From positions 1 to 64,000 of the forward strand of contig NZ_VUNH01000001.1 of NCBI RefSeq assembly GCF_009695745.1: a stretch of DNA of 64,000 bases, written 5' to 3'. The translations under genes and the position numbers were made by a program. Under the pieces are notes generated by a model. It worked only from the letters and a program-made list of their open reading frames with translations, was not told where the DNA came from and did not search any database. Numbering within the stretch: the stretch's first letter is position 1; every line of letters starts with the position of its first letter. Shown here in pieces: positions 1-64,000 of this stretch. The stretch comes from Pyramidobacter porci (GTDB lineage: Bacteria; Synergistota; Synergistia; Synergistales; Dethiosulfovibrionaceae).

Positions 1-157
1 TCAGCCGGCCCTTTCGGTTCTGACGTTTGATCAGCCCTTTCAGCTGCTGCAGCGAAAGGTGATAGGATTCTGCTATTTGCCTGTTCGTCTCTCCGGAACT
101 TTTGCGACGAAAAATTTCGGCTGATAAATGTTCTGCTTGTGTGTAATTCCTTGCCAT
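1..157 (-). CDS. IS3-family transposase OrfA-like protein (partial, N-terminus only)
   Basis: The minus strand codes from an ATG at 157 to the window edge without a stop, giving 52 residues of a longer protein. It begins MARNYTQAEHLSAEIFRRK and carries a helix-turn-helix stretch (IAESYHLSLQQLKGLIKR) followed by RQNRKGR. This layout is familiar from the small OrfA protein of some IS3-family elements in anaerobes, which binds the element ends and is fused to OrfB by frameshifting. A strong AGGAGGT lies seven bases before the ATG, inside a hairpin (161-202). Only the N-terminus is visible, so OrfB, terminal repeats and intactness cannot be judged. A non-transposase HTH protein is the alternative. 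Confidence 0.6.
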   Translation of the reverse strand, partial: MARNYTQAEHLSAEIFRRKSSGETNRQIAESYHLSLQQLKGLIKRQNRKGRL

Positions 158-160
158 AGC

Positions 161-202
161 AAGACCTCCTGTTGTTGAGTTCATTCTACAACAGGAGGTC
201 TT
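161..202 (-). promoter_or_regulatory. 15-bp perfect inverted repeat enclosing the transposase ribosome binding site
   Basis: The arms AAGACCTCCTGTTGT (161-175) and ACAACAGGAGGTCTT (188-202) are perfect complements around a 12-base loop. In a minus-strand transcript entering from outside, the second arm holds the AGGAGGT used by the ATG at 157, so the site would be base-paired. Read on the plus strand, the same hairpin is followed by a T-rich run and could stop transcription. Both fit insertion-sequence insulation against read-through. Confidence 0.7.
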
Positions 203-352
203 TTTATTCTCTGGCCTTTAAACGGGGTACAGGCCACTGTATGTCCAGTAAGCGTGGTACATATTATTTCGTGACGGCTTTTTTCTGCCCTAAATACAGC
301 GAGTGTGGTAAAATAAAACGTCATGTCGCACGAGGGAAGAGGAGGGGCTTCT

Positions 353-1087
353 GTGAGAGACGCCAGAAAATTGATCGACGCCATCGAAAAATGGATGAGC
401 CAGATTATTTCCGCTTCCGGAGCCGGCGGCGCCGTAGTCGGACTGAGCGGCGGCATCGACTCGGCCGTGGCGGCGGCGCTGCTCAAAGGAGCGCTCGGGA
501 CGGAGCGCGTGATAACGGTGTATATGCCGTGCCACAGCATTCCTCTTGACGGAGAGCACGCGCGCCTGACCGCCGAGGCGCTGGGAGTGAAAATGCTGAC
601 GGTCGATCTGTCGGAGACTTTTGACGTCTACCGGCGCACGATCGATCCGGTCATGGAACCTTCCACGCTGGCGGCCGCCAATATCAAGCCACGTCTGCGC
701 ATGATCACGGCATATTCCATTGCGCAGACGCTTGGGTACCTGGTGTGCGGTACGGGCAACAAGGACGAGCTGACCGTGGGCTACTTTACCAAATACGGAG
801 ACGGCGGCAGCGACTTTATGCCTCTGGCCGATCTGACCAAGGCCGAGGTGCGCGCGATCGCGCGCGAAGTGGGCGTGCCGCCTCCGGTGGTCGAAAAGCC
901 GCCGTCGGCAGGACTCTGGGAAGGGCAGACCGACGAACAGGAAATGGGGCTGTCCTACGAAGTTCTCGACGCCTATGTTTCCGGACAGCCGGTCGATGAG
1001 AAGAGCCGCAGGGAAATCGAGCGGCGCAGACGTATTTCGGAGCACAAAAGAAAAATGCCGCCAATCTGCGTTATCGGCGCAGTTTGA
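353..1087 (+). CDS. nadE: NH3-dependent NAD+ synthetase
   Basis: This enzyme amidates nicotinic acid adenine dinucleotide with ammonia and ATP in the last step of NAD synthesis. The 244 residues match the short, ammonia-dependent type with no glutaminase domain. The PP-loop motif SGGIDS is near residue 32, and GTGNKDE plus GYFTKYGDGGSD form the usual substrate-binding segment near 140-160. The GTG at 353 is chosen because AAGAGGAGGGG lies just upstream; an ATG at 323 has no ribosome binding site. The stretch from 203 to 352 holds no gene or convincing promoter. yebC follows 61 bases later on the same strand. Confidence 0.93.
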   Translation: MRDARKLIDAIEKWMSQIISASGAGGAVVGLSGGIDSAVAAALLKGALGTERVITVYMPCHSIPLDGEHARLTAEALGVKMLTVDLSETFDVYRRTIDPVMEPSTLAAANIKPRLRMITAYSIAQTLGYLVCGTGNKDELTVGYFTKYGDGGSDFMPLADLTKAEVRAIAREVGVPPPVVEKPPSAGLWEGQTDEQEMGLSYEVLDAYVSGQPVDEKSRREIERRRRISEHKRKMPPICVIGAV

Positions 1088-1148
1088 GCGATTTCAAGCA
1101 TGTTTTTACAGAGTGGGACTCCCTAAACTTTTTATGAGGTGATTTTGT

Positions 1149-1904
1149 ATGTCAGGGCATTCGAAGTGGGCAAATATCAAGCACCGTAAGGCTGCGCAGG
1201 ATTCCAAAAAAGGAAACGAGCGTCAGAAGCTGATCAAGATGATCATCATCGCGGCCAAGGAAGGCGGAGGCGATCCCGGCATGAATGTGCGCCTCAAGGC
1301 GGCGCTCGACCGCGCGCGGGCGGCCAGCGTTCCCAACGACACGATCACCAGGGCCATCAAACGCGGCACCGGCGAGCTCGAAGGCGTGTCCTACGAAGAG
1401 CTGACGTACGAGGGCTACGGCATCGACGGCGTGGCCATCATCTGCGAGTCGCTGACGGACAACCGCAACCGCACCACGCCCGAGATCCGCGCCATTCTCG
1501 AACGCAACGGCGGTTCCATGGGAACGGCCGGCAGCGTGGCCTGGAACTTCGAGCGCAAGGGCAGCATCACCATCGAAGGCGCGGTCGACGAGGATCAGCT
1601 GATGGAAGACGCTATCGACGCCGGCGCGGATGACGTGGCCGTCAACGAGGAAGGCGCCACGGTGACGACCGATCCTTCAGCCATGATGGACATTCGTGAA
1701 GCGCTTGAAAAGAAAGGCTATAAGGTAACCGACACCGAAAATATTTTCGTCCCCAAGACGACCGTGACGATCAGCGACGCGGAGAAGGCCCGCAAGATGC
1801 TCAAGCTCTTCGATCTGCTCGACAGCCACGATGACGTTCAAAACGTCTACGCCAACTTCGAATTTACCGACGAGGTGAACGAAGCCATTGCCAACGACGA
1901 CTAA
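1149..1904 (+). CDS. yebC: YebC/TACO1 family protein
   Basis: The protein is 251 residues, the usual family length, and opens with the signature MSGHSKWANIKHRKAAQD. A central stretch YEGYGIDGVAIICESLTDN and the segment NGGSMGTAGSVAWNF are also characteristic. YebC proteins act on ribosomes at difficult sequences in some bacteria and were earlier described as transcription regulators, so the exact role here is open. GAGGTGA precedes the ATG. The end overlaps ruvC by 17 bases, and a yebC-ruvC-ruvA-ruvB order is common, which supports both calls. Confidence 0.93.
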   Translation: MSGHSKWANIKHRKAAQDSKKGNERQKLIKMIIIAAKEGGGDPGMNVRLKAALDRARAASVPNDTITRAIKRGTGELEGVSYEELTYEGYGIDGVAIICESLTDNRNRTTPEIRAILERNGGSMGTAGSVAWNFERKGSITIEGAVDEDQLMEDAIDAGADDVAVNEEGATVTTDPSAMMDIREALEKKGYKVTDTENIFVPKTTVTISDAEKARKMLKLFDLLDSHDDVQNVYANFEFTDEVNEAIANDD

Positions 1905-2406
1905 GGGACTTGTCTGCCTGGGGATCGACCCGGGCATCGGTCGCCTCGGATACGGCTTTGTGTGCCAATCGGGAAGCTCCTACCGGGCGTTGACCTATGG
2001 GTGTCTTGAGACGCCTCCCCATCAGGATACGTCAGTGAGAATCAAAGCGTTGTATGACGGAGTGAGGGAGCAGATTGAAAACTGCTCCCCTCATTTTATG
2101 TCCGTCGAGAGGCTCTATTTCGGACAGAACCGTACGACTGCCGAAGCGGTGTGGCAGGTTCGGGGAGCCGTACTGCTGCTGGGAGCGCAATATCATCTGC
2201 CGGTTGTCGAACCCAAACCGTCGGAAGTGAAGCTGACGGTCTGCGGCGATGGCACGGCGGAAAAACGTCAGGTACAGCTCATGATTCAGCAGCTTCTGAA
2301 TCTGCCGGGAATTCCCCGTCCCGACGACACGGCCGATGCGCTCGGAATCGCGCTGGCCGGCCTGGCGATCGTCCGCAGTCCACAGTATGCCTATGGAAGG
2401 AGATAG
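1888..2406 (+). CDS. ruvC: Holliday junction resolvase RuvC
   Basis: RuvC is the dimeric endonuclease that cuts Holliday junctions after RuvAB branch migration. The 172 residues contain the catalytic acidic set of the RNase H fold: GIDPG near residue 12, the glutamate in SVERLYFG near 70 and DDTADALGIA near 150. The start is a TTG inside the end of yebC, with GAGGTG about ten bases upstream; no later start retains the first catalytic aspartate. The gene is followed by ruvA after six bases, so coupled translation is likely. Confidence 0.93.
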   Translation: MPTTTKGLVCLGIDPGIGRLGYGFVCQSGSSYRALTYGCLETPPHQDTSVRIKALYDGVREQIENCSPHFMSVERLYFGQNRTTAEAVWQVRGAVLLLGAQYHLPVVEPKPSEVKLTVCGDGTAEKRQVQLMIQQLLNLPGIPRPDDTADALGIALAGLAIVRSPQYAYGRR

Positions 2407-2412
2407 CCAGCC

Positions 2413-3024
2413 ATGCTTGCCAGCATCAGAGGAACGGTTGTAGAGAAGTCCGAGTTTACGGTTGTCGTCGAGTGCAACGGGTTGGGCGTGGAGGTCCTTT
2501 TGACGCGTCGGGCAGCGGAGCGGTGCGAACTCGGAGCGCAGGTATTTCTTTACACACTGCTGCAGATCGGCGACGCCGGCATCGCCCTTTACGGTTTCGC
2601 CGACGATACCGAGCGCCGGACGTTCAAGCTGATGATTCTGACCAAGGGCGTGGGCGGCAAGGCGGCCATTTCCATCCTTCAGTATCTTTCCCCTGCGGAG
2701 ATCGTCGCGGCCGTGGAGCAGAACGACATCAGACTGCTTACTTCGGTGCCGGGAATCGGCAAAAAAACGGCCGAACGCATCTGTTTCGAACTTTCCGACC
2801 GCATTCATAAAAAAGGCTTTATCCAGCTGACGGGCGAGCTGCACGGTGCGCCTGCCGGCGATCAGCAGGCGGCCGCCGGCGTGCTCGACGCTCTTGAATC
2901 CCTGGGATTCGACCGAGCCTCGGCTGTGCGCGCCTACAAGTCGGTTGTGGCTGAACAGGGAGAGTCTCTTGGCGAAAGCGAGGCCATTATGAGCTGCCTT
3001 CGCATCCTTCAGCCCCGTAAGTGA
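2413..3024 (+). CDS. ruvA: Holliday junction branch migration protein RuvA
   Basis: RuvA binds four-way junctions as a tetramer and loads the RuvB motor. The 203-residue protein has the N-terminal OB-fold start MLASIRGTVVEKS, two helix-hairpin-helix segments (GVGGKAAISIL and VPGIGKKTAERI, about residues 75-125), a flexible linker and the C-terminal RuvB-binding domain (GVLDALESLGFDRASAVRAY). AAGGAGA lies upstream of the ATG. It is sandwiched between ruvC and ruvB with gaps of 6 and 12 bases. Confidence 0.95.
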   Translation: MLASIRGTVVEKSEFTVVVECNGLGVEVLLTRRAAERCELGAQVFLYTLLQIGDAGIALYGFADDTERRTFKLMILTKGVGGKAAISILQYLSPAEIVAAVEQNDIRLLTSVPGIGKKTAERICFELSDRIHKKGFIQLTGELHGAPAGDQQAAAGVLDALESLGFDRASAVRAYKSVVAEQGESLGESEAIMSCLRILQPRK

Positions 3025-3036
3025 GGTTGATGCGCT

Positions 3037-4080
3037 TTGGACAAAGAAAACATTCGTCGCGGCTTTGATCTGCCGCCGCTTGATGAGCTCAAAGAGCGGG
3101 AAGACGAGAGGGGCCTTCGCCCCCTGCAGTTATCCGATTTCAACGGCCAGTCGGAGATAAAATCCAAGCTGGAAGTCTATATCCAGGCCGCAAAAAAGCG
3201 CGAAGAAGCGCTGGATCATCTTCTCTTTTACGGGCCTCCCGGCTTGGGGAAGACGACCCTGGCCGGCATCATCGCCCATGAAATGGACAGCGAGCTGCGG
3301 GTGACGACGGGGCCGGCGCTGGAGAAGCCCGGCGATCTCGCCGCGATCCTCTCGAACCTTCAGGATCACGACGTGCTTTTCATCGACGAGATCCACCGCA
3401 TGTCCGCGACGATCGAAGAAGTGCTGTACTCCGCCATGGAGGACTTCACGCTGCACATTATCGTCGGCAAGGGGCCGCTGGCGCGCAGCATCTGCCTGAA
3501 CCTGCCGCATTTCACGCTGGTGGGGGCCACGACCCGTCTGGGACTGCTCAGCGCGCCGCTGCGCGCCCGGTTTGGCATCGTCGAGCAGCTGCGGCTTTAT
3601 ACGCCGGAGGAGCTGTGCGTGATTCTCGACCGCGGCGCGGGCGTGATGAACATGAAGGTGGAGCCCGACGCCTGCCGCGCGATCGCCGGCCGTTCGCGCG
3701 GGACGCCGCGGATCGCCCTGAGGCTGTTGCGCCGCGTCCGCGACTTTGCCGAGGTGGCCGGCGTACCGACCGTTGAGGCAGCTTTGGCGGAACGGGCGAT
3801 GGATACGCTCGGGCTTGACAGCCTTGGCCTGGACGACGGCGACCGCAAAATACTCGACGCCATCGTCAGCCTTTTCGACGGCGGTCCCGTGGGGCTTTCG
3901 ACCCTTGCCGCAGCGCTGAACGAGGAACCTCAAACGATCGAAGACATTTACGAGCCCTATTTGATTCAAAAGGGCATGATCGAACGCACCCCTCGAGGGA
4001 GGAAAGCAACGGAAAATGCGTACCGTTATCTTGGCAAGACGCCGCCTCAGGCGGCACCGGATCAGCTGGAACTGCTGTAA
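3037..4080 (+). CDS. ruvB: Holliday junction branch migration ATPase RuvB
   Basis: RuvB is the hexameric AAA+ motor that drives branch migration. The 347 residues show Walker A GPPGLGKTT (about 68), Walker B DEIHR (about 115), sensor 1 GATTR and the C-terminal winged helix with GLSTLAAALNE. Translation appears to start at a TTG with GAGGT eight bases before it. The last 65 bases overlap the start of the SpoIID-domain gene in another frame. Confidence 0.95.
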   Translation: MDKENIRRGFDLPPLDELKEREDERGLRPLQLSDFNGQSEIKSKLEVYIQAAKKREEALDHLLFYGPPGLGKTTLAGIIAHEMDSELRVTTGPALEKPGDLAAILSNLQDHDVLFIDEIHRMSATIEEVLYSAMEDFTLHIIVGKGPLARSICLNLPHFTLVGATTRLGLLSAPLRARFGIVEQLRLYTPEELCVILDRGAGVMNMKVEPDACRAIAGRSRGTPRIALRLLRRVRDFAEVAGVPTVEAALAERAMDTLGLDSLGLDDGDRKILDAIVSLFDGGPVGLSTLAAALNEEPQTIEDIYEPYLIQKGMIERTPRGRKATENAYRYLGKTPPQAAPDQLELL

Positions 4081-5485
4081 AAAGATTTTTCTCGCCGTGT
4101 TTTTTTTCTCGCTGTGCCTTGCGGCTGAAGCTCAGGCGCGCTGGATTCGCGTAGGTCTCGTGACCGCGCCTTCCGCGCCGATTTCCGGACGCGGCTTGAG
4201 CGGCAAGGACGGCGGCGGCCGCCGTTTTTCGCTGCCGGCGAGTTTCAGCGCTCACGCGCGCGGCTCGAACGTCGTCATTCAGGGAAAAAGCTATGTTTCG
4301 CCTGTGATCGTGAGCTCGCCGCATCAGATCCGCTGCGGCAAGGTCAGCTATGAAGGCGAGCTGGTGCTGCGGGCCCGCGGCAGTCAGATCACGGTGATCA
4401 ACCGGCTTGACGTTGAAAAATATCTTCGCGGCGTTCTCGGCTACGAGATCAATCCGCAATGGGGCATGGAAGTTCTCAAGGCGCAGGCGGTGATCTCCAG
4501 GACCTACGCGCTGGCGCAGATGGGACGTCACGAAGCCAGCGGTTATGACGTTTGCACGACCGATCATTGTCAGGTCTATCGCGGCACGAACGTGCTCCAC
4601 GCTTCGACGGACCGCGCGATCGCGCAGACCCGCGGCCAGGTCTTGACGTACAAGGGCGGTTTGGCGCACACCTTTTTCTGTTCCGACAGCGGCGGCGCCA
4701 CCGCTGATGTCAGCGACGTGTGGGGCAAAAGCGTCCCCTATCTGATCGTTCGCAAAGAGCCCTTCCCCTCCGAATCCCCCAAGGCTCGCTGGGAGGCCTC
4801 TCTGTCGGCGGGCGAGATCCAGAACGCTCTCGCCAAAAAAGGCAGAAGCGTGGGGACGTTGTCGCAGATCGCCATCGAGCGGCGGGACGCTGCCGGGCGC
4901 GCGGCAACGCTGAGATTTACGGGCTCTGCGGGAAGCTCCGTGCTCAGCAGCGCGGCCTTTCGCACCCTGATCGGCGCTAAAAAGGTGCGCAGCACGTTCT
5001 TTGAGTTTTCCTCCGAAGGCCCGCGTATGACCGACGTGCCCGATCCCGCTCAGCGCCGCGAAGCGCCTCATGCCGCGAGAAAAATCGCCTTTGACACGAC
5101 GCCTCTGACGGCGGCTGAAGACGCGCAGCTCAAGGCGCTGATCGAGCAAAAGAAATTCAATGTCGACGAGCGACTGGACATGATCCTCTATCCCGAACGG
5201 CGCCGAAATTACCTGTATAAAGCTTTGGGCGTTGAGGCGCCGGAAACGGAGCGGGAACGGGAACCGCTCGAACAGCCGGCGGAACCGGCGAAGCGCATTC
5301 CGAATCCGAGCCGGACGGGAGTTTTCGCCAACCTTACCGGCGGCAGCGTCACACTATATGGGCGTGGCTGGGGGCACGGCGTCGGCCTCTCGCAGTGGGG
5401 GGCTAAAGCCATGGCGGATCGGGGCTGGTCGGCGGAGAGAATACTTGAGTTTTATTATCCCGGCACGGTAATCCAAAAGAGATGA
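4016..5485 (+). CDS. SpoIID/LytB-domain protein, likely secreted peptidoglycan-acting
   Basis: This 489-residue protein has a long basic N-terminus followed by a hydrophobic export signal (KKIFLAVFFFSLCLAAEAQA) and so probably acts outside the cytoplasm. The SpoIID core is clear: LRGVLGYEINPQWGMEVLKA with the likely catalytic glutamate, then QAVISRTYALAQM, and the C-terminal WGHGVGLSQWGAKAMA with FYYPGT. SpoIID-type enzymes are lytic transglycosylases acting on stem-less glycan strands in spore formers; homologues also occur in non-sporulating bacteria. The ATG at 4016 has GGGAGG 13 bases upstream inside ruvB; a TTG at 4031 is possible. mltG, another glycan-cleaving enzyme, lies two genes downstream. 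Confidence 0.85.
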   Translation: MRTVILARRRLRRHRISWNCCKKIFLAVFFFSLCLAAEAQARWIRVGLVTAPSAPISGRGLSGKDGGGRRFSLPASFSAHARGSNVVIQGKSYVSPVIVSSPHQIRCGKVSYEGELVLRARGSQITVINRLDVEKYLRGVLGYEINPQWGMEVLKAQAVISRTYALAQMGRHEASGYDVCTTDHCQVYRGTNVLHASTDRAIAQTRGQVLTYKGGLAHTFFCSDSGGATADVSDVWGKSVPYLIVRKEPFPSESPKARWEASLSAGEIQNALAKKGRSVGTLSQIAIERRDAAGRAATLRFTGSAGSSVLSSAAFRTLIGAKKVRSTFFEFSSEGPRMTDVPDPAQRREAPHAARKIAFDTTPLTAAEDAQLKALIEQKKFNVDERLDMILYPERRRNYLYKALGVEAPETEREREPLEQPAEPAKRIPNPSRTGVFANLTGGSVTLYGRGWGHGVGLSQWGAKAMADRGWSAERILEFYYPGTVIQKR

Positions 5486-5523
5486 AGAGATAACGTACGG
5501 CAACCCTTTACAGGAGTGACCTT

Positions 5524-6579
5524 TTGTTAATGACGCAATGTAACTTTTTTGACATCAATACCTATGATTATGAACTCCCGCCCGAGCTGATCGCGCAGAA
5601 ACCGGCGCAACCCCGCGACCGCTGCCGTCTTCTGGCCGTACGCCGTGCGGACGGAGAACTGTTTCATCAGCGTTTCCATGATATTCTTCAGTGGCTTCGC
5701 CCCGGCGATGTCCTTGTGCGCAACGACACGCGCGTTATGGCCGCGCGCGTCGAAGGCGTGAAGGTCAACGGCAGCGCCCACGTGGAGGTACTTCTGCTGC
5801 GTCCGGAAGACGACGGCGAAAAATGCTGGGAGGCCTTGGTTCGCCCTGGCCGCAAGTTGCCCGAGGGAGCGCGGGTACGCCTTGACGGCGACGTCGTGGT
5901 CACGATCGGCGCCGTCAAAAGCGAAGACGGCGTGCGCCGCGTCATTTTCCCCGCTGACTGCGATGTGCGCGCCTTGGCTGAGGCAAACGGCTCGATGCCG
6001 TTGCCTCCTTATATTCATGAGCGCTCGTCGCGCCCCGAGGATTATCAGACCGTTTATGCGAAGGATCCTCGTTCTGCGGCGGCGCCGACGGCCGGCCTCC
6101 ATTTTACTCGAGATCTGCTCCGGAAAGTCGCCGACTGCGGCGTGACGATTGCCGACATTACGCTCGAAGTCGGGCTGGGAACGTTTCGCCCCGTCAAAAC
6201 GGAGGACATTCGAAGGCATCATATGCATGCCGAACGCTGCCTCGTTTCTCAGGATGCCTATGACAAGATCGTCATGGCCAAGAAGAACGGGGGGCGCGTC
6301 GTCGCCCTCGGCACGACCGTGGTGAGAACTCTCGAAGGCATGGCCGCCACCTCCGCGGGGCTTCATCCGGGCATGCTGGAAACGGACCTCTTCATCTATC
6401 CTGGGTTTGAATACAAGGTCGTGGATGCGCTGATCACGAATTTCCATCTTCCCAAAAGCACGCTGATGATGCTGGTTGCGGCCTTTGCGGGGTATGACCT
6501 GACCATGAAAGCATACGCCGAAGCGGTGAAGGAACGATATCGCTTCTTTTCGTTCGGCGACGCGATGATGATCGTATAA
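5524..6579 (+). CDS. queA: S-adenosylmethionine:tRNA ribosyltransferase-isomerase
   Basis: QueA transfers and isomerises the ribosyl part of S-adenosylmethionine onto 7-aminomethyl-7-deazaguanine in tRNA, giving epoxyqueuosine. The sequence carries the family hallmarks YELPPELIAQKPA near the start, RPGDVLVRNDTRVM, a long AAPTAGLHFT segment and VGLGTFRPV, then TNFHLPKSTLMMLVAAF. The length of 351 residues is typical. CAGGAG supports a TTG at 5524 by spacing; the ATG at 5530 is the alternative. Other queuosine genes are not nearby. Confidence 0.94.
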   Translation: MLMTQCNFFDINTYDYELPPELIAQKPAQPRDRCRLLAVRRADGELFHQRFHDILQWLRPGDVLVRNDTRVMAARVEGVKVNGSAHVEVLLLRPEDDGEKCWEALVRPGRKLPEGARVRLDGDVVVTIGAVKSEDGVRRVIFPADCDVRALAEANGSMPLPPYIHERSSRPEDYQTVYAKDPRSAAAPTAGLHFTRDLLRKVADCGVTIADITLEVGLGTFRPVKTEDIRRHHMHAERCLVSQDAYDKIVMAKKNGGRVVALGTTVVRTLEGMAATSAGLHPGMLETDLFIYPGFEYKVVDALITNFHLPKSTLMMLVAAFAGYDLTMKAYAEAVKERYRFFSFGDAMMIV

Positions 6580-6593
6580 AGGCGTGCAGCGCA

Positions 6594-7586
6594 ATGAAAA
6601 AAATTCTTGCAGTCCTTGCGCTCGTTTTTGTCGGCGCCGTCGCCGCGTATCACTGGAAGCCTTCGCAGTGGAGAGACGTCTTCGTCATGCCGTTCCATAA
6701 GAACGAAAAGACGGTTCAGCTCTTCCTGAAAGAAGGAGAATCTCTGCGTCACTTTGCGCAAAAGATCGCCGAAGAGAATCTCGTTGCCGACCGTCGCAAT
6801 CTGCTGTATTGGCTCGGCAAAAAGGGCGTCGATCGTTCGCTTCGCGCCGGGGGATATCACATCTCTTCCGGCCCTTCCTGGTATGTCGCCGAACAGTTGA
6901 AGAATGCCGAACCTTCGTACTTCAGTGCGATGATCGTTCCCGGCGCGCTGCCGCAAAAGCCCTTTTCGCTGGGGAGCGACGAAGCGCAAAAAGCGGCGCT
7001 GAATGACCTCGGCAACTTCCCCGCGGCCATGCGCCGCATTTTGCCCGACGCGGCCGAAGGGCGCGCGGCGTTCCTTCTGCCCGAGACCTATTCTCTGACG
7101 GAAGCATCTCTATCGGAGCTTGTCAAGCAGGCGTCGGCGGCGTGGTATGCCCGTTTCGGCGCGCTTCTGACCGATAAGGACAACGCGTTGCGAACGGCGG
7201 TGATCGCCTCTCTGCTGCAGCGCGAAGCGCAGATCGACAGCGAATACCCTGTGATCGCCGGAGTCATCGAAAACCGGCTGGCTCAAAACATGCTGCTGCA
7301 GATCGATGCGAGCGTCGTCTACGCGTGGTATCTGCAGAAAGGCGAAATGCTGAAGCGCGTACTGTTCAAGCATCTCGAAGTGGATTCGCCGTACAATACC
7401 TATAAGAGCGCGGGCCTTCCGCCGCTTCCTGTCTGCGTTCCCTCGGCCCAAGCCTGGGAAGGCGCGTTGGCACCCGAGGAGAACGATTTTCTCTATTACG
7501 TGGCCCGCGGCGACGGAAGCCATCGTTTCGCCAAAACGGAAGCCGAGCACCAGAAGAACGTGCTGCTCTATCGCAAAAGCAAATAA
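6594..7586 (+). CDS. mltG: Endolytic murein transglycosylase MltG
   Basis: MltG cuts nascent glycan strands inside the chain at the membrane. The 330 residues start with a transmembrane anchor (ILAVLALVFVGAVAAY), followed by a LysM-like segment and the YceG domain. The catalytic glutamate fits ASLLQREAQ near residue 207, where most relatives have an ASIVEKE-type motif. Further family signatures are VIENRLAQNMLLQIDASVVYA and NTYKSAGLPPLPV. It follows queA by 14 bases and precedes yqeH by 31 bases. The catalytic segment is slightly divergent but retains the glutamate. Confidence 0.9.
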   Translation: MKKILAVLALVFVGAVAAYHWKPSQWRDVFVMPFHKNEKTVQLFLKEGESLRHFAQKIAEENLVADRRNLLYWLGKKGVDRSLRAGGYHISSGPSWYVAEQLKNAEPSYFSAMIVPGALPQKPFSLGSDEAQKAALNDLGNFPAAMRRILPDAAEGRAAFLLPETYSLTEASLSELVKQASAAWYARFGALLTDKDNALRTAVIASLLQREAQIDSEYPVIAGVIENRLAQNMLLQIDASVVYAWYLQKGEMLKRVLFKHLEVDSPYNTYKSAGLPPLPVCVPSAQAWEGALAPEENDFLYYVARGDGSHRFAKTEAEHQKNVLLYRKSK

Positions 7587-7617
7587 TTCGTGGTAACAGA
7601 AGAAGGAGACGCTTCCG

Positions 7618-8751
7618 ATGGAAGAAAAAAGACGCTGTCCCGGCTGCGGAGCCGTTTTTCAGGGTTTTGACGAGAATCTTCCCGGCTATCTTGTGCCGGG
7701 CAAGAATCCCGACGACGGCGTGCTTTGCAAACGCTGCTTTCAAATGAAGCATTACGGCGTTTATCGCAAGGCGCTGCTCGCTGACCCCGGGATTCAAAAG
7801 GATATCAGAGCTCATGCGCTGGGCGCCGCCGCCCTGTTTCTTGTCCTTGACGTGAGTCGCCCGGAGATTTCCCTGCCCGATCTCGACTGGGCGGAGAGCA
7901 TGAAAAAGCCTGTCTTTGTCATCGCCAACAAAATCGACCTGCTCGAACCGTGGACGACCCGCAAAGAGGTGCTGCAGTGGCTGTCGGAACGCACTGGCGT
8001 CCGACAGGAACAGATTCTTCTGGTCTCGGCGCAGAACCGCGGCGATATGGCCGAACTGCGGCGGCACATCGAGGAGACGTTCGACGCCGGCGACCGGCTC
8101 CTTTTTGCCGGCGCCGCCAATGTCGGCAAGAGCACGCTTCTCGGCGCGCTTTTGAAGAATGAAATGCCGACGGTATCTCGGCTGCCCGGCACGACCGTGG
8201 GACTGACGGAGTACCGGATGGCGAACGGGCCGATTTTGGTGGACGCTCCCGGTTTGAAGGGAGAGGATCCCTTCGTTCCCGTGCTCTGTCCCGATTGCCT
8301 CGCCGCTCTTTCGCCGAAAAAAGTTTTTCAAAGCAGCATCGAGGTGCTGAAAACCGGTCAAACCGTCTTTTGGGGCGGCTTGGCCCAGCTTATCGTCGCG
8401 GATGCAGGCGAGCGCGGCTGGGTCCGCTTGGGGATTTTCGCTCCTGACAGCGTCACGATTCATCGCACCCGCGAAGAACGCATCGACGGCCTGATGAAAG
8501 AGCATGCCGGCGAATTGCTGGTGCCGCCGTGCCGCAAGTGCGCGGCGAAACTGCAGACGCAGAGCTGGCGTGAAGAGCAGTTTCAGATCCATCCCGAAGA
8601 AGACCTCGTCGTTCCCGGCATCGGCTGGGTTGCGCTGTACAGCGGCGCCTGTACGGCGAAGCTGCGCGCCCCTGCGTTCGTGAAGGGAGTCCGGCGTCCC
8701 TGGCTCATTCCCTCGCCGGCGCGGCGCCAGCAGGGGAAGAAAAAAAATTAA
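7618..8751 (+). CDS. yqeH: YqeH-type circularly permuted ribosome-assembly GTPase
   Basis: The N-terminus has a four-cysteine zinc finger (CPGCG and CKRC). The GTPase motifs come in permuted order: NKIDLL (G4) near residue 103, then the P-loop GAANVGKST (G1) near 165, PGTT (G2) and DAPG (G3). That order defines the YlqF/YqeH group, and the zinc finger points to YqeH, which helps small-subunit ribosome assembly in Bacillus. The protein is 377 residues with a further cysteine pair (CRKCAAK) near the C-terminus. Its stop overlaps the tldD start as TAATG. Confidence 0.9.
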   Translation: MEEKRRCPGCGAVFQGFDENLPGYLVPGKNPDDGVLCKRCFQMKHYGVYRKALLADPGIQKDIRAHALGAAALFLVLDVSRPEISLPDLDWAESMKKPVFVIANKIDLLEPWTTRKEVLQWLSERTGVRQEQILLVSAQNRGDMAELRRHIEETFDAGDRLLFAGAANVGKSTLLGALLKNEMPTVSRLPGTTVGLTEYRMANGPILVDAPGLKGEDPFVPVLCPDCLAALSPKKVFQSSIEVLKTGQTVFWGGLAQLIVADAGERGWVRLGIFAPDSVTIHRTREERIDGLMKEHAGELLVPPCRKCAAKLQTQSWREEQFQIHPEEDLVVPGIGWVALYSGACTAKLRAPAFVKGVRRPWLIPSPARRQQGKKKN

Positions 8752-10106
8752 TGGCCGCTTTGGAGGACTGCACGCAGTTTTTGAGCGCTCTGCCCGGCAT
8801 CGATGGGGGCGATCTGTATTTTCAGCGCTCCGCGTCGCGCAGTTTGTCCTACAGTGACGGAAAAGTCGAAGAGGTTTCCAGCTCTTCGTCCGCTGGCTGT
8901 TCTGCCCGTTTGCTGAGAGGCAGGAGTTCGGCTTTTGCCGTGGTTTCCGGCGTCGAACGCGGCGGCGCGGCGCGGGCTCTTGCAGAAGCGGCCCGCATCG
9001 CTTCGGTCGAAGGCGGAAAAGTTCCCGCAATGAATTTTCCGATCGACCGCGTGCGGGCGTTCTTTCCGGAGAACGTGGATTTTTTCGGTGAAACTGACCG
9101 CTGCCTGCGGGCAGAGTGCGGTTGGATCAGGCAGATCACGCTGTCCTGCTCCGCAAACGCGCGCCGGTACGTCGTCGTTTCGCCGGAAGGAAGCCATGCC
9201 GGGGAAGCGGAGCGTTGTTCCTTTGCCGCCGAGGTGATCGTGGAACGCAATGGACGTCTGGAAAGCGGCTATGACGCCTTTTCCATGTCCGGAGACGCCC
9301 GTGAGTTCTTTCGGAAGCTTTCCGCGAAAAACGTGGCTCGCAGGGCTCTTCAGGAGGCTTTGGTCAACCTCGAAGCGGTGGAGTGTCCGACGGGCGCCAT
9401 GCCGGTGCTTTTATCCGAGGAAGCCGGCGGCACCATTGTCCATGAGGCCTGCGGACATGGGATGGAGGCCGATCTCGTGTTCGAGGAACAGTCGTCCTTT
9501 GCGGGAAAAATCGGCAGACAGGTCGCGGCGGAGGACGTGACGGTCGTTGACGACGCGTCACTTCCCGGACTTTACGGTTCTTTTGCCTGCGACGACGAAG
9601 GGACGCCGTCTCGACGGACGGTTCTTATAGAGCGAGGAATTCTGAAAAACTATCTGACGGACAAACGATGTGCGCGCCTGTATGGCCTGCCCCTGACCGG
9701 CAGCGGGCGGCGTTCGTCCTATGCCAGCCTGCCGATGCCGCGCATGAGCAACACCTTTGTGGCCGAAGGAAGCAGCGAGCAGGGCGAGATGATCCAGAGC
9801 GTTTCCCGGGGGATCTTCGTCTGCCGCATGGGCGGCGGCGAAGTCAACACGACGACGGGGGAATTCGTTTTCGACGTCACGCAGGGCTATCTGATTGAAG
9901 ATGGAAAAATAACGCGCCCGGTCAAGGGCGCTTCGCTGATCGGCCGCGGTATCGACGCACTGATGGGAATCCGCGCCGTCGGCAAAAGGCTCCACATGGA
10001 GCCGGGAATGTGCGAAAAGGAGGGACAAAGCCTCCCTGTCACAGACGGACAGCCATCGCTGCTGATCGATGGGCTTATCGTCGGAGGGACGGCCGCTGAT
10101 AGATGA
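8751..10106 (+). CDS. tldD: TldD/PmbA-family metalloprotease, TldD type
   Basis: TldD works with TldE (PmbA) to cleave unfolded peptides and process some modified peptides in other bacteria. The 451-residue protein retains the zinc motif HEACGHGMEAD near residue 230, the feature that separates TldD from the inactive partner TldE. The C-terminal half has GGGEVNTTTGEFVFDV and GVGI-like segments. No TldE partner is present in this window, so it may be encoded elsewhere or the protein may work alone. It overlaps yqeH and ftsK by one and four bases, so translation is probably coupled. Confidence 0.88.
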   Translation: MAALEDCTQFLSALPGIDGGDLYFQRSASRSLSYSDGKVEEVSSSSSAGCSARLLRGRSSAFAVVSGVERGGAARALAEAARIASVEGGKVPAMNFPIDRVRAFFPENVDFFGETDRCLRAECGWIRQITLSCSANARRYVVVSPEGSHAGEAERCSFAAEVIVERNGRLESGYDAFSMSGDAREFFRKLSAKNVARRALQEALVNLEAVECPTGAMPVLLSEEAGGTIVHEACGHGMEADLVFEEQSSFAGKIGRQVAAEDVTVVDDASLPGLYGSFACDDEGTPSRRTVLIERGILKNYLTDKRCARLYGLPLTGSGRRSSYASLPMPRMSNTFVAEGSSEQGEMIQSVSRGIFVCRMGGGEVNTTTGEFVFDVTQGYLIEDGKITRPVKGASLIGRGIDALMGIRAVGKRLHMEPGMCEKEGQSLPVTDGQPSLLIDGLIVGGTAADR

Positions 10107-12733
10107 GTTCGAAAAATCGCTTTAAATCGCGTCGGCGCGCCACAAAAACTCGGTCTGCACGTGGCAGGATGGCAAAGCGCGGTTTTGAATTCGGCGCCCT
10201 GTTCCGTCTCTGCCAGATTTTTCTGGCGGCAATCCTGCTGTATGTCACGGCCTCGTTGTTCACCAAAGGCGCCGGCGTGCTGGGCAAAGATATGGCGAGC
10301 TGCCTGCTGCGACTGGCGGGCGGCGGTCTTGTGCTGCTGCTGTTGCATTTTTTCTACGGCCTTTTTTGTTCTTTGCTGTACCGTCAGGTTCATTCCGTTT
10401 TCGGCCAGTGGATGGGAACGTTTTGTCTTTACGGCGCCGTCAGTCTGTTCCTGGGGATGCTTCGGCGCATCGGAGCCGGCGAAAATATCGGACTTCTCAG
10501 TCCCGGTATCCTGGGGAACGTCTCTTCTCTGGTGCTGCCCCGTTTTATCGGCGTGATCGGGACAATGCTGACGGGGCTGTGTCTTGTCGGACTGGCGGCG
10601 TTCAATTATGGACATCTCAACGCTGCTCGCATTGCCTGGCTCCGCGAGCGTTTGTCGTTTGTTCACATGCCGCGCTGGCGGCGCGAAAAAGCCTCTCAGG
10701 ACTCCGCTTCCGTGGACTCCGCTTCCGTGCAGGCCGAGGGAGAAGCCGCGCCGGCAGCGCAAGGTGAGGCCGAAGCGGCGCGACCGGAAAGAAGTGTTCC
10801 CGAAGAGGCGTTGCTTGGCGAAGAAGCCGAGGCTGTCGAGGTCGCCGCTTCCGAAGCGGAAAAAGCGCTTCAAAACGACAGCGTCGGGAAAACTGGCTTT
10901 TGGGCCTCGCTGGGCGCTGCCGTGAAGGCGCTGTTCGGTCACGGCAGGAAGGAACATGAAGACGGCGAGATTCTCGACGAGTACGCCGAGCAATATGCCG
11001 ACGAACAGGAAGAAAACGCCGAAAGCGAAAATTACGGCGGTTATTTTGCCGACGCGCCTCAGTCCGACCGCTATGGGCGTGAAGCGGCGGGAACGCGGGA
11101 AGATGAACTTCCCGAAACGGATGGCGAAAGAGCGTTGGCCGCGGGCACTTTAGGAGAATCCGGAAGCGTTGGCGAAGCGGAAAGAGTCTCTGCCGCGGCC
11201 GGTTCTGTGCCGATCAGCAAAAAGCCTTCTGTGGAAGTGGAACCGTCAGGAGAGCTTGCCGGGACGGAGAACGTTCAGTTCTGCGCGGGGCGCCCGATCC
11301 CCGCGGGAAGTTTCCCGCCGCCGCTCGATCTGCTCGGACCGCATCGGGACATCAAAGAGGTCATCGACGATCAGCAGGCGCAGGAAAACGGACAGAAAGT
11401 GATCTTGTCGCTTGCCGATTTCGGCGTTGCCGCGGAACTGAAGCGCACGATCATCGGTCCGACGGTCGTGCAGTATCAGATCCAGCTGGCTCCGGGCATC
11501 AAGGTCAGCAAGGTGATGACTCTCGGCAACGACATCGCCGTGGCGCTGGGCGTCTCTTCGATCCGAGTGGAAGCGCCGATCGTCGGCACTTCGTATATCG
11601 GCATCGAACTGCCGAACGTCAACCGCCGCTCCGTGCCGCTGCGCCAGATTCTGGAAAGCGAGGTTTTCCAGAAAACGAAACTCAAGCTGCCGCTGCCGCT
11701 GGGGCAGACGGTGGACGGCCGCATCCTCATCTCCGGCCTGGAAGACCTGCCTCATCTGTTGATCGCCGGAACGACGGGCTCGGGCAAGAGCATTTTCGTC
11801 AATAACTGCATCGTCTCTCTGTGCTATCGCAACACGCCCGCAGATCTGCGCTTCATCATGGTCGATCCGAAGCGGGTGGAGATGGGCATCTACGAGTCGC
11901 TGCCGCATATTCTCGCCAAACCCATCGTCTCGGCGACAGGGGCCGTTCATGCTCTGGCCTGGGCCGTGCGCGAGATGGAACGGCGCTACGACGTCTGCTA
12001 TCAGGCAAAAGTCAAGGATATCTTTTCGTACAACAGTAAGGTCCTTCCCAAGGACCGTCTGCCTCATATCGTGATCATCGTCGACGAGCTGGCCGATCTG
12101 ATGATGACGGCTCAGAAAGAAGTGGAAGACTGCATCATGAGCCTGGCGCAGAAGGCGCGCGCCTCCGGGATTCATCTGATGCTGGCGACGCAGCGCCCTT
12201 CCGTCAACGTGCTGACCGGAACCATCAAGGCGAACATCCCGGCGCGAGTGTCTTTCGCGCTGCCGTCGGCGATCGACTCGAAAACCATTCTGGACAAATC
12301 CGGCGCGCAAAATCTGCTGGGCAAGGGCGACATGCTCTTCGTCAGCACCAAAACGCCGCATCCGCTGCGGATCCAGTCGCCGTTCCTGGACGAGCAGACG
12401 AACATCAGGGTGGTCGAATATCTGCGCAACACTTTCGGCGATCCCGAATACGTCGATCTGGAAGAGCCCAGTGACGAAAAGGGCGGGAATTCTTCCGACT
12501 TTCTTGAAGACAACCGTCTTGAGGAAGCCATCAAGATCGTGCTCAGCACCGGCGTGGCTTCGTCGAGCGGGCTGCAGCGCCAGATGCGCGTCGGTTTTAC
12601 CCGCGCCGCCCGCATGGTCGATACGATGGAGTCCATGGGCATCGTCGGGCCGCAGCATGGCGGCAAGCCCCGGGAAATTCTGGTGGACGAAGCGGAGGCC
12701 TTGGAGATTCTCGAGCAGCTCCGCGGCGAATAG
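10103..12733 (+). CDS. ftsK: FtsK/SpoIIIE-type DNA translocase
   Basis: FtsK pumps chromosomal DNA through the division septum. The 876 residues comprise an N-terminal membrane region with about four helices (roughly residues 30-185), an acidic low-complexity linker rich in Glu and Ala (about 200-400), and the RecA-like motor with Walker A GTTGSGKS near 556 and Walker B VDELADLM near 658. The C-terminal winged-helix gamma domain (LQRQMRVGFTRAARMVDTMES) should recognise KOPS-type polar sequences. It is the last gene of the run beginning at nadE. Confidence 0.95.
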   Translation: MSSKNRFKSRRRATKTRSARGRMAKRGFEFGALFRLCQIFLAAILLYVTASLFTKGAGVLGKDMASCLLRLAGGGLVLLLLHFFYGLFCSLLYRQVHSVFGQWMGTFCLYGAVSLFLGMLRRIGAGENIGLLSPGILGNVSSLVLPRFIGVIGTMLTGLCLVGLAAFNYGHLNAARIAWLRERLSFVHMPRWRREKASQDSASVDSASVQAEGEAAPAAQGEAEAARPERSVPEEALLGEEAEAVEVAASEAEKALQNDSVGKTGFWASLGAAVKALFGHGRKEHEDGEILDEYAEQYADEQEENAESENYGGYFADAPQSDRYGREAAGTREDELPETDGERALAAGTLGESGSVGEAERVSAAAGSVPISKKPSVEVEPSGELAGTENVQFCAGRPIPAGSFPPPLDLLGPHRDIKEVIDDQQAQENGQKVILSLADFGVAAELKRTIIGPTVVQYQIQLAPGIKVSKVMTLGNDIAVALGVSSIRVEAPIVGTSYIGIELPNVNRRSVPLRQILESEVFQKTKLKLPLPLGQTVDGRILISGLEDLPHLLIAGTTGSGKSIFVNNCIVSLCYRNTPADLRFIMVDPKRVEMGIYESLPHILAKPIVSATGAVHALAWAVREMERRYDVCYQAKVKDIFSYNSKVLPKDRLPHIVIIVDELADLMMTAQKEVEDCIMSLAQKARASGIHLMLATQRPSVNVLTGTIKANIPARVSFALPSAIDSKTILDKSGAQNLLGKGDMLFVSTKTPHPLRIQSPFLDEQTNIRVVEYLRNTFGDPEYVDLEEPSDEKGGNSSDFLEDNRLEEAIKIVLSTGVASSSGLQRQMRVGFTRAARMVDTMESMGIVGPQHGGKPREILVDEAEALEILEQLRGE

Positions 12734-12737
12734 AAAA

Positions 12738-12789
12738 ATGACGGCGAAAAAGTTTGCTTCCCATCGGGCGCAGACTTTTTCACCGTCAT
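12738..12789 (+). terminator. Hairpin after ftsK
   Basis: An imperfect 20-bp stem (ATGACGG...CCGTCAT outside, GAAAAAGT...ACTTTTTC inside) starts five bases after the ftsK stop. No clear T-run follows, so termination may be weak or the hairpin may serve mRNA stability. Confidence 0.45.
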
Positions 12790-12805
12790 GGCAGGAGTCG
12801 GGTAT

Positions 12806-12832
12806 AAAAAAGAGGCCCTTTCGGGCCTCTCG
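12806..12832 (-). terminator. Rho-independent terminator of rpmB
   Basis: On the minus strand AGAGGCCC-GAAA-GGGCCTCT is followed by TTTTTT. It lies about 75 bases beyond the rpmB stop. Confidence 0.85.
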
Positions 12833-12905
12833 GCGTGTCGTTCTACCGGAAAAGTTCCGGCCGAAATCATTGGCAGCACAAAGAGCAGCGGCTTGTCCGT
12901 TTTGA

Positions 12906-13100
12906 TTAGAGCGCTCTCTTGACTTTTCCGGAACGAAGGCAACGGGAGCAGATGCGCATTCTCTTCGCTTCGCCGCCGCCGAGATCCACGCGGACGGAGA
13001 AAAGGTTGAGCAGCCAGCGTCTGCGAGTTCTGCGATGAGAGTGGCTCAGCTGATTTCCCGTCGCAGGACCGCGACCACAGCAGTCACATACCTGGGACAT
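12906..13100 (-). CDS. rpmB: 50S ribosomal protein L28
   Basis: The 64-residue product fits L28: SHSHRRTRRRWLLNLFSVRV is the conserved core. Two cysteine pairs (CDCC near the N-terminus and CSRC near residue 52) make it the zinc-ribbon form. AAGGAGG lies nine bases before the ATG. The gene is transcribed away from xseB, with a promoter at 13144-13173 and a terminator at 12806-12832, so it is probably a single-gene unit. Confidence 0.95.
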   Translation of the reverse strand: MSQVCDCCGRGPATGNQLSHSHRRTRRRWLLNLFSVRVDLGGGEAKRMRICSRCLRSGKVKRAL

Positions 13101-13143
13101 TTAAAGCAGCCTCCTTTGTGTAGTGTTCAGTAACAACCAGTGA

Positions 13144-13173
13144 ATTCTAACACAGGTACGGCCATTAAGGCAA
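13144..13173 (-). promoter_or_regulatory. Predicted promoter of rpmB
   Basis: On the minus strand TTGCCT and TAGAAT are separated by 18 bases, about 45 bases upstream of the rpmB ATG. Confidence 0.5.
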
Positions 13174-13252
13174 ATGGTTTCAGAGATCTGAATATTTTCT
13201 TTAAGGAGAACATTCTTTCTCTCTGCGGGGAGCTTTGATTGGAGTCGTGAAG

Positions 13253-13477
13253 ATGGACTATTCAGCAAAAATCGGACGTCTTGAGGAAATCTTGAAAAGC
13301 ATGGAGCATACGGCCATGCCGCTTGAACAGACGCTGACGCTCTATGAAGAAGGGCAGAAGCTTGTGGCCGAATGCCGTCAGTTCCTTGCCGAAGCGGAGG
13401 GGAAGGTCAAGAAGCTGGAGGCCGACGGAACGTTGAGCGACTTTGGCCGGCAGGAAGAAGATAAAGATGGACTTTAA
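13253..13477 (+). CDS. xseB: Exodeoxyribonuclease VII small subunit
   Basis: The product is 74 residues with the signature FGRLEEIL-like opening (YSAKIGRLEEILKSME), then MPLEQTLTLYEEGQKL and an acidic coiled-coil tail. XseB pairs with XseA to degrade single-stranded DNA. The ATG at 13253 has GGAG ten bases upstream; a TTG at 13235 would add six residues. The large-subunit gene xseA, often just upstream, is not in the window. The end overlaps ispA by 11 bases, linking it to the isoprenoid genes. Confidence 0.9.
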   Translation: MDYSAKIGRLEEILKSMEHTAMPLEQTLTLYEEGQKLVAECRQFLAEAEGKVKKLEADGTLSDFGRQEEDKDGL

Positions 13478-14360
13478 AGAAGAACTGAGCTGCCGCTCGG
13501 CTTTTTTTGAAAGATCGCTGCGGACTTTTTGCGAAGAGGAGCGTCGTCGCATTCCAGCGCGGCTGCGCGAGGCCATGAATTATTCTTTGCTGGCGGGCGG
13601 CAAGCGCCTGCGCCCGGTTTTGTGCATGGCCGGAGCGGAGATCATGGGAGAAAAAGCCGAGAGCGTTTTGCCGATGGCGACGGCGTTCGAAATGGTGCAC
13701 ACCGCGTCCTTGATTCACGATGACCTGCCCTGCATGGACAACGACAGTCTGCGGCGCGGCAAGCCGACGAACCATGTCGTTTACGGCGAATCCCTGGCGC
13801 TGCTGGCCGGCGACGCGCTGTTTCTTGACGCGTTCGAGACCGCGCTCGCCGGTCTGCTGAAAAACGGCGCCGAACCGCAGCGCTGCGTCCGCGCCCTCGC
13901 TCTTTTCGCGCAGGCGCTCGGCCCGGAAGGAATCTGCGGCGGCCAGGTGCTCGACACGGATCGCGCCAGCCAGACCGACGAACGGGATTTTGTCGTGGAC
14001 GTCGCTTCGATGAAGACGATGGTGCTGATCCGCGCTTCGCTGTGCGCGGGAGCCATCTTGGCGGGGGCGGACGGCGAAGCGCTGCGGCGGCTCATGAAAT
14101 ACGGCGAGAAAGTGGGACTGGCGTTCCAAATCGCCGACGACCTTCTCGACTGTACCGGTTCGCAGTCTGCGATGGGAAAGACGCTCGGCAAAGACGAAGC
14201 GCAGGACAAACGCACGTTCGTGCGCGCCTATGGTCTCGACGGCGCCCGCGCGCTGCTTCATGAGAAAACGCTGAACGCCGAAAAACAGCTGGAGCCGTTC
14301 GGGGAAAAAGGCGAGTTCCTGCGGGCGCTGGCCGCCTATCTGGAGCACAGGTCGAATTGA
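13467..14360 (+). CDS. ispA: Polyprenyl (geranyl/farnesyl) diphosphate synthase
   Basis: The enzyme condenses IPP with allylic diphosphates to make C10-C15 isoprenoid chains. The first aspartate-rich motif (IHDDLPCMDND, about residue 77) and the second (IADDLLD, about 220) are intact, as are GGKRLRP and the catalytic GQVLD region. The length of 297 residues is typical of the short-chain group. The ATG at 13467 with AGGAAG upstream is preferred. dxs begins two bases after the stop. Confidence 0.92.
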   Translation: MDFKEELSCRSAFFERSLRTFCEEERRRIPARLREAMNYSLLAGGKRLRPVLCMAGAEIMGEKAESVLPMATAFEMVHTASLIHDDLPCMDNDSLRRGKPTNHVVYGESLALLAGDALFLDAFETALAGLLKNGAEPQRCVRALALFAQALGPEGICGGQVLDTDRASQTDERDFVVDVASMKTMVLIRASLCAGAILAGADGEALRRLMKYGEKVGLAFQIADDLLDCTGSQSAMGKTLGKDEAQDKRTFVRAYGLDGARALLHEKTLNAEKQLEPFGEKGEFLRALAAYLEHRSN

Positions 14361-14361
14361 C

Positions 14362-16200
14362 ATGGCGCTGCTGGACGAGATCAAAGCGCCGGGAGACGTA
14401 AAAAAGCTCTCCGAGAAAGAGCTTCCCGGACTGGTCGACGAAGTGCGTTCGCGCATCGTCGACGTCACGCTGAAAAACGGCGGACATCTGGCTTCCTCTT
14501 TGGGAGCGGTGGAACTGATCGTGGCGCTGCTGCGGGTCTTCGATCCGCGGTACGATCGCGTTGTGTTCGACGTGGGGCACCAGGCCTATGCGTGGAAGAT
14601 TTTGACAGGCCGCAACGCCCGTTTCGAGACGTTGCGGACGGAGGGCGGCGTCAGCGGTTTTCCGAAAATGAGCGAAAGCCCGTACGACCACTTTGGCGTC
14701 GGACACAGCAGCACCTCGCTCTCGGCGGCTTTGGGATACGCGGTCGCGCGCGATCTGCGCGGCGAAAAGCATCACGTCGTCGCCGTCATCGGCGACGGGG
14801 CGCTGATCAACGGCGAAGCTTTCGAAGCGCTGAATCACGCCGGTTCTCTCGACAATCCCGTGATCTTCGTCCTCAACGACAACGCCATGTCGATCAGCCC
14901 GCGCGTGGGCGGCATGGCGCTGCATCTGGCGAAACTTTCCACTTCCGCGCTGTACAAGGGCACGAAAAACGTGGTGAAAAGCTTTTGCCGAAAAGCGTTC
15001 CGCACCGACCGGGTTTATCGGCGTCTGGAGCGGATGAAGAACGCCGTCAAAAAAACACTGAGCCGCGGCAACCTTTTCAGCGACATGGGGCTGACGTACT
15101 GGGGCCCGTTTGACGGACACGACGAACAGGAACTCGAGCGCGTCTTCGCCTTGGCGAAAAATTACGACGGTCCCCTGCTGATCCACGTGCTCACGGAAAA
15201 AGGCAAAGGCTATGCGCCGGCCGAAGAAAATCCCGTCGCCTATCACGGCGTCGCCGCCGCGGAGAAAGTTCCCGCGAGTTCGGCGAGTTGGAGCAGAGCG
15301 GCGGCCGCGTGCATCGAAGATCTGGCGGAAAAAGATCCTCGCGTCACGGTCCTGACCCCGGCCATGACGGAAGGGTGCGCGCTGAATCGCTGCCGCGCCG
15401 TTTTCCCGCGGCGTTTTTTCGACGTGGGCATCGCCGAGGAGCACATGCTGACGTTCGCCGCGGGGCAGGCCGCCGGCGGCCTCAGGCCGATCGCCTGCAT
15501 CTATTCGACGTTTTTGCAGCGCGCGATGGACCAGCTGGTGCACGACATCTGTCTGCAGAGGCTTCCGGTGATCCTGGCCGTGGACCGCGCCGGACTGGTG
15601 GGCGAGGACGGCGAGACGCATCAGGGACTGTTCGACATGAACTGGGCCAGCGCCATCCCCAATCTGAACGTCTGGGCGCCTTACGACGGCCGCTCGCTGA
15701 AAAACGCCTTCGAGAGCGCGGCGCGTTGCGAAGGCCCGTCGCTGATCCGCTATCCGCGCGGCACCGCCGTGGAACGGCTGACGCCGGCCGACGTTTTCGA
15801 GACGGCCGATTTCGCCTTCGTGAATCGAAAAAGCTCGTGGTGCGTCGCTGCGGCCGGCTCGGCGTGCCAAATTGCGCGCCAGGCGGCGGAACTAATCGAC
15901 GAACGCGGCGGCGAAGCGCCCGATCTGCTTTATCTCAGCCGCGTTTCTCCGCTGCCGGAAGAGGCGTTGGCGCGGCTGGACGGAAAAAAACTTCTCGTCA
16001 CGGTCGAAGAAGCGTATGAGCGCGGCGGTCTGGGCGAGCGCCTGGCGCTGACTTGCGAGCAAAGAGGAATGGAGTGCCGCGTACGGGCGGTGGCGCTGCC
16101 GTCGGTCTTCGTGGCCTCCGGCACGCCGGCGCAGCAGCGCAAGCGCCTTGGCCTGACGCCTGAAAGGATCGTGGAGATCTATGAGCGCCAGATGCGTTAA
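14362..16200 (+). CDS. dxs: 1-deoxy-D-xylulose-5-phosphate synthase
   Basis: DXS uses thiamine diphosphate to join pyruvate and glyceraldehyde 3-phosphate, the first step of the MEP isoprenoid pathway. The 612 residues include the thiamine/Mg motif GDGALINGEAFEALNHAG, FDVGHQAYAWKILTGR near the start, GPFDGHD in the middle and GIAEEHMLTFAAG in the pyrimidine domain. The neighbours ispA and xseB form the common xseB-ispA-dxs unit. The last 20 bases overlap tlyA. Confidence 0.95.
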   Translation: MALLDEIKAPGDVKKLSEKELPGLVDEVRSRIVDVTLKNGGHLASSLGAVELIVALLRVFDPRYDRVVFDVGHQAYAWKILTGRNARFETLRTEGGVSGFPKMSESPYDHFGVGHSSTSLSAALGYAVARDLRGEKHHVVAVIGDGALINGEAFEALNHAGSLDNPVIFVLNDNAMSISPRVGGMALHLAKLSTSALYKGTKNVVKSFCRKAFRTDRVYRRLERMKNAVKKTLSRGNLFSDMGLTYWGPFDGHDEQELERVFALAKNYDGPLLIHVLTEKGKGYAPAEENPVAYHGVAAAEKVPASSASWSRAAAACIEDLAEKDPRVTVLTPAMTEGCALNRCRAVFPRRFFDVGIAEEHMLTFAAGQAAGGLRPIACIYSTFLQRAMDQLVHDICLQRLPVILAVDRAGLVGEDGETHQGLFDMNWASAIPNLNVWAPYDGRSLKNAFESAARCEGPSLIRYPRGTAVERLTPADVFETADFAFVNRKSSWCVAAAGSACQIARQAAELIDERGGEAPDLLYLSRVSPLPEEALARLDGKKLLVTVEEAYERGGLGERLALTCEQRGMECRVRAVALPSVFVASGTPAQQRKRLGLTPERIVEIYERQMR

Positions 16201-16993
16201 AAAGCGGCTCGACCTGCGTCTGGTCGAAGAGGGAATGGCTGATTCCGTTCGGGCGGCCGGCGCGCTGATCATGGCCGGCGAGGTTCTGATCGACGGGCAG
16301 CCGGCGTCCAGCGCCGGGCAGCCGGTGAAGGACGCCGCCGTCGTGCGCCTGAAAAGCGGTTCCGGCGGCTGGGTCAGCCGCGGCGCCCATAAACTGCTGA
16401 CGGCGGTCGAGCGTTTCCATCTGAAACTGGAAAATCGCGTTTGTCTCGACGTCGGCGCTTCGACCGGCGGTTTCACTCAGGTGATGCTCAAACATGGCGC
16501 GGCGAAAGTCTACGCCGTCGACGTGGGCTATGGGCTGCTGGACTGGAGCCTGCGCACCGATCCGCGGGTTGTGGTGATGGAGCGGCAGAACGCCCGCTTT
16601 TTGACGGCGGAGATGTTTGCGCCGCGGCCGGATTTCGCCTGCAGCGACGCCTCGTTCATATCGCTGCGCCTGCTGCTGAATCCGCTGGCGGCCGCGACGG
16701 CCGCGGACGCCGAAGCCGTGGTGCTGGTGAAGCCGCAGTTCGAAGCCCGCCGCGAAGACCTCGGCGAGGGCGGCGTAGTGCGCTCGCCTGAAGTTCACCG
16801 TGCCGTGCTGAAAGACCTCGCTGATTTTGTCGGCCGAGAAACTCCATGGGGGCTGGAAGAGGCGACGTGGTCGGGAATCAGGGGCCCAAAAGGCAACATC
16901 GAATTCCTGTTCCGTTTAAGAAAAAATATGACGTCGGCGTCAGTGGATTTTTGCGAGCTGGTGCGCGTGAGCCACGAAGCCCTTGCCGAATGA
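16181..16993 (+). CDS. tlyA: TlyA-family rRNA 2'-O-methyltransferase
   Basis: TlyA methylates ribose in 16S and/or 23S rRNA. The 270-residue protein has an N-terminal S4 RNA-binding domain (KKRLDLRLVEEGMADS to about residue 65) joined to a FtsJ-like Rossmann fold with the SAM-binding motif DVGASTGGFTQVML near 88 and VKPQFEARRE near 185. It starts within dxs, implying coupling, and is followed by a strong terminator at 17007-17053. Whether both rRNA sites are targets cannot be told from sequence. Confidence 0.9.
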   Translation: MSARCVKKRLDLRLVEEGMADSVRAAGALIMAGEVLIDGQPASSAGQPVKDAAVVRLKSGSGGWVSRGAHKLLTAVERFHLKLENRVCLDVGASTGGFTQVMLKHGAAKVYAVDVGYGLLDWSLRTDPRVVVMERQNARFLTAEMFAPRPDFACSDASFISLRLLLNPLAAATAADAEAVVLVKPQFEARREDLGEGGVVRSPEVHRAVLKDLADFVGRETPWGLEEATWSGIRGPKGNIEFLFRLRKNMTSASVDFCELVRVSHEALAE

Positions 16994-17006
16994 GCGAAAA
17001 ATTCGA

Positions 17007-17053
17007 AGGCGTCGGAGGAAACTGTGTCCCGTTTCCTCCGACGCCTTTTTTTG
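17007..17053 (+). terminator. Strong rho-independent terminator after tlyA
   Basis: A perfect 17-bp stem (AAGGCGTCGGAGGAAAC and its complement) with a seven-base loop is followed by a run of seven Ts. It closes the xseB-tlyA unit. Confidence 0.95.
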
Positions 17054-17082
17054 TCGGTCTGCGGAAATTGATACAACGGAAT

Positions 17083-17110
17083 TGTAGACGTGATGAAATC
17101 TGCTATAATC
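17083..17110 (+). promoter_or_regulatory. Predicted promoter of nadK-recN
   Basis: TTGTAG and a perfect TATAAT lie 16 bases apart, directly after the tlyA terminator and 59 bases before the nadK ATG. Confidence 0.65.
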
Positions 17111-17168
17111 GCATTGAATTCTTTTTGTGAAACGGAATCCCTGGTGTATTTCCGATGGAGGAAAGTCG

Positions 17169-18044
17169 ATGAAATTCGGCCTGATTGTCAATTTAGCGAA
17201 ACCGGAAGCGATTCAGCTGGCTGGAGAGCTGTGCGCGTGGGGAAGAAAAAGGAACAATCCTTTTCTGCTCTTCGCCGAAGAGGCGCCGGCGCTTCGTCAG
17301 AACGGGATTCCTCTCGACCGTTGGCTGGCGGAGGTCGAAACGGCGCTGGTGATCGGCGGCGACGGCACTTTTCTGCAGGCCGCCCATTTGGTGCAGCACA
17401 GCGGCATCAACCTCTTCGGCGTTTCCGTCGGGCACTTGGGGTTCCTGGCGGTCGGCGATCCGCGGCGCGTGTGCGAACAGATCGAACAGATCGAGAAGGG
17501 CGATTTTAAAATCGAGCGGCGGCGTTGTCTCGAAGGCGTATTGGCGACGGAGGAGAAAGAACGGCGCCTTTTCGCTCTCAACGATCTCGTGCTCAGCAAA
17601 GGGATCCAGGCGCGCCTGGTGTCTCTCGACGTGCAGGTGCAGGGCAAGCCCATATGCGAATACCGCGCCGACGGCGTGATCGTCTCCACGCCCACGGGCT
17701 CCACCGCTTACGCCCTTTCGGCCGGAGGGCCGATCGTGCCGCCGTCGCTGGACTGCATGCTTCTGGTTCCTATTTGCGCTCACACGCTGTATGCGCGTCC
17801 CACGCTGCTGGGGCCGGACGACTGTCTGACGCTGCGCCCGACGGAGAATTCCGAGCTGTTTCTGACGGTGGACGGCGCCGACGTTTATCCTCTTTCCAGC
17901 CGTGACCGTCTCGATGTGCGGCTCTCCAAGGATCACGGCGTCAACACCGTCTCGCTGCCTCAATTCGACTATTACGATCTGCTTCATGAAAAGCTCCTGT
18001 GGGGTTGGAATCCAGTTTCCGAAAGGAGCGCCCGCCGTGCTTGA
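17169..18044 (+). CDS. nadK: NAD kinase
   Basis: NadK phosphorylates NAD to NADP. The 291-residue protein carries the diagnostic GGDGTFLQAAHLV near residue 63, FGVSVGHLGFLA and the second conserved region RADGVIVSTPTGSTAYALSAGGPI. The ATG at 17169 has GGAGGAAAG seven bases upstream. The end overlaps the recN start by eight bases. Together with nadE at the left of the window, two steps of NAD(P) synthesis lie in the same region but in separate units. Confidence 0.95.
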   Translation: MKFGLIVNLAKPEAIQLAGELCAWGRKRNNPFLLFAEEAPALRQNGIPLDRWLAEVETALVIGGDGTFLQAAHLVQHSGINLFGVSVGHLGFLAVGDPRRVCEQIEQIEKGDFKIERRRCLEGVLATEEKERRLFALNDLVLSKGIQARLVSLDVQVQGKPICEYRADGVIVSTPTGSTAYALSAGGPIVPPSLDCMLLVPICAHTLYARPTLLGPDDCLTLRPTENSELFLTVDGADVYPLSSRDRLDVRLSKDHGVNTVSLPQFDYYDLLHEKLLWGWNPVSERSARRA

Positions 18045-19746
18045 AGAACTGAAACTCATTTCCGTGGGCGGCATCGGTCACGTTTCGCTGCGCTTCGGCA
18101 GCGGCCTGACGGCGGTGACGGGGGAGAGCGGCGCCGGAAAAAGCAGCCTGGTGCGCGGCCTCGAACTGGTCTGCGGAAAGCGCAGTTCCGGCGGCACGAT
18201 CCGCGTCGGAGATGAAACAGCCGTCGCGGAAGCGTTCTTTTATCAGCCCGACCGCTTGGAAGGCGTCGGCGAGGAGCTGCAGCCTCAGGAGTGTTCGCTG
18301 GCGCTGCGGCGCGAACTGTCGCGTTCCGGGCGCGGCAAGTGTTCCGTCCAGGGGCAGACGGTGCCGCTGAACACTGTCTTGGAAATAGCCCCGCGGCTGC
18401 TCACGATCCAGAGCCAGTTTGCCCAGCTCGAGCTGCTCGATCCCGACCGCCAGCTCAAAATCCTCGACGCCTGCGGCGGCGAAGAACTGAAGGCGACAAA
18501 AGCACGGCTGGAAAAGGAATTCTACGAAGTGTTGGACTGCGAAAGAGAGCTGCGCCGCAACAAACAGCGCGAGCAGGAAATCGCGTCGGCTTACGGGGCG
18601 CTGGCCGAGATCGCGCCTTTTTTGGAACGCGCCGGTCTGCAGCCTGACAGCGAAGAACGGCTGTACGAGGATTTCGCCGAAGCGGAGCGCGAACTCAAAC
18701 GCCTGCGCGAGCTGCGCGGCCGCTTCCGCATGCTGCAAAACCAGGAGAGCGGCGGGCTGATCTCCGAGCTTTCGGGTGTCCTCGACGGCCTTTCCGGGCT
18801 CGTGCCCTGCGAAAGCCGCGAAGCGCTCGACGAGACGTCGCACAAGGCGCTCGCCATTCTCGAAGGCCTTGCGGAAAAAATCGGCGCGCTGGCCTCTTCG
18901 GAAACGATCGAGAATCTCGAAGCGGAATTGGAAGTTCTTGAAACTTCCCTCGGTCAGATTCGCAAGAGCAAGCGCCTTGCCAAGGCGAACACCGTCGAGG
19001 AATTGCTGGAGTACTGGCATAAAGGCGAAGAGGCATTGCGCTGGCTGGCCGGAGCGGGGAAAATCCAGTCCGACCTGAACGAAAAAATCGCGGCCGCCAA
19101 GAAAGCCGTCGCGAAGGAGGCGCGTACGCTGCTGGAACAGCGCACCGCGGCGGCGCTGGCGCTTCAGACGCGAGTCAGCGAGAACCTTGTCGACGTGGCG
19201 ATGGAGAACGCGCAGTTCCGCATCCGCATCACCGAAACGAATAAACTGAAAGCAAACGGCGCCGAGAAGGTGGACTTCGTCCTGCAGCGCGGCAGTCAGG
19301 AAATTCCGGTAGCGAAAGCGGCTTCCGGCGGCGAGCTGAGCCGCATCCTTCTGGCCATCCAGATCTCGCTTCCCGACGAACTGATGCCGCCCACGGTCGT
19401 TTTCGACGAGGTCGAAGCCGGTCTGGGCGGACGCGCCGCTTACCTGACGGGATTGAAACTGCGCGAGCTGGCCGACCGCGTTCAGGTCATCCTGATCACC
19501 CACGAAGCCAGCATCGCGGCGCTGGCAAACCGGCATTACCGCGTGGCGCGCCGGGGCACGCTCTCCACCGTGACGCGCGTCGAGGGAGAAGAGCGGGTGC
19601 GGGAGATCGCGCGGATGCTCTCCGGAAACGACCAGGAAGAAGAGGCGCTTTCGCATGCGCGCAAGCTGCTTGGAGCGGACGGCGCCGACGGGGAAATCGT
19701 TTTTGACCCGGACCGTTTTTTTGACGGAAAAAGCAGCCCCTTCTGA
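18037..19746 (+). CDS. recN: DNA repair protein RecN
   Basis: RecN is an SMC-like ATPase acting at double-strand breaks. The 569 residues begin at a GTG with AGGAG eight bases upstream and show the Walker A GESGAGKSS near 29, a long coiled-coil centre with many Glu, Lys and Arg residues, and a C-terminal head with ASGGELSRILLAIQ and the Walker B FDEVEAGLGGRAA. The nadK-recN order matches a common arrangement. The stop codon lies inside the terminator stem at 19728-19784. Confidence 0.93.
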   Translation: MLEELKLISVGGIGHVSLRFGSGLTAVTGESGAGKSSLVRGLELVCGKRSSGGTIRVGDETAVAEAFFYQPDRLEGVGEELQPQECSLALRRELSRSGRGKCSVQGQTVPLNTVLEIAPRLLTIQSQFAQLELLDPDRQLKILDACGGEELKATKARLEKEFYEVLDCERELRRNKQREQEIASAYGALAEIAPFLERAGLQPDSEERLYEDFAEAERELKRLRELRGRFRMLQNQESGGLISELSGVLDGLSGLVPCESREALDETSHKALAILEGLAEKIGALASSETIENLEAELEVLETSLGQIRKSKRLAKANTVEELLEYWHKGEEALRWLAGAGKIQSDLNEKIAAAKKAVAKEARTLLEQRTAAALALQTRVSENLVDVAMENAQFRIRITETNKLKANGAEKVDFVLQRGSQEIPVAKAASGGELSRILLAIQISLPDELMPPTVVFDEVEAGLGGRAAYLTGLKLRELADRVQVILITHEASIAALANRHYRVARRGTLSTVTRVEGEERVREIARMLSGNDQEEEALSHARKLLGADGADGEIVFDPDRFFDGKSSPF

Positions 19747-19784
19747 TCGCCGGGCATGGACGATCGAAAGGGACTGCTTTTTTT
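19728..19784. terminator. Bidirectional terminator between recN and a GntR gene
   Basis: Arms AAAAAGCAGCCCCTTC and GAAAGGGACTGCTTTTT pair with one mismatch around a 22-base loop. T-runs follow in both directions, fitting the convergent genes on either side. Confidence 0.8.
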
Positions 19785-19795
19785 GAGGCGGCAAA

Positions 19796-20473
19796 TTATT
19801 CGTGAATGTGGTTCTGGACGTGGCGCATATAAGCCTGAAGGTCTTTGGACGTGTTGACAAGGTGGCTTTCCAGCGCCCTGAGCGTGCGTTCGAGGTCGTG
19901 CGCCTTCACGCCGGCGAGAATCTCGCGGTGCTGTTCCTCCGATTCCTTGCGCATGGATTTGAGGTGGTTGCGGATGTAGCGGTCGACCTGACGGCGCAGC
20001 TTGGCGATCGTGTCGAGCGTCATCGGACGATCGGCCGGCTCGTACAGCGAGGAATGGAAGAGCACGTTCATGTCGCGCCATTTGACGGGATCTTCCTCTT
20101 TTTCCATCTTGTCCAGCAGAACCTCTTCTTCCTGAATCAGCGCGTTCGAGATCAGGTCGAAGGAGACTTTCATGATGCCGACCTCGAGCCAGGTGATCAT
20201 GTCGTAAATTTCGCGGGCGTCTTCAAGACTCAGCCCGGAAACGATCGCGCCGCGGCGCCCGCGGAATTCGACCAGCCCTTCGATCTCGAGCTGCTTCAAA
20301 GCTTCCCGCAGCGGGATCGGGCTGACTCCCATCCGCGCCGCCAGCTGATTCTGCAGCAACTGCTCGTTTTCCTGAAGGATCCCCCGATAAATGGCCTCGC
20401 GCAGCACGTTGGCGATGTAGTACGAGGCGGCCTTATCACCGCTGATACGAGGCATCAGCTCTTCCAATGTCAT
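19796..20473 (-). CDS. GntR-family regulator (FadR/FCD subfamily)
   Basis: The 225-residue protein has an N-terminal winged helix (EAIYRGILQENEQLLQNQLA then MGVSPIPLREALKQLEIEG, about residues 25-75) and an all-helical FCD-type ligand domain. FCD regulators usually respond to carboxylates or amino acids. It is divergent from tdh-kbl, with about 200 AT-rich bases between them, so control of threonine breakdown is a reasonable inference; the effector is unknown. GAAGGGAG lies somewhat far (about 12 bases) before the ATG. Confidence 0.85.
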   Translation of the reverse strand: MTLEELMPRISGDKAASYYIANVLREAIYRGILQENEQLLQNQLAARMGVSPIPLREALKQLEIEGLVEFRGRRGAIVSGLSLEDAREIYDMITWLEVGIMKVSFDLISNALIQEEEVLLDKMEKEEDPVKWRDMNVLFHSSLYEPADRPMTLDTIAKLRRQVDRYIRNHLKSMRKESEEQHREILAGVKAHDLERTLRALESHLVNTSKDLQAYMRHVQNHIHE

Positions 20474-20520
20474 GCTTCAGATTTCTCCCTTCCCGAAAGC
20501 AAAATCTCTGCTTGGATACT

Positions 20521-20548
20521 ATATTATTCTACTCTCTCGGGGTGTAAA
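20521..20548 (-). promoter_or_regulatory. Predicted promoter of the GntR gene
   Basis: On the minus strand TTTACA and TAATAT lie 16 bases apart in the AT-rich divergent region. The -10 match is weak. Confidence 0.4.
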
Positions 20549-20611
20549 AATCCACGCCCTATTTTTATGTTATTTTATTATATATAGAATCTCATTTCGG
20601 ATTATACTCAT

Positions 20612-20640
20612 TTGACAAACAAACTTCGCCTCCATATACT
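20612..20640 (+). promoter_or_regulatory. Strong predicted promoter of tdh-kbl
   Basis: A consensus TTGACA and TATACT are separated by exactly 17 bases, 34 bases before the tdh ATG. Confidence 0.85.
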
Positions 20641-20674
20641 TAAGAAAAATAAGAAGTCAACTGGAGGCGTTTTG

Positions 20675-21637
20675 ATGAAAAAGATCATGGTTTCTGGCTG
20701 TCTCGGCCAGATCGGCACAGAGCTCGTCACCAAGCTGAGACATGATTACGGCGCGGAAAACGTTCTCGCGACCGATATCCGCGAAGATACGGCCCATGCG
20801 CTTCCCGAGGGGCCTTTTGTGATCCTCGACGCCCGCGACGGCAAAAAGTACGCGGAACAGGTCGAAAAGTTCAAGCCGGACACGATCTATCATCTGGCCG
20901 GCCTGCTTTCCGCGACGGCCGAGAAGAATCCGCAGCTTGCCTGGGACATCAACATCAACGGGACCTGCAACGCCCTCGAATGCGGGCGGATCTATCACAG
21001 CGCCGTCTTTTTCCCCAGTTCCATCGCCGCCTTCGGCCCCGGTACGCCTCACGACAAAACGCCGCAGGACACGCTGCAGCGCCCCAATACGATCTATGGC
21101 GTGACGAAGGTAGCCAGCGAACTCCTGGCAGAATATTACCATAAAAAATGGGGCGTCGATACGCGCGGCGTGCGTTTCCCCGGCCTGATCTCCTACAAAA
21201 CCCTGCCCGGCGGCGGCACCACCGACTACGCCGTCGACATCTACTATCAGGCCGTGCAGCAGGGCAGGTACACCAGCTACATCGCCAGGGGCACCTACAT
21301 GGACATGATGTACATCCCCGACGCGATCGACGGTATGATCCAGCTGATGGAAGCCGATCCGTCGCGCCTGATCCACCGCTGCTGCTTCAACATCACCAGC
21401 ATGAGTTTCGAGCCGGAACAGGTCGCCGCGGCGATCCGCGCTCACATTCCTTCGTTCGCGCTGGATTACGCCGTCGATCCCGTCCGCCAGGCCATTGCCG
21501 ACAGCTGGCCGAACTCTCTCGACGATTCGGCCGCCCGGGCGGAATGGGACTGGAACCCCAAATACGACCTGGAGAGCATGACGGCGGACATGCTCAAGAA
21601 CCTGCGCGCCAAGCTCGGCGGTCAGGCGAAGTTTTGA
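20675..21637 (+). CDS. SDR-type L-threonine 3-dehydrogenase (NAD-dependent epimerase fold)
   Basis: The 320-residue protein has the extended short-chain dehydrogenase pattern: VSGCLGQIGTELV (NAD binding) at the N-terminus, a serine in FPSSIAAFG and the catalytic pair in YGVTKVASE near residue 145. The ending resembles threonine dehydrogenases of the epimerase-like type, which oxidise L-threonine to 2-amino-3-ketobutyrate. The next gene, kbl, uses exactly that product, which makes this call much stronger than the fold alone. CTGGAGG precedes the ATG at 20675. A sugar epimerase is the alternative on sequence alone. Confidence 0.85.
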   Translation: MKKIMVSGCLGQIGTELVTKLRHDYGAENVLATDIREDTAHALPEGPFVILDARDGKKYAEQVEKFKPDTIYHLAGLLSATAEKNPQLAWDININGTCNALECGRIYHSAVFFPSSIAAFGPGTPHDKTPQDTLQRPNTIYGVTKVASELLAEYYHKKWGVDTRGVRFPGLISYKTLPGGGTTDYAVDIYYQAVQQGRYTSYIARGTYMDMMYIPDAIDGMIQLMEADPSRLIHRCCFNITSMSFEPEQVAAAIRAHIPSFALDYAVDPVRQAIADSWPNSLDDSAARAEWDWNPKYDLESMTADMLKNLRAKLGGQAKF

Positions 21638-21668
21638 AAAATCTCGTAAGGCAGGAGGCATTCGTACA

Positions 21669-22895
21669 ATGAAAAAACTCGAAGCGGTACTGACGGCGGA
21701 GCTTGAAAAGCTGAAGCAGGAAGGCCGTCTGAAGGGCAAGGAGCAGATCATCGTCGACGTGAAAAAGGGCGCAGGCGCCAAAGGCCCCCGTTATTTCCTG
21801 AAAGGGGAGGGCGCCAAGGAATTCATCCGCATGAATTCCAATTCCTACCTGGGCCTGTCGCTGCGCGAGGACATGATCGCCGCGGAGGAAGAGGGGACGC
21901 GCAAATACGGCGTCGGCCCCGGCGCGGTCCGCTTCATCAGCGGCACCTTCAAGGCGCACCGCGATCTGGAACACAAGCTGGCCGCCTTCCACGGCCGCGA
22001 GGACGCCATGATTTTCAGCGCCGCCTACGTGACCGTCGGCGGCGTCCTGACCTCGCTGATCAGCAAGGAAACCTTCGTCGTCAGCGACGAGCTGAACCAC
22101 AACAGCATCATCAACGCCATCAGACTTGGCCTGGGCAAGTCGGGACTGCGCGCCGTCTACAAGCACAATTCCCTCGACGACCTCAAGCGCTGCCTGGACG
22201 AAGCCGTGGCAAGCGGTGCCAAACGAGCTCTGGTGGTGACCGACGGCATCTTCAGCATGAGAGGCGACTATGCGCCCCTGAAGGAGATCGTCGAACTGGT
22301 GCACAGCTATGACGATCGTTTCGCCGAGGACGCCTTCGTCGTGGTCGACGATTCCCACGGCGTCGGCGCCTTCGGCACGACGGGACGCGGCACGGAGGAG
22401 ATCACCGGCGCCCGCGTCGACGTGCTGATGGGCACGCTCGGCAAGGCGTACGGCGTCAACGGCGGCTACGTCGTCGGCTCGCGCGCGCTGATCACGTATC
22501 TGCGCGAGCACGCCGCCATGTACATCTATTCGAACCCCATCACCGTCGGCGAGGCGTATGCGGCCATGAAGGCGCTGGAGATCCTCGACAGCGAAGAGGG
22601 CCGCACGATTCTCGCCCATCTGCGCGCCGTGACCAAGCGCTTTGAGGACGGCCTGGTCAAGCTTGGTTACGAGACGATCCCCGGCGAACATCCCGTGACG
22701 CCGCTCGTGCTCCACGACACGGCCCGCACCAAAGCGCTGGTCGCTCATCTGACGGAGCACGGCGTACTGGCCACCGGCATGACCTACCCCGTCGTCCCCA
22801 AGGGTGCCGAGGAGATCCGCTTCCAGATCAACGCGGACCACACCGAAGCCGACATCGACGAAGTTCTGTCGGTGATCGCCTCGTTCAGGGGCTAA
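21669..22895 (+). CDS. kbl: Glycine C-acetyltransferase (2-amino-3-ketobutyrate CoA ligase)
   Basis: KBL is a pyridoxal-phosphate enzyme that splits 2-amino-3-ketobutyrate with CoA into glycine and acetyl-CoA. The 408 residues show the alpha-oxoamine synthase pattern: NSYLGLS near residue 58, GVGPGAVRFISGT, DDSHGVGAFG for cofactor contacts and the lysine in GTLGKAYGVNGGYVVGS near 258. It lies 31 bases after the dehydrogenase and is followed by a terminator, so the two form a dedicated threonine-to-glycine operon. Other family members make aminolevulinate or 8-amino-7-oxononanoate; the neighbour argues against those. Confidence 0.9.
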   Translation: MKKLEAVLTAELEKLKQEGRLKGKEQIIVDVKKGAGAKGPRYFLKGEGAKEFIRMNSNSYLGLSLREDMIAAEEEGTRKYGVGPGAVRFISGTFKAHRDLEHKLAAFHGREDAMIFSAAYVTVGGVLTSLISKETFVVSDELNHNSIINAIRLGLGKSGLRAVYKHNSLDDLKRCLDEAVASGAKRALVVTDGIFSMRGDYAPLKEIVELVHSYDDRFAEDAFVVVDDSHGVGAFGTTGRGTEEITGARVDVLMGTLGKAYGVNGGYVVGSRALITYLREHAAMYIYSNPITVGEAYAAMKALEILDSEEGRTILAHLRAVTKRFEDGLVKLGYETIPGEHPVTPLVLHDTARTKALVAHLTEHGVLATGMTYPVVPKGAEEIRFQINADHTEADIDEVLSVIASFRG

Positions 22896-22907
22896 ATTTG
22901 TTTTCCG

Positions 22908-22934
22908 GCGGCCGTCGGTCCGGCGGCCGCTTTT
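22908..22934 (+). terminator. Terminator after kbl
   Basis: GCGGCCG and CGGCCGC pair across nine bases and are followed by TTTT. Confidence 0.7.
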
Positions 22935-22956
22935 CCCGCCCCTTGCGAAAAAGAGC

Positions 22957-22985
22957 TTGCAACTCTTGCGAAGCGATGCTACAAT
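22957..22985 (+). promoter_or_regulatory. Predicted promoter of rpsO
   Basis: TTGCAA and TACAAT lie 17 bases apart. Transcription would begin near 22992, leaving a leader of about 120 bases before rpsO. Confidence 0.75.
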
Positions 22986-22991
22986 GCTTTT

Positions 22992-23110
22992 CGACCTGTT
23001 ACTCCGTTGCTCCCCCTCGGGAGTTTCCCGTTCCGCTTTGCTTCCATGGAGCGCAAAGTCGGAGAGGAGCTACGTTGTTTCAGGATTATTGCCCCATGAG
23101 GTGAAGCGTT
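22992..23110 (+). promoter_or_regulatory. Structured leader of rpsO, possible S15 autoregulatory site
   Basis: The leader can form a small hairpin CTCCC/GGGAG and a larger one with CCGCTTTGC pairing to GCAAAG-T-CGG around a loop. S15 controls its own mRNA through leader structures in several phyla, so this is a candidate site; no known consensus was matched. Confidence 0.4.
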
Positions 23111-23377
23111 ATGTTGGAGAAGTCAGTCAAAACGGAGCTTATCGAGAAGTATCGCGTGCATCCCACCGATACCGGCTCGCCCGAGGTGCAGATCGCCGTC
23201 CTCACGCAGAGGATCCGCGACCTCACCGATCACCTGCGCGTGCACGTTCACGATCATCACTCCAAGAAGGGCCTTCTGACCCTTGTCGGAAAGCGTCGCA
23301 AGCTTCTGCGCTACCTGAGCGGCAAGGATTTCAACCGCTACAAGCAGCTGATCGAAAGCCTGGGTCTTCGTCATTAA
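23111..23377 (+). CDS. rpsO: 30S ribosomal protein S15
   Basis: The 88-residue product carries the S15 core [32 protein letters not shown] and the [10 protein letters not shown] segment that contacts 16S rRNA. GAGGTGA precedes the ATG. It has its own promoter, long leader and terminator, and lies just before pnp, the usual rpsO-pnp order. Confidence 0.97.
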
Positions 23378-23385
23378 GCCAAACG

Positions 23386-23427
23386 GAAAGAGAGAGTCCC
23401 GTTCGTTCGGGGCTCTCTTTCTTTTTT
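23386..23427 (+). terminator. Terminator between rpsO and pnp
   Basis: GAAAGAGAG pairs with CTCTCTTTC, extended by a short CCC/GGG helix across an internal bulge, and is followed by six Ts. Confidence 0.85.
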
Positions 23428-23573
23428 GACAAAAAAGTTTTTAGGGATTCTACGGGCGATTTTCCCGGATTTGTTCGCTGATCTTGAAATTCGGCCCTCG
23501 CATTTATATGAAATTGTGATATTCTTACGCTATTATATATCGCGATCGAAAAGAAAGAGGAGGAGTCTTTTAT

Positions 23574-25829
23574 ATGGAAAAGACCTACACACTGAACGTC
23601 GGCGGCCAGGATCTGGTTTTCAAAACCGGAAAAGTCGCCAAGCAGGCCAATGCCGCCGTCGTGGCGTCTCACGGAGAAACGACCATTCTCACCACGGCCT
23701 GCATGTCGGACAAGCCCCGCGTGGGATTGGATTTCTTTCCCCTGCTTGTCGATTTTGAAGAACGCTATTACGCCGCCGGCAAGATCCCCGGCGGCTACAT
23801 CAAGAGAGAAGGCCGCCCCTCGCAGACGGCCATTCTCAGCGCCCGCGTCGTGGACCGCTCGATCCGTTCGCTCTTCGACGATTCCATGCGCAACGACGTG
23901 CACGTCGTCGCCACGGTGCTGGCGGTCGACCAGAAAAATCCCGCCAACATCCTCGCCATCAACGCCGCTTCCATGGCGCTGACGATCTCCAACATCCCTT
24001 GGAGCGGCCCGGTCGGCGCCGTGCGCATGGGCTGCATCGGCGGCGAACTCGTCGTCAATCCCACCGAGGAGCAGATGGCCGAGAGCACGCTCGATCTGAC
24101 GGTGGCGGGGCACGCCGGCGGCATCACCATGGTCGAAGCCGGCGCCAAGGAAGTGTCCGAAGATCTGCTTGTCGATGCCTTGCAGACGGCGCAGGACGAG
24201 ATCAAAAAGATCGTCGCCTTTCAGCTGCGGATCCGCGAGGAGATCGGCCAGCCCAAGACGGTGCTGCCCGCGCCGCTGGCGATCGAGGAGATCGACCGCT
24301 GGGTGAAGGACAACCTGAGCGAAGAGACCGCGAAGGCCGTGATGATCCACGGCAAGAAGGAGCGCGGTGCCGCGATCTCCGCGCTGGTGGAGAAGACGAC
24401 GGCCCATTTCAACGGCGTCTATGCCGACGCCGAAGGCTACATCGCCGGCGCGGTGGAATCGCTGGTCAAGAGCACGATGCGCACGATCACGGCCCGCGAC
24501 AAGATCCGCGCCGACGGCCGAGCCACCGACGAGATCCGTCCCATTTCCTGCGAAGTGAACGTGCTGCCCAAAGTCCACGGTTCGGCGCTGTTCACCCGCG
24601 GCGAGACGCAGGCCTTGGTGGTCACCACGCTGGGCATGCTGGGCGAGGACGATCAGATCATCGACGGTTTGAAACTCGACGAGCCCAACAAAAGATTCCT
24701 GCTGCACTACAACTTCCCCCCCTATTCCGTGGGCGAGATCAAGCCCATGCGCGGCCCCGGACGGCGCGAGATCGGCCACGGCGCTCTGGCCGAGCGCGCG
24801 CTGGCGCCGCTGGTGCCCGGCGAAGAAGATTTCCCCTACGTCGTCCGCGTCGTCTCTGACATCCTCGAGTCAAACGGCTCCAGCTCGCAGGCTTCGATCT
24901 GCGGCGGCAGCCTTTCGATGATGGCCGCCGGCGTGCCCATGAAAAAGCACGTGGCCGGCATCGCCATGGGGCTGATCAAGGAAGGCGACGACATGGTCAT
25001 CCTCACCGACATCCAGGGACTGGAAGACCATTACGGCGACATGGACTTCAAAGTTGCCGGCACCCGCGACGGCGTCACGGCGCTGCAGATGGACAACAAG
25101 GCCGGCGGCATCACCCGCGAGATCCTGTCCCGCGCCCTGATGCAGGCCCACCAGGCCCGCATGCAGATCCTCGACGCGATGGAAGCCTGCATCCCCGAGC
25201 CCGCGCCGCTGTCGCCCAACGCCCCCCGCATCTTCACGATGAACATCGACGTGGACAAGATCCGCGACGTGATCGGCCCCGGCGGCAAGATCATCCGCAA
25301 CATCGTCCAGGAGAGCGGCGCCAAGATCAACGTCGAGGACGACGGCAGCGTGTACATCTGCGCCGTGTCGCCCGACAGCGTCGAAAAAGCCAGCCGCATG
25401 ATCCACGACATCGTCCGCGAGGTCGAAGCCGGCGAAGCTTTCTACGGCACCGTCACCCGCCTGATGGCCTTCGGCGCGTTCGTCGAAGTGCTGCCCGGCA
25501 AGGAAGGCCTGCTTCACATCAGCGAGATCAGCACCAAACACATCGGCAAGGTCGAAGACGTTTTCGCTCCCGGCGATCACGTCATCGTCGAAGTCAAAGA
25601 GATCGACGACCAGAACCGCATCAACCTGTCGCGCCGCCGTTTGCTGGCCGATCCCGCCCTGATCGAGTCGGCCGGGCTGACGCAGTACCTTCCCGCAGAG
25701 GAAGAGCGCGACAAAATGATCGCCGCTTTGCCTGACGCGTCCGCCCCTTCGCGCGACAGAACTCCCCGCCGCGACGGCGACCGTGAGCGCCGGGGCGACC
25801 GCGGTCCGTTCCGCCGCGACCGCCGCTGA
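23574..25829 (+). CDS. pnp: Polyribonucleotide nucleotidyltransferase (PNPase)
   Basis: PNPase degrades RNA phosphorolytically from the 3' end. The 751 residues hold two RNase PH domains ([10 protein letters not shown] and [12 protein letters not shown] mark their starts), a KH domain with [15 protein letters not shown] near 565 and an S1 domain with [17 protein letters not shown] near 625. The tail is rich in Arg and Asp (about residues 725-751). AGGAGGAG lies before the ATG. Possible promoter elements are present between 23480 and 23535, but the exact -35/-10 pair is ambiguous. dut begins two bases after the stop. Confidence 0.96.
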
Positions 25830-25831
25830 TC

Positions 25832-26269
25832 ATGACGCTGATCGTCAAGATCCGGCGCGAGAACGAAAACATCCCGTTGCCCGAGTACGCTACGGCCCAG
25901 GCGGCGGGGATGGATCTCCGCGCCGGCGAAGATCTGGTGCTCGAACCCGGCCAAATCGCCGGCGTCGGAACCGGCCTTTACATCGAACTGCCCGAAGGGT
26001 ATGAAGCCCAGATCCGCCCCCGAAGCGGACTGGCTCTGAAACACGGCATTTCGGTTCCGAACGCGCCGGGCACGATCGATGCCGATTATCGCGGAGAGAT
26101 CCGCGTGATTTTGGTAAACCTGGGCCGCGAGCCTTTTCCCATCCATGCGGGCGACCGTATCGCCCAGATGGTGGTGGCTCCCGTCACGCGGGTCAGCTGG
26201 CAGCCCAGCGAAACGCTCAACGAGACAGGCCGCCAGAGCGGCGGCTTCGGAAGCACGGGAACCCGTTAG
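25832..26269 (+). CDS. dut: Deoxyuridine 5'-triphosphate nucleotidohydrolase (dUTPase)
   Basis: dUTPase hydrolyses dUTP to dUMP, preventing uracil entry into DNA. The 145 residues contain the trimeric-type motifs in order: [35 protein letters not shown] and the C-terminal [11 protein letters not shown] that closes over the active site. Only two bases separate it from pnp and no ribosome binding site is evident, so its translation probably depends on pnp. Confidence 0.95.
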
Positions 26270-26349
26270 GGCCCGTCAAGGCAGCATCGGCACCATAAAG
26301 CAGCGCGCTGCGCAAAGTACGTGCATCGCGTTTTAAAGGAGGCAGCAAA

Positions 26350-28272
26350 ATGTTCAAATACCGTGGCCCTGAAGGGCAAATGCTTGAGAGCGAAGCGCTT
26401 AAAGCCGGAGATATTCTTTCCCGCTGGAAGCTTGGCAAGGGAGCCGTCGCCGCTTTCGTCGACGGAGAAGAAAGAGATCTCGACGTCGTGGTCGATCATG
26501 ACGCGGAAGTCAGGCCGATCATGCCGGAGACGGAAGAGGGCATCGAAATCGTCCGCCATTCCACGGCGCATCTGCTGGCCGAAGCCGTCATGAACTTGTA
26601 TCCGGGCGCCAAAGTGGCCATTGGCCCGACGATCAAAGACGGCTTTTACTACGACATCGAATTCCCCGAGACCGTCTCCGAGGAAATTTTGCCTGCCCTC
26701 GAAAAGGAAATGCGCCGCATCGCCAAGCGCTCCATTCCGCTGCGCCGCGAGCGCGTCGGCGTGGACGACGCCATCAAACTGTTCAAGGAACGCAACGATC
26801 CCTACAAAGTCGAAATTCTCGAAGGCGTCGGCGACGAGACCGTCAACCTGTACTGGCAGGACGACTACGTCGATCTGTGCCGCGGCCCGCACGTGCCCAA
26901 CACGCGCTTTTTGAAACACTTCAAGCTGCTGTCGATGGCCGGGGCGTATTGGCGCGGCGACGAGCACAACATCATGCTGACCCGCATCTACGGCACCGCC
27001 TTCAACACGCAGGAAGAGCTCGACGCTTATATTACCCGCATGGAAGAGGCGCGCCGCCGCGACCACCGCAAGCTGGGCAAGGAACTCGACCTGTTCAGCC
27101 TGCATAACGAGGGCGTCGGCTTCCCGTTCTTCCATCCCAAGGGCATGGTCGTCATGAACAAGCTCATGTCCTTCTGGCGTCGTCTGCATTTCCTCAACGG
27201 CTATACCGAGGCCCGCACGCCGCAGATTCTCAACCGCGACCTGTGGCTCCGTTCCGGCCACTGGGACCATTACCGCGAGAACATGTACTTCACCACCATC
27301 GACGACATCCCGCACGCGATCAAGCCGATGAATTGCCCGGGCGGCATCATCATTTACAAGACCAGCAAGCACAGCTACCGTGAGCTGCCCATACGCATGG
27401 GCGAGCTGGGCGTCGTGCACCGGCACGAGCTTTCCGGCGCGCTGCACGGCCTCATGCGCGTGCGCTGCTTCACCCAGGACGACGCGCACCACTTCTGCAC
27501 GCCCGAGCAGATCAAGGACGAAGTGAAGCTGATCATGAAGCTTGACGATTACGTGTACACGCACGTCTTCGGCTTCAAGTACTACGTGGAACTGTCCACC
27601 CGTCCCGAGAACTCCATGGGCAGCGACGAGCTCTGGGAGATCGCCGAGAACGCCCTGCGCGAGACGCTCGAGGAGACCGGCACCCCGTACGTGCTCAACC
27701 CCGGCGACGGCGCCTTCTACGGCCCCAAGATCGACTTTCATCTGGAAGACTGCATCGGCCGCACCTGGCAGTGCGGCACCATCCAGCTCGACTTCACGAT
27801 GCCCGAAAAGTTCGACATGACCTATGTCGCCGCCGACGGCAAGGAACACCGCCCCGTCATGCTGCATCGCACGATTTTGGGCAGCATCGAGCGCTTCATG
27901 GGCATTCTCATCGAGAACTACGCCGGCGTCTTCCCCTACTGGCTGGCCCCCGTGCAGGTCAAGCTGCTCGCGGTGAGTGACGATCATCTGCCCTACGCCC
28001 GCGAGGTGGCCGAGAAACTTCAGGATCTGAACGTCCGCGTCGAGATCGACCGCCGCGACGAAAAGCTGGGGCGCAAGATTCGCGACGCGCAGATGGAAAA
28101 AGTGCCCTACATGCTCGTGATCGGCGACAAGGAAGTGGAAGCGCGCACCGTGGCCGTCCGCGACCGCGCCAAAGGCGACCTCGGCAGCATGGATTTCGCC
28201 GCCTTCACCGGGCTTTTGGCGGAACAGTACGACCCCGAGAAGGAAAACTTCCGCGTCAGGCTCGGCCGGTAA
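26350..28272 (+). CDS. thrS: Threonyl-tRNA synthetase
   Basis: The 640-residue protein has a TGS domain (about 1-60), the editing domain with HSTAHLLAEAV near residue 74, and the class II catalytic core. Zinc-site residues are recognisable in MNCPGGIIIYK (Cys), HRHELSGALHGLMRVR and VMLHRTILGSIERFMG, followed by the anticodon-binding domain. AAAGGAGG lies before the ATG. No terminator or T-box-like leader was recognised in the 80 bases upstream of it. Confidence 0.96.
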   Translation: MFKYRGPEGQMLESEALKAGDILSRWKLGKGAVAAFVDGEERDLDVVVDHDAEVRPIMPETEEGIEIVRHSTAHLLAEAVMNLYPGAKVAIGPTIKDGFYYDIEFPETVSEEILPALEKEMRRIAKRSIPLRRERVGVDDAIKLFKERNDPYKVEILEGVGDETVNLYWQDDYVDLCRGPHVPNTRFLKHFKLLSMAGAYWRGDEHNIMLTRIYGTAFNTQEELDAYITRMEEARRRDHRKLGKELDLFSLHNEGVGFPFFHPKGMVVMNKLMSFWRRLHFLNGYTEARTPQILNRDLWLRSGHWDHYRENMYFTTIDDIPHAIKPMNCPGGIIIYKTSKHSYRELPIRMGELGVVHRHELSGALHGLMRVRCFTQDDAHHFCTPEQIKDEVKLIMKLDDYVYTHVFGFKYYVELSTRPENSMGSDELWEIAENALRETLEETGTPYVLNPGDGAFYGPKIDFHLEDCIGRTWQCGTIQLDFTMPEKFDMTYVAADGKEHRPVMLHRTILGSIERFMGILIENYAGVFPYWLAPVQVKLLAVSDDHLPYAREVAEKLQDLNVRVEIDRRDEKLGRKIRDAQMEKVPYMLVIGDKEVEARTVAVRDRAKGDLGSMDFAAFTGLLAEQYDPEKENFRVRLGR

Positions 28273-28301
28273 CGCGAAAAACGGAGAACGGCAGCGGGGC
28301 G

Positions 28302-28486
28302 CTGCTTTCGGAGCGCGAGCGCGAAGTGCCGGGCTGGTGGGGCACGGGCTGACGAACGACGAGATCGCCTGGCGGATGCACGTTTCCGTGGCGACGGTCA
28401 AATCCTTTCCGGCGCGGGCGTTCTGCAAGACCGGCGTCGCTTTCCGCGCCGAGCTGACCGCTTGGCTGCTGCGGCGGGGAAACTGA
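28302..28486 (+). pseudogene. Remnant of a LuxR-type helix-turn-helix domain, frameshifted
   Basis: Reading from 28302 gives LLSEREREVPG; after a one-base loss near 28331 the next frame continues LVGHGLTNDEIAWRMHVS, then VATVKSFPARAFCKTGVAFR and AELTAWLLRRGN, ending in a stop at 28484-28486. Restoring one base yields a continuous domain with the LuxR pattern SEREREV...GLTNDEIA...VATVK. There is no room for an N-terminal domain before the thrS stop, so this is a decayed C-terminal fragment. Confidence 0.75.
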
Positions 28487-28519
28487 CGATCGGCGGCCGG
28501 AGGGGCGCGAAATCGGCGC

Positions 28520-28548
28520 TTGCGCAAATTGCCCGCGGGTGTTATACT
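28520..28548 (+). promoter_or_regulatory. Predicted promoter of infC-rpmI-rplT
   Basis: TTGCGC and TATACT are separated by 17 bases. Transcription would start near 28555, giving a leader of about 158 bases. Confidence 0.75.
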
Positions 28549-28648
28549 CTCACAAGCGATAGAGAAGCAGAGGATTTCCTCTCGCCCGCGCGGCGCCTTT
28601 CGGCAGCTGGCGGGTCATGCGTGGACGTCACGGAGTGTGTGAATGTGC

Positions 28649-28681
28649 ATGAGGAGAGGCGGAGCCTTTCCTCATTTTTTT
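28649..28681 (+). terminator. Leader terminator (attenuator candidate) upstream of infC
   Basis: ATGAGGAGAGGC pairs with GCCTTTCCTCAT (11 Watson-Crick pairs and one G:U) across a GGA loop and is followed by seven Ts. It lies between the promoter and infC with no gene before it, as expected for an attenuator of the IF3-L35-L20 operon. Confidence 0.8.
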
Positions 28682-28712
28682 ATCGCGGTAAAATCTTGTG
28701 GAGGTGACTCAC

Positions 28713-29261
28713 ATAGCTAAAAAAATGCCCGACGAGCCGAGAGTGAACGAAGAGATCAACGCCGAGCAGATTCTTGTGATCGACAACGAGGGCAAGAAAC
28801 TTGGCGTGATGACTCCGGCTGAAGGAATCGCCGCAGCGGAAGAGCGTGAGCTGGATCTTGTGGAAGTCGCGCCGGACGGCAATCCGCCCGTGTGCCGCAT
28901 TCTTGATTTTGGCAAGTACCGCTACCAGCAGCAGAAGCGCGACAAGGACGCCCGCAAGAAGCAGAAGGTGCAGGCGCTCAAGGAAATCAAGATGCGTCCC
29001 AAGATCGACGAACACGATTACGATTTTAAGACGAGGGCCGTGATCAAGTTCCTCGAAAGCGGGCACCGCGTAAAGGTGTCCATATTCTTCCGCGGCAGAG
29101 AGATGGCGTTTTTGGACAAGGGCCGTGAGGTCATTAACCGCGTCGCGGCTGACTGCGCCGCCGTCGGCAAGATGGACGAAGAGCCGCGCATGGAAGGCCG
29201 CTACATGAGAGCGTTGTTTGTGCCGCTTCCTGGTTCCGCCAGAGGCGACAGCAAAGAATAG
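28713..29261 (+). CDS. infC: Translation initiation factor IF-3, probable AUA start
   Basis: IF-3 keeps ribosomal subunits apart and checks start codons. The product has the N-domain start PRVNEEINAEQILVID, the linker rich in Lys and Gln (YRYQQQKRDKDARKKQK) and the C-domain with KEIKMRPKIDEHDYDFK. GGAGGTGA at 28700-28707 is placed correctly for an ATA at 28713 (182 residues); the first ATG at 28725 is 17 bases away and a GTG at 28698 precedes the site. Non-standard infC starts (AUU in E. coli) underlie IF-3 autoregulation, so ATA is preferred. rpmI follows after 27 bases. Confidence 0.92.
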   Translation: MAKKMPDEPRVNEEINAEQILVIDNEGKKLGVMTPAEGIAAAEERELDLVEVAPDGNPPVCRILDFGKYRYQQQKRDKDARKKQKVQALKEIKMRPKIDEHDYDFKTRAVIKFLESGHRVKVSIFFRGREMAFLDKGREVINRVAADCAAVGKMDEEPRMEGRYMRALFVPLPGSARGDSKE

Positions 29262-29288
29262 AAAGCGAATTTTACGGAGGTTGTCAGT

Positions 29289-29489
29289 ATGGTCTGGAAA
29301 GCAAAGACTCATTCCGGCGCGAAAAAGCGCTTTTCGTACACGGGCAGCGGCAAGATCAAGTATCAGAAGAACGGACGCCGTCACCTTCTGAGCACCAAGA
29401 ACGCCAAGAGACATCGCCGCCTGCGCCAGGCGGGGCTTCTTGCCAACGGGCAGGAAGAGATGCTGCGTCTGATGATGCCCGGCAAGTAA
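29289..29489 (+). CDS. rpmI: 50S ribosomal protein L35
   Basis: The 66-residue basic protein has the L35 pattern [12 protein letters not shown] near the start and [15 protein letters not shown] in the centre. ACGGAGG lies before the ATG. It sits between infC and rplT, the near-universal order. Confidence 0.96.
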
Positions 29490-29516
29490 GTTCGAAATTT
29501 TCAGAGGTGAAGATCG

Positions 29517-29873
29517 ATGCGCGTTAAAGCAGCCAGTTCCAGCGATAGAAAGTACAAGAAGCTTTTTTCCATCACCAAGGGTTTCTTCGGCCATAAGAAG
29601 AACAATTACCGCCGCGCCCGCGAGGCCTATCTGCACGCCCTGAGCAGCATGTTCAAGGACCGCCGCCGCAAGAAGAGGGATTTCCGCCGTCTGTGGATCT
29701 CCCGCATCAACGCGGCCGCGCGCATGGAGGGCATGTCGTACAGTTTCTTCATGAACGGCCTGAAGAAGGCCGGCATCGAAGTGAACCGCAAGATGCTTGC
29801 CGATCTTGCGGTCAACGACATGGCGGCCTTCCGCGGCATCGCCGAGCAGGCTCGTCAGGCGTTGACCAAGTAG
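29517..29873 (+). CDS. rplT: 50S ribosomal protein L20
   Basis: The 118 residues show L20 signatures: RKYKKLFSITKGFFGHKKN, RDRRRKKRDFRRLWISRINAA-type centre and a helical C-terminal RNA-binding domain (NGLKKAGIEVNRKMLADLA). L20 represses its own operon through leader RNA in E. coli and Bacillus, so it is the natural candidate for acting on the leader hairpin at 28649-28681. A strong terminator follows at 29915. Confidence 0.96.
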   Translation: MRVKAASSSDRKYKKLFSITKGFFGHKKNNYRRAREAYLHALSSMFKDRRRKKRDFRRLWISRINAAARMEGMSYSFFMNGLKKAGIEVNRKMLADLAVNDMAAFRGIAEQARQALTK

Positions 29874-29914
29874 GGTTGGACGAAGAGCTCTTCAACCTGT
29901 TCAATGAAGAGAGC

Positions 29915-29954
29915 GAAGGGCTCCTGTCACAGAATGACAGGAGCCCTTCTGTTT
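29915..29954 (+). terminator. Terminator after rplT
   Basis: A perfect 15-bp stem (GAAGGGCTCCTGTCA and its complement) with a five-base loop is followed by TGTTTT. Confidence 0.9.
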
Positions 29955-30012
29955 TATGAGGCCTGTCTGAGAACAGGAAGTTCTGGGCGGGAACGGACAA
30001 GGAGGAAACATC

Positions 30013-31056
30013 ATGAGCAGTGAAATCGCTCTTGAAATAGAGAAAATCCGCGCGGTTGTCGAGTCGGCTCTGAAAGACGGCGCCACGCTCGAATCGCTGA
30101 ACGACTGCCGGATCGCGGTCTTCGGCAAGAAGGGGGCGATGACGGGCCTGCAGAAAATGCTGGGCAAGCTGTCGCCGCAGGAGCGTCCCGAAATGGGCAA
30201 GATCATCAACGGCGCCAAGGCGGAGTTTCAGGGCAAGCTCGACGAGGCGATCGAAACGCTTGAACGCCGCCGCTTGACGGAGATGGAGCTGCGCGACCGC
30301 GTCGACGTCACGCAGCCTGCCCGCGGCCGGGCCTACGGCGGCGTGCATCCTGTCGTGCAGGTGACGATGGAGGTGCTGGAAGTCCTTGAAGGGCTGGGAT
30401 TCGTGACCGTGACCGGTCCGGAGATCGAGACGGACTTCTTCAACTTCGAAGCGCTGAACATCCCGCCGCACCACCCGGCCCGCGACATGCAGGACACGTT
30501 TTACTTCGGCGACGGACGCCTGCTGCGCACGCACACTTCCGGCATGGAGATCCACGCCATGCTCGACATGGGCGCGCCGCTGCGCGTGGCCTGCCCCGGG
30601 CGCGTCTATCGCCGCGACAACGACCCCACGCACTCGCCGATGTTCCATCAGGTCGAAGGCTTGGTCGTCGACACATCCATCTCCGTCGGCGACCTCAAAG
30701 GCTGCCTCGAAGCGATGATCCACGGCGTCTTCGGCAGGAAGCTGAAAGCCCGCTACCGCGCCAGCTACTTCCCGTTCACGGAGCCGTCGATGGAAGTCGA
30801 CATCGAGTGCTTCAAGTGCGGCGGTTCCGATTGCCACTGCCAAATCTGCAAGGGCACCGGCTGGCTCGAGATCGGCGGCATGGGCATGTGCCATCCCAAC
30901 GTGCTGCGCTACGGCGGCATCGACCCCGACAAATACAACGGTTTCGCCTGGGGCATGGGGCTCGACCGCATCGCCATGCTCAAGTACGGGCTGACGGATC
31001 TCCGCGCACTGTTCGACGGCGACGTTTCCTATCTTCTTTCCGGGAGGCATGAATAA
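30013..31056 (+). CDS. pheS: Phenylalanyl-tRNA synthetase alpha subunit
   Basis: The 347-residue protein has an N-terminal coiled coil for tRNA contact and the class II core: HPVVQVTMEVLEVLEGLGF, THTSGMEIHAML in place of the usual HTSxVQ, RRDNDPTHSPMFHQVEG and GMGLDRIAMLKYGL. Several cysteines lie in CFKCGGSDCHCQICKGTG. AAGGAGGA precedes the ATG. No clear promoter follows the rplT terminator, so expression may depend on read-through or a weak promoter. It overlaps pheT by one base (TAATG). Confidence 0.95.
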   Translation: MSSEIALEIEKIRAVVESALKDGATLESLNDCRIAVFGKKGAMTGLQKMLGKLSPQERPEMGKIINGAKAEFQGKLDEAIETLERRRLTEMELRDRVDVTQPARGRAYGGVHPVVQVTMEVLEVLEGLGFVTVTGPEIETDFFNFEALNIPPHHPARDMQDTFYFGDGRLLRTHTSGMEIHAMLDMGAPLRVACPGRVYRRDNDPTHSPMFHQVEGLVVDTSISVGDLKGCLEAMIHGVFGRKLKARYRASYFPFTEPSMEVDIECFKCGGSDCHCQICKGTGWLEIGGMGMCHPNVLRYGGIDPDKYNGFAWGMGLDRIAMLKYGLTDLRALFDGDVSYLLSGRHE

Positions 31057-33437
31057 TGTTGCTCTCCATCAACTGGCTGAAAGATTTCATCACGCTTGAC
31101 GCGCCTCTTGAAGAGATCGCCGAGAAGCTGACGGTGACGGGCACCGAGATCGAATCCATTATGCGTCCCGGCGCGGCCGTCAGAGGCGTGCGCATCGCCA
31201 AGATCGTCGAGTGCTCGCAGCATCCGACCAAATCGGGTCTGAAAGTGACCCGCCTGGACGTGGGGGAGAAGGAGTATCCGCTCTGCGTCACCGCGGCGCC
31301 GAACGTGAAGCTGGGCGACGTGATCCCCTGGTTCGCGCCCGGCTCGTCGACGGCCGGCGGCATGGAGCTGGAGTATCGCGATTTCGACGGTTTCAACAGC
31401 GCCGGCATGATGGCGTCGGCCAAGGAATTGGGCGTGCCCGATCTGACCGATGTGTACGGCATCCTCATCCTGCCGCAGGACGCGCCGCTCGGCGCCGATG
31501 CCGGCGCGTGGCTGGGGCTGGACGACACAGTCTTCGACATGTCGGTGACGCCGAACCGCGGCGATCTGCTCAGCGTTCTCGGTGCGGCGCTGGAGATCCA
31601 CGCGCTGTTCCCGCAGTGCGATCTGCACGTGCCCGCCGTTCCCAAGCCGGGCTACGACGGCGAGTGGACGCTGCCGTTCGAAGGGATCACGCTCGGAAGC
31701 GAAGGCTGCCGCGCCTACCGCCTCGGCATGGCCGATTCGGTCCGGATCGCTCCGTCGCCGTTGCAGGCCGGCGTGAGACTGTGCATGTCGGGCATGCGCC
31801 CCATCAACAACATCGTCGACGCCACCAACTACGCGATGCTCGCCCTCGGCCAGCCGCTGCACGCTTTCGACGCGGCCAGCCTGCCGGGGCGCAACATCGG
31901 CGTGCGCGCCGCCCGAGACGGCGAGGAGCTCGTCACGCTCGACGGCAAAACCCACAAGTTGCTGCCCTCCGACCTTGTCATCTCCAGCAGCGGCGTCGGC
32001 GTGGCGCTGGCCGGCGTCATGGGCGGACTCAACTCGGAAATCACCGACAAGACGGAACACGTTCTCCTGGAAAGCGCCAACTTCGCGGCTCCCTTCGTCA
32101 GCAAAACTTCGCGCCGCCTCGGCATCCCCAGCGAAGCTTCGTTCCGCTATTCCCGCGGCGTCGATCCTCTGCTGACGGAGACCGCCATGAACTACGCGCT
32201 GCATCTGATGGAGCAGTGGGGCGGCGTGCGCGCCTTCTCGCGCAACTTTTACGTTCAGAACGGCGAAATCCGGCCGGCCCGCGTACCTCTGACGGCGGGA
32301 AAGATGAAGAAGATCCTCGTCTGGGACGACATGAACGGGGCCGAGGCGATCTTGAAGCGCCTCGGCATCGAAAAAGCGGCCGGCGATCGGGACAGCGCCG
32401 AATACGAAGTACCGACGCGCCGCTGCGACATCGCCATCGAAGAAGATCTGATCGAGGAAGTCGGACGTATCCGCGGTTACGACGCGATCGAGCCAACGAT
32501 CCCCGTTCTGCACCGCGCCGGAGCGCTCAGTCCGGCCATGCGGCTGCAGCGCCTGCTCCGTTCCGTGGCGATCGGTCGCGGTTATACCGAAGCGGTGACG
32601 CTGAGCTTCGTCAGCCCCGAGAGCCTGACGCTGCTTCGTTATCCCGAGGCCGGCCAATGCAAGGTCGTGGCCAATCCGATCAGTGCCGATATGTCGGTGA
32701 TGCGTCCTTCGCTGCTTCCCGGGCTGCTGAACGGTGTCGGCAAAGCGGTGCGCGGCGGCTGGCGCGATCCGATCCGCGTCTTCGAGTTCGGCCGCGTGTT
32801 TGTGCCGGAAAACGGCGCTGTCAAAGAGGTGGAGCGCATCGGCGGCATTGCCTTCAGCGGCAAGGAAAAACGCGCGCTCTACGCGTCCTCGAAAGAGGAT
32901 TTCATGTTGGTCAAGGGCGACGTGGAAGCGCTGGCCCGGAGCTGCAACGCCGCGCTGACGTTCCGCCGGGCGCAGCGCGCCGACGGGCACGCCGGCCAGA
33001 CGGCCGAGATCCTGTTCGACGGCAAGACCATCGGCTATCTGATGTGCCTGAAGCCCGACATCGCCGCTCAGCTCGATCTCGACACGCCGCTGTACGCTTT
33101 CGAGCTGGACGTGGAGCCTTTTATGGAAACGCCGCTGCCCCGTTATGCCAAAAACAATCCCTATCCGCCGGTCTACCGCGACATTTCCATGCTCGTCGCC
33201 AGGGATGTGCCCGCCGACAAGGTGATCGCCGACATCCGCGAAGTGGCCGGCTCGCTGCTGAGCACCGTGCGCCTTTTCGACGTCTACGAAGGCCAGGGCG
33301 TGCCGGAGGGATTCCGCAGCATGGCTTTCTCGATGGCGTACCGTCTGAGCGAGCGCACGCTGAAAGACGCCGAAGTGGAAGAAGAACACAACGGCGTTCG
33401 TTCGGGGCTTGAACAAAAGGGCTATAAACTGAGATAA
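31056..33437 (+). CDS. pheT: Phenylalanyl-tRNA synthetase beta subunit
   Basis: The beta subunit carries tRNA-binding and editing domains and completes the alpha2-beta2 enzyme. The 793 residues begin MLLSINWLKDFI, followed by an EMAP-like tRNA-binding domain (about 40-150), the B3/B4 editing region with RPINNIVDATNYAML, the B5 domain with IEEDLIEEVGRIRGYDAI near 470, and a C-terminal ferredoxin-like anticodon domain (YPPVYRDISMLVARDVPADK). Length and order are standard. Confidence 0.95.
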   Translation: MLLSINWLKDFITLDAPLEEIAEKLTVTGTEIESIMRPGAAVRGVRIAKIVECSQHPTKSGLKVTRLDVGEKEYPLCVTAAPNVKLGDVIPWFAPGSSTAGGMELEYRDFDGFNSAGMMASAKELGVPDLTDVYGILILPQDAPLGADAGAWLGLDDTVFDMSVTPNRGDLLSVLGAALEIHALFPQCDLHVPAVPKPGYDGEWTLPFEGITLGSEGCRAYRLGMADSVRIAPSPLQAGVRLCMSGMRPINNIVDATNYAMLALGQPLHAFDAASLPGRNIGVRAARDGEELVTLDGKTHKLLPSDLVISSSGVGVALAGVMGGLNSEITDKTEHVLLESANFAAPFVSKTSRRLGIPSEASFRYSRGVDPLLTETAMNYALHLMEQWGGVRAFSRNFYVQNGEIRPARVPLTAGKMKKILVWDDMNGAEAILKRLGIEKAAGDRDSAEYEVPTRRCDIAIEEDLIEEVGRIRGYDAIEPTIPVLHRAGALSPAMRLQRLLRSVAIGRGYTEAVTLSFVSPESLTLLRYPEAGQCKVVANPISADMSVMRPSLLPGLLNGVGKAVRGGWRDPIRVFEFGRVFVPENGAVKEVERIGGIAFSGKEKRALYASSKEDFMLVKGDVEALARSCNAALTFRRAQRADGHAGQTAEILFDGKTIGYLMCLKPDIAAQLDLDTPLYAFELDVEPFMETPLPRYAKNNPYPPVYRDISMLVARDVPADKVIADIREVAGSLLSTVRLFDVYEGQGVPEGFRSMAFSMAYRLSERTLKDAEVEEEHNGVRSGLEQKGYKLR

Positions 33438-33483
33438 TAAGACGCAGATCCTTGCAGAAATGCGGAAAACTAAGGAGGAAGAA

Positions 33484-33780
33484 ATGATGACCAATTTATC
33501 CGAACTCGATCAGCTTCTGGAGCGCGTTTCCGGCCGTATCGGCGAGTTCGCCGCGTCCAACGCTTCTTTGCAGGACGAGCTGGCGAAGGTGAAGAAGCAG
33601 CTGGATGAAAAAGAGCTCGACAAGATCCGCGCGCTCAAGGAGAAAGACCGCGTCATCGAGGAGCTCGAGCGGGAGAAGATGAACCTTCAGAAGGAGAAGG
33701 AAGCTCTCGAGAGCAAGCTTGACGATATCGCCAAGAGCTTGAAAAACATCCTGCCCGACGCCGGCTTCGAAAGGCGGTAA
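33484..33780 (+). CDS. Small coiled-coil protein next to zapA
   Basis: The 98-residue protein is predicted almost wholly as a coiled coil: leucine/acidic heptads run from LSELDQLLERV to about residue 90, including KEKDRVIEELEREKMNLQKE. I do not recognise a named family. AAGGAGG lies before paired ATGs at 33484 and 33487. It is four bases from zapA and may play a structural role in division, like ZapB elsewhere; that is inference from position and coiled-coil character only. Confidence 0.75.
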   Translation: MMTNLSELDQLLERVSGRIGEFAASNASLQDELAKVKKQLDEKELDKIRALKEKDRVIEELEREKMNLQKEKEALESKLDDIAKSLKNILPDAGFERR

Positions 33781-33784
33781 GAAC

Positions 33785-34072
33785 ATGGAGGATAACACCC
33801 GGGAGGCAAGAGTCACTCTCGGCACCAAGACCTACCTCCTTCGTACGGCTCTTAAGCCCGAACAGTTTGACGAAATCGTCGAATTCAGCCGGAAACTGTT
33901 TGCGTCCCTCGACCCCAAAGTCGACCAAGAGCGGCGGCTGGTCCTCGGCTGGATGTACATGGCGTATAAGCTGAAGCAGATCGAGGGAAAACTCGATCTG
34001 CTCCTGAGCAAATATTATTCTGCCGGCGACGGCGCGCCGGAGAAGAGCGAGCGGAAAGAAGGCGCGGAATGA
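33785..34072 (+). CDS. zapA: Cell division protein ZapA-like
   Basis: ZapA bundles FtsZ filaments at the division site. The 95-residue protein opens with a short beta segment (REARVTLGTKTYLLRTAL) and then an amphipathic helix with the family-like RLVLGWMYMAYKLKQIEGKL. Length and position upstream of cvpA and mutS2 match many genomes. Its end overlaps cvpA by four bases (ATGA). Confidence 0.82.
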   Translation: MEDNTREARVTLGTKTYLLRTALKPEQFDEIVEFSRKLFASLDPKVDQERRLVLGWMYMAYKLKQIEGKLDLLLSKYYSAGDGAPEKSERKEGAE

Positions 34073-34572
34073 CCCTTGTGGACGGATTCGACCTTTGCAT
34101 GCTGCTGATCGTGGTCTTTTTCGCCGTCAAGGGGATTTTCCGCGGTTTTTCCGGCGAGATCTTTTCCCTGGCCGGCATCATCGGCGGCGTTTATTTCGGC
34201 TTCAAATACGCCGATCCGGTGGACGCCGCGCTCAGGAATCTTTTCGGCTCGCTCAACGCTTCGGTGAGCCGGATGATCGCGATCGCGCTCGTTTTCTTTG
34301 CCGTCTGCATCGTCTGCGCGCTGATCGGCAAGCTCTTCCGCGCGCTGCTGTCGATGGTGTCGCTGTCGGCGCTGGATCGTCTGTGCGGTTTTCTGGTCGG
34401 CGGCGTCAAGGGCGCGGCGATCGTGATCCTCGTCGTCGTGACGCTGCAGCATGCCGAGCGTTTTCTGCCCGGCGTGGAACTGCGAAACAGCCGTACGGTG
34501 CTGCTCGTCAATGCGGTCCTTCCCGACATCAAAGACTCTCTCGACGCTTTTTTCCCGAAACAGATCGTATAG
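34069..34572 (+). CDS. cvpA: CvpA-family membrane protein
   Basis: The 167-residue protein has about four membrane segments, with the CvpA pattern VDGFDLCMLLIVVFFAVKG at the start, GFSGEIFSLAGIIGGVYFG, and LDRLCGFLVGGVKGAAIV near residue 105. CvpA was linked to colicin V export and, elsewhere, to envelope stress; the molecular function is unsettled. It sits between zapA and mutS2, a frequent association. Confidence 0.85.
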   Translation: MTLVDGFDLCMLLIVVFFAVKGIFRGFSGEIFSLAGIIGGVYFGFKYADPVDAALRNLFGSLNASVSRMIAIALVFFAVCIVCALIGKLFRALLSMVSLSALDRLCGFLVGGVKGAAIVILVVVTLQHAERFLPGVELRNSRTVLLVNAVLPDIKDSLDAFFPKQIV

Positions 34573-34585
34573 TTGGTGATCCGAG

Positions 34586-36931
34586 GTGAAAATCAACGAA
34601 GAGGCGCGGCAGTCGCTCGAGATCGACGACGTCCTCGAGCTCCTTGCAGCGGGCGCGAGAAGTGAACTGGGACGCGCGGCTCTCGTCCGGATAGAGCCTG
34701 CCGCCGACATGAAAAGTCTGATAAGCCGCCAGAATCTGCTGGCGGCTTATTTGAACTTTATCGAAAGCGGCGGGAACTTCCCGTGGAACGAGGCGGTGCA
34801 GGTCGTCTCCGCAGCGCTGGACGAGGCGCGCCATACGGGGCTGCTGCTGGGGGAGGAGCTGCTGAAGGTCCGCGTCCTGCTGACGCTGGCCATGGCCGTC
34901 AAGGAATGCGCGCAGGCGGCAAAGGAGAAGTTCCCGCCGCTGGTCTGGTTTTGTGACCGTATCCGTGAATTCTCGGACGAACTCGAACGGCTTTCGGTCT
35001 TGAACAGCGACGGCTCGCTGGCCGACGGCGCTTCGCCCAAACTGCGCGAGATCCGCGCCGAACTGGACCAGAAACGGCGCGAAGCGCGCGCTGTGGGCAA
35101 CGGCTTCCTGAACGGCCCCTCCAGCGGCATGCTCCAGGAACGCGTGCTTTCGATGCGCAGCGGCCGCTTCGCCGTGTTGGTGAAACAGGCTTTTATCAAC
35201 CGCTTCCCCGGCATCGTCACCGACAAGTCGGCGTCGGGCAACTCCGTCTACATGGAGCCGCACGCCCTCGTCGTCTTCAATAACCGCATCGCGGCGCTGC
35301 TGGAGCAGCAGCGCCAGGAGGAGCACCGCATTTTCGGCGAGCTGACGAAAATGCTTCTCGACCGCCGAAACGCCGTGAACGAAGCGGAAACGGCGCTGGC
35401 GCAGCTCGACCTGTTCTACTGCATGGACGACCTGATCCATTTCAAACGCTGGCGCATCCCCGAGCTGGTCAAACGCTCCGAGTTTTGCTTTTACGACGTG
35501 CGTCACCCGCTGCTGGGCGAGCGCGCCGTTCCCATCGACGTTTCTTGCGGCCGGGATTTTCGCGCCCTCGTGGTGACGGGACCGAACACCGGCGGCAAGA
35601 CCGTGGCGCTGAAAACGTGCGCTCTGGCCGTGTACCTGGCCTGGTGCGGCTTGCCCGTGCCCGCCGGCGACGGCTCCTGCGTCGGCAACATCTCCGCGAT
35701 TTACGCCGATATCGGCGACGAGCAGAGCATCGAACAGAGCCTTTCGACGTTCAGCTCCCATTTGAAGCGCATCGTTTCGATGCTCGAAAACGCCGATGCC
35801 GATTCGCTGGCGCTGCTCGACGAACTGGGCGCCGGCACCGACCCGCAGGAAGGCGCGGCCCTGGGCATCGCCGTGCTGGAGGAGTTTTTGCGCCGCAAGA
35901 CCCTCGTGCTGGCGACGACGCATCACAATCCGATCAAACGCTTCGCGACCACTACGCCCGGCGTGGAGGCGGCCTGCGTCGACTTCGACATGAAGACCCT
36001 CAGCCCCACGTATCATCTGCTCGTCGGCATCCCCGGCCAGAGCAACGCCCTGGCGATCGCCCAACGCTACGGCATGCCGCCCGACATCGTCAAGCGGGCC
36101 GAAGAGTGTCTGAATTCCGACGAGCTGAACGTCGAGCGCCTGATCGGCCAGCTGCAGGAAAAACGCTTAGCCGTCGAGAAGCTCTCGCGCGAACTGGCGC
36201 AGGAAAAACAGAGGCTTGACGCCGAAAGGAAAAAACTTCAGCAGAGCCGTTCCGAAACCGAGCGGAAACGGGACGAAATGATCCTGAAAGCGGAACGCGA
36301 ATCGCAAAAAGTTCTCGACGACGCCGAGGCGAAAGCCCGTTCGCTGCTCAAATCACTGCAAGGCGCGGCGCGCTCGGCCGGACACCGCGAGATGGCCCGG
36401 CAAAAAATGCAGATCGACAAGACCCGCGGCACGTCGGCCGTGCGCCAGAACGCTATTGAAGTGCGGCGCACGCCTCCCGCCTCGCCGCGATTGGCGGTCG
36501 GCTCGCCCGTGAAGCTCAGCGACAGCAGCGTCAAGGGCGAGATCGTGGCCATCGACGGCAAGAACGCCGAAGTGCAGGCCGGCGCCATGCGCATCACCGT
36601 GCCGCTGGCGAAGTTGACGCCGACCGCCGCACCACCCCAGGCGCGGCAGAGCGCGGACGAAATCGCCATCGTGCGGCGTCCGGAAGGCGTGCCCAGCTCC
36701 ATCATGGTGCGCGGCATGCTGGCCGACGAAGCAATCCCGTTGGTGGAGCGCTACCTCGACCAGGCCATGCGCGCCGGGTACGGCGAAGTCGCCGTCATTC
36801 ACGGCCGCGGCGAAGGCATCCTGCGCAAGCTTGTGCATCAGCTCTGCGCCCGTTTGCCTTACGTTTCCGAGTACCGTCTCGGCGACCACTCCGAAGGCGG
36901 CTGGGGCGTGACCATCGTGAAATTCCGCTGA
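34586..36931 (+). CDS. mutS2: Endonuclease MutS2
   Basis: MutS2 limits homologous recombination and, in some species, rescues collided ribosomes. The 781 residues have the MutS-like ATPase with Walker A GPNTGGKTVALK near 330 and DELGAGTDPQEGAALG, a long coiled-coil with many Glu, Lys and Arg (about 515-610), and a C-terminal Smr nuclease domain ending HGRGEGILRKLVHQL. There is no mismatch-binding domain. The GTG start at 34586 has only a weak GGTG upstream, so a slightly different start is possible. Confidence 0.93.
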   Translation: MKINEEARQSLEIDDVLELLAAGARSELGRAALVRIEPAADMKSLISRQNLLAAYLNFIESGGNFPWNEAVQVVSAALDEARHTGLLLGEELLKVRVLLTLAMAVKECAQAAKEKFPPLVWFCDRIREFSDELERLSVLNSDGSLADGASPKLREIRAELDQKRREARAVGNGFLNGPSSGMLQERVLSMRSGRFAVLVKQAFINRFPGIVTDKSASGNSVYMEPHALVVFNNRIAALLEQQRQEEHRIFGELTKMLLDRRNAVNEAETALAQLDLFYCMDDLIHFKRWRIPELVKRSEFCFYDVRHPLLGERAVPIDVSCGRDFRALVVTGPNTGGKTVALKTCALAVYLAWCGLPVPAGDGSCVGNISAIYADIGDEQSIEQSLSTFSSHLKRIVSMLENADADSLALLDELGAGTDPQEGAALGIAVLEEFLRRKTLVLATTHHNPIKRFATTTPGVEAACVDFDMKTLSPTYHLLVGIPGQSNALAIAQRYGMPPDIVKRAEECLNSDELNVERLIGQLQEKRLAVEKLSRELAQEKQRLDAERKKLQQSRSETERKRDEMILKAERESQKVLDDAEAKARSLLKSLQGAARSAGHREMARQKMQIDKTRGTSAVRQNAIEVRRTPPASPRLAVGSPVKLSDSSVKGEIVAIDGKNAEVQAGAMRITVPLAKLTPTAAPPQARQSADEIAIVRRPEGVPSSIMVRGMLADEAIPLVERYLDQAMRAGYGEVAVIHGRGEGILRKLVHQLCARLPYVSEYRLGDHSEGGWGVTIVKFR

Positions 36932-36970
36932 TACTAATTCTTGATAGAAAGCATTAGCACAGTTTTCGGG

Positions 36971-37043
36971 GCTGCGGGGGAGTTCAGTCGCTCAGAACTG
37001 CCTCGACTGCTGCGCAGCTCGCTTTGTGAGTCTCCCCCGCAGC
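36971..37043. repeat. Inverted repeat in the gap after mutS2
   Basis: GCTGCGGGGGAG (36971-36982) and CTCCCCCGCAGC (37032-37043) are perfect complements enclosing 49 bases. The enclosed part holds a further AGTTC/GAACT repeat and the palindrome CTGCGCAG. The T-rich tail needed for a standard terminator is missing. It may be an extragenic palindrome or a structured RNA element. The rest of 36932-37137 shows no gene. Confidence 0.6.
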
Positions 37044-37137
37044 ACCTTGCGTTCGGCCTTTTAATTGAGAAATAGCATGAATTTTCTTCGCCGCCGGCGT
37101 TCTTCGCCTCGATCTGCCGCGCGGGCGGCAAACAAAA

Positions 37138-37177
37138 AACGAGAGCCCAGTCCTGCCAAGAGGATTGGGCTCTCGTT
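37138..37177 (-). terminator. Terminator of the amidohydrolase-membrane protein operon
   Basis: AACGAGAGCCCA pairs with TGGGCTCTCGTT; on the minus strand the stem is followed by a run of Ts. It lies 20 bases beyond the stop of the last gene. Confidence 0.85.
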
Positions 37178-37196
37178 TCCATTTTAATCCGATCTT

Positions 37197-37640
37197 TTAC
37201 TTCATGAAACGAAGGACCACTTCGGCGATAATCGCGGAACCGAGGAACGTTCCCACAAAGACCACCAGTCCGACGAGGATGATCCTCAATCCCTGTTTTT
37301 TCAGAAGGTTGATGTCCTTGCCGAGCGCCAGTCCGGCGTAGGCCAGGATGGGCGTGCAGAGGCCGACAAAGCCGATCTTGCCGGCGGCCTTGCTGATGAA
37401 TGCCGCGCCGGGCAGCAGATCGGGGATCGTCACGAGGCAGCCCAGTGTGGTGATGTAAGCGACCGCGGGAAGCCCCTTCCAGGGGATCAGCTTATGGATG
37501 ATCACGCCGGCCGCGACGATGCCGAGCAACACCGCCATGCCCAGCAGCGTGTCGGCAAGGGCGACGCCCTGCATCATATTGACGACGACGCTCAGGAAGG
37601 TATCGATGAGCATGAAAAGGACAAGCTGTACATTAGTCAT
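37197..37640 (-). CDS. Small multi-pass membrane protein of unknown function
   Basis: The 147-residue protein has about four hydrophobic helices, such as LLGMAVLLGIVAAGVIIHKL and GLRIILVGLVVFVGTFLGSA. I do not recognise the family with certainty. It is the last gene after the M20 amidohydrolase and the larger membrane protein, 24 bases downstream of the latter, and is followed by a terminator. The two membrane proteins may form one transporter supplying the amidohydrolase substrate; this is inferred from gene order. Confidence 0.8.
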   Translation of the reverse strand: MTNVQLVLFMLIDTFLSVVVNMMQGVALADTLLGMAVLLGIVAAGVIIHKLIPWKGLPAVAYITTLGCLVTIPDLLPGAAFISKAAGKIGFVGLCTPILAYAGLALGKDINLLKKQGLRIILVGLVVFVGTFLGSAIIAEVVLRFMK

Positions 37641-37664
37641 GGTCGTATACTCCCTTCTTCTGGA

Positions 37665-38480
37665 CTACTTCTGCGCGCCGGGCTTGCTCGGAGCGTCCTT
37701 CACGCCGCAGAGGCGGACGAGGAACTCGGTCAGAGGCAGGCCGATGAAGACCGACATGTACAGGCCGTCCAGACCGGAGAGCATGTTGCTGGAAGCAGCC
37801 AGAGCCGTAAGCTCTTCCTTCAGATCGGGGAACATCGCCACAAGCGGAGCCAGAGAAGTCGTCATCATGCTGGCGCTGCCGGTACCGCAGGCCATCGCCA
37901 GAGCCTGGGGGCTGAACCAGGAGATCGTCGAGGCGATGATGGAGCTCATGAAGCTGCAGAACAAAGCGCCGAAGACGGTGCCGGTGATGTATACGCCCAT
38001 GACGCCCAAGCCTTCGGGAGAGTCGATGCCGTATTTTTCACCGACCAGAGCGACGCTTGACTCGCGGGCGTTGGAGAAGGCGGCGCCGACGGCTTCGCGG
38101 CGCAGCCCCAGCAGCACGGCGAAGGGAACGCCCAACAAGGCGGTGCCGAGGTTGCCGAACTCCTGCAGCAGAAGCGCGGGAGCCGAATGGACGACCTTCC
38201 AGAAACTGGGACCGACCAGCGTGCCGTAACGGGCCATGAGCAGGAAGAACGTCACGCCGACCAGCGACGAGACCTGCGTCATATCGTCCATGGAGAGAAT
38301 TTTCATCTTGGGCAGGCTGATGATCGCGCCCAGAATGAACGAATAGAACATGGGCACCAAAACCAGCTTGGCCGGGCCGACGTCGAACGTTTTGCCGCCG
38401 ATAAGCTCGGCGACGACCGACAAGGCGAGCGCCAAAGCGTGGATCTTCCAGTTTCTCAATGCTTTGCCGACAGTTTCCAT
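37665..38480 (-). CDS. DUF3100-like integral membrane protein
   Basis: The 271-residue protein has about eight or nine hydrophobic segments and looks like a DUF3100 protein (opening with WKIHALALALSVVAELIGG and containing ACGTGSASMMTTSLAPLVA). The glycine/serine-rich stretch resembles substrate-binding re-entrant regions of carboxylate transporters, so transport is plausible. AAGGAGG precedes the ATG. The gene lies 84 bases after the amidohydrolase in the same direction. The DUF name is from memory of similar sequences and should be checked. Confidence 0.72.
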   Translation of the reverse strand: METVGKALRNWKIHALALALSVVAELIGGKTFDVGPAKLVLVPMFYSFILGAIISLPKMKILSMDDMTQVSSLVGVTFFLLMARYGTLVGPSFWKVVHSAPALLLQEFGNLGTALLGVPFAVLLGLRREAVGAAFSNARESSVALVGEKYGIDSPEGLGVMGVYITGTVFGALFCSFMSSIIASTISWFSPQALAMACGTGSASMMTTSLAPLVAMFPDLKEELTALAASSNMLSGLDGLYMSVFIGLPLTEFLVRLCGVKDAPSKPGAQK

Positions 38481-38564
38481 ACAAAAAAGCCTCCTTCTGA
38501 AATAGAAAATGTGAAGAGATAAAACCGAAGCTCGACCGAAGGACGACCGTCCTTCGGGTATGAC

Positions 38565-39878
38565 CTAATGCTCGGAGAAACGGGCGTCCATCGCCGCAAG
38601 ATACTGCGCCTTCGTGTAAATGGGCTTGAAGCCGCCGATGATCTCGCGCGCCTTCGCCGCGTCGTCGGCCAGCAGATCGACGACCGTCGCCAGCAGGACC
38701 TTGGCCGAGTCCAACACCGCGGCGCGGAAGTCCGTCACCTTGAACTGCGCGGAATGAAGCGCGCCGACGGAACCGCCCGCCGAAGGATGGATACCGGGCA
38801 TCAGGTGACAGATATCGCCCATGTCCGTCGAAGCGGCAAAGTAGGACCCCGTCAGCACGTTGTCGCGTCCGACCAGAGCCGCGGCGTTTTCGGCAAAAAG
38901 CCGGTTCAGCGAGTCGCAAACCGCCAGCGGCATGTCGCCGGGGATGCTGGTAAAGTGGAACTTGCAGCCCAGCGCCTCGGCGCCGCTCCTGAAGGCCCGT
39001 TCCACCTTGGCGAACACCGAATCGATCACGGCCGCGTCGGCGGCGCGGACATAACCTTCGAGACGCACGTCATCGGGCACGCTGTTGACCGAATCGCCGC
39101 CCTTGGTGATGATGAAGTGGACGCGCACGTGATCGTTGTCGCGGAACGTTTCGCGCAGCGTGTTGACGGCGTTGATGCCCGCGACCGCGGCGTAAAGCGC
39201 GTTGATGCCCTGGTCGGGCGCGGCGGCAGCGTGAGCCTGCTTGCCCTCGTAGCGCACCATGAACACGCGGAAGCCGTTGCCGTGATAGGGAACGGAGAAC
39301 GCGGGGCCTGCGGAGAACTCGCCCGCGTGGACCATCATTGCCATGTCCACGTCGTCGAACTCGCCCAGGCGCACGAATTCGGGCTTGCCGCACAGATAGG
39401 CGATCGTGCCCTCGTCGCGCATCTTCTTGCGGCGGTCGATCTCGATGAACTCCTCCGCGGGAACGGCCATCAGCGTCACGGAACCGTCGAGCTCCTTCAT
39501 GACGCCGCTCCTGACCAACGCCGCCGCCGCGGTCAGCACGATCGCGGTCTGGAGATTGTGCCCGCAGCTGTGGGAAGCGCCGTCGACGGGATTGGCCTGC
39601 GGATGGTTGCGGCAGACGATGCCGTCGAGTTCGCCGATCAGCGCGATCTTGGGCCCTTTGTTTTCGCCGATGTCGGCGCGAAGCCCCGTCAGCGCGATGC
39701 TCTTTTTCAGCTTCAATCCCAACGATTCAAGATTTTCGGCCAGTTTGCCGCTGGTGCGCTTTTCGAAAAAACCCAGCTCGGCGTTGGCCGCGATGTCCTC
39801 TGCATAGGCGCGGGCCATCGGTTCCGCCGCGTCGGCCGCAGCAAAAATTTTTTTCTTCAACGACTCTCTGTCAACCAA
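38565..39878 (-). CDS. M20-family amidohydrolase/peptidase
   Basis: The 437-residue enzyme has the M20 metal-binding pattern: ASHSCGHNLQTAI near residue 110 and the catalytic/metal glutamates in VPAEEFIEI near 155. The dimerisation-domain segment GKQAHAAAAPDQGINALYA is typical of the aminobenzoyl-glutamate or N-acyl amino acid hydrolase group. Such enzymes cleave amide bonds of amino acid conjugates. Start is a TTG with GGAGGAGG upstream. Its operon with two membrane proteins suggests uptake and cleavage of an amide substrate; the substrate is unknown. Confidence 0.88.
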   Translation of the reverse strand: MVDRESLKKKIFAAADAAEPMARAYAEDIAANAELGFFEKRTSGKLAENLESLGLKLKKSIALTGLRADIGENKGPKIALIGELDGIVCRNHPQANPVDGASHSCGHNLQTAIVLTAAAALVRSGVMKELDGSVTLMAVPAEEFIEIDRRKKMRDEGTIAYLCGKPEFVRLGEFDDVDMAMMVHAGEFSAGPAFSVPYHGNGFRVFMVRYEGKQAHAAAAPDQGINALYAAVAGINAVNTLRETFRDNDHVRVHFIITKGGDSVNSVPDDVRLEGYVRAADAAVIDSVFAKVERAFRSGAEALGCKFHFTSIPGDMPLAVCDSLNRLFAENAAALVGRDNVLTGSYFAASTDMGDICHLMPGIHPSAGGSVGALHSAQFKVTDFRAAVLDSAKVLLATVVDLLADDAAKAREIIGGFKPIYTKAQYLAAMDARFSEH

Positions 39879-39919
39879 TCAGAACGCCTCCTCCCAAACA
39901 TAGAACGCCCATCGGCGCG

Positions 39920-39958
39920 AAAAAACAAAAGGCCGCGACTTTTTACAGAGGCCGCCTT
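39920..39958 (-). terminator. Attenuator-like hairpin in the amidohydrolase leader
   Basis: On the minus strand AAGGC...GCCTT forms an imperfect stem followed by TTTTGTTTTTT, about 50 bases before the start codon. It could cause premature termination in the leader; stem quality is modest. Confidence 0.4.
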
Positions 39959-40015
39959 CACACCGCATAGCACAACATAACTTCAATTGCGACGCCTTCC
40001 TTCAGAGATAGATCG

Positions 40016-40044
40016 AATATAATCTAGCACATTCGTTTTGTCAA
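40016..40044 (-). promoter_or_regulatory. Strong predicted promoter of the amidohydrolase operon
   Basis: On the minus strand a consensus TTGACA and TATATT are separated by 17 bases. It gives a leader of about 130 bases. Confidence 0.85.
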
Positions 40045-40080
40045 CTATAAAATCATCAGAAATATAAAAACGAAATGTGC
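40027..40080. promoter_or_regulatory. Inverted repeat over the amidohydrolase promoter, possible operator
   Basis: GCACATTCGTTT (40027-40038) and AAACGAAATGTGC (40068-40080) are complementary apart from one extra base. The left arm fills most of the promoter spacer and abuts the -35 element. The nearby GntR gene at 40713 is a candidate regulator. Confidence 0.5.
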
Positions 40081-40160
40081 GCTATTACACAAGAAGCCAT
40101 GTCTTCGCCCAACGCAACGAAGTTCGCCGCGCGCGTCACTTTTTCTCGCGTTGACTCTTC

Positions 40161-40189
40161 TTGACGGATAATGCAAATCGGTGTATTCT
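40161..40189 (+). promoter_or_regulatory. Predicted promoter of tRNA-Arg and tRNA-Gln
   Basis: TTGACG and TATTCT lie 17 bases apart, 19 bases before tRNA-Arg. Confidence 0.65.
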
Positions 40190-40208
40190 ACCTACTGTTC
40201 CATGGCGC

Positions 40209-40285
40209 GCGCTCGTAGCTCAATTGGATAGAGTGTTGCCCTCCGGAGGCAAAGGTTGTGGGTTCAAGTCCCGCCGAGCGCGCCA
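40209..40285 (+). tRNA. tRNA-Arg (anticodon CCG)
   Basis: A full cloverleaf can be drawn: acceptor GCGCTCG/CGAGCGC, D arm GCTC...GAGT, anticodon stem TTGCC/GGCAA with loop CTCCGGA, T arm with TTCAAGT, discriminator G and an encoded CCA. The anticodon CCG reads CGG. Confidence 0.95.
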
Positions 40286-40303
40286 TTTTTTTCCGAAAGA
40301 AAT

Positions 40304-40377
40304 TACCCCGTGGTGCAACGGCAGCACAAGGGATTTTGGTTCCCTTGATCCTGGTTCGAATCCAGGCGGGGTAGCCA
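40304..40377 (+). tRNA. tRNA-Gln (anticodon TTG)
   Basis: The acceptor TACCCCG pairs with CGGGGTA, the anticodon loop TTTTGGT sits on AGGGA/TCCCT, the T loop is TTCGAAT, and discriminator G plus CCA are encoded. It lies 18 bases after tRNA-Arg and is probably cotranscribed. Confidence 0.95.
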
Positions 40378-40446
40378 CAATATCGAACGGTGCGACGGAC
40401 TCTGCGAAAGCCGAGGCAATGTCCGTCTTGTTCTTCCGAATCATAA

Positions 40447-40473
40447 CCACCGGCACTGCCGGTGGCTTTCGTT
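40447..40473 (+). terminator. Terminator after the tRNA pair
   Basis: CCACCGG and CCGGTGG form a compact hairpin followed by CTTTCGTTT. Confidence 0.6.
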
Positions 40474-40483
40474 TAAAAAAACG

Positions 40484-40530
40484 AAGCTGCCCCGTTTCCG
40501 TGCCGTGCACGATAACGAGGCAGCTTTTTG
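40484..40530 (+). terminator. Second terminator-like hairpin after the tRNA pair
   Basis: AAGCTGCC pairs with GGCAGCTT, with an inner CGTT/AACG helix, and is followed by TTTTTG. Apart from these hairpins and the promoter at 40635, the stretch 40378-40712 holds no gene. Confidence 0.65.
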
Positions 40531-40634
40531 TATGGCGCATTCATGGAAAATACGGAGGCATCTTGAGAGCCGATCGTGTGACATTTATCAGGAAAACGCC
40601 GCGTTTTCGGCGTGACTTCGTGCAGATTTCATGA

Positions 40635-40663
40635 TTGCGGCAGATCGATGTTTTTTGTATAAT
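40635..40663 (+). promoter_or_regulatory. Predicted promoter of the GntR-YdcF pair
   Basis: TTGCGG and a perfect TATAAT are separated by 17 bases, 50 bases before the GntR ATG. Confidence 0.8.
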
Positions 40664-40712
40664 CATAAATAAAGGTTGCAAAGCTTTGCTTCTATATGAT
40701 GGGGTGATGATC

Positions 40713-41396
40713 ATGTATAATCCGCTTCATCCGGCGAAGAACATGGATCTTCGTCAGATCGTTTACGAGAAGATCAAGCAAGCTATTGTGAGCGGTATCA
40801 TCAAGCCGGGGGAAAAACTTTCCGAAGTCGAGCTGGCGGAAAAAATGGCCGTGTCGCGAACGCCGGTGCGCGAAGCGATCCGTCAGCTGGCGAAGACTTC
40901 GCTGGTAACGCTGACGCCGCGCAAGGGCGCTTACGTTTCCCTGCCGTCGATCAGCGATGCGGGGGCGCTCTACGAGCTGCGCGAGGACTTGGAAATGTTC
41001 GCGGCGGCGCTGGTGTCGGTGAACCCTCCGGAAAAGGAGCTGAAAGAGTTTCTCGAAATTTTCAAACACATGGGCAACGATACGGACCCGCAGAAATATC
41101 TTGAAGAGGATCGCCGTTTTCACGCTTTTCTTTATCAGTCGTCAGGCAACCGTTTCCTGATGAATTCGCTGCAGGAGCTGGTGGATGTGATCAACCTGTA
41201 TCGTCCGTATTCGCTGGGCGACACTGAATACATCAGGCACCTTGCCGAAGGCCACGTGGAGATCATCGAGGCGCTTCTGGCCCGCGACGAGAAAAGGGTG
41301 CGCGAGGCCATGAGGGCCCACATACGCATGAGCCGGGCGCGCCTCGAGGCTTACCTGAACACGCATACTTCCGAACGCCTCCCGCTCCGCCCATGA
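40713..41396 (+). CDS. GntR-family regulator (FCD type)
   Basis: The 227-residue protein has the winged helix YEKIKQAIVSGIIKPGEKLS and MAVSRTPVREAIRQLAK (about residues 15-60), then an FCD helical domain with histidines typical of metal-assisted ligand binding (RFHAFLYQSSGN and EGHVEIIEALLARD). GGGGTGA supports the ATG at 40713. It is coupled (ATGA overlap) to a YdcF-like gene. The divergent amidohydrolase operon lies beyond two tRNA genes and has an inverted repeat in its promoter, so it is a plausible target, though not proven. Confidence 0.87.
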   Translation: MYNPLHPAKNMDLRQIVYEKIKQAIVSGIIKPGEKLSEVELAEKMAVSRTPVREAIRQLAKTSLVTLTPRKGAYVSLPSISDAGALYELREDLEMFAAALVSVNPPEKELKEFLEIFKHMGNDTDPQKYLEEDRRFHAFLYQSSGNRFLMNSLQELVDVINLYRPYSLGDTEYIRHLAEGHVEIIEALLARDEKRVREAMRAHIRMSRARLEAYLNTHTSERLPLRP

Positions 41397-42172
41397 GCCA
41401 GTGGTCTTTCTTTCAGTCGACGTTGATTATCGCCCTCCTGTCGCCGCTGGGACTGTTCCTGGCGGCGTCGTTCTTTTTGCTTCTGGTCCCGGCGGGGGAG
41501 GAACGCAAAAGGCGGCGCACCCTGTTGAGCGTGCTGACGTTGCTTTTCGCTTTTTCATGCACTGATTTCTGCGGCAAAAGAATGCTCGCCTTTTTGGAGT
41601 CTCTGACGCCCGAAGCGGAAGAGGGGCGCGGCGGCCGTTCGGCTGTCGTGCTGGTGCTCGGCGGCGGCGCGGTCGCCGAAGGGCGGACGTATCAGCCTTC
41701 CGTTTCTTCGCAGCGGCGTCTGCGGGCAGCGAGAGAAATTTTATCGCGTTGCGGAGACGGAAAGCTTCTGCTTTCGGGCATCGAGTCGCCGTTGATGGCC
41801 CGCTGGCTGCGGGGCTCGCCGCCTCGGGAAAAGACGCTTTTGGAAACTCGCTCCTTGAATACCGAGGGCAATCTGCGCGAAAGCGCCGTTTTTTTGCGAA
41901 GACTGTATCCCGACGAGCGTTCGCGCCCGCAGGTCTTTCTCGTCACGGACCGTTTTCATATGGCGCGGGCTCTGCGCTGGGCGAAAAAGTTTATGCCCGA
42001 TTTCGAGGTCGTCCCTTCGCCTGCGCCCAGCCTCGTGCGGCACGTGCCCTGGCACCCGGCGAATTTCGTGCCGACCTGCCGGGGTCTGGAGCTGACCTCG
42101 ATGGCTTGGCGCGAGACGTTGGCGCTTTTGAGGGACTGGCTCCGTTCGCGCCATGAGGCGCAGGATCAATAA
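41393..42172 (+). CDS. YdcF/ElyC-like membrane protein (DUF218)
   Basis: The 259-residue protein has two N-terminal membrane helices (about residues 10-33 and 43-60) and a DUF218 domain: VLVLGGGAVAEGRTYQPSV, LLLSGIESP, ETRSLNTEGNL and VFLVTDRFHMARA. ElyC-type relatives affect envelope integrity and peptidoglycan or lipid-carrier metabolism in E. coli. It overlaps the GntR gene by four bases, so the two form an operon, ending at the hairpin 42171-42226. Confidence 0.83.
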   Translation: MSQWSFFQSTLIIALLSPLGLFLAASFFLLLVPAGEERKRRRTLLSVLTLLFAFSCTDFCGKRMLAFLESLTPEAEEGRGGRSAVVLVLGGGAVAEGRTYQPSVSSQRRLRAAREILSRCGDGKLLLSGIESPLMARWLRGSPPREKTLLETRSLNTEGNLRESAVFLRRLYPDERSRPQVFLVTDRFHMARALRWAKKFMPDFEVVPSPAPSLVRHVPWHPANFVPTCRGLELTSMAWRETLALLRDWLRSRHEAQDQ

Positions 42173-42226
42173 AAGCGGGAAGTCTCGGCGCGTTTTGCCC
42201 GTGTCCGCAGACTTCCCGCTTTTGCG
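42171..42226. terminator. Bidirectional terminator between convergent genes
   Basis: AAAAGCGGGAAGTCT and AGACTTCCCGCTTTT are perfect complements with a 23-base loop. A-rich and T-rich edges allow use from both sides (ydcF-like gene and HAD gene). Confidence 0.8.
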
Positions 42227-42283
42227 TTTTCCCGTTTTGGCGGCGCGAAGCGCGCGAGGAGGCGCCGTTTGCGTGAAAAACGA

Positions 42284-43267
42284 TCATGTCCGCTCCCGAT
42301 GGAAGATTTCTTCTGTAAAATTCCGGACGCTGGCGATGGAAGAGAGCGGACGCCCGGCTTCGCCCGGGGCGATATGCAGCAGCGGGTAGCGGACCGCGAA
42401 TATGGATCTCAAGAGCTGCGCCGCGGGCGCTTCCAGCCAGGAAGGGGGAAGCAGAACCTGCTCCCGAAGCTCTTGCAGGCCCAACGTGCGTCCGGCGTCC
42501 ACCGACAGGCGCCCGAGACCCGAGGCGGCCAATTTTCCGAGCTTGTCGAGAGTTTGGAACGACAGCGGCGTATCGACATGGACGGCCTGCTCGTGCATCT
42601 TTTCCAGTTTTCGCCGGCCGCAGCGCCGCGCAAAGCCGTGATACTCCCAGGGAACGAGCGTCCCTCCGTCGAGAAAACTTTCGGCAAGATCGCGCATCGT
42701 GGGAAAAACGGCGTCGGCCAGCGCGGCGCTTTCGGGATCGGAGCAGTTGTTCACGAGAACGCAGCGCATCCCGGCGCGCCGCGCGCCGAGCAGCTCGTAA
42801 AGGTAGTCGCCGATGACGAGGCAACGGGAGGCGGGAACGCCGATGGCCTGAGCCGCGTCGGTCATTGCCCGGGGATCCGGTTTGACGTAACGGGCTTCGC
42901 GCCCGAAGGTCTGCGGCGGCAGCGCGAGCCCGATGCTTCTGGCGGCAAGCTCGATGGACTCGCGGCAGTTCCTCGAGAGAACGCACCACGGGACGCGGCG
43001 TCCGTCGAGCAGCGCGATGAGATCGAAAGCGCCGGCGACCGCGGCGGAGCGCGCGGCGCCCCGCATCTCTTCGTCCCTGACGGCGTTCATGAACTCGGTT
43101 TTGAGAGGCTCCTGCATCTCCGCCGCCGCCTCCAGCAGAGGGACGCGCCGTCCGCCGAAATATTTCTCCCGGAGCGGGGCGAAATCGAGCCTGCTCTCGG
43201 CAATGACGCCGTCCCAGTCGAAAATGACTCCGCGAATCTGATCGAGATGGATATAGGGGGAACTCAT
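42284..43267 (-). CDS. HAD-superfamily hydrolase with a C-terminal extension
   Basis: The first ~200 of 327 residues form a HAD phosphatase: the nucleophile motif FDWDGVIAESR near residue 16, a serine in CVLSRNCRE, the lysine in VKPDPRAM and the acidic GDYLYELLGA. The remaining ~125 residues (from about PWEYHGFARRCGRRKLEK) resemble nothing I recognise and are well beyond the normal HAD length. AGGAAGTGAG precedes the ATG at 43267. Substrate is unknown. The gene lies just downstream of the 6S-like RNA in the same direction. Confidence 0.82.
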   Translation of the reverse strand: MSSPYIHLDQIRGVIFDWDGVIAESRLDFAPLREKYFGGRRVPLLEAAAEMQEPLKTEFMNAVRDEEMRGAARSAAVAGAFDLIALLDGRRVPWCVLSRNCRESIELAARSIGLALPPQTFGREARYVKPDPRAMTDAAQAIGVPASRCLVIGDYLYELLGARRAGMRCVLVNNCSDPESAALADAVFPTMRDLAESFLDGGTLVPWEYHGFARRCGRRKLEKMHEQAVHVDTPLSFQTLDKLGKLAASGLGRLSVDAGRTLGLQELREQVLLPPSWLEAPAAQLLRSIFAVRYPLLHIAPGEAGRPLSSIASVRNFTEEIFHRERT

Positions 43268-43323
43268 TGTCTCACTTCCTGCTCTGTATCGGAAAATTTT
43301 TATGCGCCATTGGCGTCGAATAT

Positions 43324-43354
43324 AAAAAAAGAGGGAACCCCTGAGAGTTCTCTC
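43324..43354 (-). terminator. Terminator of the 6S-like RNA
   Basis: On the minus strand GAGAGAACTC pairs with GGGTTCCCTC (one mismatch, one G:U) around TCAG and is followed by seven Ts. Confidence 0.75.
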
Positions 43355-43525
43355 TTTTCCGATAAACTGAGCCCACAGTGCCGTGTCGCGGCAGTCTTGA
43401 CCCGTTCCGCTAGAAATAGAAGATTGCCCGGCCGCCACGACGGCCGCGGCCTCTCTTCACCGGACGACAGGTGTTGGCTCAAGACGAAAGCCAAGATCAC
43501 GAACACCGCAGGTAGACTTTATCAT
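43324..43525 (-). ncRNA. ssrS: Structured small RNA, 6S RNA candidate
   Basis: A ~200-nt minus-strand transcript is bounded by a promoter (43533-43560) and a terminator. The ends pair: GATAAA with TTTATC, then CCTGCGGTG with CACTGTGGG (three G:U). An open bubble of about 18 and 13 bases follows, then GTCTTGA pairs with TCAAGAC, and the apex folds into smaller hairpins (GAAGA/TCTTC with an inner GC-rich stem). Closing stem, central bubble and terminal stem are the layout of 6S RNA, which mimics an open promoter to bind RNA polymerase. No Rfam search was run; a leader regulating the HAD gene is the alternative. Confidence 0.55.
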
Positions 43526-43532
43526 TACAAAA

Positions 43533-43560
43533 AGTATAGCACAGCTCGTGAACAAAGCAA
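43533..43560 (-). promoter_or_regulatory. Predicted promoter of the 6S-like RNA
   Basis: On the minus strand TTGCTT and TATACT are 16 bases apart; the predicted start lies near 43525. Confidence 0.7.
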
Positions 43561-43620
43561 GCCGTTTTTTTGCCGGACTCCGCATTTTCGCGATTTAAAG
43601 CGAAATAATTCTCCAAAGGT

Positions 43621-43989
43621 TCATTCTTTCTCTTCGGGCGCGACGATCCCGTCGACGTGATGCAGCTGGTATTCCGTGAGGATTTTCTGCTCGATGATCC
43701 GTCCCGTGCCGTGGCAGTCCTCGCACTCGCGCTCTTCGGAGCCGTAATCGATGCTGCCCAGGCCGCCGCAGGATTTGCAGACGCGGACTCTCATCGTTTC
43801 CTTGTCGAAAGAGAGATTCTCGCTGAGGCTGTCGAGCGTGAACTCCTCCTTGAGCGTCTTGACGAGAATGCGGCCCGTGCCGTTGCACTCGGAGCAGTTG
43901 AAACGGTTGCCTTTCAGGTCGATGCCAAATCCCAGGCCCTTGCATTTTTTGCAGATGTGGATTTTCATAGTTTCCGGATCGAATTCCAT
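43621..43989 (-). CDS. DnaJ-type zinc-finger protein without a J domain
   Basis: The 122-residue protein has four CxxCxGxG-like units arranged as in the DnaJ cysteine-rich domain: CKKCKGLGFG, CSECNGTGR, CKSCGGLG and CEDCHGTGR. No J domain or HPD motif is present and the protein is far too short for DnaJ. GGAG precedes the ATG at 43989. It probably binds two zinc ions and may act as a small chaperone-like or redox-responsive protein. I do not know a named family. Confidence 0.85.
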   Translation of the reverse strand: MEFDPETMKIHICKKCKGLGFGIDLKGNRFNCSECNGTGRILVKTLKEEFTLDSLSENLSFDKETMRVRVCKSCGGLGSIDYGSEERECEDCHGTGRIIEQKILTEYQLHHVDGIVAPEEKE

Positions 43990-44117
43990 GGAAAAGACTC
44001 CTTCTCGAAAAATGTGCGCTCCCGTCGGCGGAAATGTGACGATCGCGCCGCTTCTTCTTAATGATTCCCGTCCATTATACTCGCTTGGGGCGCTGAAAAT
44101 CAAAACGGAAGAAACAA

Positions 44118-44158
44118 ACAGGAGCCGTTTTCGCTCTGAAAAGCAAAACGGCTCCTGT
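44118..44158 (-). terminator. Terminator of the DEAD-box helicase gene
   Basis: On the minus strand ACAGGAGCCGTTTT pairs perfectly with AAAACGGCTCCTGT and is followed by TTGTTTC. Confidence 0.8.
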
Positions 44159-44166
44159 GCGTTTAT

Positions 44167-45933
44167 TTAGGCGTCGCGGCCGTATCGGGGACGGCGTTCC
44201 GAAGTGCGCTCGAAATTCCTTTTGCCAAGACGCTCACCGGAACGATCGAAGCGCCGTTCGCGGCGAGCCCCGCCCAGCCGTGGCTCGCCGGAGATCAGGC
44301 CGCGGTCGATCAGCCGTCGCCGCCCGCCGTCGTCGAGGCTGGCGATCGCCGCGGGGCTCAGCTCCACCTCGGTGTGCGAGTCGCGCATTTTGATGTTGCC
44401 GATCTCGTCGCGGCTGACGCCGAGCGCTGCGCACAGAGCGCCGAGGATGCGGCCGACGGACCATTCCTGGTCGTTCCGCCCCTTGGCGATGCGAATGGAA
44501 AGGCCCTGCCCGCGGAAACGCGCGCGTTCCGTTGCGAGGCCGCGCCGTTCGCCGTCGAAGCGGGAACTTGCGCGCCCTTCACGGCGCACCGCGGCACGCT
44601 CGCGGCGCTGGTCAAGCTCGCGCTGGAGCGAATCTCTGAGGGCGTAGCCCGTGGGGATGTCCTTGACTGCGACCGACAGCAGCTTGGCCGCCAGATCCGC
44701 CGCGTCGTCGCTGCGTTCGAGAAGCGACTCGGCCCAGGCGCGGATCTCCGGCGCGGGAACGATCTCCAGCAACGATTCCTCGCGGCGTTCGCGCTGGATG
44801 ACGCTGATCTCCTGGATGTCGGGGACTTTCAGCCATTCGACCTTCATCTCGGAGCTGCGGATCATGAACTTGAAGCGTCCCGATTCCTGCGGCGTCAGCA
44901 GCAGCAGGTTGCTGCCTTCGTGCCCGGCCCGCCCGGTGCGCCCGGAACGGTGCACGAAGGTCTCCATGTTGTCGGGAAGGCCCAGCTGGATCACGTGGCT
45001 GACGCCCTGCACGTCCAGCCCTCGGGCGGCCACGTTGGTGGCGACCAAAACGGGAATGCGGCCGGTGCGGAAAGATTCCAAGGCGTTGCTGCGTTCGCGC
45101 TGCGTCATGTCGCCGTTCAGCGCCAGAGCCATCAGACCTTCCTCCTGAAGACGCCCCGCCACCTCTCCCGTATCGGTCTTGGTGTGGCAGAATATCAGGC
45201 AGAGCGCCGGCTTCTCCCACAGCAGGATGTTGACCAGCGCTTCCATGCGCTGACGCGAAGGCACCAAATACACACGGTGCACAATGTCTTCGTGCTGCTC
45301 CTCCTCGTGGTTCAGCTCCAGCCGCAACGGCTCCTTGAGATAGCGTTTGCAGAGCGAAAACACCGAGTCGGGCATCGTCGCCGAGAAGAGCCAGGTCTTT
45401 TTGCGGCTCACGGCGGCCTCGAGGATCGCTTCCAGCTCGTCGCGGAAACCCATGTCGAGCATGTTGTCGCCCTCGTCGAGAACCAGCGTCTCGATCTCGC
45501 TCAAGTCGAGCGTGCCGCGGCGGATATGATCGAGAACGCGCCCCGGCGTGCCGACGACGACCGAGGCGCCGCGCCGGAGCTGGAAGATCTGGTGCTCCAT
45601 GCTCATGCCGCCGACGATGCTCACCGTGCCGATGCCCCTGATGCGGCCTAAAAATTCCGATTCGCCGGCGTTCTGCATGGCCAGCTCGCGCGTCGGCGAG
45701 AGCACCAGCAGACGGGGCTTTTTGCCGCCGCCTTCGAGTTCGCTCAGCAGCGGCAGAAGAAAAGCCAGCGTCTTGCCGGAACCCGTGCGCGCCTGCACGA
45801 CCATGTCCGTGTCCAGATTGGGCTGCGACAGAACCTGCGCCTGAACCGGCGTCGGCGTCGTAAAGCCTCGTTGATCGAGAGCGGCAAGAAAACTCTCGGG
45901 CAGATTGAAATCTCTAAAACTTGCTGCGGTCAC
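44167..45933 (-). CDS. DEAD-box RNA helicase (DeaD/CsdA type)
   Basis: The 588-residue protein has the helicase motifs in order: Q motif (FRDFNLPESFLAAL, TPTPVQAQ), ARTGSGKTLAFLLP, PTRELAMQ, GTPGRVLDH, motif II as VLDEGDNMLDMGF, SATMP, and HRSGRTGRAGHEG. The C-terminus has a DbpA-like RNA-binding domain (SVGRILGALCAALGVSRDEIGNIKM) and an Arg/Gly-rich tail. Such enzymes help ribosome assembly and mRNA unfolding at low temperature. Motif II reads DEGD instead of DEAD. A GTG at 45933 with GGGAGGAA seven bases upstream is the likely start, after a leader of about 100 bases. Confidence 0.9.
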   Translation of the reverse strand: MTAASFRDFNLPESFLAALDQRGFTTPTPVQAQVLSQPNLDTDMVVQARTGSGKTLAFLLPLLSELEGGGKKPRLLVLSPTRELAMQNAGESEFLGRIRGIGTVSIVGGMSMEHQIFQLRRGASVVVGTPGRVLDHIRRGTLDLSEIETLVLDEGDNMLDMGFRDELEAILEAAVSRKKTWLFSATMPDSVFSLCKRYLKEPLRLELNHEEEQHEDIVHRVYLVPSRQRMEALVNILLWEKPALCLIFCHTKTDTGEVAGRLQEEGLMALALNGDMTQRERSNALESFRTGRIPVLVATNVAARGLDVQGVSHVIQLGLPDNMETFVHRSGRTGRAGHEGSNLLLLTPQESGRFKFMIRSSEMKVEWLKVPDIQEISVIQRERREESLLEIVPAPEIRAWAESLLERSDDAADLAAKLLSVAVKDIPTGYALRDSLQRELDQRRERAAVRREGRASSRFDGERRGLATERARFRGQGLSIRIAKGRNDQEWSVGRILGALCAALGVSRDEIGNIKMRDSHTEVELSPAAIASLDDGGRRRLIDRGLISGEPRLGGARRERRFDRSGERLGKRNFERTSERRPRYGRDA

Positions 45934-46042
45934 TTCGTAATTCCTCCCAGAATCGCAAGGGATTTCCAAAGGACCGCCCACCGTGAGCCGCCCCTGGCGT
46001 TTCATCCCTGAATCATGACGCTGAAATCGCGCCAAAAAAATA

Positions 46043-46071
46043 ATTATGATTGTTTTGTGCGTGTTTGTCAA
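46043..46071 (-). promoter_or_regulatory. Predicted promoter of the DEAD-box helicase gene
   Basis: On the minus strand TTGACA and CATAAT lie 17 bases apart, leaving about 100 bases of untranslated leader, as often seen for cold-induced helicase genes. The rest of 45934-46178 shows no gene. Confidence 0.75.
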
Positions 46072-46178
46072 TGCTTGGAGAAAAATCGATGGCGAACCAT
46101 AAGCTGAAATCGAGAGATACCCCCTTAGACCGCCGGACTTTCTAGAAGTTCTCCCCATTCGCACCGGAGCTCGAACGA

Positions 46179-46206
46179 TTGACAGCCAGTCTGCTTAATA
46201 TATAAT
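46179..46206 (+). promoter_or_regulatory. Strong predicted promoter of the methyltransferase gene
   Basis: Consensus TTGACA and TATAAT are separated by 16 bases, with a leader of about 145 bases before the ATG. Confidence 0.85.
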
Positions 46207-46357
46207 AGAAGCAATCTCTGTAATTGAGAAGAGTCTTTTTTGTCGTGCGATAAGCGCAGAGACGGCGAAGTTTATTGTAAAGCCTTGGGGACAAATTGCG
46301 CCGCCTGTCGCGGTTCCGTTGGAAAAGAGCTGGAGAATTTTTGCGAGGTATGAATCG

Positions 46358-47164
46358 ATGAACGACATAAAGGGTATCTGCGTCAGGAAACTGTCGAAGC
46401 CGCGGCAGGACATGGAAAAATCCAATGCCATGTGGAACAAGCGGGCGCGCGAGTTTCGAAAGATCTCCTCCAATGCCGGCGGCGACCAAGTTTTTGATCT
46501 TTTCAGAGCGAAGGCCGAGCTGAAAGGCCGCAGCGTGATCGATATCGGCTGCGGGGCGGGGCGCTATTTGAAGCGCCTCCTCGACGAGGGCGCGCTTGCC
46601 GAGGGGCTGGAACCCTCCGTGGAGATGGCGAGAGAAGCGCGGGACTTCATCTCGCAGTCGGGATACGACGGCGCGGCGGTGACCATCTACAACGTCGCCT
46701 TTCAGGACTTTGCGCCCGGGAAGAAATACGACTACGTGTTCATATCCAACAGCCCCGTCATCTCATATTACGAGAATTATCCCCGGATTATCGACCTGGC
46801 TCGAAAGGGGATCTTCATCAGCTCGTGGCTCAGGATCGAAGACCTGTTTCTGGAAAAAGTCGCGGCGGGGCTGGGACGGACGCCGCATACGCACGGAGGC
46901 TGTGACATCGTCTATTTCCTGAATCTCCTGCTGGCCGACGGCTATTATCCCGACTTCTGGACGAGCGTAAAACGCAGGGAAGAGCGCGTCGATCCCGAAA
47001 ATTTTTACCTGCGCTACGCGAGCTGGCTTTACGGCCCCGAATACGGCGAGAAAGAGCTGGACAGGGTCAAAAAAGAAATCGATAAGCATTTGGGAGACGA
47101 TAAAAAAGTCGCCGTGTCGAGCACAAATGTCATGGGGGTACTGTATCTCGATCTGCTGAAATAA
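46358..47164 (+). CDS. Class I SAM-dependent methyltransferase
   Basis: The 268-residue protein has the SAM-binding motif SVIDIGCGAGRYLKRLLDEG near residue 57, then GLEPSVEMAREA (motif II) and YDYVFISNSPVISYYENY. The substrate is unknown; the opening EKSNAMWNKRAREFRK resembles small-molecule methyltransferases of anaerobes. The ATG at 46358 has GAGGT about ten bases upstream. Cysteines and an HGGC motif lie near residue 180. It stands alone, with its own promoter and the 25-bp terminator at 47284. Confidence 0.85.
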   Translation: MNDIKGICVRKLSKPRQDMEKSNAMWNKRAREFRKISSNAGGDQVFDLFRAKAELKGRSVIDIGCGAGRYLKRLLDEGALAEGLEPSVEMAREARDFISQSGYDGAAVTIYNVAFQDFAPGKKYDYVFISNSPVISYYENYPRIIDLARKGIFISSWLRIEDLFLEKVAAGLGRTPHTHGGCDIVYFLNLLLADGYYPDFWTSVKRREERVDPENFYLRYASWLYGPEYGEKELDRVKKEIDKHLGDDKKVAVSSTNVMGVLYLDLLK

Positions 47165-47283
47165 CCCGTGAGCCTGTGAAGGAGAAACGCGAACACTGGA
47201 ATTTTCCCGCGACGATAACGGCGCCACGCGAATCCGCCGCGGAGTGTCGCTGGATGCGCCGCGAGCCCCGGCGCAGTCGTCGA

Positions 47284-47336
47284 ACGAAAAAGCGGCCCCG
47301 TGCGAATCCAAGATTCGCACGGGGCCGCTTTTTCGT
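47284..47336. terminator. 25-bp perfect palindromic terminator
   Basis: Arms of 25 bases (from ACGAAAAAGCGG outward ends to GAATC) pair without mismatch around CAA. A-run and T-run edges allow use for the methyltransferase gene (+) and tRNA-Leu (-). Confidence 0.85.
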
Positions 47337-47346
47337 ATCCACAATT

Positions 47347-47431
47347 TGGTGCGGGGGGGGGGAATCGAACCCCCATGGATTGCTCCACAAGATCCTTAGT
47401 CTTGCGCGTCTGCCAATTCCGCCACCTCCGC
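47347..47431 (-). tRNA. tRNA-Leu (anticodon AAG)
   Basis: The 85-nt class II cloverleaf has acceptor GCGGAGG/CCCCCGC, the leucine-type D arm (GCGG AATTGGCAGA CGC), anticodon stem CAAGA/TCTTG with loop CTAAGGA, long variable arm TGGAGCAATCCAT, T loop TTCGATT, discriminator A and an encoded CCA. The anticodon (47395-47397) reads AAG. Position 5 gives an A:C mismatch in the acceptor stem, next to a run of ten Gs on the plus strand, so a base-call error is possible. Confidence 0.88.
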
Positions 47432-47443
47432 GTGACACAGGGC

Positions 47444-47471
47444 ATTATACCACGCGTTCGATTTGCGTCAA
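47444..47471 (-). promoter_or_regulatory. Predicted promoter of tRNA-Leu
   Basis: On the minus strand TTGACG and TATAAT are 16 bases apart, just upstream of the tRNA. Confidence 0.8.
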
Positions 47472-47555
47472 GTCCTTAAAACAAAACCCTCCACGGAGAA
47501 GCGGCGAAACGGAGCAATGCAAAGAGAATATTAAGCTTATTGTGATATTGTTCGC

Positions 47556-47972
47556 GGAAGTCGGGCTGAATAGGGAAGGAGCAGACGATGAATGCCGTCT
47601 TTTATGTCAGAGGAACGTTGAAATTGATAAGATACCCCACAGTCTTTCTCGTGAGTTTCATATATGAAAGAAGCTGTGCGGTATGAAACGGTAAAAGACT
47701 TTCTACGGCTTTGAGTTCGATGATTATTTGGCTGTTGAGTATGTCCAAACATAGGCATCGTTGATCTGAAGCTGCTTGAATGTAAAATTGACGGGAACTT
47801 CGGTTTCAACTTTGAGGCGTCGCAATCGGAGTTCGTGAACGAGGCATGTCTGATAGACTCGCTCCAGAAGTCCGGGGCCCAGAAATTTGTGTACGGCGAA
47901 TACCCCGTTGACGATTTCATCACATAAAGAGTTGAGATCAGGGGAAATTACTTGTACCCTATAGTTTGTCAT
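47556..47972 (-). pseudogene. Frameshifted GxxExxY-family gene
   Basis: The minus strand starts with ATG overlapping the MATE stop and codes for NSLCDEIVNGVFAVHKFLG, PGLLERVYQTCLVHELRLR and VETEVPVNF before a frame change near residue 70. A second frame continues [20 protein letters not shown] and [19 protein letters not shown] to INFNVPLT, and a third continues KDGIHRLLLP. Together these spell the full GxxExxY protein (PGLLERVY and IIELKAVE are the signatures). At least two frameshifts break the gene. Confidence 0.8.
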
Positions 47973-49378
47973 TCTCCGCTTCTCCGTTTCTCTGTGGTCG
48001 AATTTGTTCTAACTGCGGGCGTCTGCGCGCGCATCCAGGTGAGGTAAGCTCTGACAAGAGGGATGGAGAAACAGGCGCAGAGGACGTCGGCGACAGGCTG
48101 GCTGATCTGGATGCCGGTCAGGCCGATGAAGCGGGGCAGGATATACACGCAAGGGATAAAAAAGAAGCCGCGGCGGGCGCCGGAGAGGAACGACGCCTCT
48201 TTGTAGCGCCCGGTGACTTGAAACAGCATGTCGGTAAGGGCAGTTACGGGCAAAGTGACGAGCGTCACGCAGTGGGCGCGGAAGGCAAAGGTGCCGATCT
48301 CGGAGACGCGCGGATCGGCGTTCTGAAATGAGGCGATGACCTGCGGCGCGAAGACGAAGAAAAACGCCGCCAGGCACGACAGCACGATCAGCCCGGTGCG
48401 GGCGCAGAACTTGTACGCTTCGACGACGCGGTCGTAGCGCCGGGCGCCGAAGTTGTAGCCCGCGACCGGCTGAAATCCCTGTCCGAAACCGATCAGAATC
48501 GAGCCGATGAACATGGACACGCGCATGACGATGGCCATGGCCGCAAGGGCGGCGTCGCCGTAGACGGCCGCGCTGGTGTTCAGCGCGATGCTGGCCAGCG
48601 AGGCCATACCCTGGCGGAACAGTGTCGGCATGCCGGTGCGGGCGATCAAACCGTAAAAAGCGGGCGAACGGGACACGTAGCGCGTGCCGATGCGCAGCAC
48701 CGTGCGCTTGAAGACAAAGTGCGACATCAGAATGGAAAAACTGACGCACTGGCTCAGCACGGTCGCGATCGCGGCGCCGGCGATGCCCATCTTGAACGTG
48801 AAGATGAACAGCGGGTCCAGCACGACGTTCAGCAGGCCGCCGGTGACGATGCCGAGCATGGCGAAGAACGCCTTGCCTTCGGAACGCAGGTTGGTGTTCA
48901 TGACGAACGACGTCGTCATCAGCGGTGCACCGAGCAGGATCCAGCGGGCGTATTCGCGCGCGAAGGGCAGAATGGTTTCCGTCGAGCCGAGCAGCCTCAT
49001 AAAAGGATCCAGCCAGATCAGGCCGCCGGTGGTGACCAGCAAGCCAAACGCAAGCGCGGCGAAAAACGCCGACGAAGTGGCCGTGCGGGCTTCGTCATTT
49101 TTTCGTTCGCCCAGACGCCGCGAGGCGATGCTGCCGGCTCCCATGCCGAACATGAAACCGATCGCCTGAATGATGGCCATCAGCGAATAAACCACGCCGA
49201 CGGCGCCGGCGGCGCTGGTGCCGATGCGGGCCACGAAGAACGTATCGGCCATGTTGTAGAAGGAAGTGATCAGCATGCTGCAGATGGTCGGAAAGGCCAG
49301 GCTGAGAATCAGGGGCCGCAGAGCTGACTGAGTCATCTTGATGAACTGTTGCTGTGCAGCGTCGGGGAAGTTGTTCAT
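47969..49378 (-). CDS. MATE-family multidrug efflux transporter
   Basis: The 469-residue protein has about twelve membrane helices arranged as two similar halves, with LAFPTICSMLITSFYNMADT in the first helix and LDPLFIFTFKMGIAGAAIAT in the middle, typical of the DinF/NorM-like MATE group. These export cationic compounds using Na+ or H+ gradients. GGAG lies before the ATG at 49378. The stop overlaps the start of the broken GxxExxY gene (ATGA), so the two were probably one unit. The upstream gap shows no clear promoter for it. Confidence 0.92.
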   Translation of the reverse strand: MNNFPDAAQQQFIKMTQSALRPLILSLAFPTICSMLITSFYNMADTFFVARIGTSAAGAVGVVYSLMAIIQAIGFMFGMGAGSIASRRLGERKNDEARTATSSAFFAALAFGLLVTTGGLIWLDPFMRLLGSTETILPFAREYARWILLGAPLMTTSFVMNTNLRSEGKAFFAMLGIVTGGLLNVVLDPLFIFTFKMGIAGAAIATVLSQCVSFSILMSHFVFKRTVLRIGTRYVSRSPAFYGLIARTGMPTLFRQGMASLASIALNTSAAVYGDAALAAMAIVMRVSMFIGSILIGFGQGFQPVAGYNFGARRYDRVVEAYKFCARTGLIVLSCLAAFFFVFAPQVIASFQNADPRVSEIGTFAFRAHCVTLVTLPVTALTDMLFQVTGRYKEASFLSGARRGFFFIPCVYILPRFIGLTGIQISQPVADVLCACFSIPLVRAYLTWMRAQTPAVRTNSTTEKRRSGE

Positions 49379-49628
49379 GTTAGGTCGAACTCCTTAAATG
49401 ATTTCGCTAAATTGTCGGTAATCATAAGATGCTTTTTTAATGAAAGGCATTATTGAAAATGCAGCACTTCGCACCGCGCTGCCGCAAAGGCGTACGCCGT
49501 CCGCCTTCATATCGTTTTCGAGGCGCCTTCGTCATCACAAAAAGAGCGCGGAATCTTTGTCCTTTTTAATGAAAACCAGTGCGAGAGGACGACTGAATTC
49601 CTGTCTATACTGCCAGGCGTTTTTGTGA

Positions 49629-49648
49629 TATAGTCTAGCAATACTATA
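49629..49648. promoter_or_regulatory. Inverted repeat upstream of the Rrf2 gene, possible operator
   Basis: TATAGT and ACTATA are perfect complements with an eight-base spacer, about 100 bases before the Rrf2 start. A TTGTGA lies just upstream and TATACG overlaps the right arm as a possible promoter, so the repeat may be an autoregulatory site. The rest of 49379-49744 holds no gene. Confidence 0.4.
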
Positions 49649-49744
49649 CGCATAAACGAAGATGATCATTTTGTCCGGGAGGTACATTACGGATTTTTGT
49701 CCGATGAAGTTTGTCGAACCCGACAGAGACGGAGGTTCTTTTCA

Positions 49745-50200
49745 ATGAAAGTTTCAACAAGGGCTCATTACGGACTGCGCGCGGTCATCGCTATCTCCGA
49801 AATGGCCCGGAGCGGGCTGCCGGTCAGCGTCAGCGACGTGGCCAGGGCCGAGAATCTTTCTGACACGTATCTGGAGCAGCTGGTATCCAAACTGCGCCGC
49901 GCCGGGATTTTGCGCAGTTACAGGGGCGCTCGCGGCGGCTATGAATTGGTTCGCGATCCTGATACGATCACGGTCGCCGAGGTGCTGAAAGCCGCCGGCG
50001 AACAGATCGTCTTTCCCGAGTGCACGACGCCGGAGGGGTGCGAGTTGGCGCACCAGCGCGGCCATGTCTGCGCTTCTTCCCATTTCTGGCAGAATCTTAA
50101 TTCTATGGTGAACAAAATCGCCGAAGAAACGACAGTCGGCAGTTTGATCCGGAACTACGAAGAAGAGATGGGAAAAATGCAGGCCGAAAACCGGCAATGA
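49745..50200 (+). CDS. Rrf2-family regulator with three IscR-like cysteines
   Basis: The 151-residue protein has the Rrf2 winged helix (MKVSTRAHYGLRAVIAIS, LSDTYLEQLVSKLRRAGIL, RSYRGARGGYEL) and three cysteines at about 93, 99 and 109, close to the Cys92/98/104 set that holds the 2Fe-2S cluster in IscR. It may therefore sense iron-sulphur status or oxidants. No isc or suf genes are adjacent; it stands alone between a promoter-like region and the terminator at 50227. ACGGAGG precedes the ATG. Confidence 0.9.
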   Translation: MKVSTRAHYGLRAVIAISEMARSGLPVSVSDVARAENLSDTYLEQLVSKLRRAGILRSYRGARGGYELVRDPDTITVAEVLKAAGEQIVFPECTTPEGCELAHQRGHVCASSHFWQNLNSMVNKIAEETTVGSLIRNYEEEMGKMQAENRQ

Positions 50201-50226
50201 CGCGGTGGAGCTGGAGCGAATAACGG

Positions 50227-50257
50227 AATCCCTGTCTGCTGAGACAGGGATTTTTTG
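50227..50257 (+). terminator. Terminator after the Rrf2 gene
   Basis: AATCCCTGTCT and AGACAGGGATT pair around GCTG and are followed by TTTT. Confidence 0.9.
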
Positions 50258-50264
50258 TCGGTAG

Positions 50265-50624
50265 CTACAGGCTGCCTTCGCAAAGTTCAATGATCTCGCC
50301 GTCGGGACCGCTGAGAAAACAATTGCGGGCATGATCCCCCATGGGGCCGACAGGGCCGGCGGCAAAGCCGCAGCCACTGAGGCGCCGGAGGGCGTCCTCC
50401 ATAGACGGGACGGAAATTGCCAAATGATTGCGCCCTGGAACGCGTTCGTCACCGGGCTTGCAGATCAGCTCTACGGAGAAGTCCGCAAACCTGACGAAGA
50501 CCAGATGGGATCCCGAAGGCATTTTGAACTCCTTGTCCTTCGTGCCGCCGAGGGCATCGACATAGAAACGAAGCGACCGATGAAGATCCTGCACGCGAAT
50601 CCCGACGTGGGCCATTGAATACAT
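50265..50624 (-). CDS. VOC/glyoxalase-fold protein
   Basis: The 119-residue protein shows the glyoxalase pattern: HVGIRVQDLHRSLRFYVDAL near the start, ELICKPG in the middle, NHLAISVPSMEDALRRL, then GPDGEIIELCE. Two histidines and two glutamates fall where glyoxalase I metal ligands are expected, so lactoylglutathione lyase or a related lyase is possible; the substrate cannot be fixed. AGGAGG lies eight bases before the ATG at 50624. It is convergent with the Rrf2 gene. The stretch 50625-50840 upstream shows no gene. Confidence 0.83.
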   Translation of the reverse strand: MYSMAHVGIRVQDLHRSLRFYVDALGGTKDKEFKMPSGSHLVFVRFADFSVELICKPGDERVPGRNHLAISVPSMEDALRRLSGCGFAAGPVGPMGDHARNCFLSGPDGEIIELCEGSL

Positions 50625-50840
50625 GAGCAACCATCCTCCTTCGTGAAAAAGCAAAAAAAATGAGACTTTTTCGATGTTCTTTATCATAGCAGAAATTTTC
50701 TCATTTTGCAGTATCAGGAAGAGCCGTATGTGCTTTTAGAAATGGCTTTTACTGCAAAAATTTGTATTATGCCCCTTCCACAAGCCATGGAAGAGGCCGT
50801 CTCAGAACGCGAAATCAGCAAAAATCCGCTGCTGGGGGGC

Positions 50841-50868
50841 TTGTCAGGCGCGAATGCTGTGATATACT
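50841..50868 (+). promoter_or_regulatory. Predicted promoter of the HU gene
   Basis: TTGTCA and TATACT are separated by 16 bases, 43 bases before the HU ATG. Confidence 0.8.
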
Positions 50869-50910
50869 CACATCGTTAAGTACCAAATCCTGTGTGGAGG
50901 TGTCTGAAAA

Positions 50911-51249
50911 ATGACAAAGGCTGAATTGGTTGAGTTCGTAAGGGAAAAGACGAATCTTCGCAAGGTTGACGCTGCCAACGCGGTGGCCGCCATGCTTGCA
51001 GGCGTGAAGGACACGCTGCAGAAGCAGGGCAAGGTCCAGATCGTGGGCTTTGGCACTTTCGAGGTACGTCAGCGCAGCGCTCGTACGGGGCGCAATCCTC
51101 AGGATCCTTCCAAGACTGTCCACATCCCCGCCAAGAAAGTGCCTGTTTTCAAGGCCGGCAAGCTTCTGCGCGAGGCCGTCGATGCCACCGTCGCCAAGAA
51201 AGCTGCCAAGAAGCCCGCTCCCAAGGCCGCCAAGAAGGGCAAGAAGTAG
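50911..51249 (+). CDS. hup: HU-family DNA-binding protein with a Lys/Ala tail
   Basis: HU bends and compacts DNA. The 112 residues begin MTKAELVEFVREKTNL and include the core GFGTFEVRQRSARTGRNPQ that forms the DNA-gripping arms. After the normal end (about residue 92) there is a tail of alternating Lys, Ala and Pro (AKKAAKKPAPKAAKKGKK), as in histone-like HU variants. GGAGGTG precedes the ATG. It has its own promoter and terminator, and strong use is expected. Confidence 0.94.
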   Translation: MTKAELVEFVREKTNLRKVDAANAVAAMLAGVKDTLQKQGKVQIVGFGTFEVRQRSARTGRNPQDPSKTVHIPAKKVPVFKAGKLLREAVDATVAKKAAKKPAPKAAKKGKK

Positions 51250-51284
51250 TCTCTCCCTCAACCAAGGTTTCATCAGTCCAAACG

Positions 51285-51320
51285 AAAAGAGCGTTCCGGT
51301 TTTGCCGGGGCGCTCTTTTT
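51285..51320 (+). terminator. Terminator after the HU gene
   Basis: AAAAGAGCG...CCGG pairs with CCGG...CGCTCTTTT around a short loop and ends in a T-run. Confidence 0.85.
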
Positions 51321-51367
51321 AGTTTCGTCGGGCGCGGATGACGCGGCTGCGGCGAGGCGGCGCAAAC

Positions 51368-51396
51368 TTCACAGGATTTAGGCGATGGGATATAAT
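51368..51396 (+). promoter_or_regulatory. Predicted promoter of the acyl-CoA synthetase gene
   Basis: TTCACA and a perfect TATAAT are separated by 17 bases, 34 bases before the ATG. Confidence 0.75.
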
Positions 51397-51430
51397 TTTC
51401 ACGTCATGGAGAACGCAGGGAGGGATCGCT

Positions 51431-53482
51431 ATGTGGAACCGTGGACTGTTGATCGTCGGCGACGGAGATGGCACGGGGACCGACCTGCGCCCGCTGGCGC
51501 TGATGAGCGACTTGGGACGCGGAGATTTCTTTGCCGTGCGCCGCGAGAGCGCCGCGGCAGCCGAATGGCCCGACGAAGAAATCGACGTGGTCATGATCGC
51601 GCCGGGCTGCACGAACTGCGTGCCGCTGCTGGAACAGTGCCTTGCGCGGAGGATTGGTTTTGTGATCATCGGCTGCCCGCGCTTGGAAAACGAAGAAGAG
51701 CGACAGCTGCTGCGTGAATATCGTGCCGCCGGCGGCAGGGCCCTGGGACCGGGCAGCCAGGGATTCTTCGACTGGGAACGGCGGCTGGCACTGTGCTGGT
51801 CGGCGGCTGTGCGGATGCCTGACAGTCAGCCGCAGGAACGTCATGTGACGCTGATCGCGCAGGGCGGCACCGTGCCGTTCTCGCTCTATGCCATGGCGGT
51901 GGAAGCGGGCGTCCGCTTTCGCCGCGTCGTTTCCCTCGGCAACTGTGCCGACAGCGACGGCGAACTGCTGCGCTGCATGGAAGCGGCCATCGGCGACCCG
52001 ATGACGACATTGTTGATTCTCAGCTTTGAATCGCTGTCGCGGGGGCGCGATTTTCTCGCGATGGCCTCGCGCGCGGCGGAGCGCCGGCTGCCGGTGGTGC
52101 TGCTGCGAAGCGGCGTGAATGAGGATTTTCACGACCGGCTGGCGCGGCGTCATGCCGACGCGGCTTGGACTGATTCGATCATGTGGGAGTCGGTGGCCGG
52201 TCAGTTCGGCGTGGTGCTGCTGAGCGACGCTCAGCAGATCGTCGACCTCGGCAAGCTGTCCTCGCTGGGCCTGCCGCCTCAGGGCAACCGCGTGGCGGTA
52301 CTGGCGCTGTCCGAAGGGCTGGCGATGATGCAGGGCGATCAGTGCCGCGAAGCCGGTCTGGACGTGGTCGAATTTTCCCCCGCGCTGAAAGGGAAGATCC
52401 AGGCCCTGCTGCCCCGCTGGGCCAACGCCGCCAACCCGGCCGACTTGTCCGAGCAGGCGCTCAACCGCGAAGGGACGCTGGGGCGGATCCTCGATACGCT
52501 GCAGGACAGCGATGAATGCGACATGATCTTGACCATCACCGGTTCGCTGACGGCCGCTCAGGGCGAACGCCTGGCCCGCGCCATGGGCACGACGCACCGC
52601 CGCGGCGGCAAAACTCTGGCCTGCTGTTGTCTGAGCCGCTGGCGCCCGCTTGACGAAATGGTGCGTCGCATGAACATGGAAGGCGTACCTCTGTTCAGCA
52701 GCCCGCGCCGCGTGGCCGAAGCGCTGTCCGGCCTGTGGCGCATCGGCCGCGATATTCATCCGATGAACGAGCTCTGCAAGCCGGCGCCGCGTCCGTTCCT
52801 CGACCGCTGTCCGCCGCGGTTGAGCGAGCGCGACGCCATGGCGCTGGTTGATGCTTATGGATTGAAAACGGTTACGCACCGTCTTTGCACCTCGGTAACG
52901 GAGGTCCTGGAAACGGCGCACAGCATCGGTTTTCCGCTGGCGCTGAAAGTGGTGTCGCCGTCGTTTGCCAGCAAGCAGCAGGTCCGCGCCGTGGCGCTGA
53001 ACCTGCGCACCGAGGAAGAACTGCGCAACGCTTACGGGCGCATCCTCGAGCGCACCAGCCGTGTCCACGCCGGGGCGGAGATTCAGGGCGTGGTGGCTCA
53101 GAAAATGGTCACCGACGGCATCGAGTGTATGATCGGCATCAAGCGCGACCCGCTCTTCGGCCCGGTCGTTGCCGTAGCGCTGGGCGGCGCTTATTACGGT
53201 CTGATGAAGGACATTTCTTTGCGCGTGGCTCCGGTCTCGCTGGAAACGGCCATGGACATGATCAGGAGCCTCAAAGGGTATCCGCTCATCTCCGGCGAAT
53301 GGTTCGGCACGCCTATGGACGTTGAGGCGCTGGCGCGGCAGATCGTCACGCTGTCGCAGATGGGGTGTGCGGAGCCGGACATCGAACTGCTGGACATCAA
53401 CCCGATCTTTATCCGTCCGCGTGGATTGGGAGCGGAGATTGCTGACGCCTTTGCAGTGCGACGGCACAAAGCGGAAGGCTGA
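51431..53482 (+). CDS. Single-chain NDP-forming acyl-CoA synthetase-like protein
   Basis: The 683-residue protein has a Rossmann CoA-binding-like start, a succinyl-CoA ligase-type domain with GPGSQGFFDW and a possible phospho-histidine in ARRHADAAWTDS (about residue 240), and a C-terminal ATP-grasp domain with KVVSPSFASKQQVRAVAL and DINPIFIRPRG. This is the layout of single-chain ADP-forming acetyl-CoA synthetases and protein acyltransferases of the Pat type, but no GNAT domain is present. Energy-conserving acyl-CoA to acid conversion is plausible for a fermenting anaerobe. GGGAGGG precedes the ATG at 51431. The N-terminal region is divergent. Confidence 0.8.
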   Translation: MWNRGLLIVGDGDGTGTDLRPLALMSDLGRGDFFAVRRESAAAAEWPDEEIDVVMIAPGCTNCVPLLEQCLARRIGFVIIGCPRLENEEERQLLREYRAAGGRALGPGSQGFFDWERRLALCWSAAVRMPDSQPQERHVTLIAQGGTVPFSLYAMAVEAGVRFRRVVSLGNCADSDGELLRCMEAAIGDPMTTLLILSFESLSRGRDFLAMASRAAERRLPVVLLRSGVNEDFHDRLARRHADAAWTDSIMWESVAGQFGVVLLSDAQQIVDLGKLSSLGLPPQGNRVAVLALSEGLAMMQGDQCREAGLDVVEFSPALKGKIQALLPRWANAANPADLSEQALNREGTLGRILDTLQDSDECDMILTITGSLTAAQGERLARAMGTTHRRGGKTLACCCLSRWRPLDEMVRRMNMEGVPLFSSPRRVAEALSGLWRIGRDIHPMNELCKPAPRPFLDRCPPRLSERDAMALVDAYGLKTVTHRLCTSVTEVLETAHSIGFPLALKVVSPSFASKQQVRAVALNLRTEEELRNAYGRILERTSRVHAGAEIQGVVAQKMVTDGIECMIGIKRDPLFGPVVAVALGGAYYGLMKDISLRVAPVSLETAMDMIRSLKGYPLISGEWFGTPMDVEALARQIVTLSQMGCAEPDIELLDINPIFIRPRGLGAEIADAFAVRRHKAEG

Positions 53483-53613
53483 GGCTAATCCGCAGTCTGC
53501 GGAAAATGGATTGTGGAATGAAAAGCTTCGGAAAGTCTCGTGGCTTTCTTTGTGAGGCGCGCCCTGTTTTGAGGCGAGTCGCTGATAAAAAACATCAAGA
53601 GGAGAAGAACGGC

Positions 53614-54213
53614 ATGGAACTGGCGTTTTGGGCGGCAATCGGCTATCTTTTCGGTTCGTTCCCCACGGGCTATCTGGCAGTTAAAATCATAAAGGGCGAG
53701 GACATCCGCACGCTCGGCTCGGGAAACACCGGCGGCACCAACGTGGGCCGCGCGATGGGGAAAAAGTGGGCCGTGTTCGTGACCCTTGTGGACATGCTCA
53801 AGGGCGGCTCCGTCGTCATGCTGTGCCGCGCTTTCGGCGGCGGCGACGCGACGGTGGCCTTGGCCGCCTTTGCGGCCGTGTGCGGGCACAACTATCCCGT
53901 CTGGCTTGGTTTTCACGGCGGCAAGGGCGTAGCCACGACGCTGGGCACGCTGTTTTTCGTGCAGGTATGGGCGTCATGTGCGGCGGTGCTGCTGGGCGGT
54001 GCGCTCTGGTTTTTGATCATGAAAGCGACGCATTACGTTTCCGTGGCTTCGTTGGCGGCGCTGCTGTTTGTCGCCGGAGCTTTTGGCTTTTTCGGGCTTC
54101 ACCGCGCTTTCGTGATGCTTGCGCTATTGCTGGCGGCGCTGTCGCTGTGGCGTCATCGCGGCAACTTGAAGCGCTTGGCCGGCGGCACGGAAAATAAAGT
54201 TGGTCAGAAATAA
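53614..54213 (+). CDS. plsY: Acyl-phosphate:glycerol-3-phosphate acyltransferase
   Basis: PlsY acylates glycerol 3-phosphate using acyl-phosphate, the first step of phospholipid synthesis. The 199-residue membrane protein has the three motifs GYLFGSFPTGYLAVK, LGSGNTGGTNVGRAMG and GHNYPVWLGFHGGKGVAT, spread over about five helices. GAGGAG precedes the ATG at 53614. The stop lies inside an inverted repeat (54201-54222) just before the ctsR promoter. Confidence 0.94.
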   Translation: MELAFWAAIGYLFGSFPTGYLAVKIIKGEDIRTLGSGNTGGTNVGRAMGKKWAVFVTLVDMLKGGSVVMLCRAFGGGDATVALAAFAAVCGHNYPVWLGFHGGKGVATTLGTLFFVQVWASCAAVLLGGALWFLIMKATHYVSVASLAALLFVAGAFGFFGLHRAFVMLALLLAALSLWRHRGNLKRLAGGTENKVGQK

Positions 54214-54222
54214 TCCTGACCA
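54201..54222. repeat. Inverted repeat before the ctsR promoter
   Basis: TGGTCAG and CTGACCA are perfect complements with an eight-base spacer and include GGTCA half-sites like those of CtsR boxes, in inverted rather than direct order. The plsY stop codon lies inside. Confidence 0.5.
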
Positions 54223-54225
54223 GTT

Positions 54226-54242
54226 CTTGACTATATTTGACC
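54226..54242 (-). promoter_or_regulatory. CtsR operator
   Basis: On the minus strand the sequence reads GGTCAAATATAGTCAAG, matching the CtsR consensus of tandem RGTCAAA units three bases apart with one deviation at the last base. It fully covers the -35 element of the ctsR promoter, so bound CtsR would block transcription. Confidence 0.85.
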
Positions 54243-54255
54243 AATGCGCTACAAT
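54227..54255 (+). promoter_or_regulatory. Predicted promoter of ctsR-clpC
   Basis: TTGACT and TACAAT lie 17 bases apart, 39 bases before the ctsR ATG and overlapping the CtsR operator. Confidence 0.8.
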
Positions 54256-54293
54256 CGTTCCAGTTCTGAAAGAAGGAACGGAGGAAGCCTTGA

Positions 54294-54791
54294 ATGAGCA
54301 GTTTGACCGAGGTCATTGAAAGCTATATCAACGAACTTTTCGAGCGGGAAGAGCAGGGCAGCGCCGCCGACGCCGAACGCGTTTCGCTGCGCCGCAAAGA
54401 CGTGGCGGAACGCTTCGGCTGCGTCCCCAGCCAGATCAACTACGTGCTGAGGAGCCGCTTCACGCCCGAACGCGGCTATATCGTCGAGAGCCAGCGCGGC
54501 GGTCACGGCTACATCCGCATCATGAAGATCAGTTACGACATACCCGAAGAACGCGCCCGGCACATCGTCAAGATCGTCGGCGATTCCATCTCCGAAGCCG
54601 ACGCCAGGCGCCTGCTGTGCTCGCTTCAGGCCCGCGGGATGATCAACGCCCGCGAGCGCCTGCTGATCGAGATTTCGCTGCGCCATATCGGCGAACTCTG
54701 CGATAGTATGTTCGACGTGTCTCCCTACAAGAAAAGCTTGCTGGCGGCCGAGATGCTCAAAAAAATGCTTTGCGGCCTCGATTTGGCCTAA
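54294..54791 (+). CDS. ctsR: Heat-shock repressor CtsR
   Basis: CtsR represses clp and other protein-quality genes until heat inactivates it. The 165-residue protein opens SSLTEVIESYINELF, has the winged helix VAERFGCVPSQINYVLRSRF and the wing RGGHGYIRIMK (about residues 67-77). In Bacillus the wing is a tetraglycine heat sensor; here the third Gly is His while the Arg is kept. The C-terminal dimer domain follows (PYKKSLLAAEMLKKML). AACGGAGG precedes the ATG. clpC follows after about 40 bases, with no mcsA or mcsB between. Confidence 0.93.
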   Translation: MSSLTEVIESYINELFEREEQGSAADAERVSLRRKDVAERFGCVPSQINYVLRSRFTPERGYIVESQRGGHGYIRIMKISYDIPEERARHIVKIVGDSISEADARRLLCSLQARGMINARERLLIEISLRHIGELCDSMFDVSPYKKSLLAAEMLKKMLCGLDLA

Positions 54792-54830
54792 GAGTTGAGA
54801 GTTACCCAAACGATCAAGGAGGGGAGTGCC

Positions 54831-57155
54831 TTGTGGCAATTTTTTACGGAGCGAAGCAAACGCGTGATCCAGATCGCGCATCGTGAGGCACTGCGCCTCG
54901 GACACGCTTTTATCGGCACGGAACATCTGATGATCGGCCTGATCGCCGAAGATTCGTCGGTGGCGGCGCTGGCTTTGAAAGAAGCCGGACTGGCCGCCGA
55001 AGACGTGGCGCGCGAGATTCTTGCCCTGCGCCCGCCGGCGGCGCCGTACGCGCAGCCCGTCGACCTGCCGCTCTCGGACCGGGCCCGCGGCGCGTTGAAC
55101 GCGGCCATCCATCTGGCCCGCGAGTTCCATTCAAGTTATGTCGGCACCGAACACCTGCTGCTTGGCGTGTTGTCCGCGCCGGAGTGCACAGCCTGCCATG
55201 CCCTGGCAGAGTTGGGGCTCGACACGGAAAATCTGCGCGTCAGCCTGAAAAAACAGTTGCTGGCGCAGTCCAGCCGTCAGGACGCGGAGAATGAAAAAGA
55301 GGGCGGCGACGCCCGCCCGGCGGCGGATGCCAAAACGCCGACGCTGGATAAGTACTGCGTCGACCTGACGGCCAAAGCCGCTAGAGGCGAACTCGATCCG
55401 CTGATCGGCCGCGAGCAGGAAACGCACCGCATGATGCAGATCCTCTGCCGCCGCCGCAAGAACAATCCCGTTCTGGTCGGCGACCCCGGCGTGGGCAAAA
55501 CCGCGATCGTGGAAGGGCTGGCCTACAAGATCCAAAAAGGTTCCGCGCCCTCGCTGCTCAAGGGCAAGCGCGTCGTGGAGCTGACGATGGGAACGCTCGT
55601 GGCCGGCACCAAATACCGCGGCGAGTTCGAAGACCGCATGAAGAAGATCGTCGACGAACTGACCGCCGCCAAGAACGTGATCCTCTTCATCGACGAGCTG
55701 CATACCGTCGTCGGCGCGGGCAGCGCCGAAGGATCGCTGGACGCGGCCAACATCCTCAAACCCAGCCTGGCCCGCGGCGAGTTCCAGGTCATCGGTGCGA
55801 CGACGCGCGACGAGTACACGAAAAACATCGAAAAAGACGCGGCGCTGGAGCGCCGTTTCCAGCCCGTGGCGGTCGGCGAACCCGATCAGGACGCGGCGCT
55901 GGCGATCCTGCAGGGATTGAAGGAAAGCTACGAGAAGCATCACAGCGTGCACTACACCGAAGGCGCGCTGGAAGCCGCCGTGCGCCTGTCCAGCCGCTAT
56001 CTGTCCGACCGCAGTTTGCCCGACAAGGCCATCGACCTGATCGACGAGGCCGGCGCGAAAGTGCGCCTCGACCTTGACGGACAGCAGATCCCCGAAGGGC
56101 TGACCGTCGACGAGGAAGAGATCGCCGGCGTGCTTTCCGAGTGGAGCGGCATTCCCGTCAAGACACTGACTGAGCACGAAGCCCAGCGCCTGCTGCGCCT
56201 CGAGTCGGAGATCCATCAGCGCTTGGTCGGCCAGGACGAAGCGGTGAGCGCGCTCTGCCGCGCCGTGCGCCGTTCGCGCAGCGGCCTGAAAGACCCGCGC
56301 CGCCCCGTGGGCAGTTTTTTGTTCCTCGGCCCCAGCGGCGTCGGCAAGACCGAGCTGGCCCGCTGCCTGGCGCGATCTCTGTTCGGCAGCGAGAAAGCCC
56401 TGCTGGCCTTTGACATGAGCGAGTACATGGAGCGCCACGAGGCCGCCAAACTGATCGGCGCGCCCCCGGGCTACGTAGGCTACGACGAGGAAGGCCGCCT
56501 CACCGAGGCCGTGCGCCGTCATCCCTGGTCGGTTGTGCTGTTCGACGAGATCGAAAAGGCCAATCCCGACGTGTTCAACCTGCTGCTGCAAATCCTCGAA
56601 GAGGGGCGGCTCACCGACGCGCACGGACGCACGGTCGATTTCAAAAATACCGTCGTCATCATGACCAGCAATCTCGGCGTGCGCGAGACGGCGAAGGCCG
56701 GACTCGGCTTTTCCGCCTCCGCGGAAGCGGAGAAGAAAAAACAATCGGAAGCGGTCCTCGGCGCCGTGAAGGAATTTTTCCGTCCCGAGTTCCTCAACCG
56801 CGTGGACGCGCAGCTCGTCTTCCATCCGCTGAGCGCCGAAGAGATGGCGCGCGTGTTCGACATCATGATGTTCGACCTGCGCGCGCGCCTCGGCGAGCAC
56901 GGCGTCATCCTCTCCATGTCGAAGGACGCGCGGGAGTTTCTGCTCAAGGCCGCGGCGGTCCAGAATCAGGGGGCCCGGCCGCTGCGCCGCCTGATCCAGA
57001 CGAAGATCGAAGACCCCCTGTCGGACCTGATCCTGTCCGGCGAGGTGCCTGACGGCTCTACGGTGGACTGCGTCCTCGACGGCGAAGCGCTCGCGTTCAG
57101 CGCGCGCCCGCCGCGCCGCCGCGCCAGACGGGAGCTGGCTGCTGTTTCCGAGTAA
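54831..57155 (+). CDS. clpC: AAA+ unfoldase ClpC without the usual middle domain
   Basis: ClpC unfolds proteins and feeds them to ClpP. The 774 residues have a duplicated N-domain ([12 protein letters not shown] and [13 protein letters not shown]), AAA-1 with GDPGVGKTA near 217, and AAA-2 with GPSGVGKTE near 499. A ClpP-docking tripeptide LGF lies after MTSNLG. Between DEAGAKVRL and [10 protein letters not shown] (about 405-426) only some 14 residues remain, where ClpC normally holds a UVR coiled-coil of about 50-60 residues, so the protein is nearer ClpA in architecture. Start is a TTG with AAGGAGGGG upstream. It is cotranscribed with ctsR. Confidence 0.92.
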
Positions 57156-57158
57156 ACG

Positions 57159-57188
57159 AAAGCCGCCGAAAAACTTCGGCGGCTTTGT
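57159..57188 (+). terminator. Terminator after clpC
   Basis: AAAGCCGCCGAA and TTCGGCGGCTTT pair around a four-base loop; only a short T-run follows. Confidence 0.75.
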
Positions 57189-57232
57189 CGTAAGAAGTTG
57201 TCCGGCATGGACGGCGAAGGAAGGCGAATCCC

Positions 57233-57895
57233 ATGGAATTGAAAGACTGTTTCCCGTTTTGGGAGCGGCTGACGGCGGCCGAGCGGTCGGAGCTGGAAGC
57301 GGCGGCGCTCGTCCGCGGCGTCGAGGCGGGGGTGCCGCTCCATACCGGTTCGGCCGACTGCGACGGCCTGATTGCCGTCATGGACGGACAGATCCGCGCC
57401 TTTATCCTCTCTCCGGAAGGACGCGAGCTGACTCTGCACCGCCTCGTTCCCGGCGACATCTGCCTGTTTTCGGCGACCTGCGCCGTGCCGGGACTTCGTT
57501 TCGACGTCAGCGTCGAGGCGGAAAAAAACTCGCTGCTGTGGGTGCTCCCGCCGGCGGCATGCAAGCGTCTGGTGGCGCGGTCGCTGGTCTTCGCGAATTT
57601 CATCGGCGAGGTCGCGGCCTCCCATCTGTCCGATATCCTCTGGCTGGTCGAACAGGTGCTGTGGAAAAGTTTTGACGCCCGTCTGGCGGAATTTTTGCTG
57701 GAAGAGAGCGAGCTGGAAGGGACGGGGAAGCTGAAGATCACTCACGAGAAGATCGCCGCCCATCTGGGCACGGCCCGCGAAGTGGTGACGAGGATGCTGC
57801 GCTACTTCCAGGACGAGGGCATGGTGCGGCTTTCCCGTGGCTGCATCGAGCTGCTTGCGCCGGACAAAATGGCGCGGCTGACGGCAAAAAAATGA
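57233..57895 (+). CDS. Crp/Fnr-family transcription regulator
   Basis: The 220-residue protein has a cyclic-nucleotide-like sensor domain (about 1-130, with LHRLVPGDICLFSATCAVPG) and a C-terminal helix-turn-helix (ITHEKIAAHLGTAREVVTRM then LRYFQDEGMVRLSRG, about residues 165-200). Cysteines are few and do not form an Fnr-type N-terminal cluster, so the signal is unknown. The protein lacks the cAMP-binding arginine/serine pattern. GAAGGAAGG precedes the ATG. It stands alone between terminators. Confidence 0.87.
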   Translation: MELKDCFPFWERLTAAERSELEAAALVRGVEAGVPLHTGSADCDGLIAVMDGQIRAFILSPEGRELTLHRLVPGDICLFSATCAVPGLRFDVSVEAEKNSLLWVLPPAACKRLVARSLVFANFIGEVAASHLSDILWLVEQVLWKSFDARLAEFLLEESELEGTGKLKITHEKIAAHLGTAREVVTRMLRYFQDEGMVRLSRGCIELLAPDKMARLTAKK

Positions 57896-57909
57896 ATCGG
57901 AACCTTGCG

Positions 57910-57957
57910 GAGCGAAAGCGCCCGACGGATGATCCGTCGGGCGCTTTCGCTCGTTTT
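57910..57957 (+). terminator. 21-bp palindromic terminator after the Crp/Fnr gene
   Basis: GAGCGAAAGCGCCCGACGGAT and its perfect complement face each other around one base and are followed by GTTTT. The stretch 57958-58114 holds no gene. Confidence 0.8.
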
Positions 57958-58114
57958 CGTGCCGGTTTTTCGTTAAAAAGGGCGAGTTTTTTTTCGACTT
58001 TTTCAGAGCGCCGGAAGCGCGTCGAAAAACTGTATGAAACCGCGGCCCAACGCGGCGTTTTCAATAATGCTCTCTCATTGGAAATCAGTACCGGTCCGTG
58101 TTTTTTCGCGCCGG

Positions 58115-58423
58115 CTATTTGAGCATGGCGAGCACGTTTTCCTTCGACTGCACGCCGACGGCGCGGCCGGCGGGAGCGCCGTTTTTGAACAAAATCAGCG
58201 TGGGGATGCTCATGACGCGGAACGAGGCCGCCAGTTCGGGCTGTTCGTCCACGTTGACCTTGCCGACTTTGAAGCCCGAAGCTTCGGCGGCGATCTCGTC
58301 GAGGACGGGCGAAAAGGCGCGGCAGGGGGCGCACCACGGCGCCCAAAAATCGATCAGCACCGGTTCGCTGCTTTGAAGGACTTCGCTCTGAAAATTTTCG
58401 CTGGTAAGGACGATCGGCGTCAT
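58115..58423 (-). CDS. trxA: Thioredoxin with WCAPC active site
   Basis: The 102-residue protein has the thioredoxin fold: VLIDFWAPWCAPCRAFSPVL with redox Cys31 and Cys34, the conserved cis-proline in SIPTLILFKNG, and the ending ENVLAML. The active site reads WCAPC instead of the usual WCGPC, which could shift the redox potential. CAGGAGGA precedes the ATG. A promoter of its own lies at 58492-58520 and it is divergent from proB. Confidence 0.92.
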   Translation of the reverse strand: MTPIVLTSENFQSEVLQSSEPVLIDFWAPWCAPCRAFSPVLDEIAAEASGFKVGKVNVDEQPELAASFRVMSIPTLILFKNGAPAGRAVGVQSKENVLAMLK

Positions 58424-58491
58424 TTTTTGTTTCCTCCTGATAAATTGCCGAAGTTGCCCGGCTGCGGGCTGGGCTTTTTATTGACGAGATA

Positions 58492-58520
58492 AGTATAAAT
58501 GAAGGGTCCCGTTTTGTCAG
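58492..58520 (-). promoter_or_regulatory. Predicted promoter of trxA
   Basis: On the minus strand CTGACA and TATACT lie 17 bases apart, about 70 bases upstream of the ATG. Confidence 0.75.
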
Positions 58521-58667
58521 TGACAAAGTTACGAAGCGGCGTTTTGGATGCGCTGAAATCGACGAGCTTCCGGAGAACGTCGGGCGCCGATTTTTCGTGG
58601 TACAATAAACCACACATTTCGGGGTCGAAATGAATTACAAGTGTTTCAACAGGGAAGGTGCGTTTCA

Positions 58668-59786
58668 ATGGATCGCAGCGAGCTGAAAAAATGTCGCCGC
58701 GTGGTGGTCAAGGTCGGCACGAGCACCATCACGCACAGTAACGGGAAAATAAATATCCAGCGCATGGACAGGCTTTGCCGCGCTTTGGCCGACCTTCACA
58801 ACCGCGGTACCGACGTGCTGCTCGTTTCGTCAGGAGCGGTCGGCGCCGGCATGGGACGCCTCGGTTACGCGGAAAAGCCTTCCAGCTTGCCGGTCAAGCA
58901 AGCGTTGGCGGCGGTGGGGCAGGGGCTGTTGATGCAGATGTACGAAAAGCTTTTCTCCGAGTACGGCTGCACGACCGCGCAGATCCTGCTGACTCGCGCC
59001 GGCTTCAACGACCGCTCGCGCTATCTCAATCTGTGCAACACCATGCACGCTCTCGCCGACATGAACGTGATTCCCGTGATCAACGAGAACGACACGATTG
59101 CCGTGGACGAACTCAAATTCGGCGACAACGACACGCTGTCGGCCCTGGTCGCCTGCGCCGCCGGCGCCGATCTGCTGATCATCCTTTCCGACATTGACGG
59201 GTTGTACGATGCCGATCCTCGCGTTCACAAAGATGCCAAGCTGATCCATGAGGTGCGCACCGTTTCGCAGAGCATCCGCGACAACTCGGGCAGCAAGGGC
59301 AGCAGCATGTCCTCCGGCGGCATGTACACCAAGATCACGGCTGCCGACGTGGTGCTGCCGGCGGGCATCCCGCTGGTGATCGCTTCCGGTGCGGCGGAGA
59401 ACGTGCTGTACCGCATTCTCGACGGCGAGGTGCTGGGCACTCTGTTCGTCCCGCCGATGGAGCACCGTCACGCGCGCAAGCAGTGGATCGCGGCCAACCG
59501 TCCCTTCGAGTCGGTGACAATCGACGCGGGAGCCGTCAAAGCGCTGACGGAACAGGGCGGCAGCCTGCTGGCCAAGGGCATCACGGCCGTCAACGGCGAA
59601 TTCGAAGCCGGTCGTCTGTTGGCGGTGCTGGCTCCGGACGGGCGGGAGATCGCCCGCGGCCTGACGAATTTCAATTCGCGGGACCTGAAAAAGATTATGG
59701 GGCGCCGCAGCGATGAGTTTGAAGCGCTGCTGGGCGTGAAGGACTTTGACGAGGCTATTCACCGCGATAATCTGACGGTGCTTTAG
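58668..59786 (+). CDS. proB: Glutamate 5-kinase
   Basis: ProB phosphorylates glutamate, the first step of proline synthesis. The 372 residues have the kinase domain with VVKVGTSTITHSNG near 12, SSGAVGAGMGRLGY, and NENDTIAVDELKFGDNDTLS near 140, plus GGMYTKITAADVVLPAGIP. A C-terminal PUA domain follows (from about 280, ending at LARGLTNFNSRDLKKIMGRR-like segment). The ATG at 58668 has GGGAAGG upstream. It is followed by proA after 30 bases. Confidence 0.95.
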   Translation: MDRSELKKCRRVVVKVGTSTITHSNGKINIQRMDRLCRALADLHNRGTDVLLVSSGAVGAGMGRLGYAEKPSSLPVKQALAAVGQGLLMQMYEKLFSEYGCTTAQILLTRAGFNDRSRYLNLCNTMHALADMNVIPVINENDTIAVDELKFGDNDTLSALVACAAGADLLIILSDIDGLYDADPRVHKDAKLIHEVRTVSQSIRDNSGSKGSSMSSGGMYTKITAADVVLPAGIPLVIASGAAENVLYRILDGEVLGTLFVPPMEHRHARKQWIAANRPFESVTIDAGAVKALTEQGGSLLAKGITAVNGEFEAGRLLAVLAPDGREIARGLTNFNSRDLKKIMGRRSDEFEALLGVKDFDEAIHRDNLTVL

Positions 59787-59816
59787 CTCTCGACGTTTGA
59801 GAAATGGGGGATGATC

Positions 59817-61070
59817 ATGGACGCATCGTTGATTTTGCACGAAATGGGAAAGAGGGCCCGCGCTTCCGCGGCCGTGCTGGCACAGGCCAGTTCGGCGAAG
59901 AAAAACGAAGCGCTGCGGGCCATGGCGGCGGCGCTGCGCGCCCATAAGGACGACATCCTGGAGGCCAACGGGCGCGACATGCGCGGAGGAGAGGAAAACG
60001 GCCTCGGCCAGGCGATGTTGGAGCGATTGAAGCTCACGGAGCAGCGCGTAGAAGACATGGCGGTCGGCATCGAAGAGGTGGCGGCGTTGCCCGACCCGAT
60101 CGGTCAGACGGTGCGCGGTTATGTCAATTCCGACGGGCTGGAGATTGCGCAAGTGCGCGTGCCGCTCGGCGTGATCGGCGTCATCTACGAGTCGCGTCCC
60201 AACGTGACCGCCGATACGGCGGCGCTCTGCCTCAAGTCGGGCAACGCGGTGATTTTGCGCGGCGGGAGCGAAGCCATGGATTCCAGCCGTGTGATCGTCA
60301 GCGCGTTGATCGAGGCCGTCTCCTCCGCGGGGCTGCCCGAAGGCTGCATTCAGCTGCTCGACGTGCCCGGCCACGAGGCGACGACGGCGCTGATGCGGCT
60401 GGACGATCTGGACGTGCTGATCCCGCGCGGCGGCCGTGGTCTGAAAAAAGCCGTGCGCGAGCACTGTACCGTGCCCTGCATCATGACGGGCGACGGCGTG
60501 TGTCACACGTATATCGCCGCTTCCGCCGATCCGCAGATGTGCGTGCCGATCGTCATCAACGCCAAGACGCAGCGGCCTTCGGCGTGCAACGCCATGGAGA
60601 CGCTGCTGATCCACAAAGACGCGGCGCCGAAGGTTCTGCCGGCCGTGGCCAACGCGCTGGTGGCTCACGGCGTGGAGCTGCGCGGCGACGCCGCGGCCCG
60701 CGAGATCTTTGCGGATATGGAACCGGCTGCCGACGAGGACTGGGGGACGGAACACCTCGACCTGATCCTCTCGGTCAAGATCGTGAACTCGCTCGACGAG
60801 GCTCTGGCGCACATTGCCCGCTGGGGCACGGGACATTCCGAGAGCATTCTCACGACCGATTACGCCGAGGCGGAAAAGTTTCTCGATCGCGTCGATGCGG
60901 CGGCGGTCTACGTAAACGCCTCAACGCGCTTCACCGACGGCGGCGTCTTCGGCCTGGGCGCGGAAATCGGCATCAGCACGCAGAAGCTGCACGCCCGCGG
61001 CCCCATGGGCATCGAGCAGCTGACCAGCACGAAATACAAGATTCGCGGCAGCGGCCAGATTCGGCGCTGA
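59817..61070 (+). CDS. proA: Gamma-glutamyl phosphate reductase
   Basis: ProA reduces glutamyl phosphate to glutamate semialdehyde, the second step of proline synthesis. The 417 residues have the aldehyde dehydrogenase-like core with PLGVIGVIYESRPNVTAD near 110, the catalytic cysteine in QRPSACNAMETLL near 255 and YVNASTRFTDGGVFGLGAEIG near 365. GGGGG supports the ATG at 59817 (59811 is also possible). proC is not in the window. Confidence 0.95.
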   Translation: MDASLILHEMGKRARASAAVLAQASSAKKNEALRAMAAALRAHKDDILEANGRDMRGGEENGLGQAMLERLKLTEQRVEDMAVGIEEVAALPDPIGQTVRGYVNSDGLEIAQVRVPLGVIGVIYESRPNVTADTAALCLKSGNAVILRGGSEAMDSSRVIVSALIEAVSSAGLPEGCIQLLDVPGHEATTALMRLDDLDVLIPRGGRGLKKAVREHCTVPCIMTGDGVCHTYIAASADPQMCVPIVINAKTQRPSACNAMETLLIHKDAAPKVLPAVANALVAHGVELRGDAAAREIFADMEPAADEDWGTEHLDLILSVKIVNSLDEALAHIARWGTGHSESILTTDYAEAEKFLDRVDAAAVYVNASTRFTDGGVFGLGAEIGISTQKLHARGPMGIEQLTSTKYKIRGSGQIRR

Positions 61071-61097
61071 GCGATGAGTCCCTGCGGGGGCGCCCGG

Positions 61098-61593
61098 ATG
61101 GAAGGCGCTGAGCCGAAGAAACGGATGCTCTCAGGCGGCGTTTTCCAGTCTGTTTTTCTCTTGGCGCTGCCCATCATGGTGGGGAATTTTTTTCGAAAGC
61201 GCCGGCAGAACTGCGCGACGAGACGATGGCCTGCACGCTCCTGTTTCTGAACGCCGCGGCGATCATGGGAATTTTCGTGCCCGGCGGTTCCAAACCGATG
61301 ATCGTCCAAGCAGACGGCCTTTATCTGGGGCCTTAAGCGGTTTACCTCGCCCTCAGCGCGATCGACGTGGTGATGCAGAGTTTCTTTCGCGGGCTGGGCG
61401 AGTTTCGTATCGCGATGATCGTTTCGCTGCTGCAGACCGTCCTGTGCGTGATCCTTTCGTTCTGGCTGGTGCCGTCGCTGGACATCCCCGCTATCGCGCA
61501 CGCTGCGGCGGTCGGCTGCCGATTTTCTTCGTGCTCAGCGTTCTTTCGCACCGCCGGTTGCGGCAGATCGACATGCGGCTCCAGCGTGCCTGA
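61098..61593 (+). pseudogene. Degraded MATE-family transporter gene
   Basis: The start reads MLSGGVFQSVFLLALPIMVG, a MATE-like first helix, then breaks into another frame (APAELRDETMACTLLFLNAA, then GIFVPGGSKPMIVQADGLYL, followed by a stop). A further frame gives VYLALSAIDVVMQSFFRGLG, then EFRIAMIVSLLQTVLCVILS and a last segment PIFFVLSVLSHRRLRQIDM ending in TGA. Only about 165 residues remain where a MATE protein has 440-480, so the middle is lost as well as the frame. Confidence 0.75.
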
Positions 61594-61688
61594 AAAACGC
61601 GTCCCCTCGCTCGGTGCGGAGCAAGGGGAACTTTGGCGTCGGGCGTTTCATTTTTGCCGTGGAGTTTGGGATATTGTGCAAGTCATCA

Positions 61689-61717
61689 TTGACATCGGCG
61701 CAGATTTCCTGTATGAA
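61689..61717 (+). promoter_or_regulatory. Predicted promoter of the secreted protein gene
   Basis: A consensus TTGACA and TATGAA are separated by 17 bases, 52 bases before the ATG at 61770. An upstream stem (CCCCTCGCTC/GAGCAAGGGG, 61602-61631) has no T-run. Confidence 0.7.
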
Positions 61718-61769
61718 AAGGGCGCGACACGCACGATCACCCGGGAGAATCCAAGGGGGTACGGAAGGA

Positions 61770-62921
61770 ATGAAAGCTTTCAAGGGCGCGCTGTGGCTGG
61801 CCGCGCTGCTGTCACTGGCCGGCGCGGTCATGGCGGGGCGGGCTTGCGCTGCGCTGCCGGAGGCGGTGGTGTCGGAATGGGAAAACCTGACAGGGACTCT
61901 TGACGAGGCCACGGTTCTGCGCGAGAAGCAAAAACGTTTGCCGGAAAGTTCTTGGCTGGGCGCCGACCGGCAGAAGACGGGCGCCAAGATCGCCAAGCTG
62001 TTGCGCCGGGCTCAGGGAATTTTGCTGTCCTCGGAGACGCTCAAGCTGGTGGATCGTTCCGAGGAGATCAAAGAACGTCTGCCCAAACTGTATCAGAGGA
62101 TCGAAGAATACAAGAACAAGCGTATCGGCGCGCCGCAGAAGTCCTACAATCCGTTTGTGAAGACGGTGAAGGACTGCGACGAGACGATCGCCGAGGCCGA
62201 GAAGGACGTCAAGCGTCTGCGCGGCGAGCTGGCGCAGATCCGCGATGCGATCACGGCGGAGCTGCGCGGCTGGGGACTGAAGCTGACGGACGCGCAGGCC
62301 GACGTGCTGTTCTCGTCGGTGGTCGGCGACAGCCTGCTGCGCAACGCCGTGATCTTCGAGAACGTCAAAGGCGTCACGGCGCAGCTGACGCAGCTTATGG
62401 CGCAGAACAAAGACGACACGTCCATCGCCCGCAAATATTATGGCATGTACGTGACGCTGATCGACGTGTTGCTGGACACGCAGCACGGATTCGTGAACAA
62501 GATCGACGGCGAATGGCGGCCGCAGGTGAAGAAGATTTCCGAAGGCGCTGCCGCCAGCCTGAAGGAAGCCCGTGCGGCGCTGAACCGCAGCGACTTCTCG
62601 GCGGATCAGAAGGCGATCTTCCGCAGCAACGCGGCCTCCAACGAAATGACGGTGAAAGCGGCCGAACAGTATCTGAAACTGCTGGACAACCAGAAGACAA
62701 GCGTGCAGAACTGCATCCGCAGCATCGAACGCGACCGCGAGGTGGCGGCCAATACCTACGCGACGGTGCAGCACATCAGCGACATGAACGCGGTGATCCA
62801 GTCGGGCATGCAGCTGTTCGACATGCTGGCGGCGATGCAGCTGCCGGAGCTTCAGGCTTTCGACAGCTCGGGCGTGCGCCGCGAGTTCGACGAGATCACG
62901 CGCCGCCTGCAGCAAAAATAG
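61770..62921 (+). CDS. Secreted coiled-coil protein of unknown function
   Basis: The 383-residue protein starts with an export signal (MKAFKGALWLAALLSLAGAV then AGRACA, likely cleaved after about residue 28) and is otherwise helical with many Lys, Glu, Arg and Gln. Repeated heptads run through ADRQKTGAKIAKLLRRAQG and DETIAEAEKDVKRLRGELAQ. I do not recognise a family. It is convergent with two other unrecognised genes that encode a small helical protein and a membrane-anchored protein, so the three may act together at the envelope. GGAAGGA precedes the ATG at 61770. Confidence 0.82.
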   Translation: MKAFKGALWLAALLSLAGAVMAGRACAALPEAVVSEWENLTGTLDEATVLREKQKRLPESSWLGADRQKTGAKIAKLLRRAQGILLSSETLKLVDRSEEIKERLPKLYQRIEEYKNKRIGAPQKSYNPFVKTVKDCDETIAEAEKDVKRLRGELAQIRDAITAELRGWGLKLTDAQADVLFSSVVGDSLLRNAVIFENVKGVTAQLTQLMAQNKDDTSIARKYYGMYVTLIDVLLDTQHGFVNKIDGEWRPQVKKISEGAAASLKEARAALNRSDFSADQKAIFRSNAASNEMTVKAAEQYLKLLDNQKTSVQNCIRSIERDREVAANTYATVQHISDMNAVIQSGMQLFDMLAAMQLPELQAFDSSGVRREFDEITRRLQQK

Positions 62922-62931
62922 CTTCGCAGAG

Positions 62932-62977
62932 AAAACGGGGCCGGTTCCCATCAGGGGGAGTCCGGTCCCGTTTTTTG
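62932..62977. terminator. Terminator between the convergent unknown genes
   Basis: AAAACGGGGCCGG and CCGGTCCCGTTTT pair with one mismatch, with T-runs at both ends. Confidence 0.8.
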
Positions 62978-62982
62978 TGCGG

Positions 62983-63450
62983 TCATTGTTTTTCGGCGAT
63001 CTTTTTCCAACGCTGGTTCAGCTCGTTGCCGATCGCGAGATAATCGGTCTCTTTTTGCTGAAGCTCTTCGAGGTCCTTTTTGTAGCGCTCTTTCCAATAC
63101 CGAGACCGTTTGTCCGCCTGGGCGGCGGTCATGGAACCGCAGAATTCAATGAAGAAGGTCATGGCGGTCTGCAGGCTGCGCAGATAGGGGCGCATGGTCA
63201 TGAAGAACTCGTGCAGCGGATCTCCGGCCTCGAGCTTGAGTTCGCGCACTTCGTCAAGCATGGACTGCGCCTCTGTTCTCAGCGCGCCGGCTTTCGCCGC
63301 CGCCGCCGCGGGATCGACGCGCTTCAACCCCAGCGCTTTCAGAAACGAGAATTTGAAGATGCTGTTCTGCACCTCGATGTAGCCGCGCACCACAGCGTTT
63401 ACACGCTGTCCGAAGATGACGGCGTTTTCTTTTGTCAGCGCGAAGGACAC
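62983..63450 (-). CDS. Small helical protein of unknown function
   Basis: The 155-residue protein is helical throughout, with a hydrophobic/aromatic first half (NSIFKFSFLKALGLKRVD) and a charged coiled coil at the end (RYWKERYKKDLEELQQKET). No export signal is evident. The start is a GTG with GGAAG upstream, two bases after the stop of the membrane-anchored gene, so the pair is surely cotranscribed. I do not recognise a family. Confidence 0.75.
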   Translation of the reverse strand: MSFALTKENAVIFGQRVNAVVRGYIEVQNSIFKFSFLKALGLKRVDPAAAAAKAGALRTEAQSMLDEVRELKLEAGDPLHEFFMTMRPYLRSLQTAMTFFIEFCGSMTAAQADKRSRYWKERYKKDLEELQQKETDYLAIGNELNQRWKKIAEKQ

Positions 63451-63452
63451 GG

Positions 63453-63875
63453 CTACTTCCCGCTTTCCGCCAGGGAGACGATGAAGTCCGTCAGCTGCGC
63501 TTCCAGCGTCTCGTAAGCGGTCCGGGCGCCCGGGGACAGCTGCGTGGAATGCGGCGGCATGGCGAGCAGCTCTTTTTTCAGGTTCTCGACGTTGGCGCCG
63601 ATTTTTTCCGTCAGGATGGCAACGGCCCGCTCATGGCCGCTGGCAGCGGCTTGCTCGCGTCCCTTTTCAACGAGCGCCTGGCCGAGGGAGACGGACCTCA
63701 TCACCGAAGCGGCCAACGATTTGTCCAGCCGCGAGACGCTCTTGAGCAGGTCGCGCCCGGGATTGGAGACGAGATAGGGAGAGAGGGCGAACACGCCGCA
63801 GAGCAGCAGGGCTATCGAAACGAGGAATCGCTTTTTTCTGAGATCGAGTTTCACGTTCAGCACGCTCCTTTTCAT
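63453..63875 (-). CDS. Membrane-anchored helical protein of unknown function
   Basis: The 140-residue protein has a basic start and one membrane helix (FLVSIALLLCGVFALSPYLV, about residues 18-37), then a helical domain with SLAASVMRSVSLGQALVEKG. The ATG at 63875 has a weak site; a GTG at 63854 with AAGGAG ten bases upstream is equally likely. It is coupled to the 155-residue gene. I do not recognise a family. Confidence 0.78.
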   Translation of the reverse strand: MKRSVLNVKLDLRKKRFLVSIALLLCGVFALSPYLVSNPGRDLLKSVSRLDKSLAASVMRSVSLGQALVEKGREQAAASGHERAVAILTEKIGANVENLKKELLAMPPHSTQLSPGARTAYETLEAQLTDFIVSLAESGK

Positions 63876-63890
63876 GACGCTTTCATTGTA

Positions 63891-64000
63891 TCACGTCCGG
63901 AACGGACGGCGCTCCGTGGCCGAAAAAGTTTCCTGCTGCGCGGCAAACTGTGCGGGCGAGAGCGTTTCGGTGCGGCCGTTTCGCGTTACGTCGAACAGCC
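63891..64000 (-). CDS. C-terminal end of an unidentified protein (partial)
   Basis: The minus strand is open from the window edge to a stop at 63891, giving 36 residues that include FDVTRNGRTETLSPAQF and a polar tail. It lies 15 bases before the membrane-anchored gene in the same direction, as expected for an operon. The piece is too short to identify. Confidence 0.45.
   Translation of the reverse strand, partial: LFDVTRNGRTETLSPAQFAAQQETFSATERRPFRT

Follow-up and report, generated by a model that had tools for sequence, protein, structure and literature searches.

The closest described systems are the ClpC unfoldases of Bacillus subtilis and Staphylococcus aureus, in which a UVR coiled coil, the middle domain or M-domain, lies between the two AAA+ domains D1 and D2. 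In S. aureus, the N-domain stabilises a resting state of ClpC via contacts with the D1 and M-domains (PMC12583610), deletion of the M-domain gives full activity without adaptors, and F436A, a mutant altered in the M-domain, assembles into hexamers and proves toxic to both E. coli and B. subtilis (PMC5699869; PMC12583610). As such activated mutants kill these hosts, repression through the M-domain is regarded as vital. CtsR acts as an intrinsic heat sensor (PMC5506225, PMC6305308), and in the lactic acid bacteria, the known CtsR organisms deficient in McsA and McsB, this intrinsic sensing takes part in control together with ClpE or ClpL (PMC6305308; PMC5506225). No description of a natural ClpC lacking the M-domain was found in a literature search outside which most subscription papers fell.

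We analysed a stretch of 64,000 nucleotides from Pyramidobacter porci (the window), a member of the phylum Synergistota and the family Dethiosulfovibrionaceae, in which clpC lies directly downstream of ctsR. The features of the locus are the following.

54226 to 54242, minus strand: predicted CtsR operator, GGTCAAATATAGTCAAG, differing from GGTCAAANANNGTCAAA at one position and lying 52-68 bp upstream of ctsR
54227 to 54255, plus strand: sigma-70-like promoter, TTGACT - 17 bp - TACAAT, inferred by reading the sequence and overlapped by the operator
54294 to 54791, plus strand: ctsR, heat-shock repressor of 165 aa (Pfam CtsR, 7e-31; CtsR_C, 5e-12)
54831 to 57155, plus strand: clpC without M-domain, 774 aa (Pfam, phmmer against PDB, linker measurement, dN/dS)
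54831 to 55265, plus strand: ClpC N-terminal domain, two Clp_N repeats (Pfam), with Glu31 and Glu107 retained
55344 to 56051, plus strand: D1 AAA+ domain and lid, about residues 172-407 (Pfam, motifs, structure model)
56052 to 56147, plus strand: D1-D2 linker of 32 residues (408-439); most Synergistota ClpC have 86 residues here, with the UVR coiled coil
56172 to 57068, plus strand: D2 AAA+ domain and D2-small, about residues 448-746 (Pfam), with the ClpP-docking loop LGF near residue 625

The clpC gene begins with a TTG codon, shared across the four genomes of the genus (the window genome and its congeners), and is preceded by the Shine-Dalgarno sequence AAGGAGGGG at 54816-54824. Downstream of it, after 77 bp and on the same strand, a Crp/Fnr-family regulator is encoded (57233-57895), which might be co-transcribed. 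The CtsR of the genus carries an insertion of about six residues before the winged-helix region when compared with most relatives. A change in its glycine loop was considered as a special adaptation and discarded, as the motif GGHG is found across the phylum.

The initial annotation had described a ClpC whose UVR coiled coil is cut to a short linker, at a locus from which the adaptor genes between ctsR and clpC are missing, and both observations were confirmed. The end of ctsR is separated from clpC by 39 bp that contain no gene. The protein shows the Pfam order of two Clp_N repeats, AAA D1, lid, AAA_2 D2 and D2-small, and in the phmmer comparison with ClpC from the PDB its residues 2-414 match residues 3-405 of the B. 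subtilis protein and residues 416-753 match 464-801, in such a way that around 58 M-domain residues of the latter find no counterpart. Taken as the stretch between the end of the D1 lid motif and the start of D2, the linker is 32 aa long in the window protein and in congeners G002, G004 and G005. In the set measured first, each of the 51 other Synergistota ClpC has 86 aa here, and proteobacterial ClpA has 27-29 aa. The linker of the window protein gives no UVR match. The M-domain is thus absent in all four genomes of the genus in which clpC was found; two more genomes (G001 and G003, 82-83% complete) yielded no ClpC and are uninformative. An AlphaFold2 model shows the end of a helix (396-414), a short loop and a second helix (428-439), with no coiled coil between the two helices, although its mean pLDDT of 78.6 and pTM of 0.50 leave the placement of the domains uncertain. 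The solved structures nearest to this model are ClpC chains. Walker A and B motifs, pore loops, arginine finger, sensor 2 and the LGF loop for ClpP are all intact, and the glutamates at the phosphoarginine-site positions, Glu31 and Glu107, are kept. The double Clp_N, D1, D2 and the ClpP-docking loop of a ClpC are therefore all present but no UVR coiled coil separates D1 from D2, for which reason we call the protein an M-less ClpC ortholog and not a standard ClpC.

With a linker of 32 residues, close to the length found in ClpA, and an end-to-end alignment with the NCBIfam ClpA model, the protein could be a ClpA, acquired or mis-named, in which the lack of an M-domain would be normal. Nevertheless, the curated ClpA model scored 791 bits against a cut-off of 993, and in a tree built on the N-domain, D1 and D2 and leaving out the linker, the protein fell within the Synergistota ClpC (SH-aLRT 99) and far from ClpA. 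The gene also lies downstream of ctsR as in its relatives, an orthologous locus, and the genome has no ClpS. Tree, model score and synteny lead us to reject this identity as very improbable. The nearest neighbour of the window protein in the same tree is that of G007, a member of the same family, although this branch is long, which makes the pairing less certain than the clade as a whole. The ClpC of G007 (locus L175) retains its M-domain; it shows very rapid evolution, and neither phosphoarginine-site glutamate survives in it (E31 to A, E107 to S).

A domain could also go missing if a dispensable gene decayed or was wrongly assembled, and long ClpC branches are indeed found in both genera that lack it (the second is described below). 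Against this, the linker has the same length of 32 aa in four genomes, all motifs are intact, and the dN/dS ratios among these genomes are 0.05-0.08 in five congener pairs and 0.115 in the closest pair, values which point to purifying selection on the clpC of the genus. Four genomes and these ratios make an assembly error or a pseudogene even less credible than the ClpA identity, and we rejected it too. Tree, synteny, dN/dS and intact motifs together support a ClpC ortholog that selection still maintains after the loss of its M-domain.

The whole genome was then searched for partners. No McsB was detected, either by profile search or with the McsB of a relative as a protein query. In the family search for McsB and CtsR, a control genome labelled Bacillus subtilis gave no match for either, although this species has both; the absence of McsB was therefore rechecked with the relative's protein, and in this search the positive control was recovered. 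MecA and ClpS were found in none of the 61 Synergistota genomes searched, including that of the window. Only two ORFs carry UVR motifs, and their lengths of 710 and 567 aa fit UvrB and UvrC; from this we conclude that McsA is absent and reject a relocation of the M-domain to another protein. No second ClpC, ClpE or ClpL was found, the only matches being the window clpC and a single ClpB-like gene with a linker of 150 aa. There is a single ClpP gene, followed by a ClpX-sized AAA+ ORF. Neither the kinase McsB nor McsA of the arginine-phosphorylation branch is thus encoded, and as MecA, ClpS and an M-bearing ClpC are missing as well, any control of ClpC here must operate without the known adaptors.

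The search of the genome for mcsA, mcsB, mecA and clpS that the initial annotation had called for thus returned none of the four, nor did we find the genes that could have contradicted it (mcsA, mcsB or mecA elsewhere, or a ClpC copy with an intact M-domain). The simplified circuit that it proposed, without arginine phosphorylation or the usual adaptors, stands as far as these absences go; what does not stand is the missing mcsA/mcsB as something special to this ClpC, as McsB gave no match in 87 of the 116 high-quality Synergistota genomes and a match in 29. Over all 188 genomes, McsB matched in 55; of the 61 searched for CtsR, 56 have it. In several families of the phylum ctsR adjoins clpC with neither mcsA nor mcsB, and the M-domain region of 86 residues and its aromatic tip residue are kept; so it is in a sister genus (g2) of the same family as the window, where mcsAB is gone and the M-domain remains. 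Since most lineages without mcsAB retain the M-domain, the two losses are separate steps, and in the genus of the window the M-domain was probably lost after mcsA and mcsB had already left the family. The unusual feature is the M-domain loss itself, on top of that of mcsAB, and apparently it happened twice.

Other states of the mcs genes were observed in the phylum. At eight loci of family f4 (L184, L186, L187, L190, L191, L251, L252 and L253) mcsA lies between ctsR and clpC with no mcsB match there, an McsA without kinase, and in L195 and L196 (family f6, genus g8) mcsA is cut to its N-terminal zinc-finger part, with around 53 matched residues and no mcsB. In G157-G177 (f4, genera g49-g53) the McsB profile matches have E values of about 1e-16 to 1e-32, much weaker than the 1e-50 to 1e-70 obtained in the rest of the phylum, a difference that suggests a divergent form of the kinase.

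The same survey bears on a further explanation, that an adaptor particular to this lineage and so far unrecognised replaces McsB or MecA by binding to the N-domain. MecA and ClpS are absent from the Synergistota searched and McsB is often missing, yet the M-domain is mostly kept, so another activator probably exists in the genera concerned. However, the interval between ctsR and clpC holds no candidate gene, and an activator acting on the M-domain would have no binding target in an M-less ClpC. For the window genus we regard such an adaptor as improbable.

A scan of the 188 genomes for a single unbroken match across the linker returned six only, the four of the window genus and two others, G152 and G153, of a genus (g46) from another family (f4). 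Their ClpC linker also has 32 residues, ctsR abuts clpC with no mcsA between them at the locus, and the genome profile search gave no McsB match. Their ClpC groups with the ClpC of f4 with a support of 100, and the CtsR encoded next to it shows FAPENGF, a segment typical of that family. Forcing the two M-less groups together lowered the log-likelihood by 35, with an AU p value of 0.061 for ClpC alone; for this reason the independence of the losses rests also on the grouping of the genomes and on the neighbouring CtsR sequence. Two losses are thus favoured over one, and the M-domain loss looks convergent. Its pairing with the loss of both mcs genes amounts to two events, too few for a statistical link. 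Outside Synergistota, the survey for M-less ClpC beside ctsR covered 80 loci. Streptococcal ClpC at L038 and L040, beside ctsR, have shortened linker regions of 62 and 67 residues, and two Bacteroidota MAG loci (L035:8001-10229 and L045:8001-10286) encode ClpA/ClpC-like proteins whose linkers have 33 and 22 residues, with no CtsR match at either locus; the two Bacteroidota proteins could possibly be a further M-less group.

Regarding transcription, the operator GGTCAAATATAGTCAAG overlies the TTGACT-17-TACAAT promoter and no other site in the 2.5 Mb genome matches the 16-base core without mismatches. Core matches with up to two mismatches numbered 24 and 19, against 18 and 17 for a reversed-pattern control, and most of the other matches look like chance given these similar counts. 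Many Synergistota loci have boxes of the same orientation, in most cases 59-78 bp upstream of ctsR. A CtsR family protein and, by sequence match, an operator at its own promoter are thus both present, which points to an autorepressed ctsR-clpC operon, perhaps the whole CtsR regulon. CtsR and ClpC may work here as a circuit of their own.

The explanation that we favour, and find rather likely, is an orthologous and functional ClpC that, without M-domain, would assemble by itself, need no adaptor and be held mainly by CtsR autorepression. The absence of the M-domain predicts the loss of adaptor-dependent activation from a resting state: no head-to-head resting state would form, and the protein would assemble hexamers with ATP unaided, like ClpA or the engineered delta-M ClpC, and feed the single ClpP without adaptor. 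Its activity would be limited by the amount made, through CtsR autorepression of the operon, and by substrate choice via the N-domain, instead of by adaptor-gated activation, and heat would release CtsR through intrinsic sensing, as in other species, instead of through arginine phosphorylation. The broader statement, that the M-domain was lost at least twice, each time only with mcsA and mcsB gone, giving a constitutively active ClpC mainly repressed by CtsR, is put forward more tentatively, at slightly less than even confidence.

As engineered M-domain mutants are toxic, something must compensate in the window genus, and an otherwise toxic unlatched ClpC may be tolerated because less of it is made, because its motor is tamer or because the N-domain inhibits it. 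Such inhibition could remain, given the role of the N-domain in the S. aureus resting state and the conservation of Glu31 and Glu107. Taken further, repression would persist without the M-domain, with an N-domain-D1 contact or another oligomer interface providing an inactive state that substrate releases. The resting-state contacts known in S. aureus (PMC12583610) and the two phosphoarginine-site glutamates, conserved though McsB is absent, speak for it; Glu31, however, is conserved in ClpA too and is weak evidence, and S. aureus ClpC becomes active when only its M-domain is mutated or deleted (PMC5699869). We judge this unlikely, if less so than a lineage-specific adaptor, and retain the unlatched, CtsR-repressed ClpC as the preferred reading.

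This ClpC shares with its Firmicute counterparts from B. subtilis and S. aureus the N-D1-D2 order (about 47% identity by structure alignment), the gene position beside ctsR, the CtsR operator and the ClpP-docking loop, and differs from them in lacking the M-domain, in a genome without McsA, McsB and MecA. With proteobacterial ClpA it shares the short D1-D2 linker and the absence of a coiled coil, whereas it belongs to a different clade and lies beside ctsR in a genome without ClpS. The lactic acid bacteria deficient in mcsAB (Oenococcus, Lactococcus) also have a CtsR operating without McsA/McsB, but ClpE or ClpL, neither of them found in the window genome, take part in CtsR control there. Loss of M-domain function is common to the window protein and to the engineered S. 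aureus delta-M and F436A variants (PMC5699869), with the difference that the former is natural, selected and tolerated by the cell, whereas F436A is toxic (PMC5699869). A natural M-less ClpC beside close relatives that bear the M-domain thus offers a direct comparison for the tolerance of an unlatched unfoldase and for the purpose of the M-domain once McsA and McsB are gone, as well as a minimal CtsR-ClpC-ClpP circuit for reconstitution.
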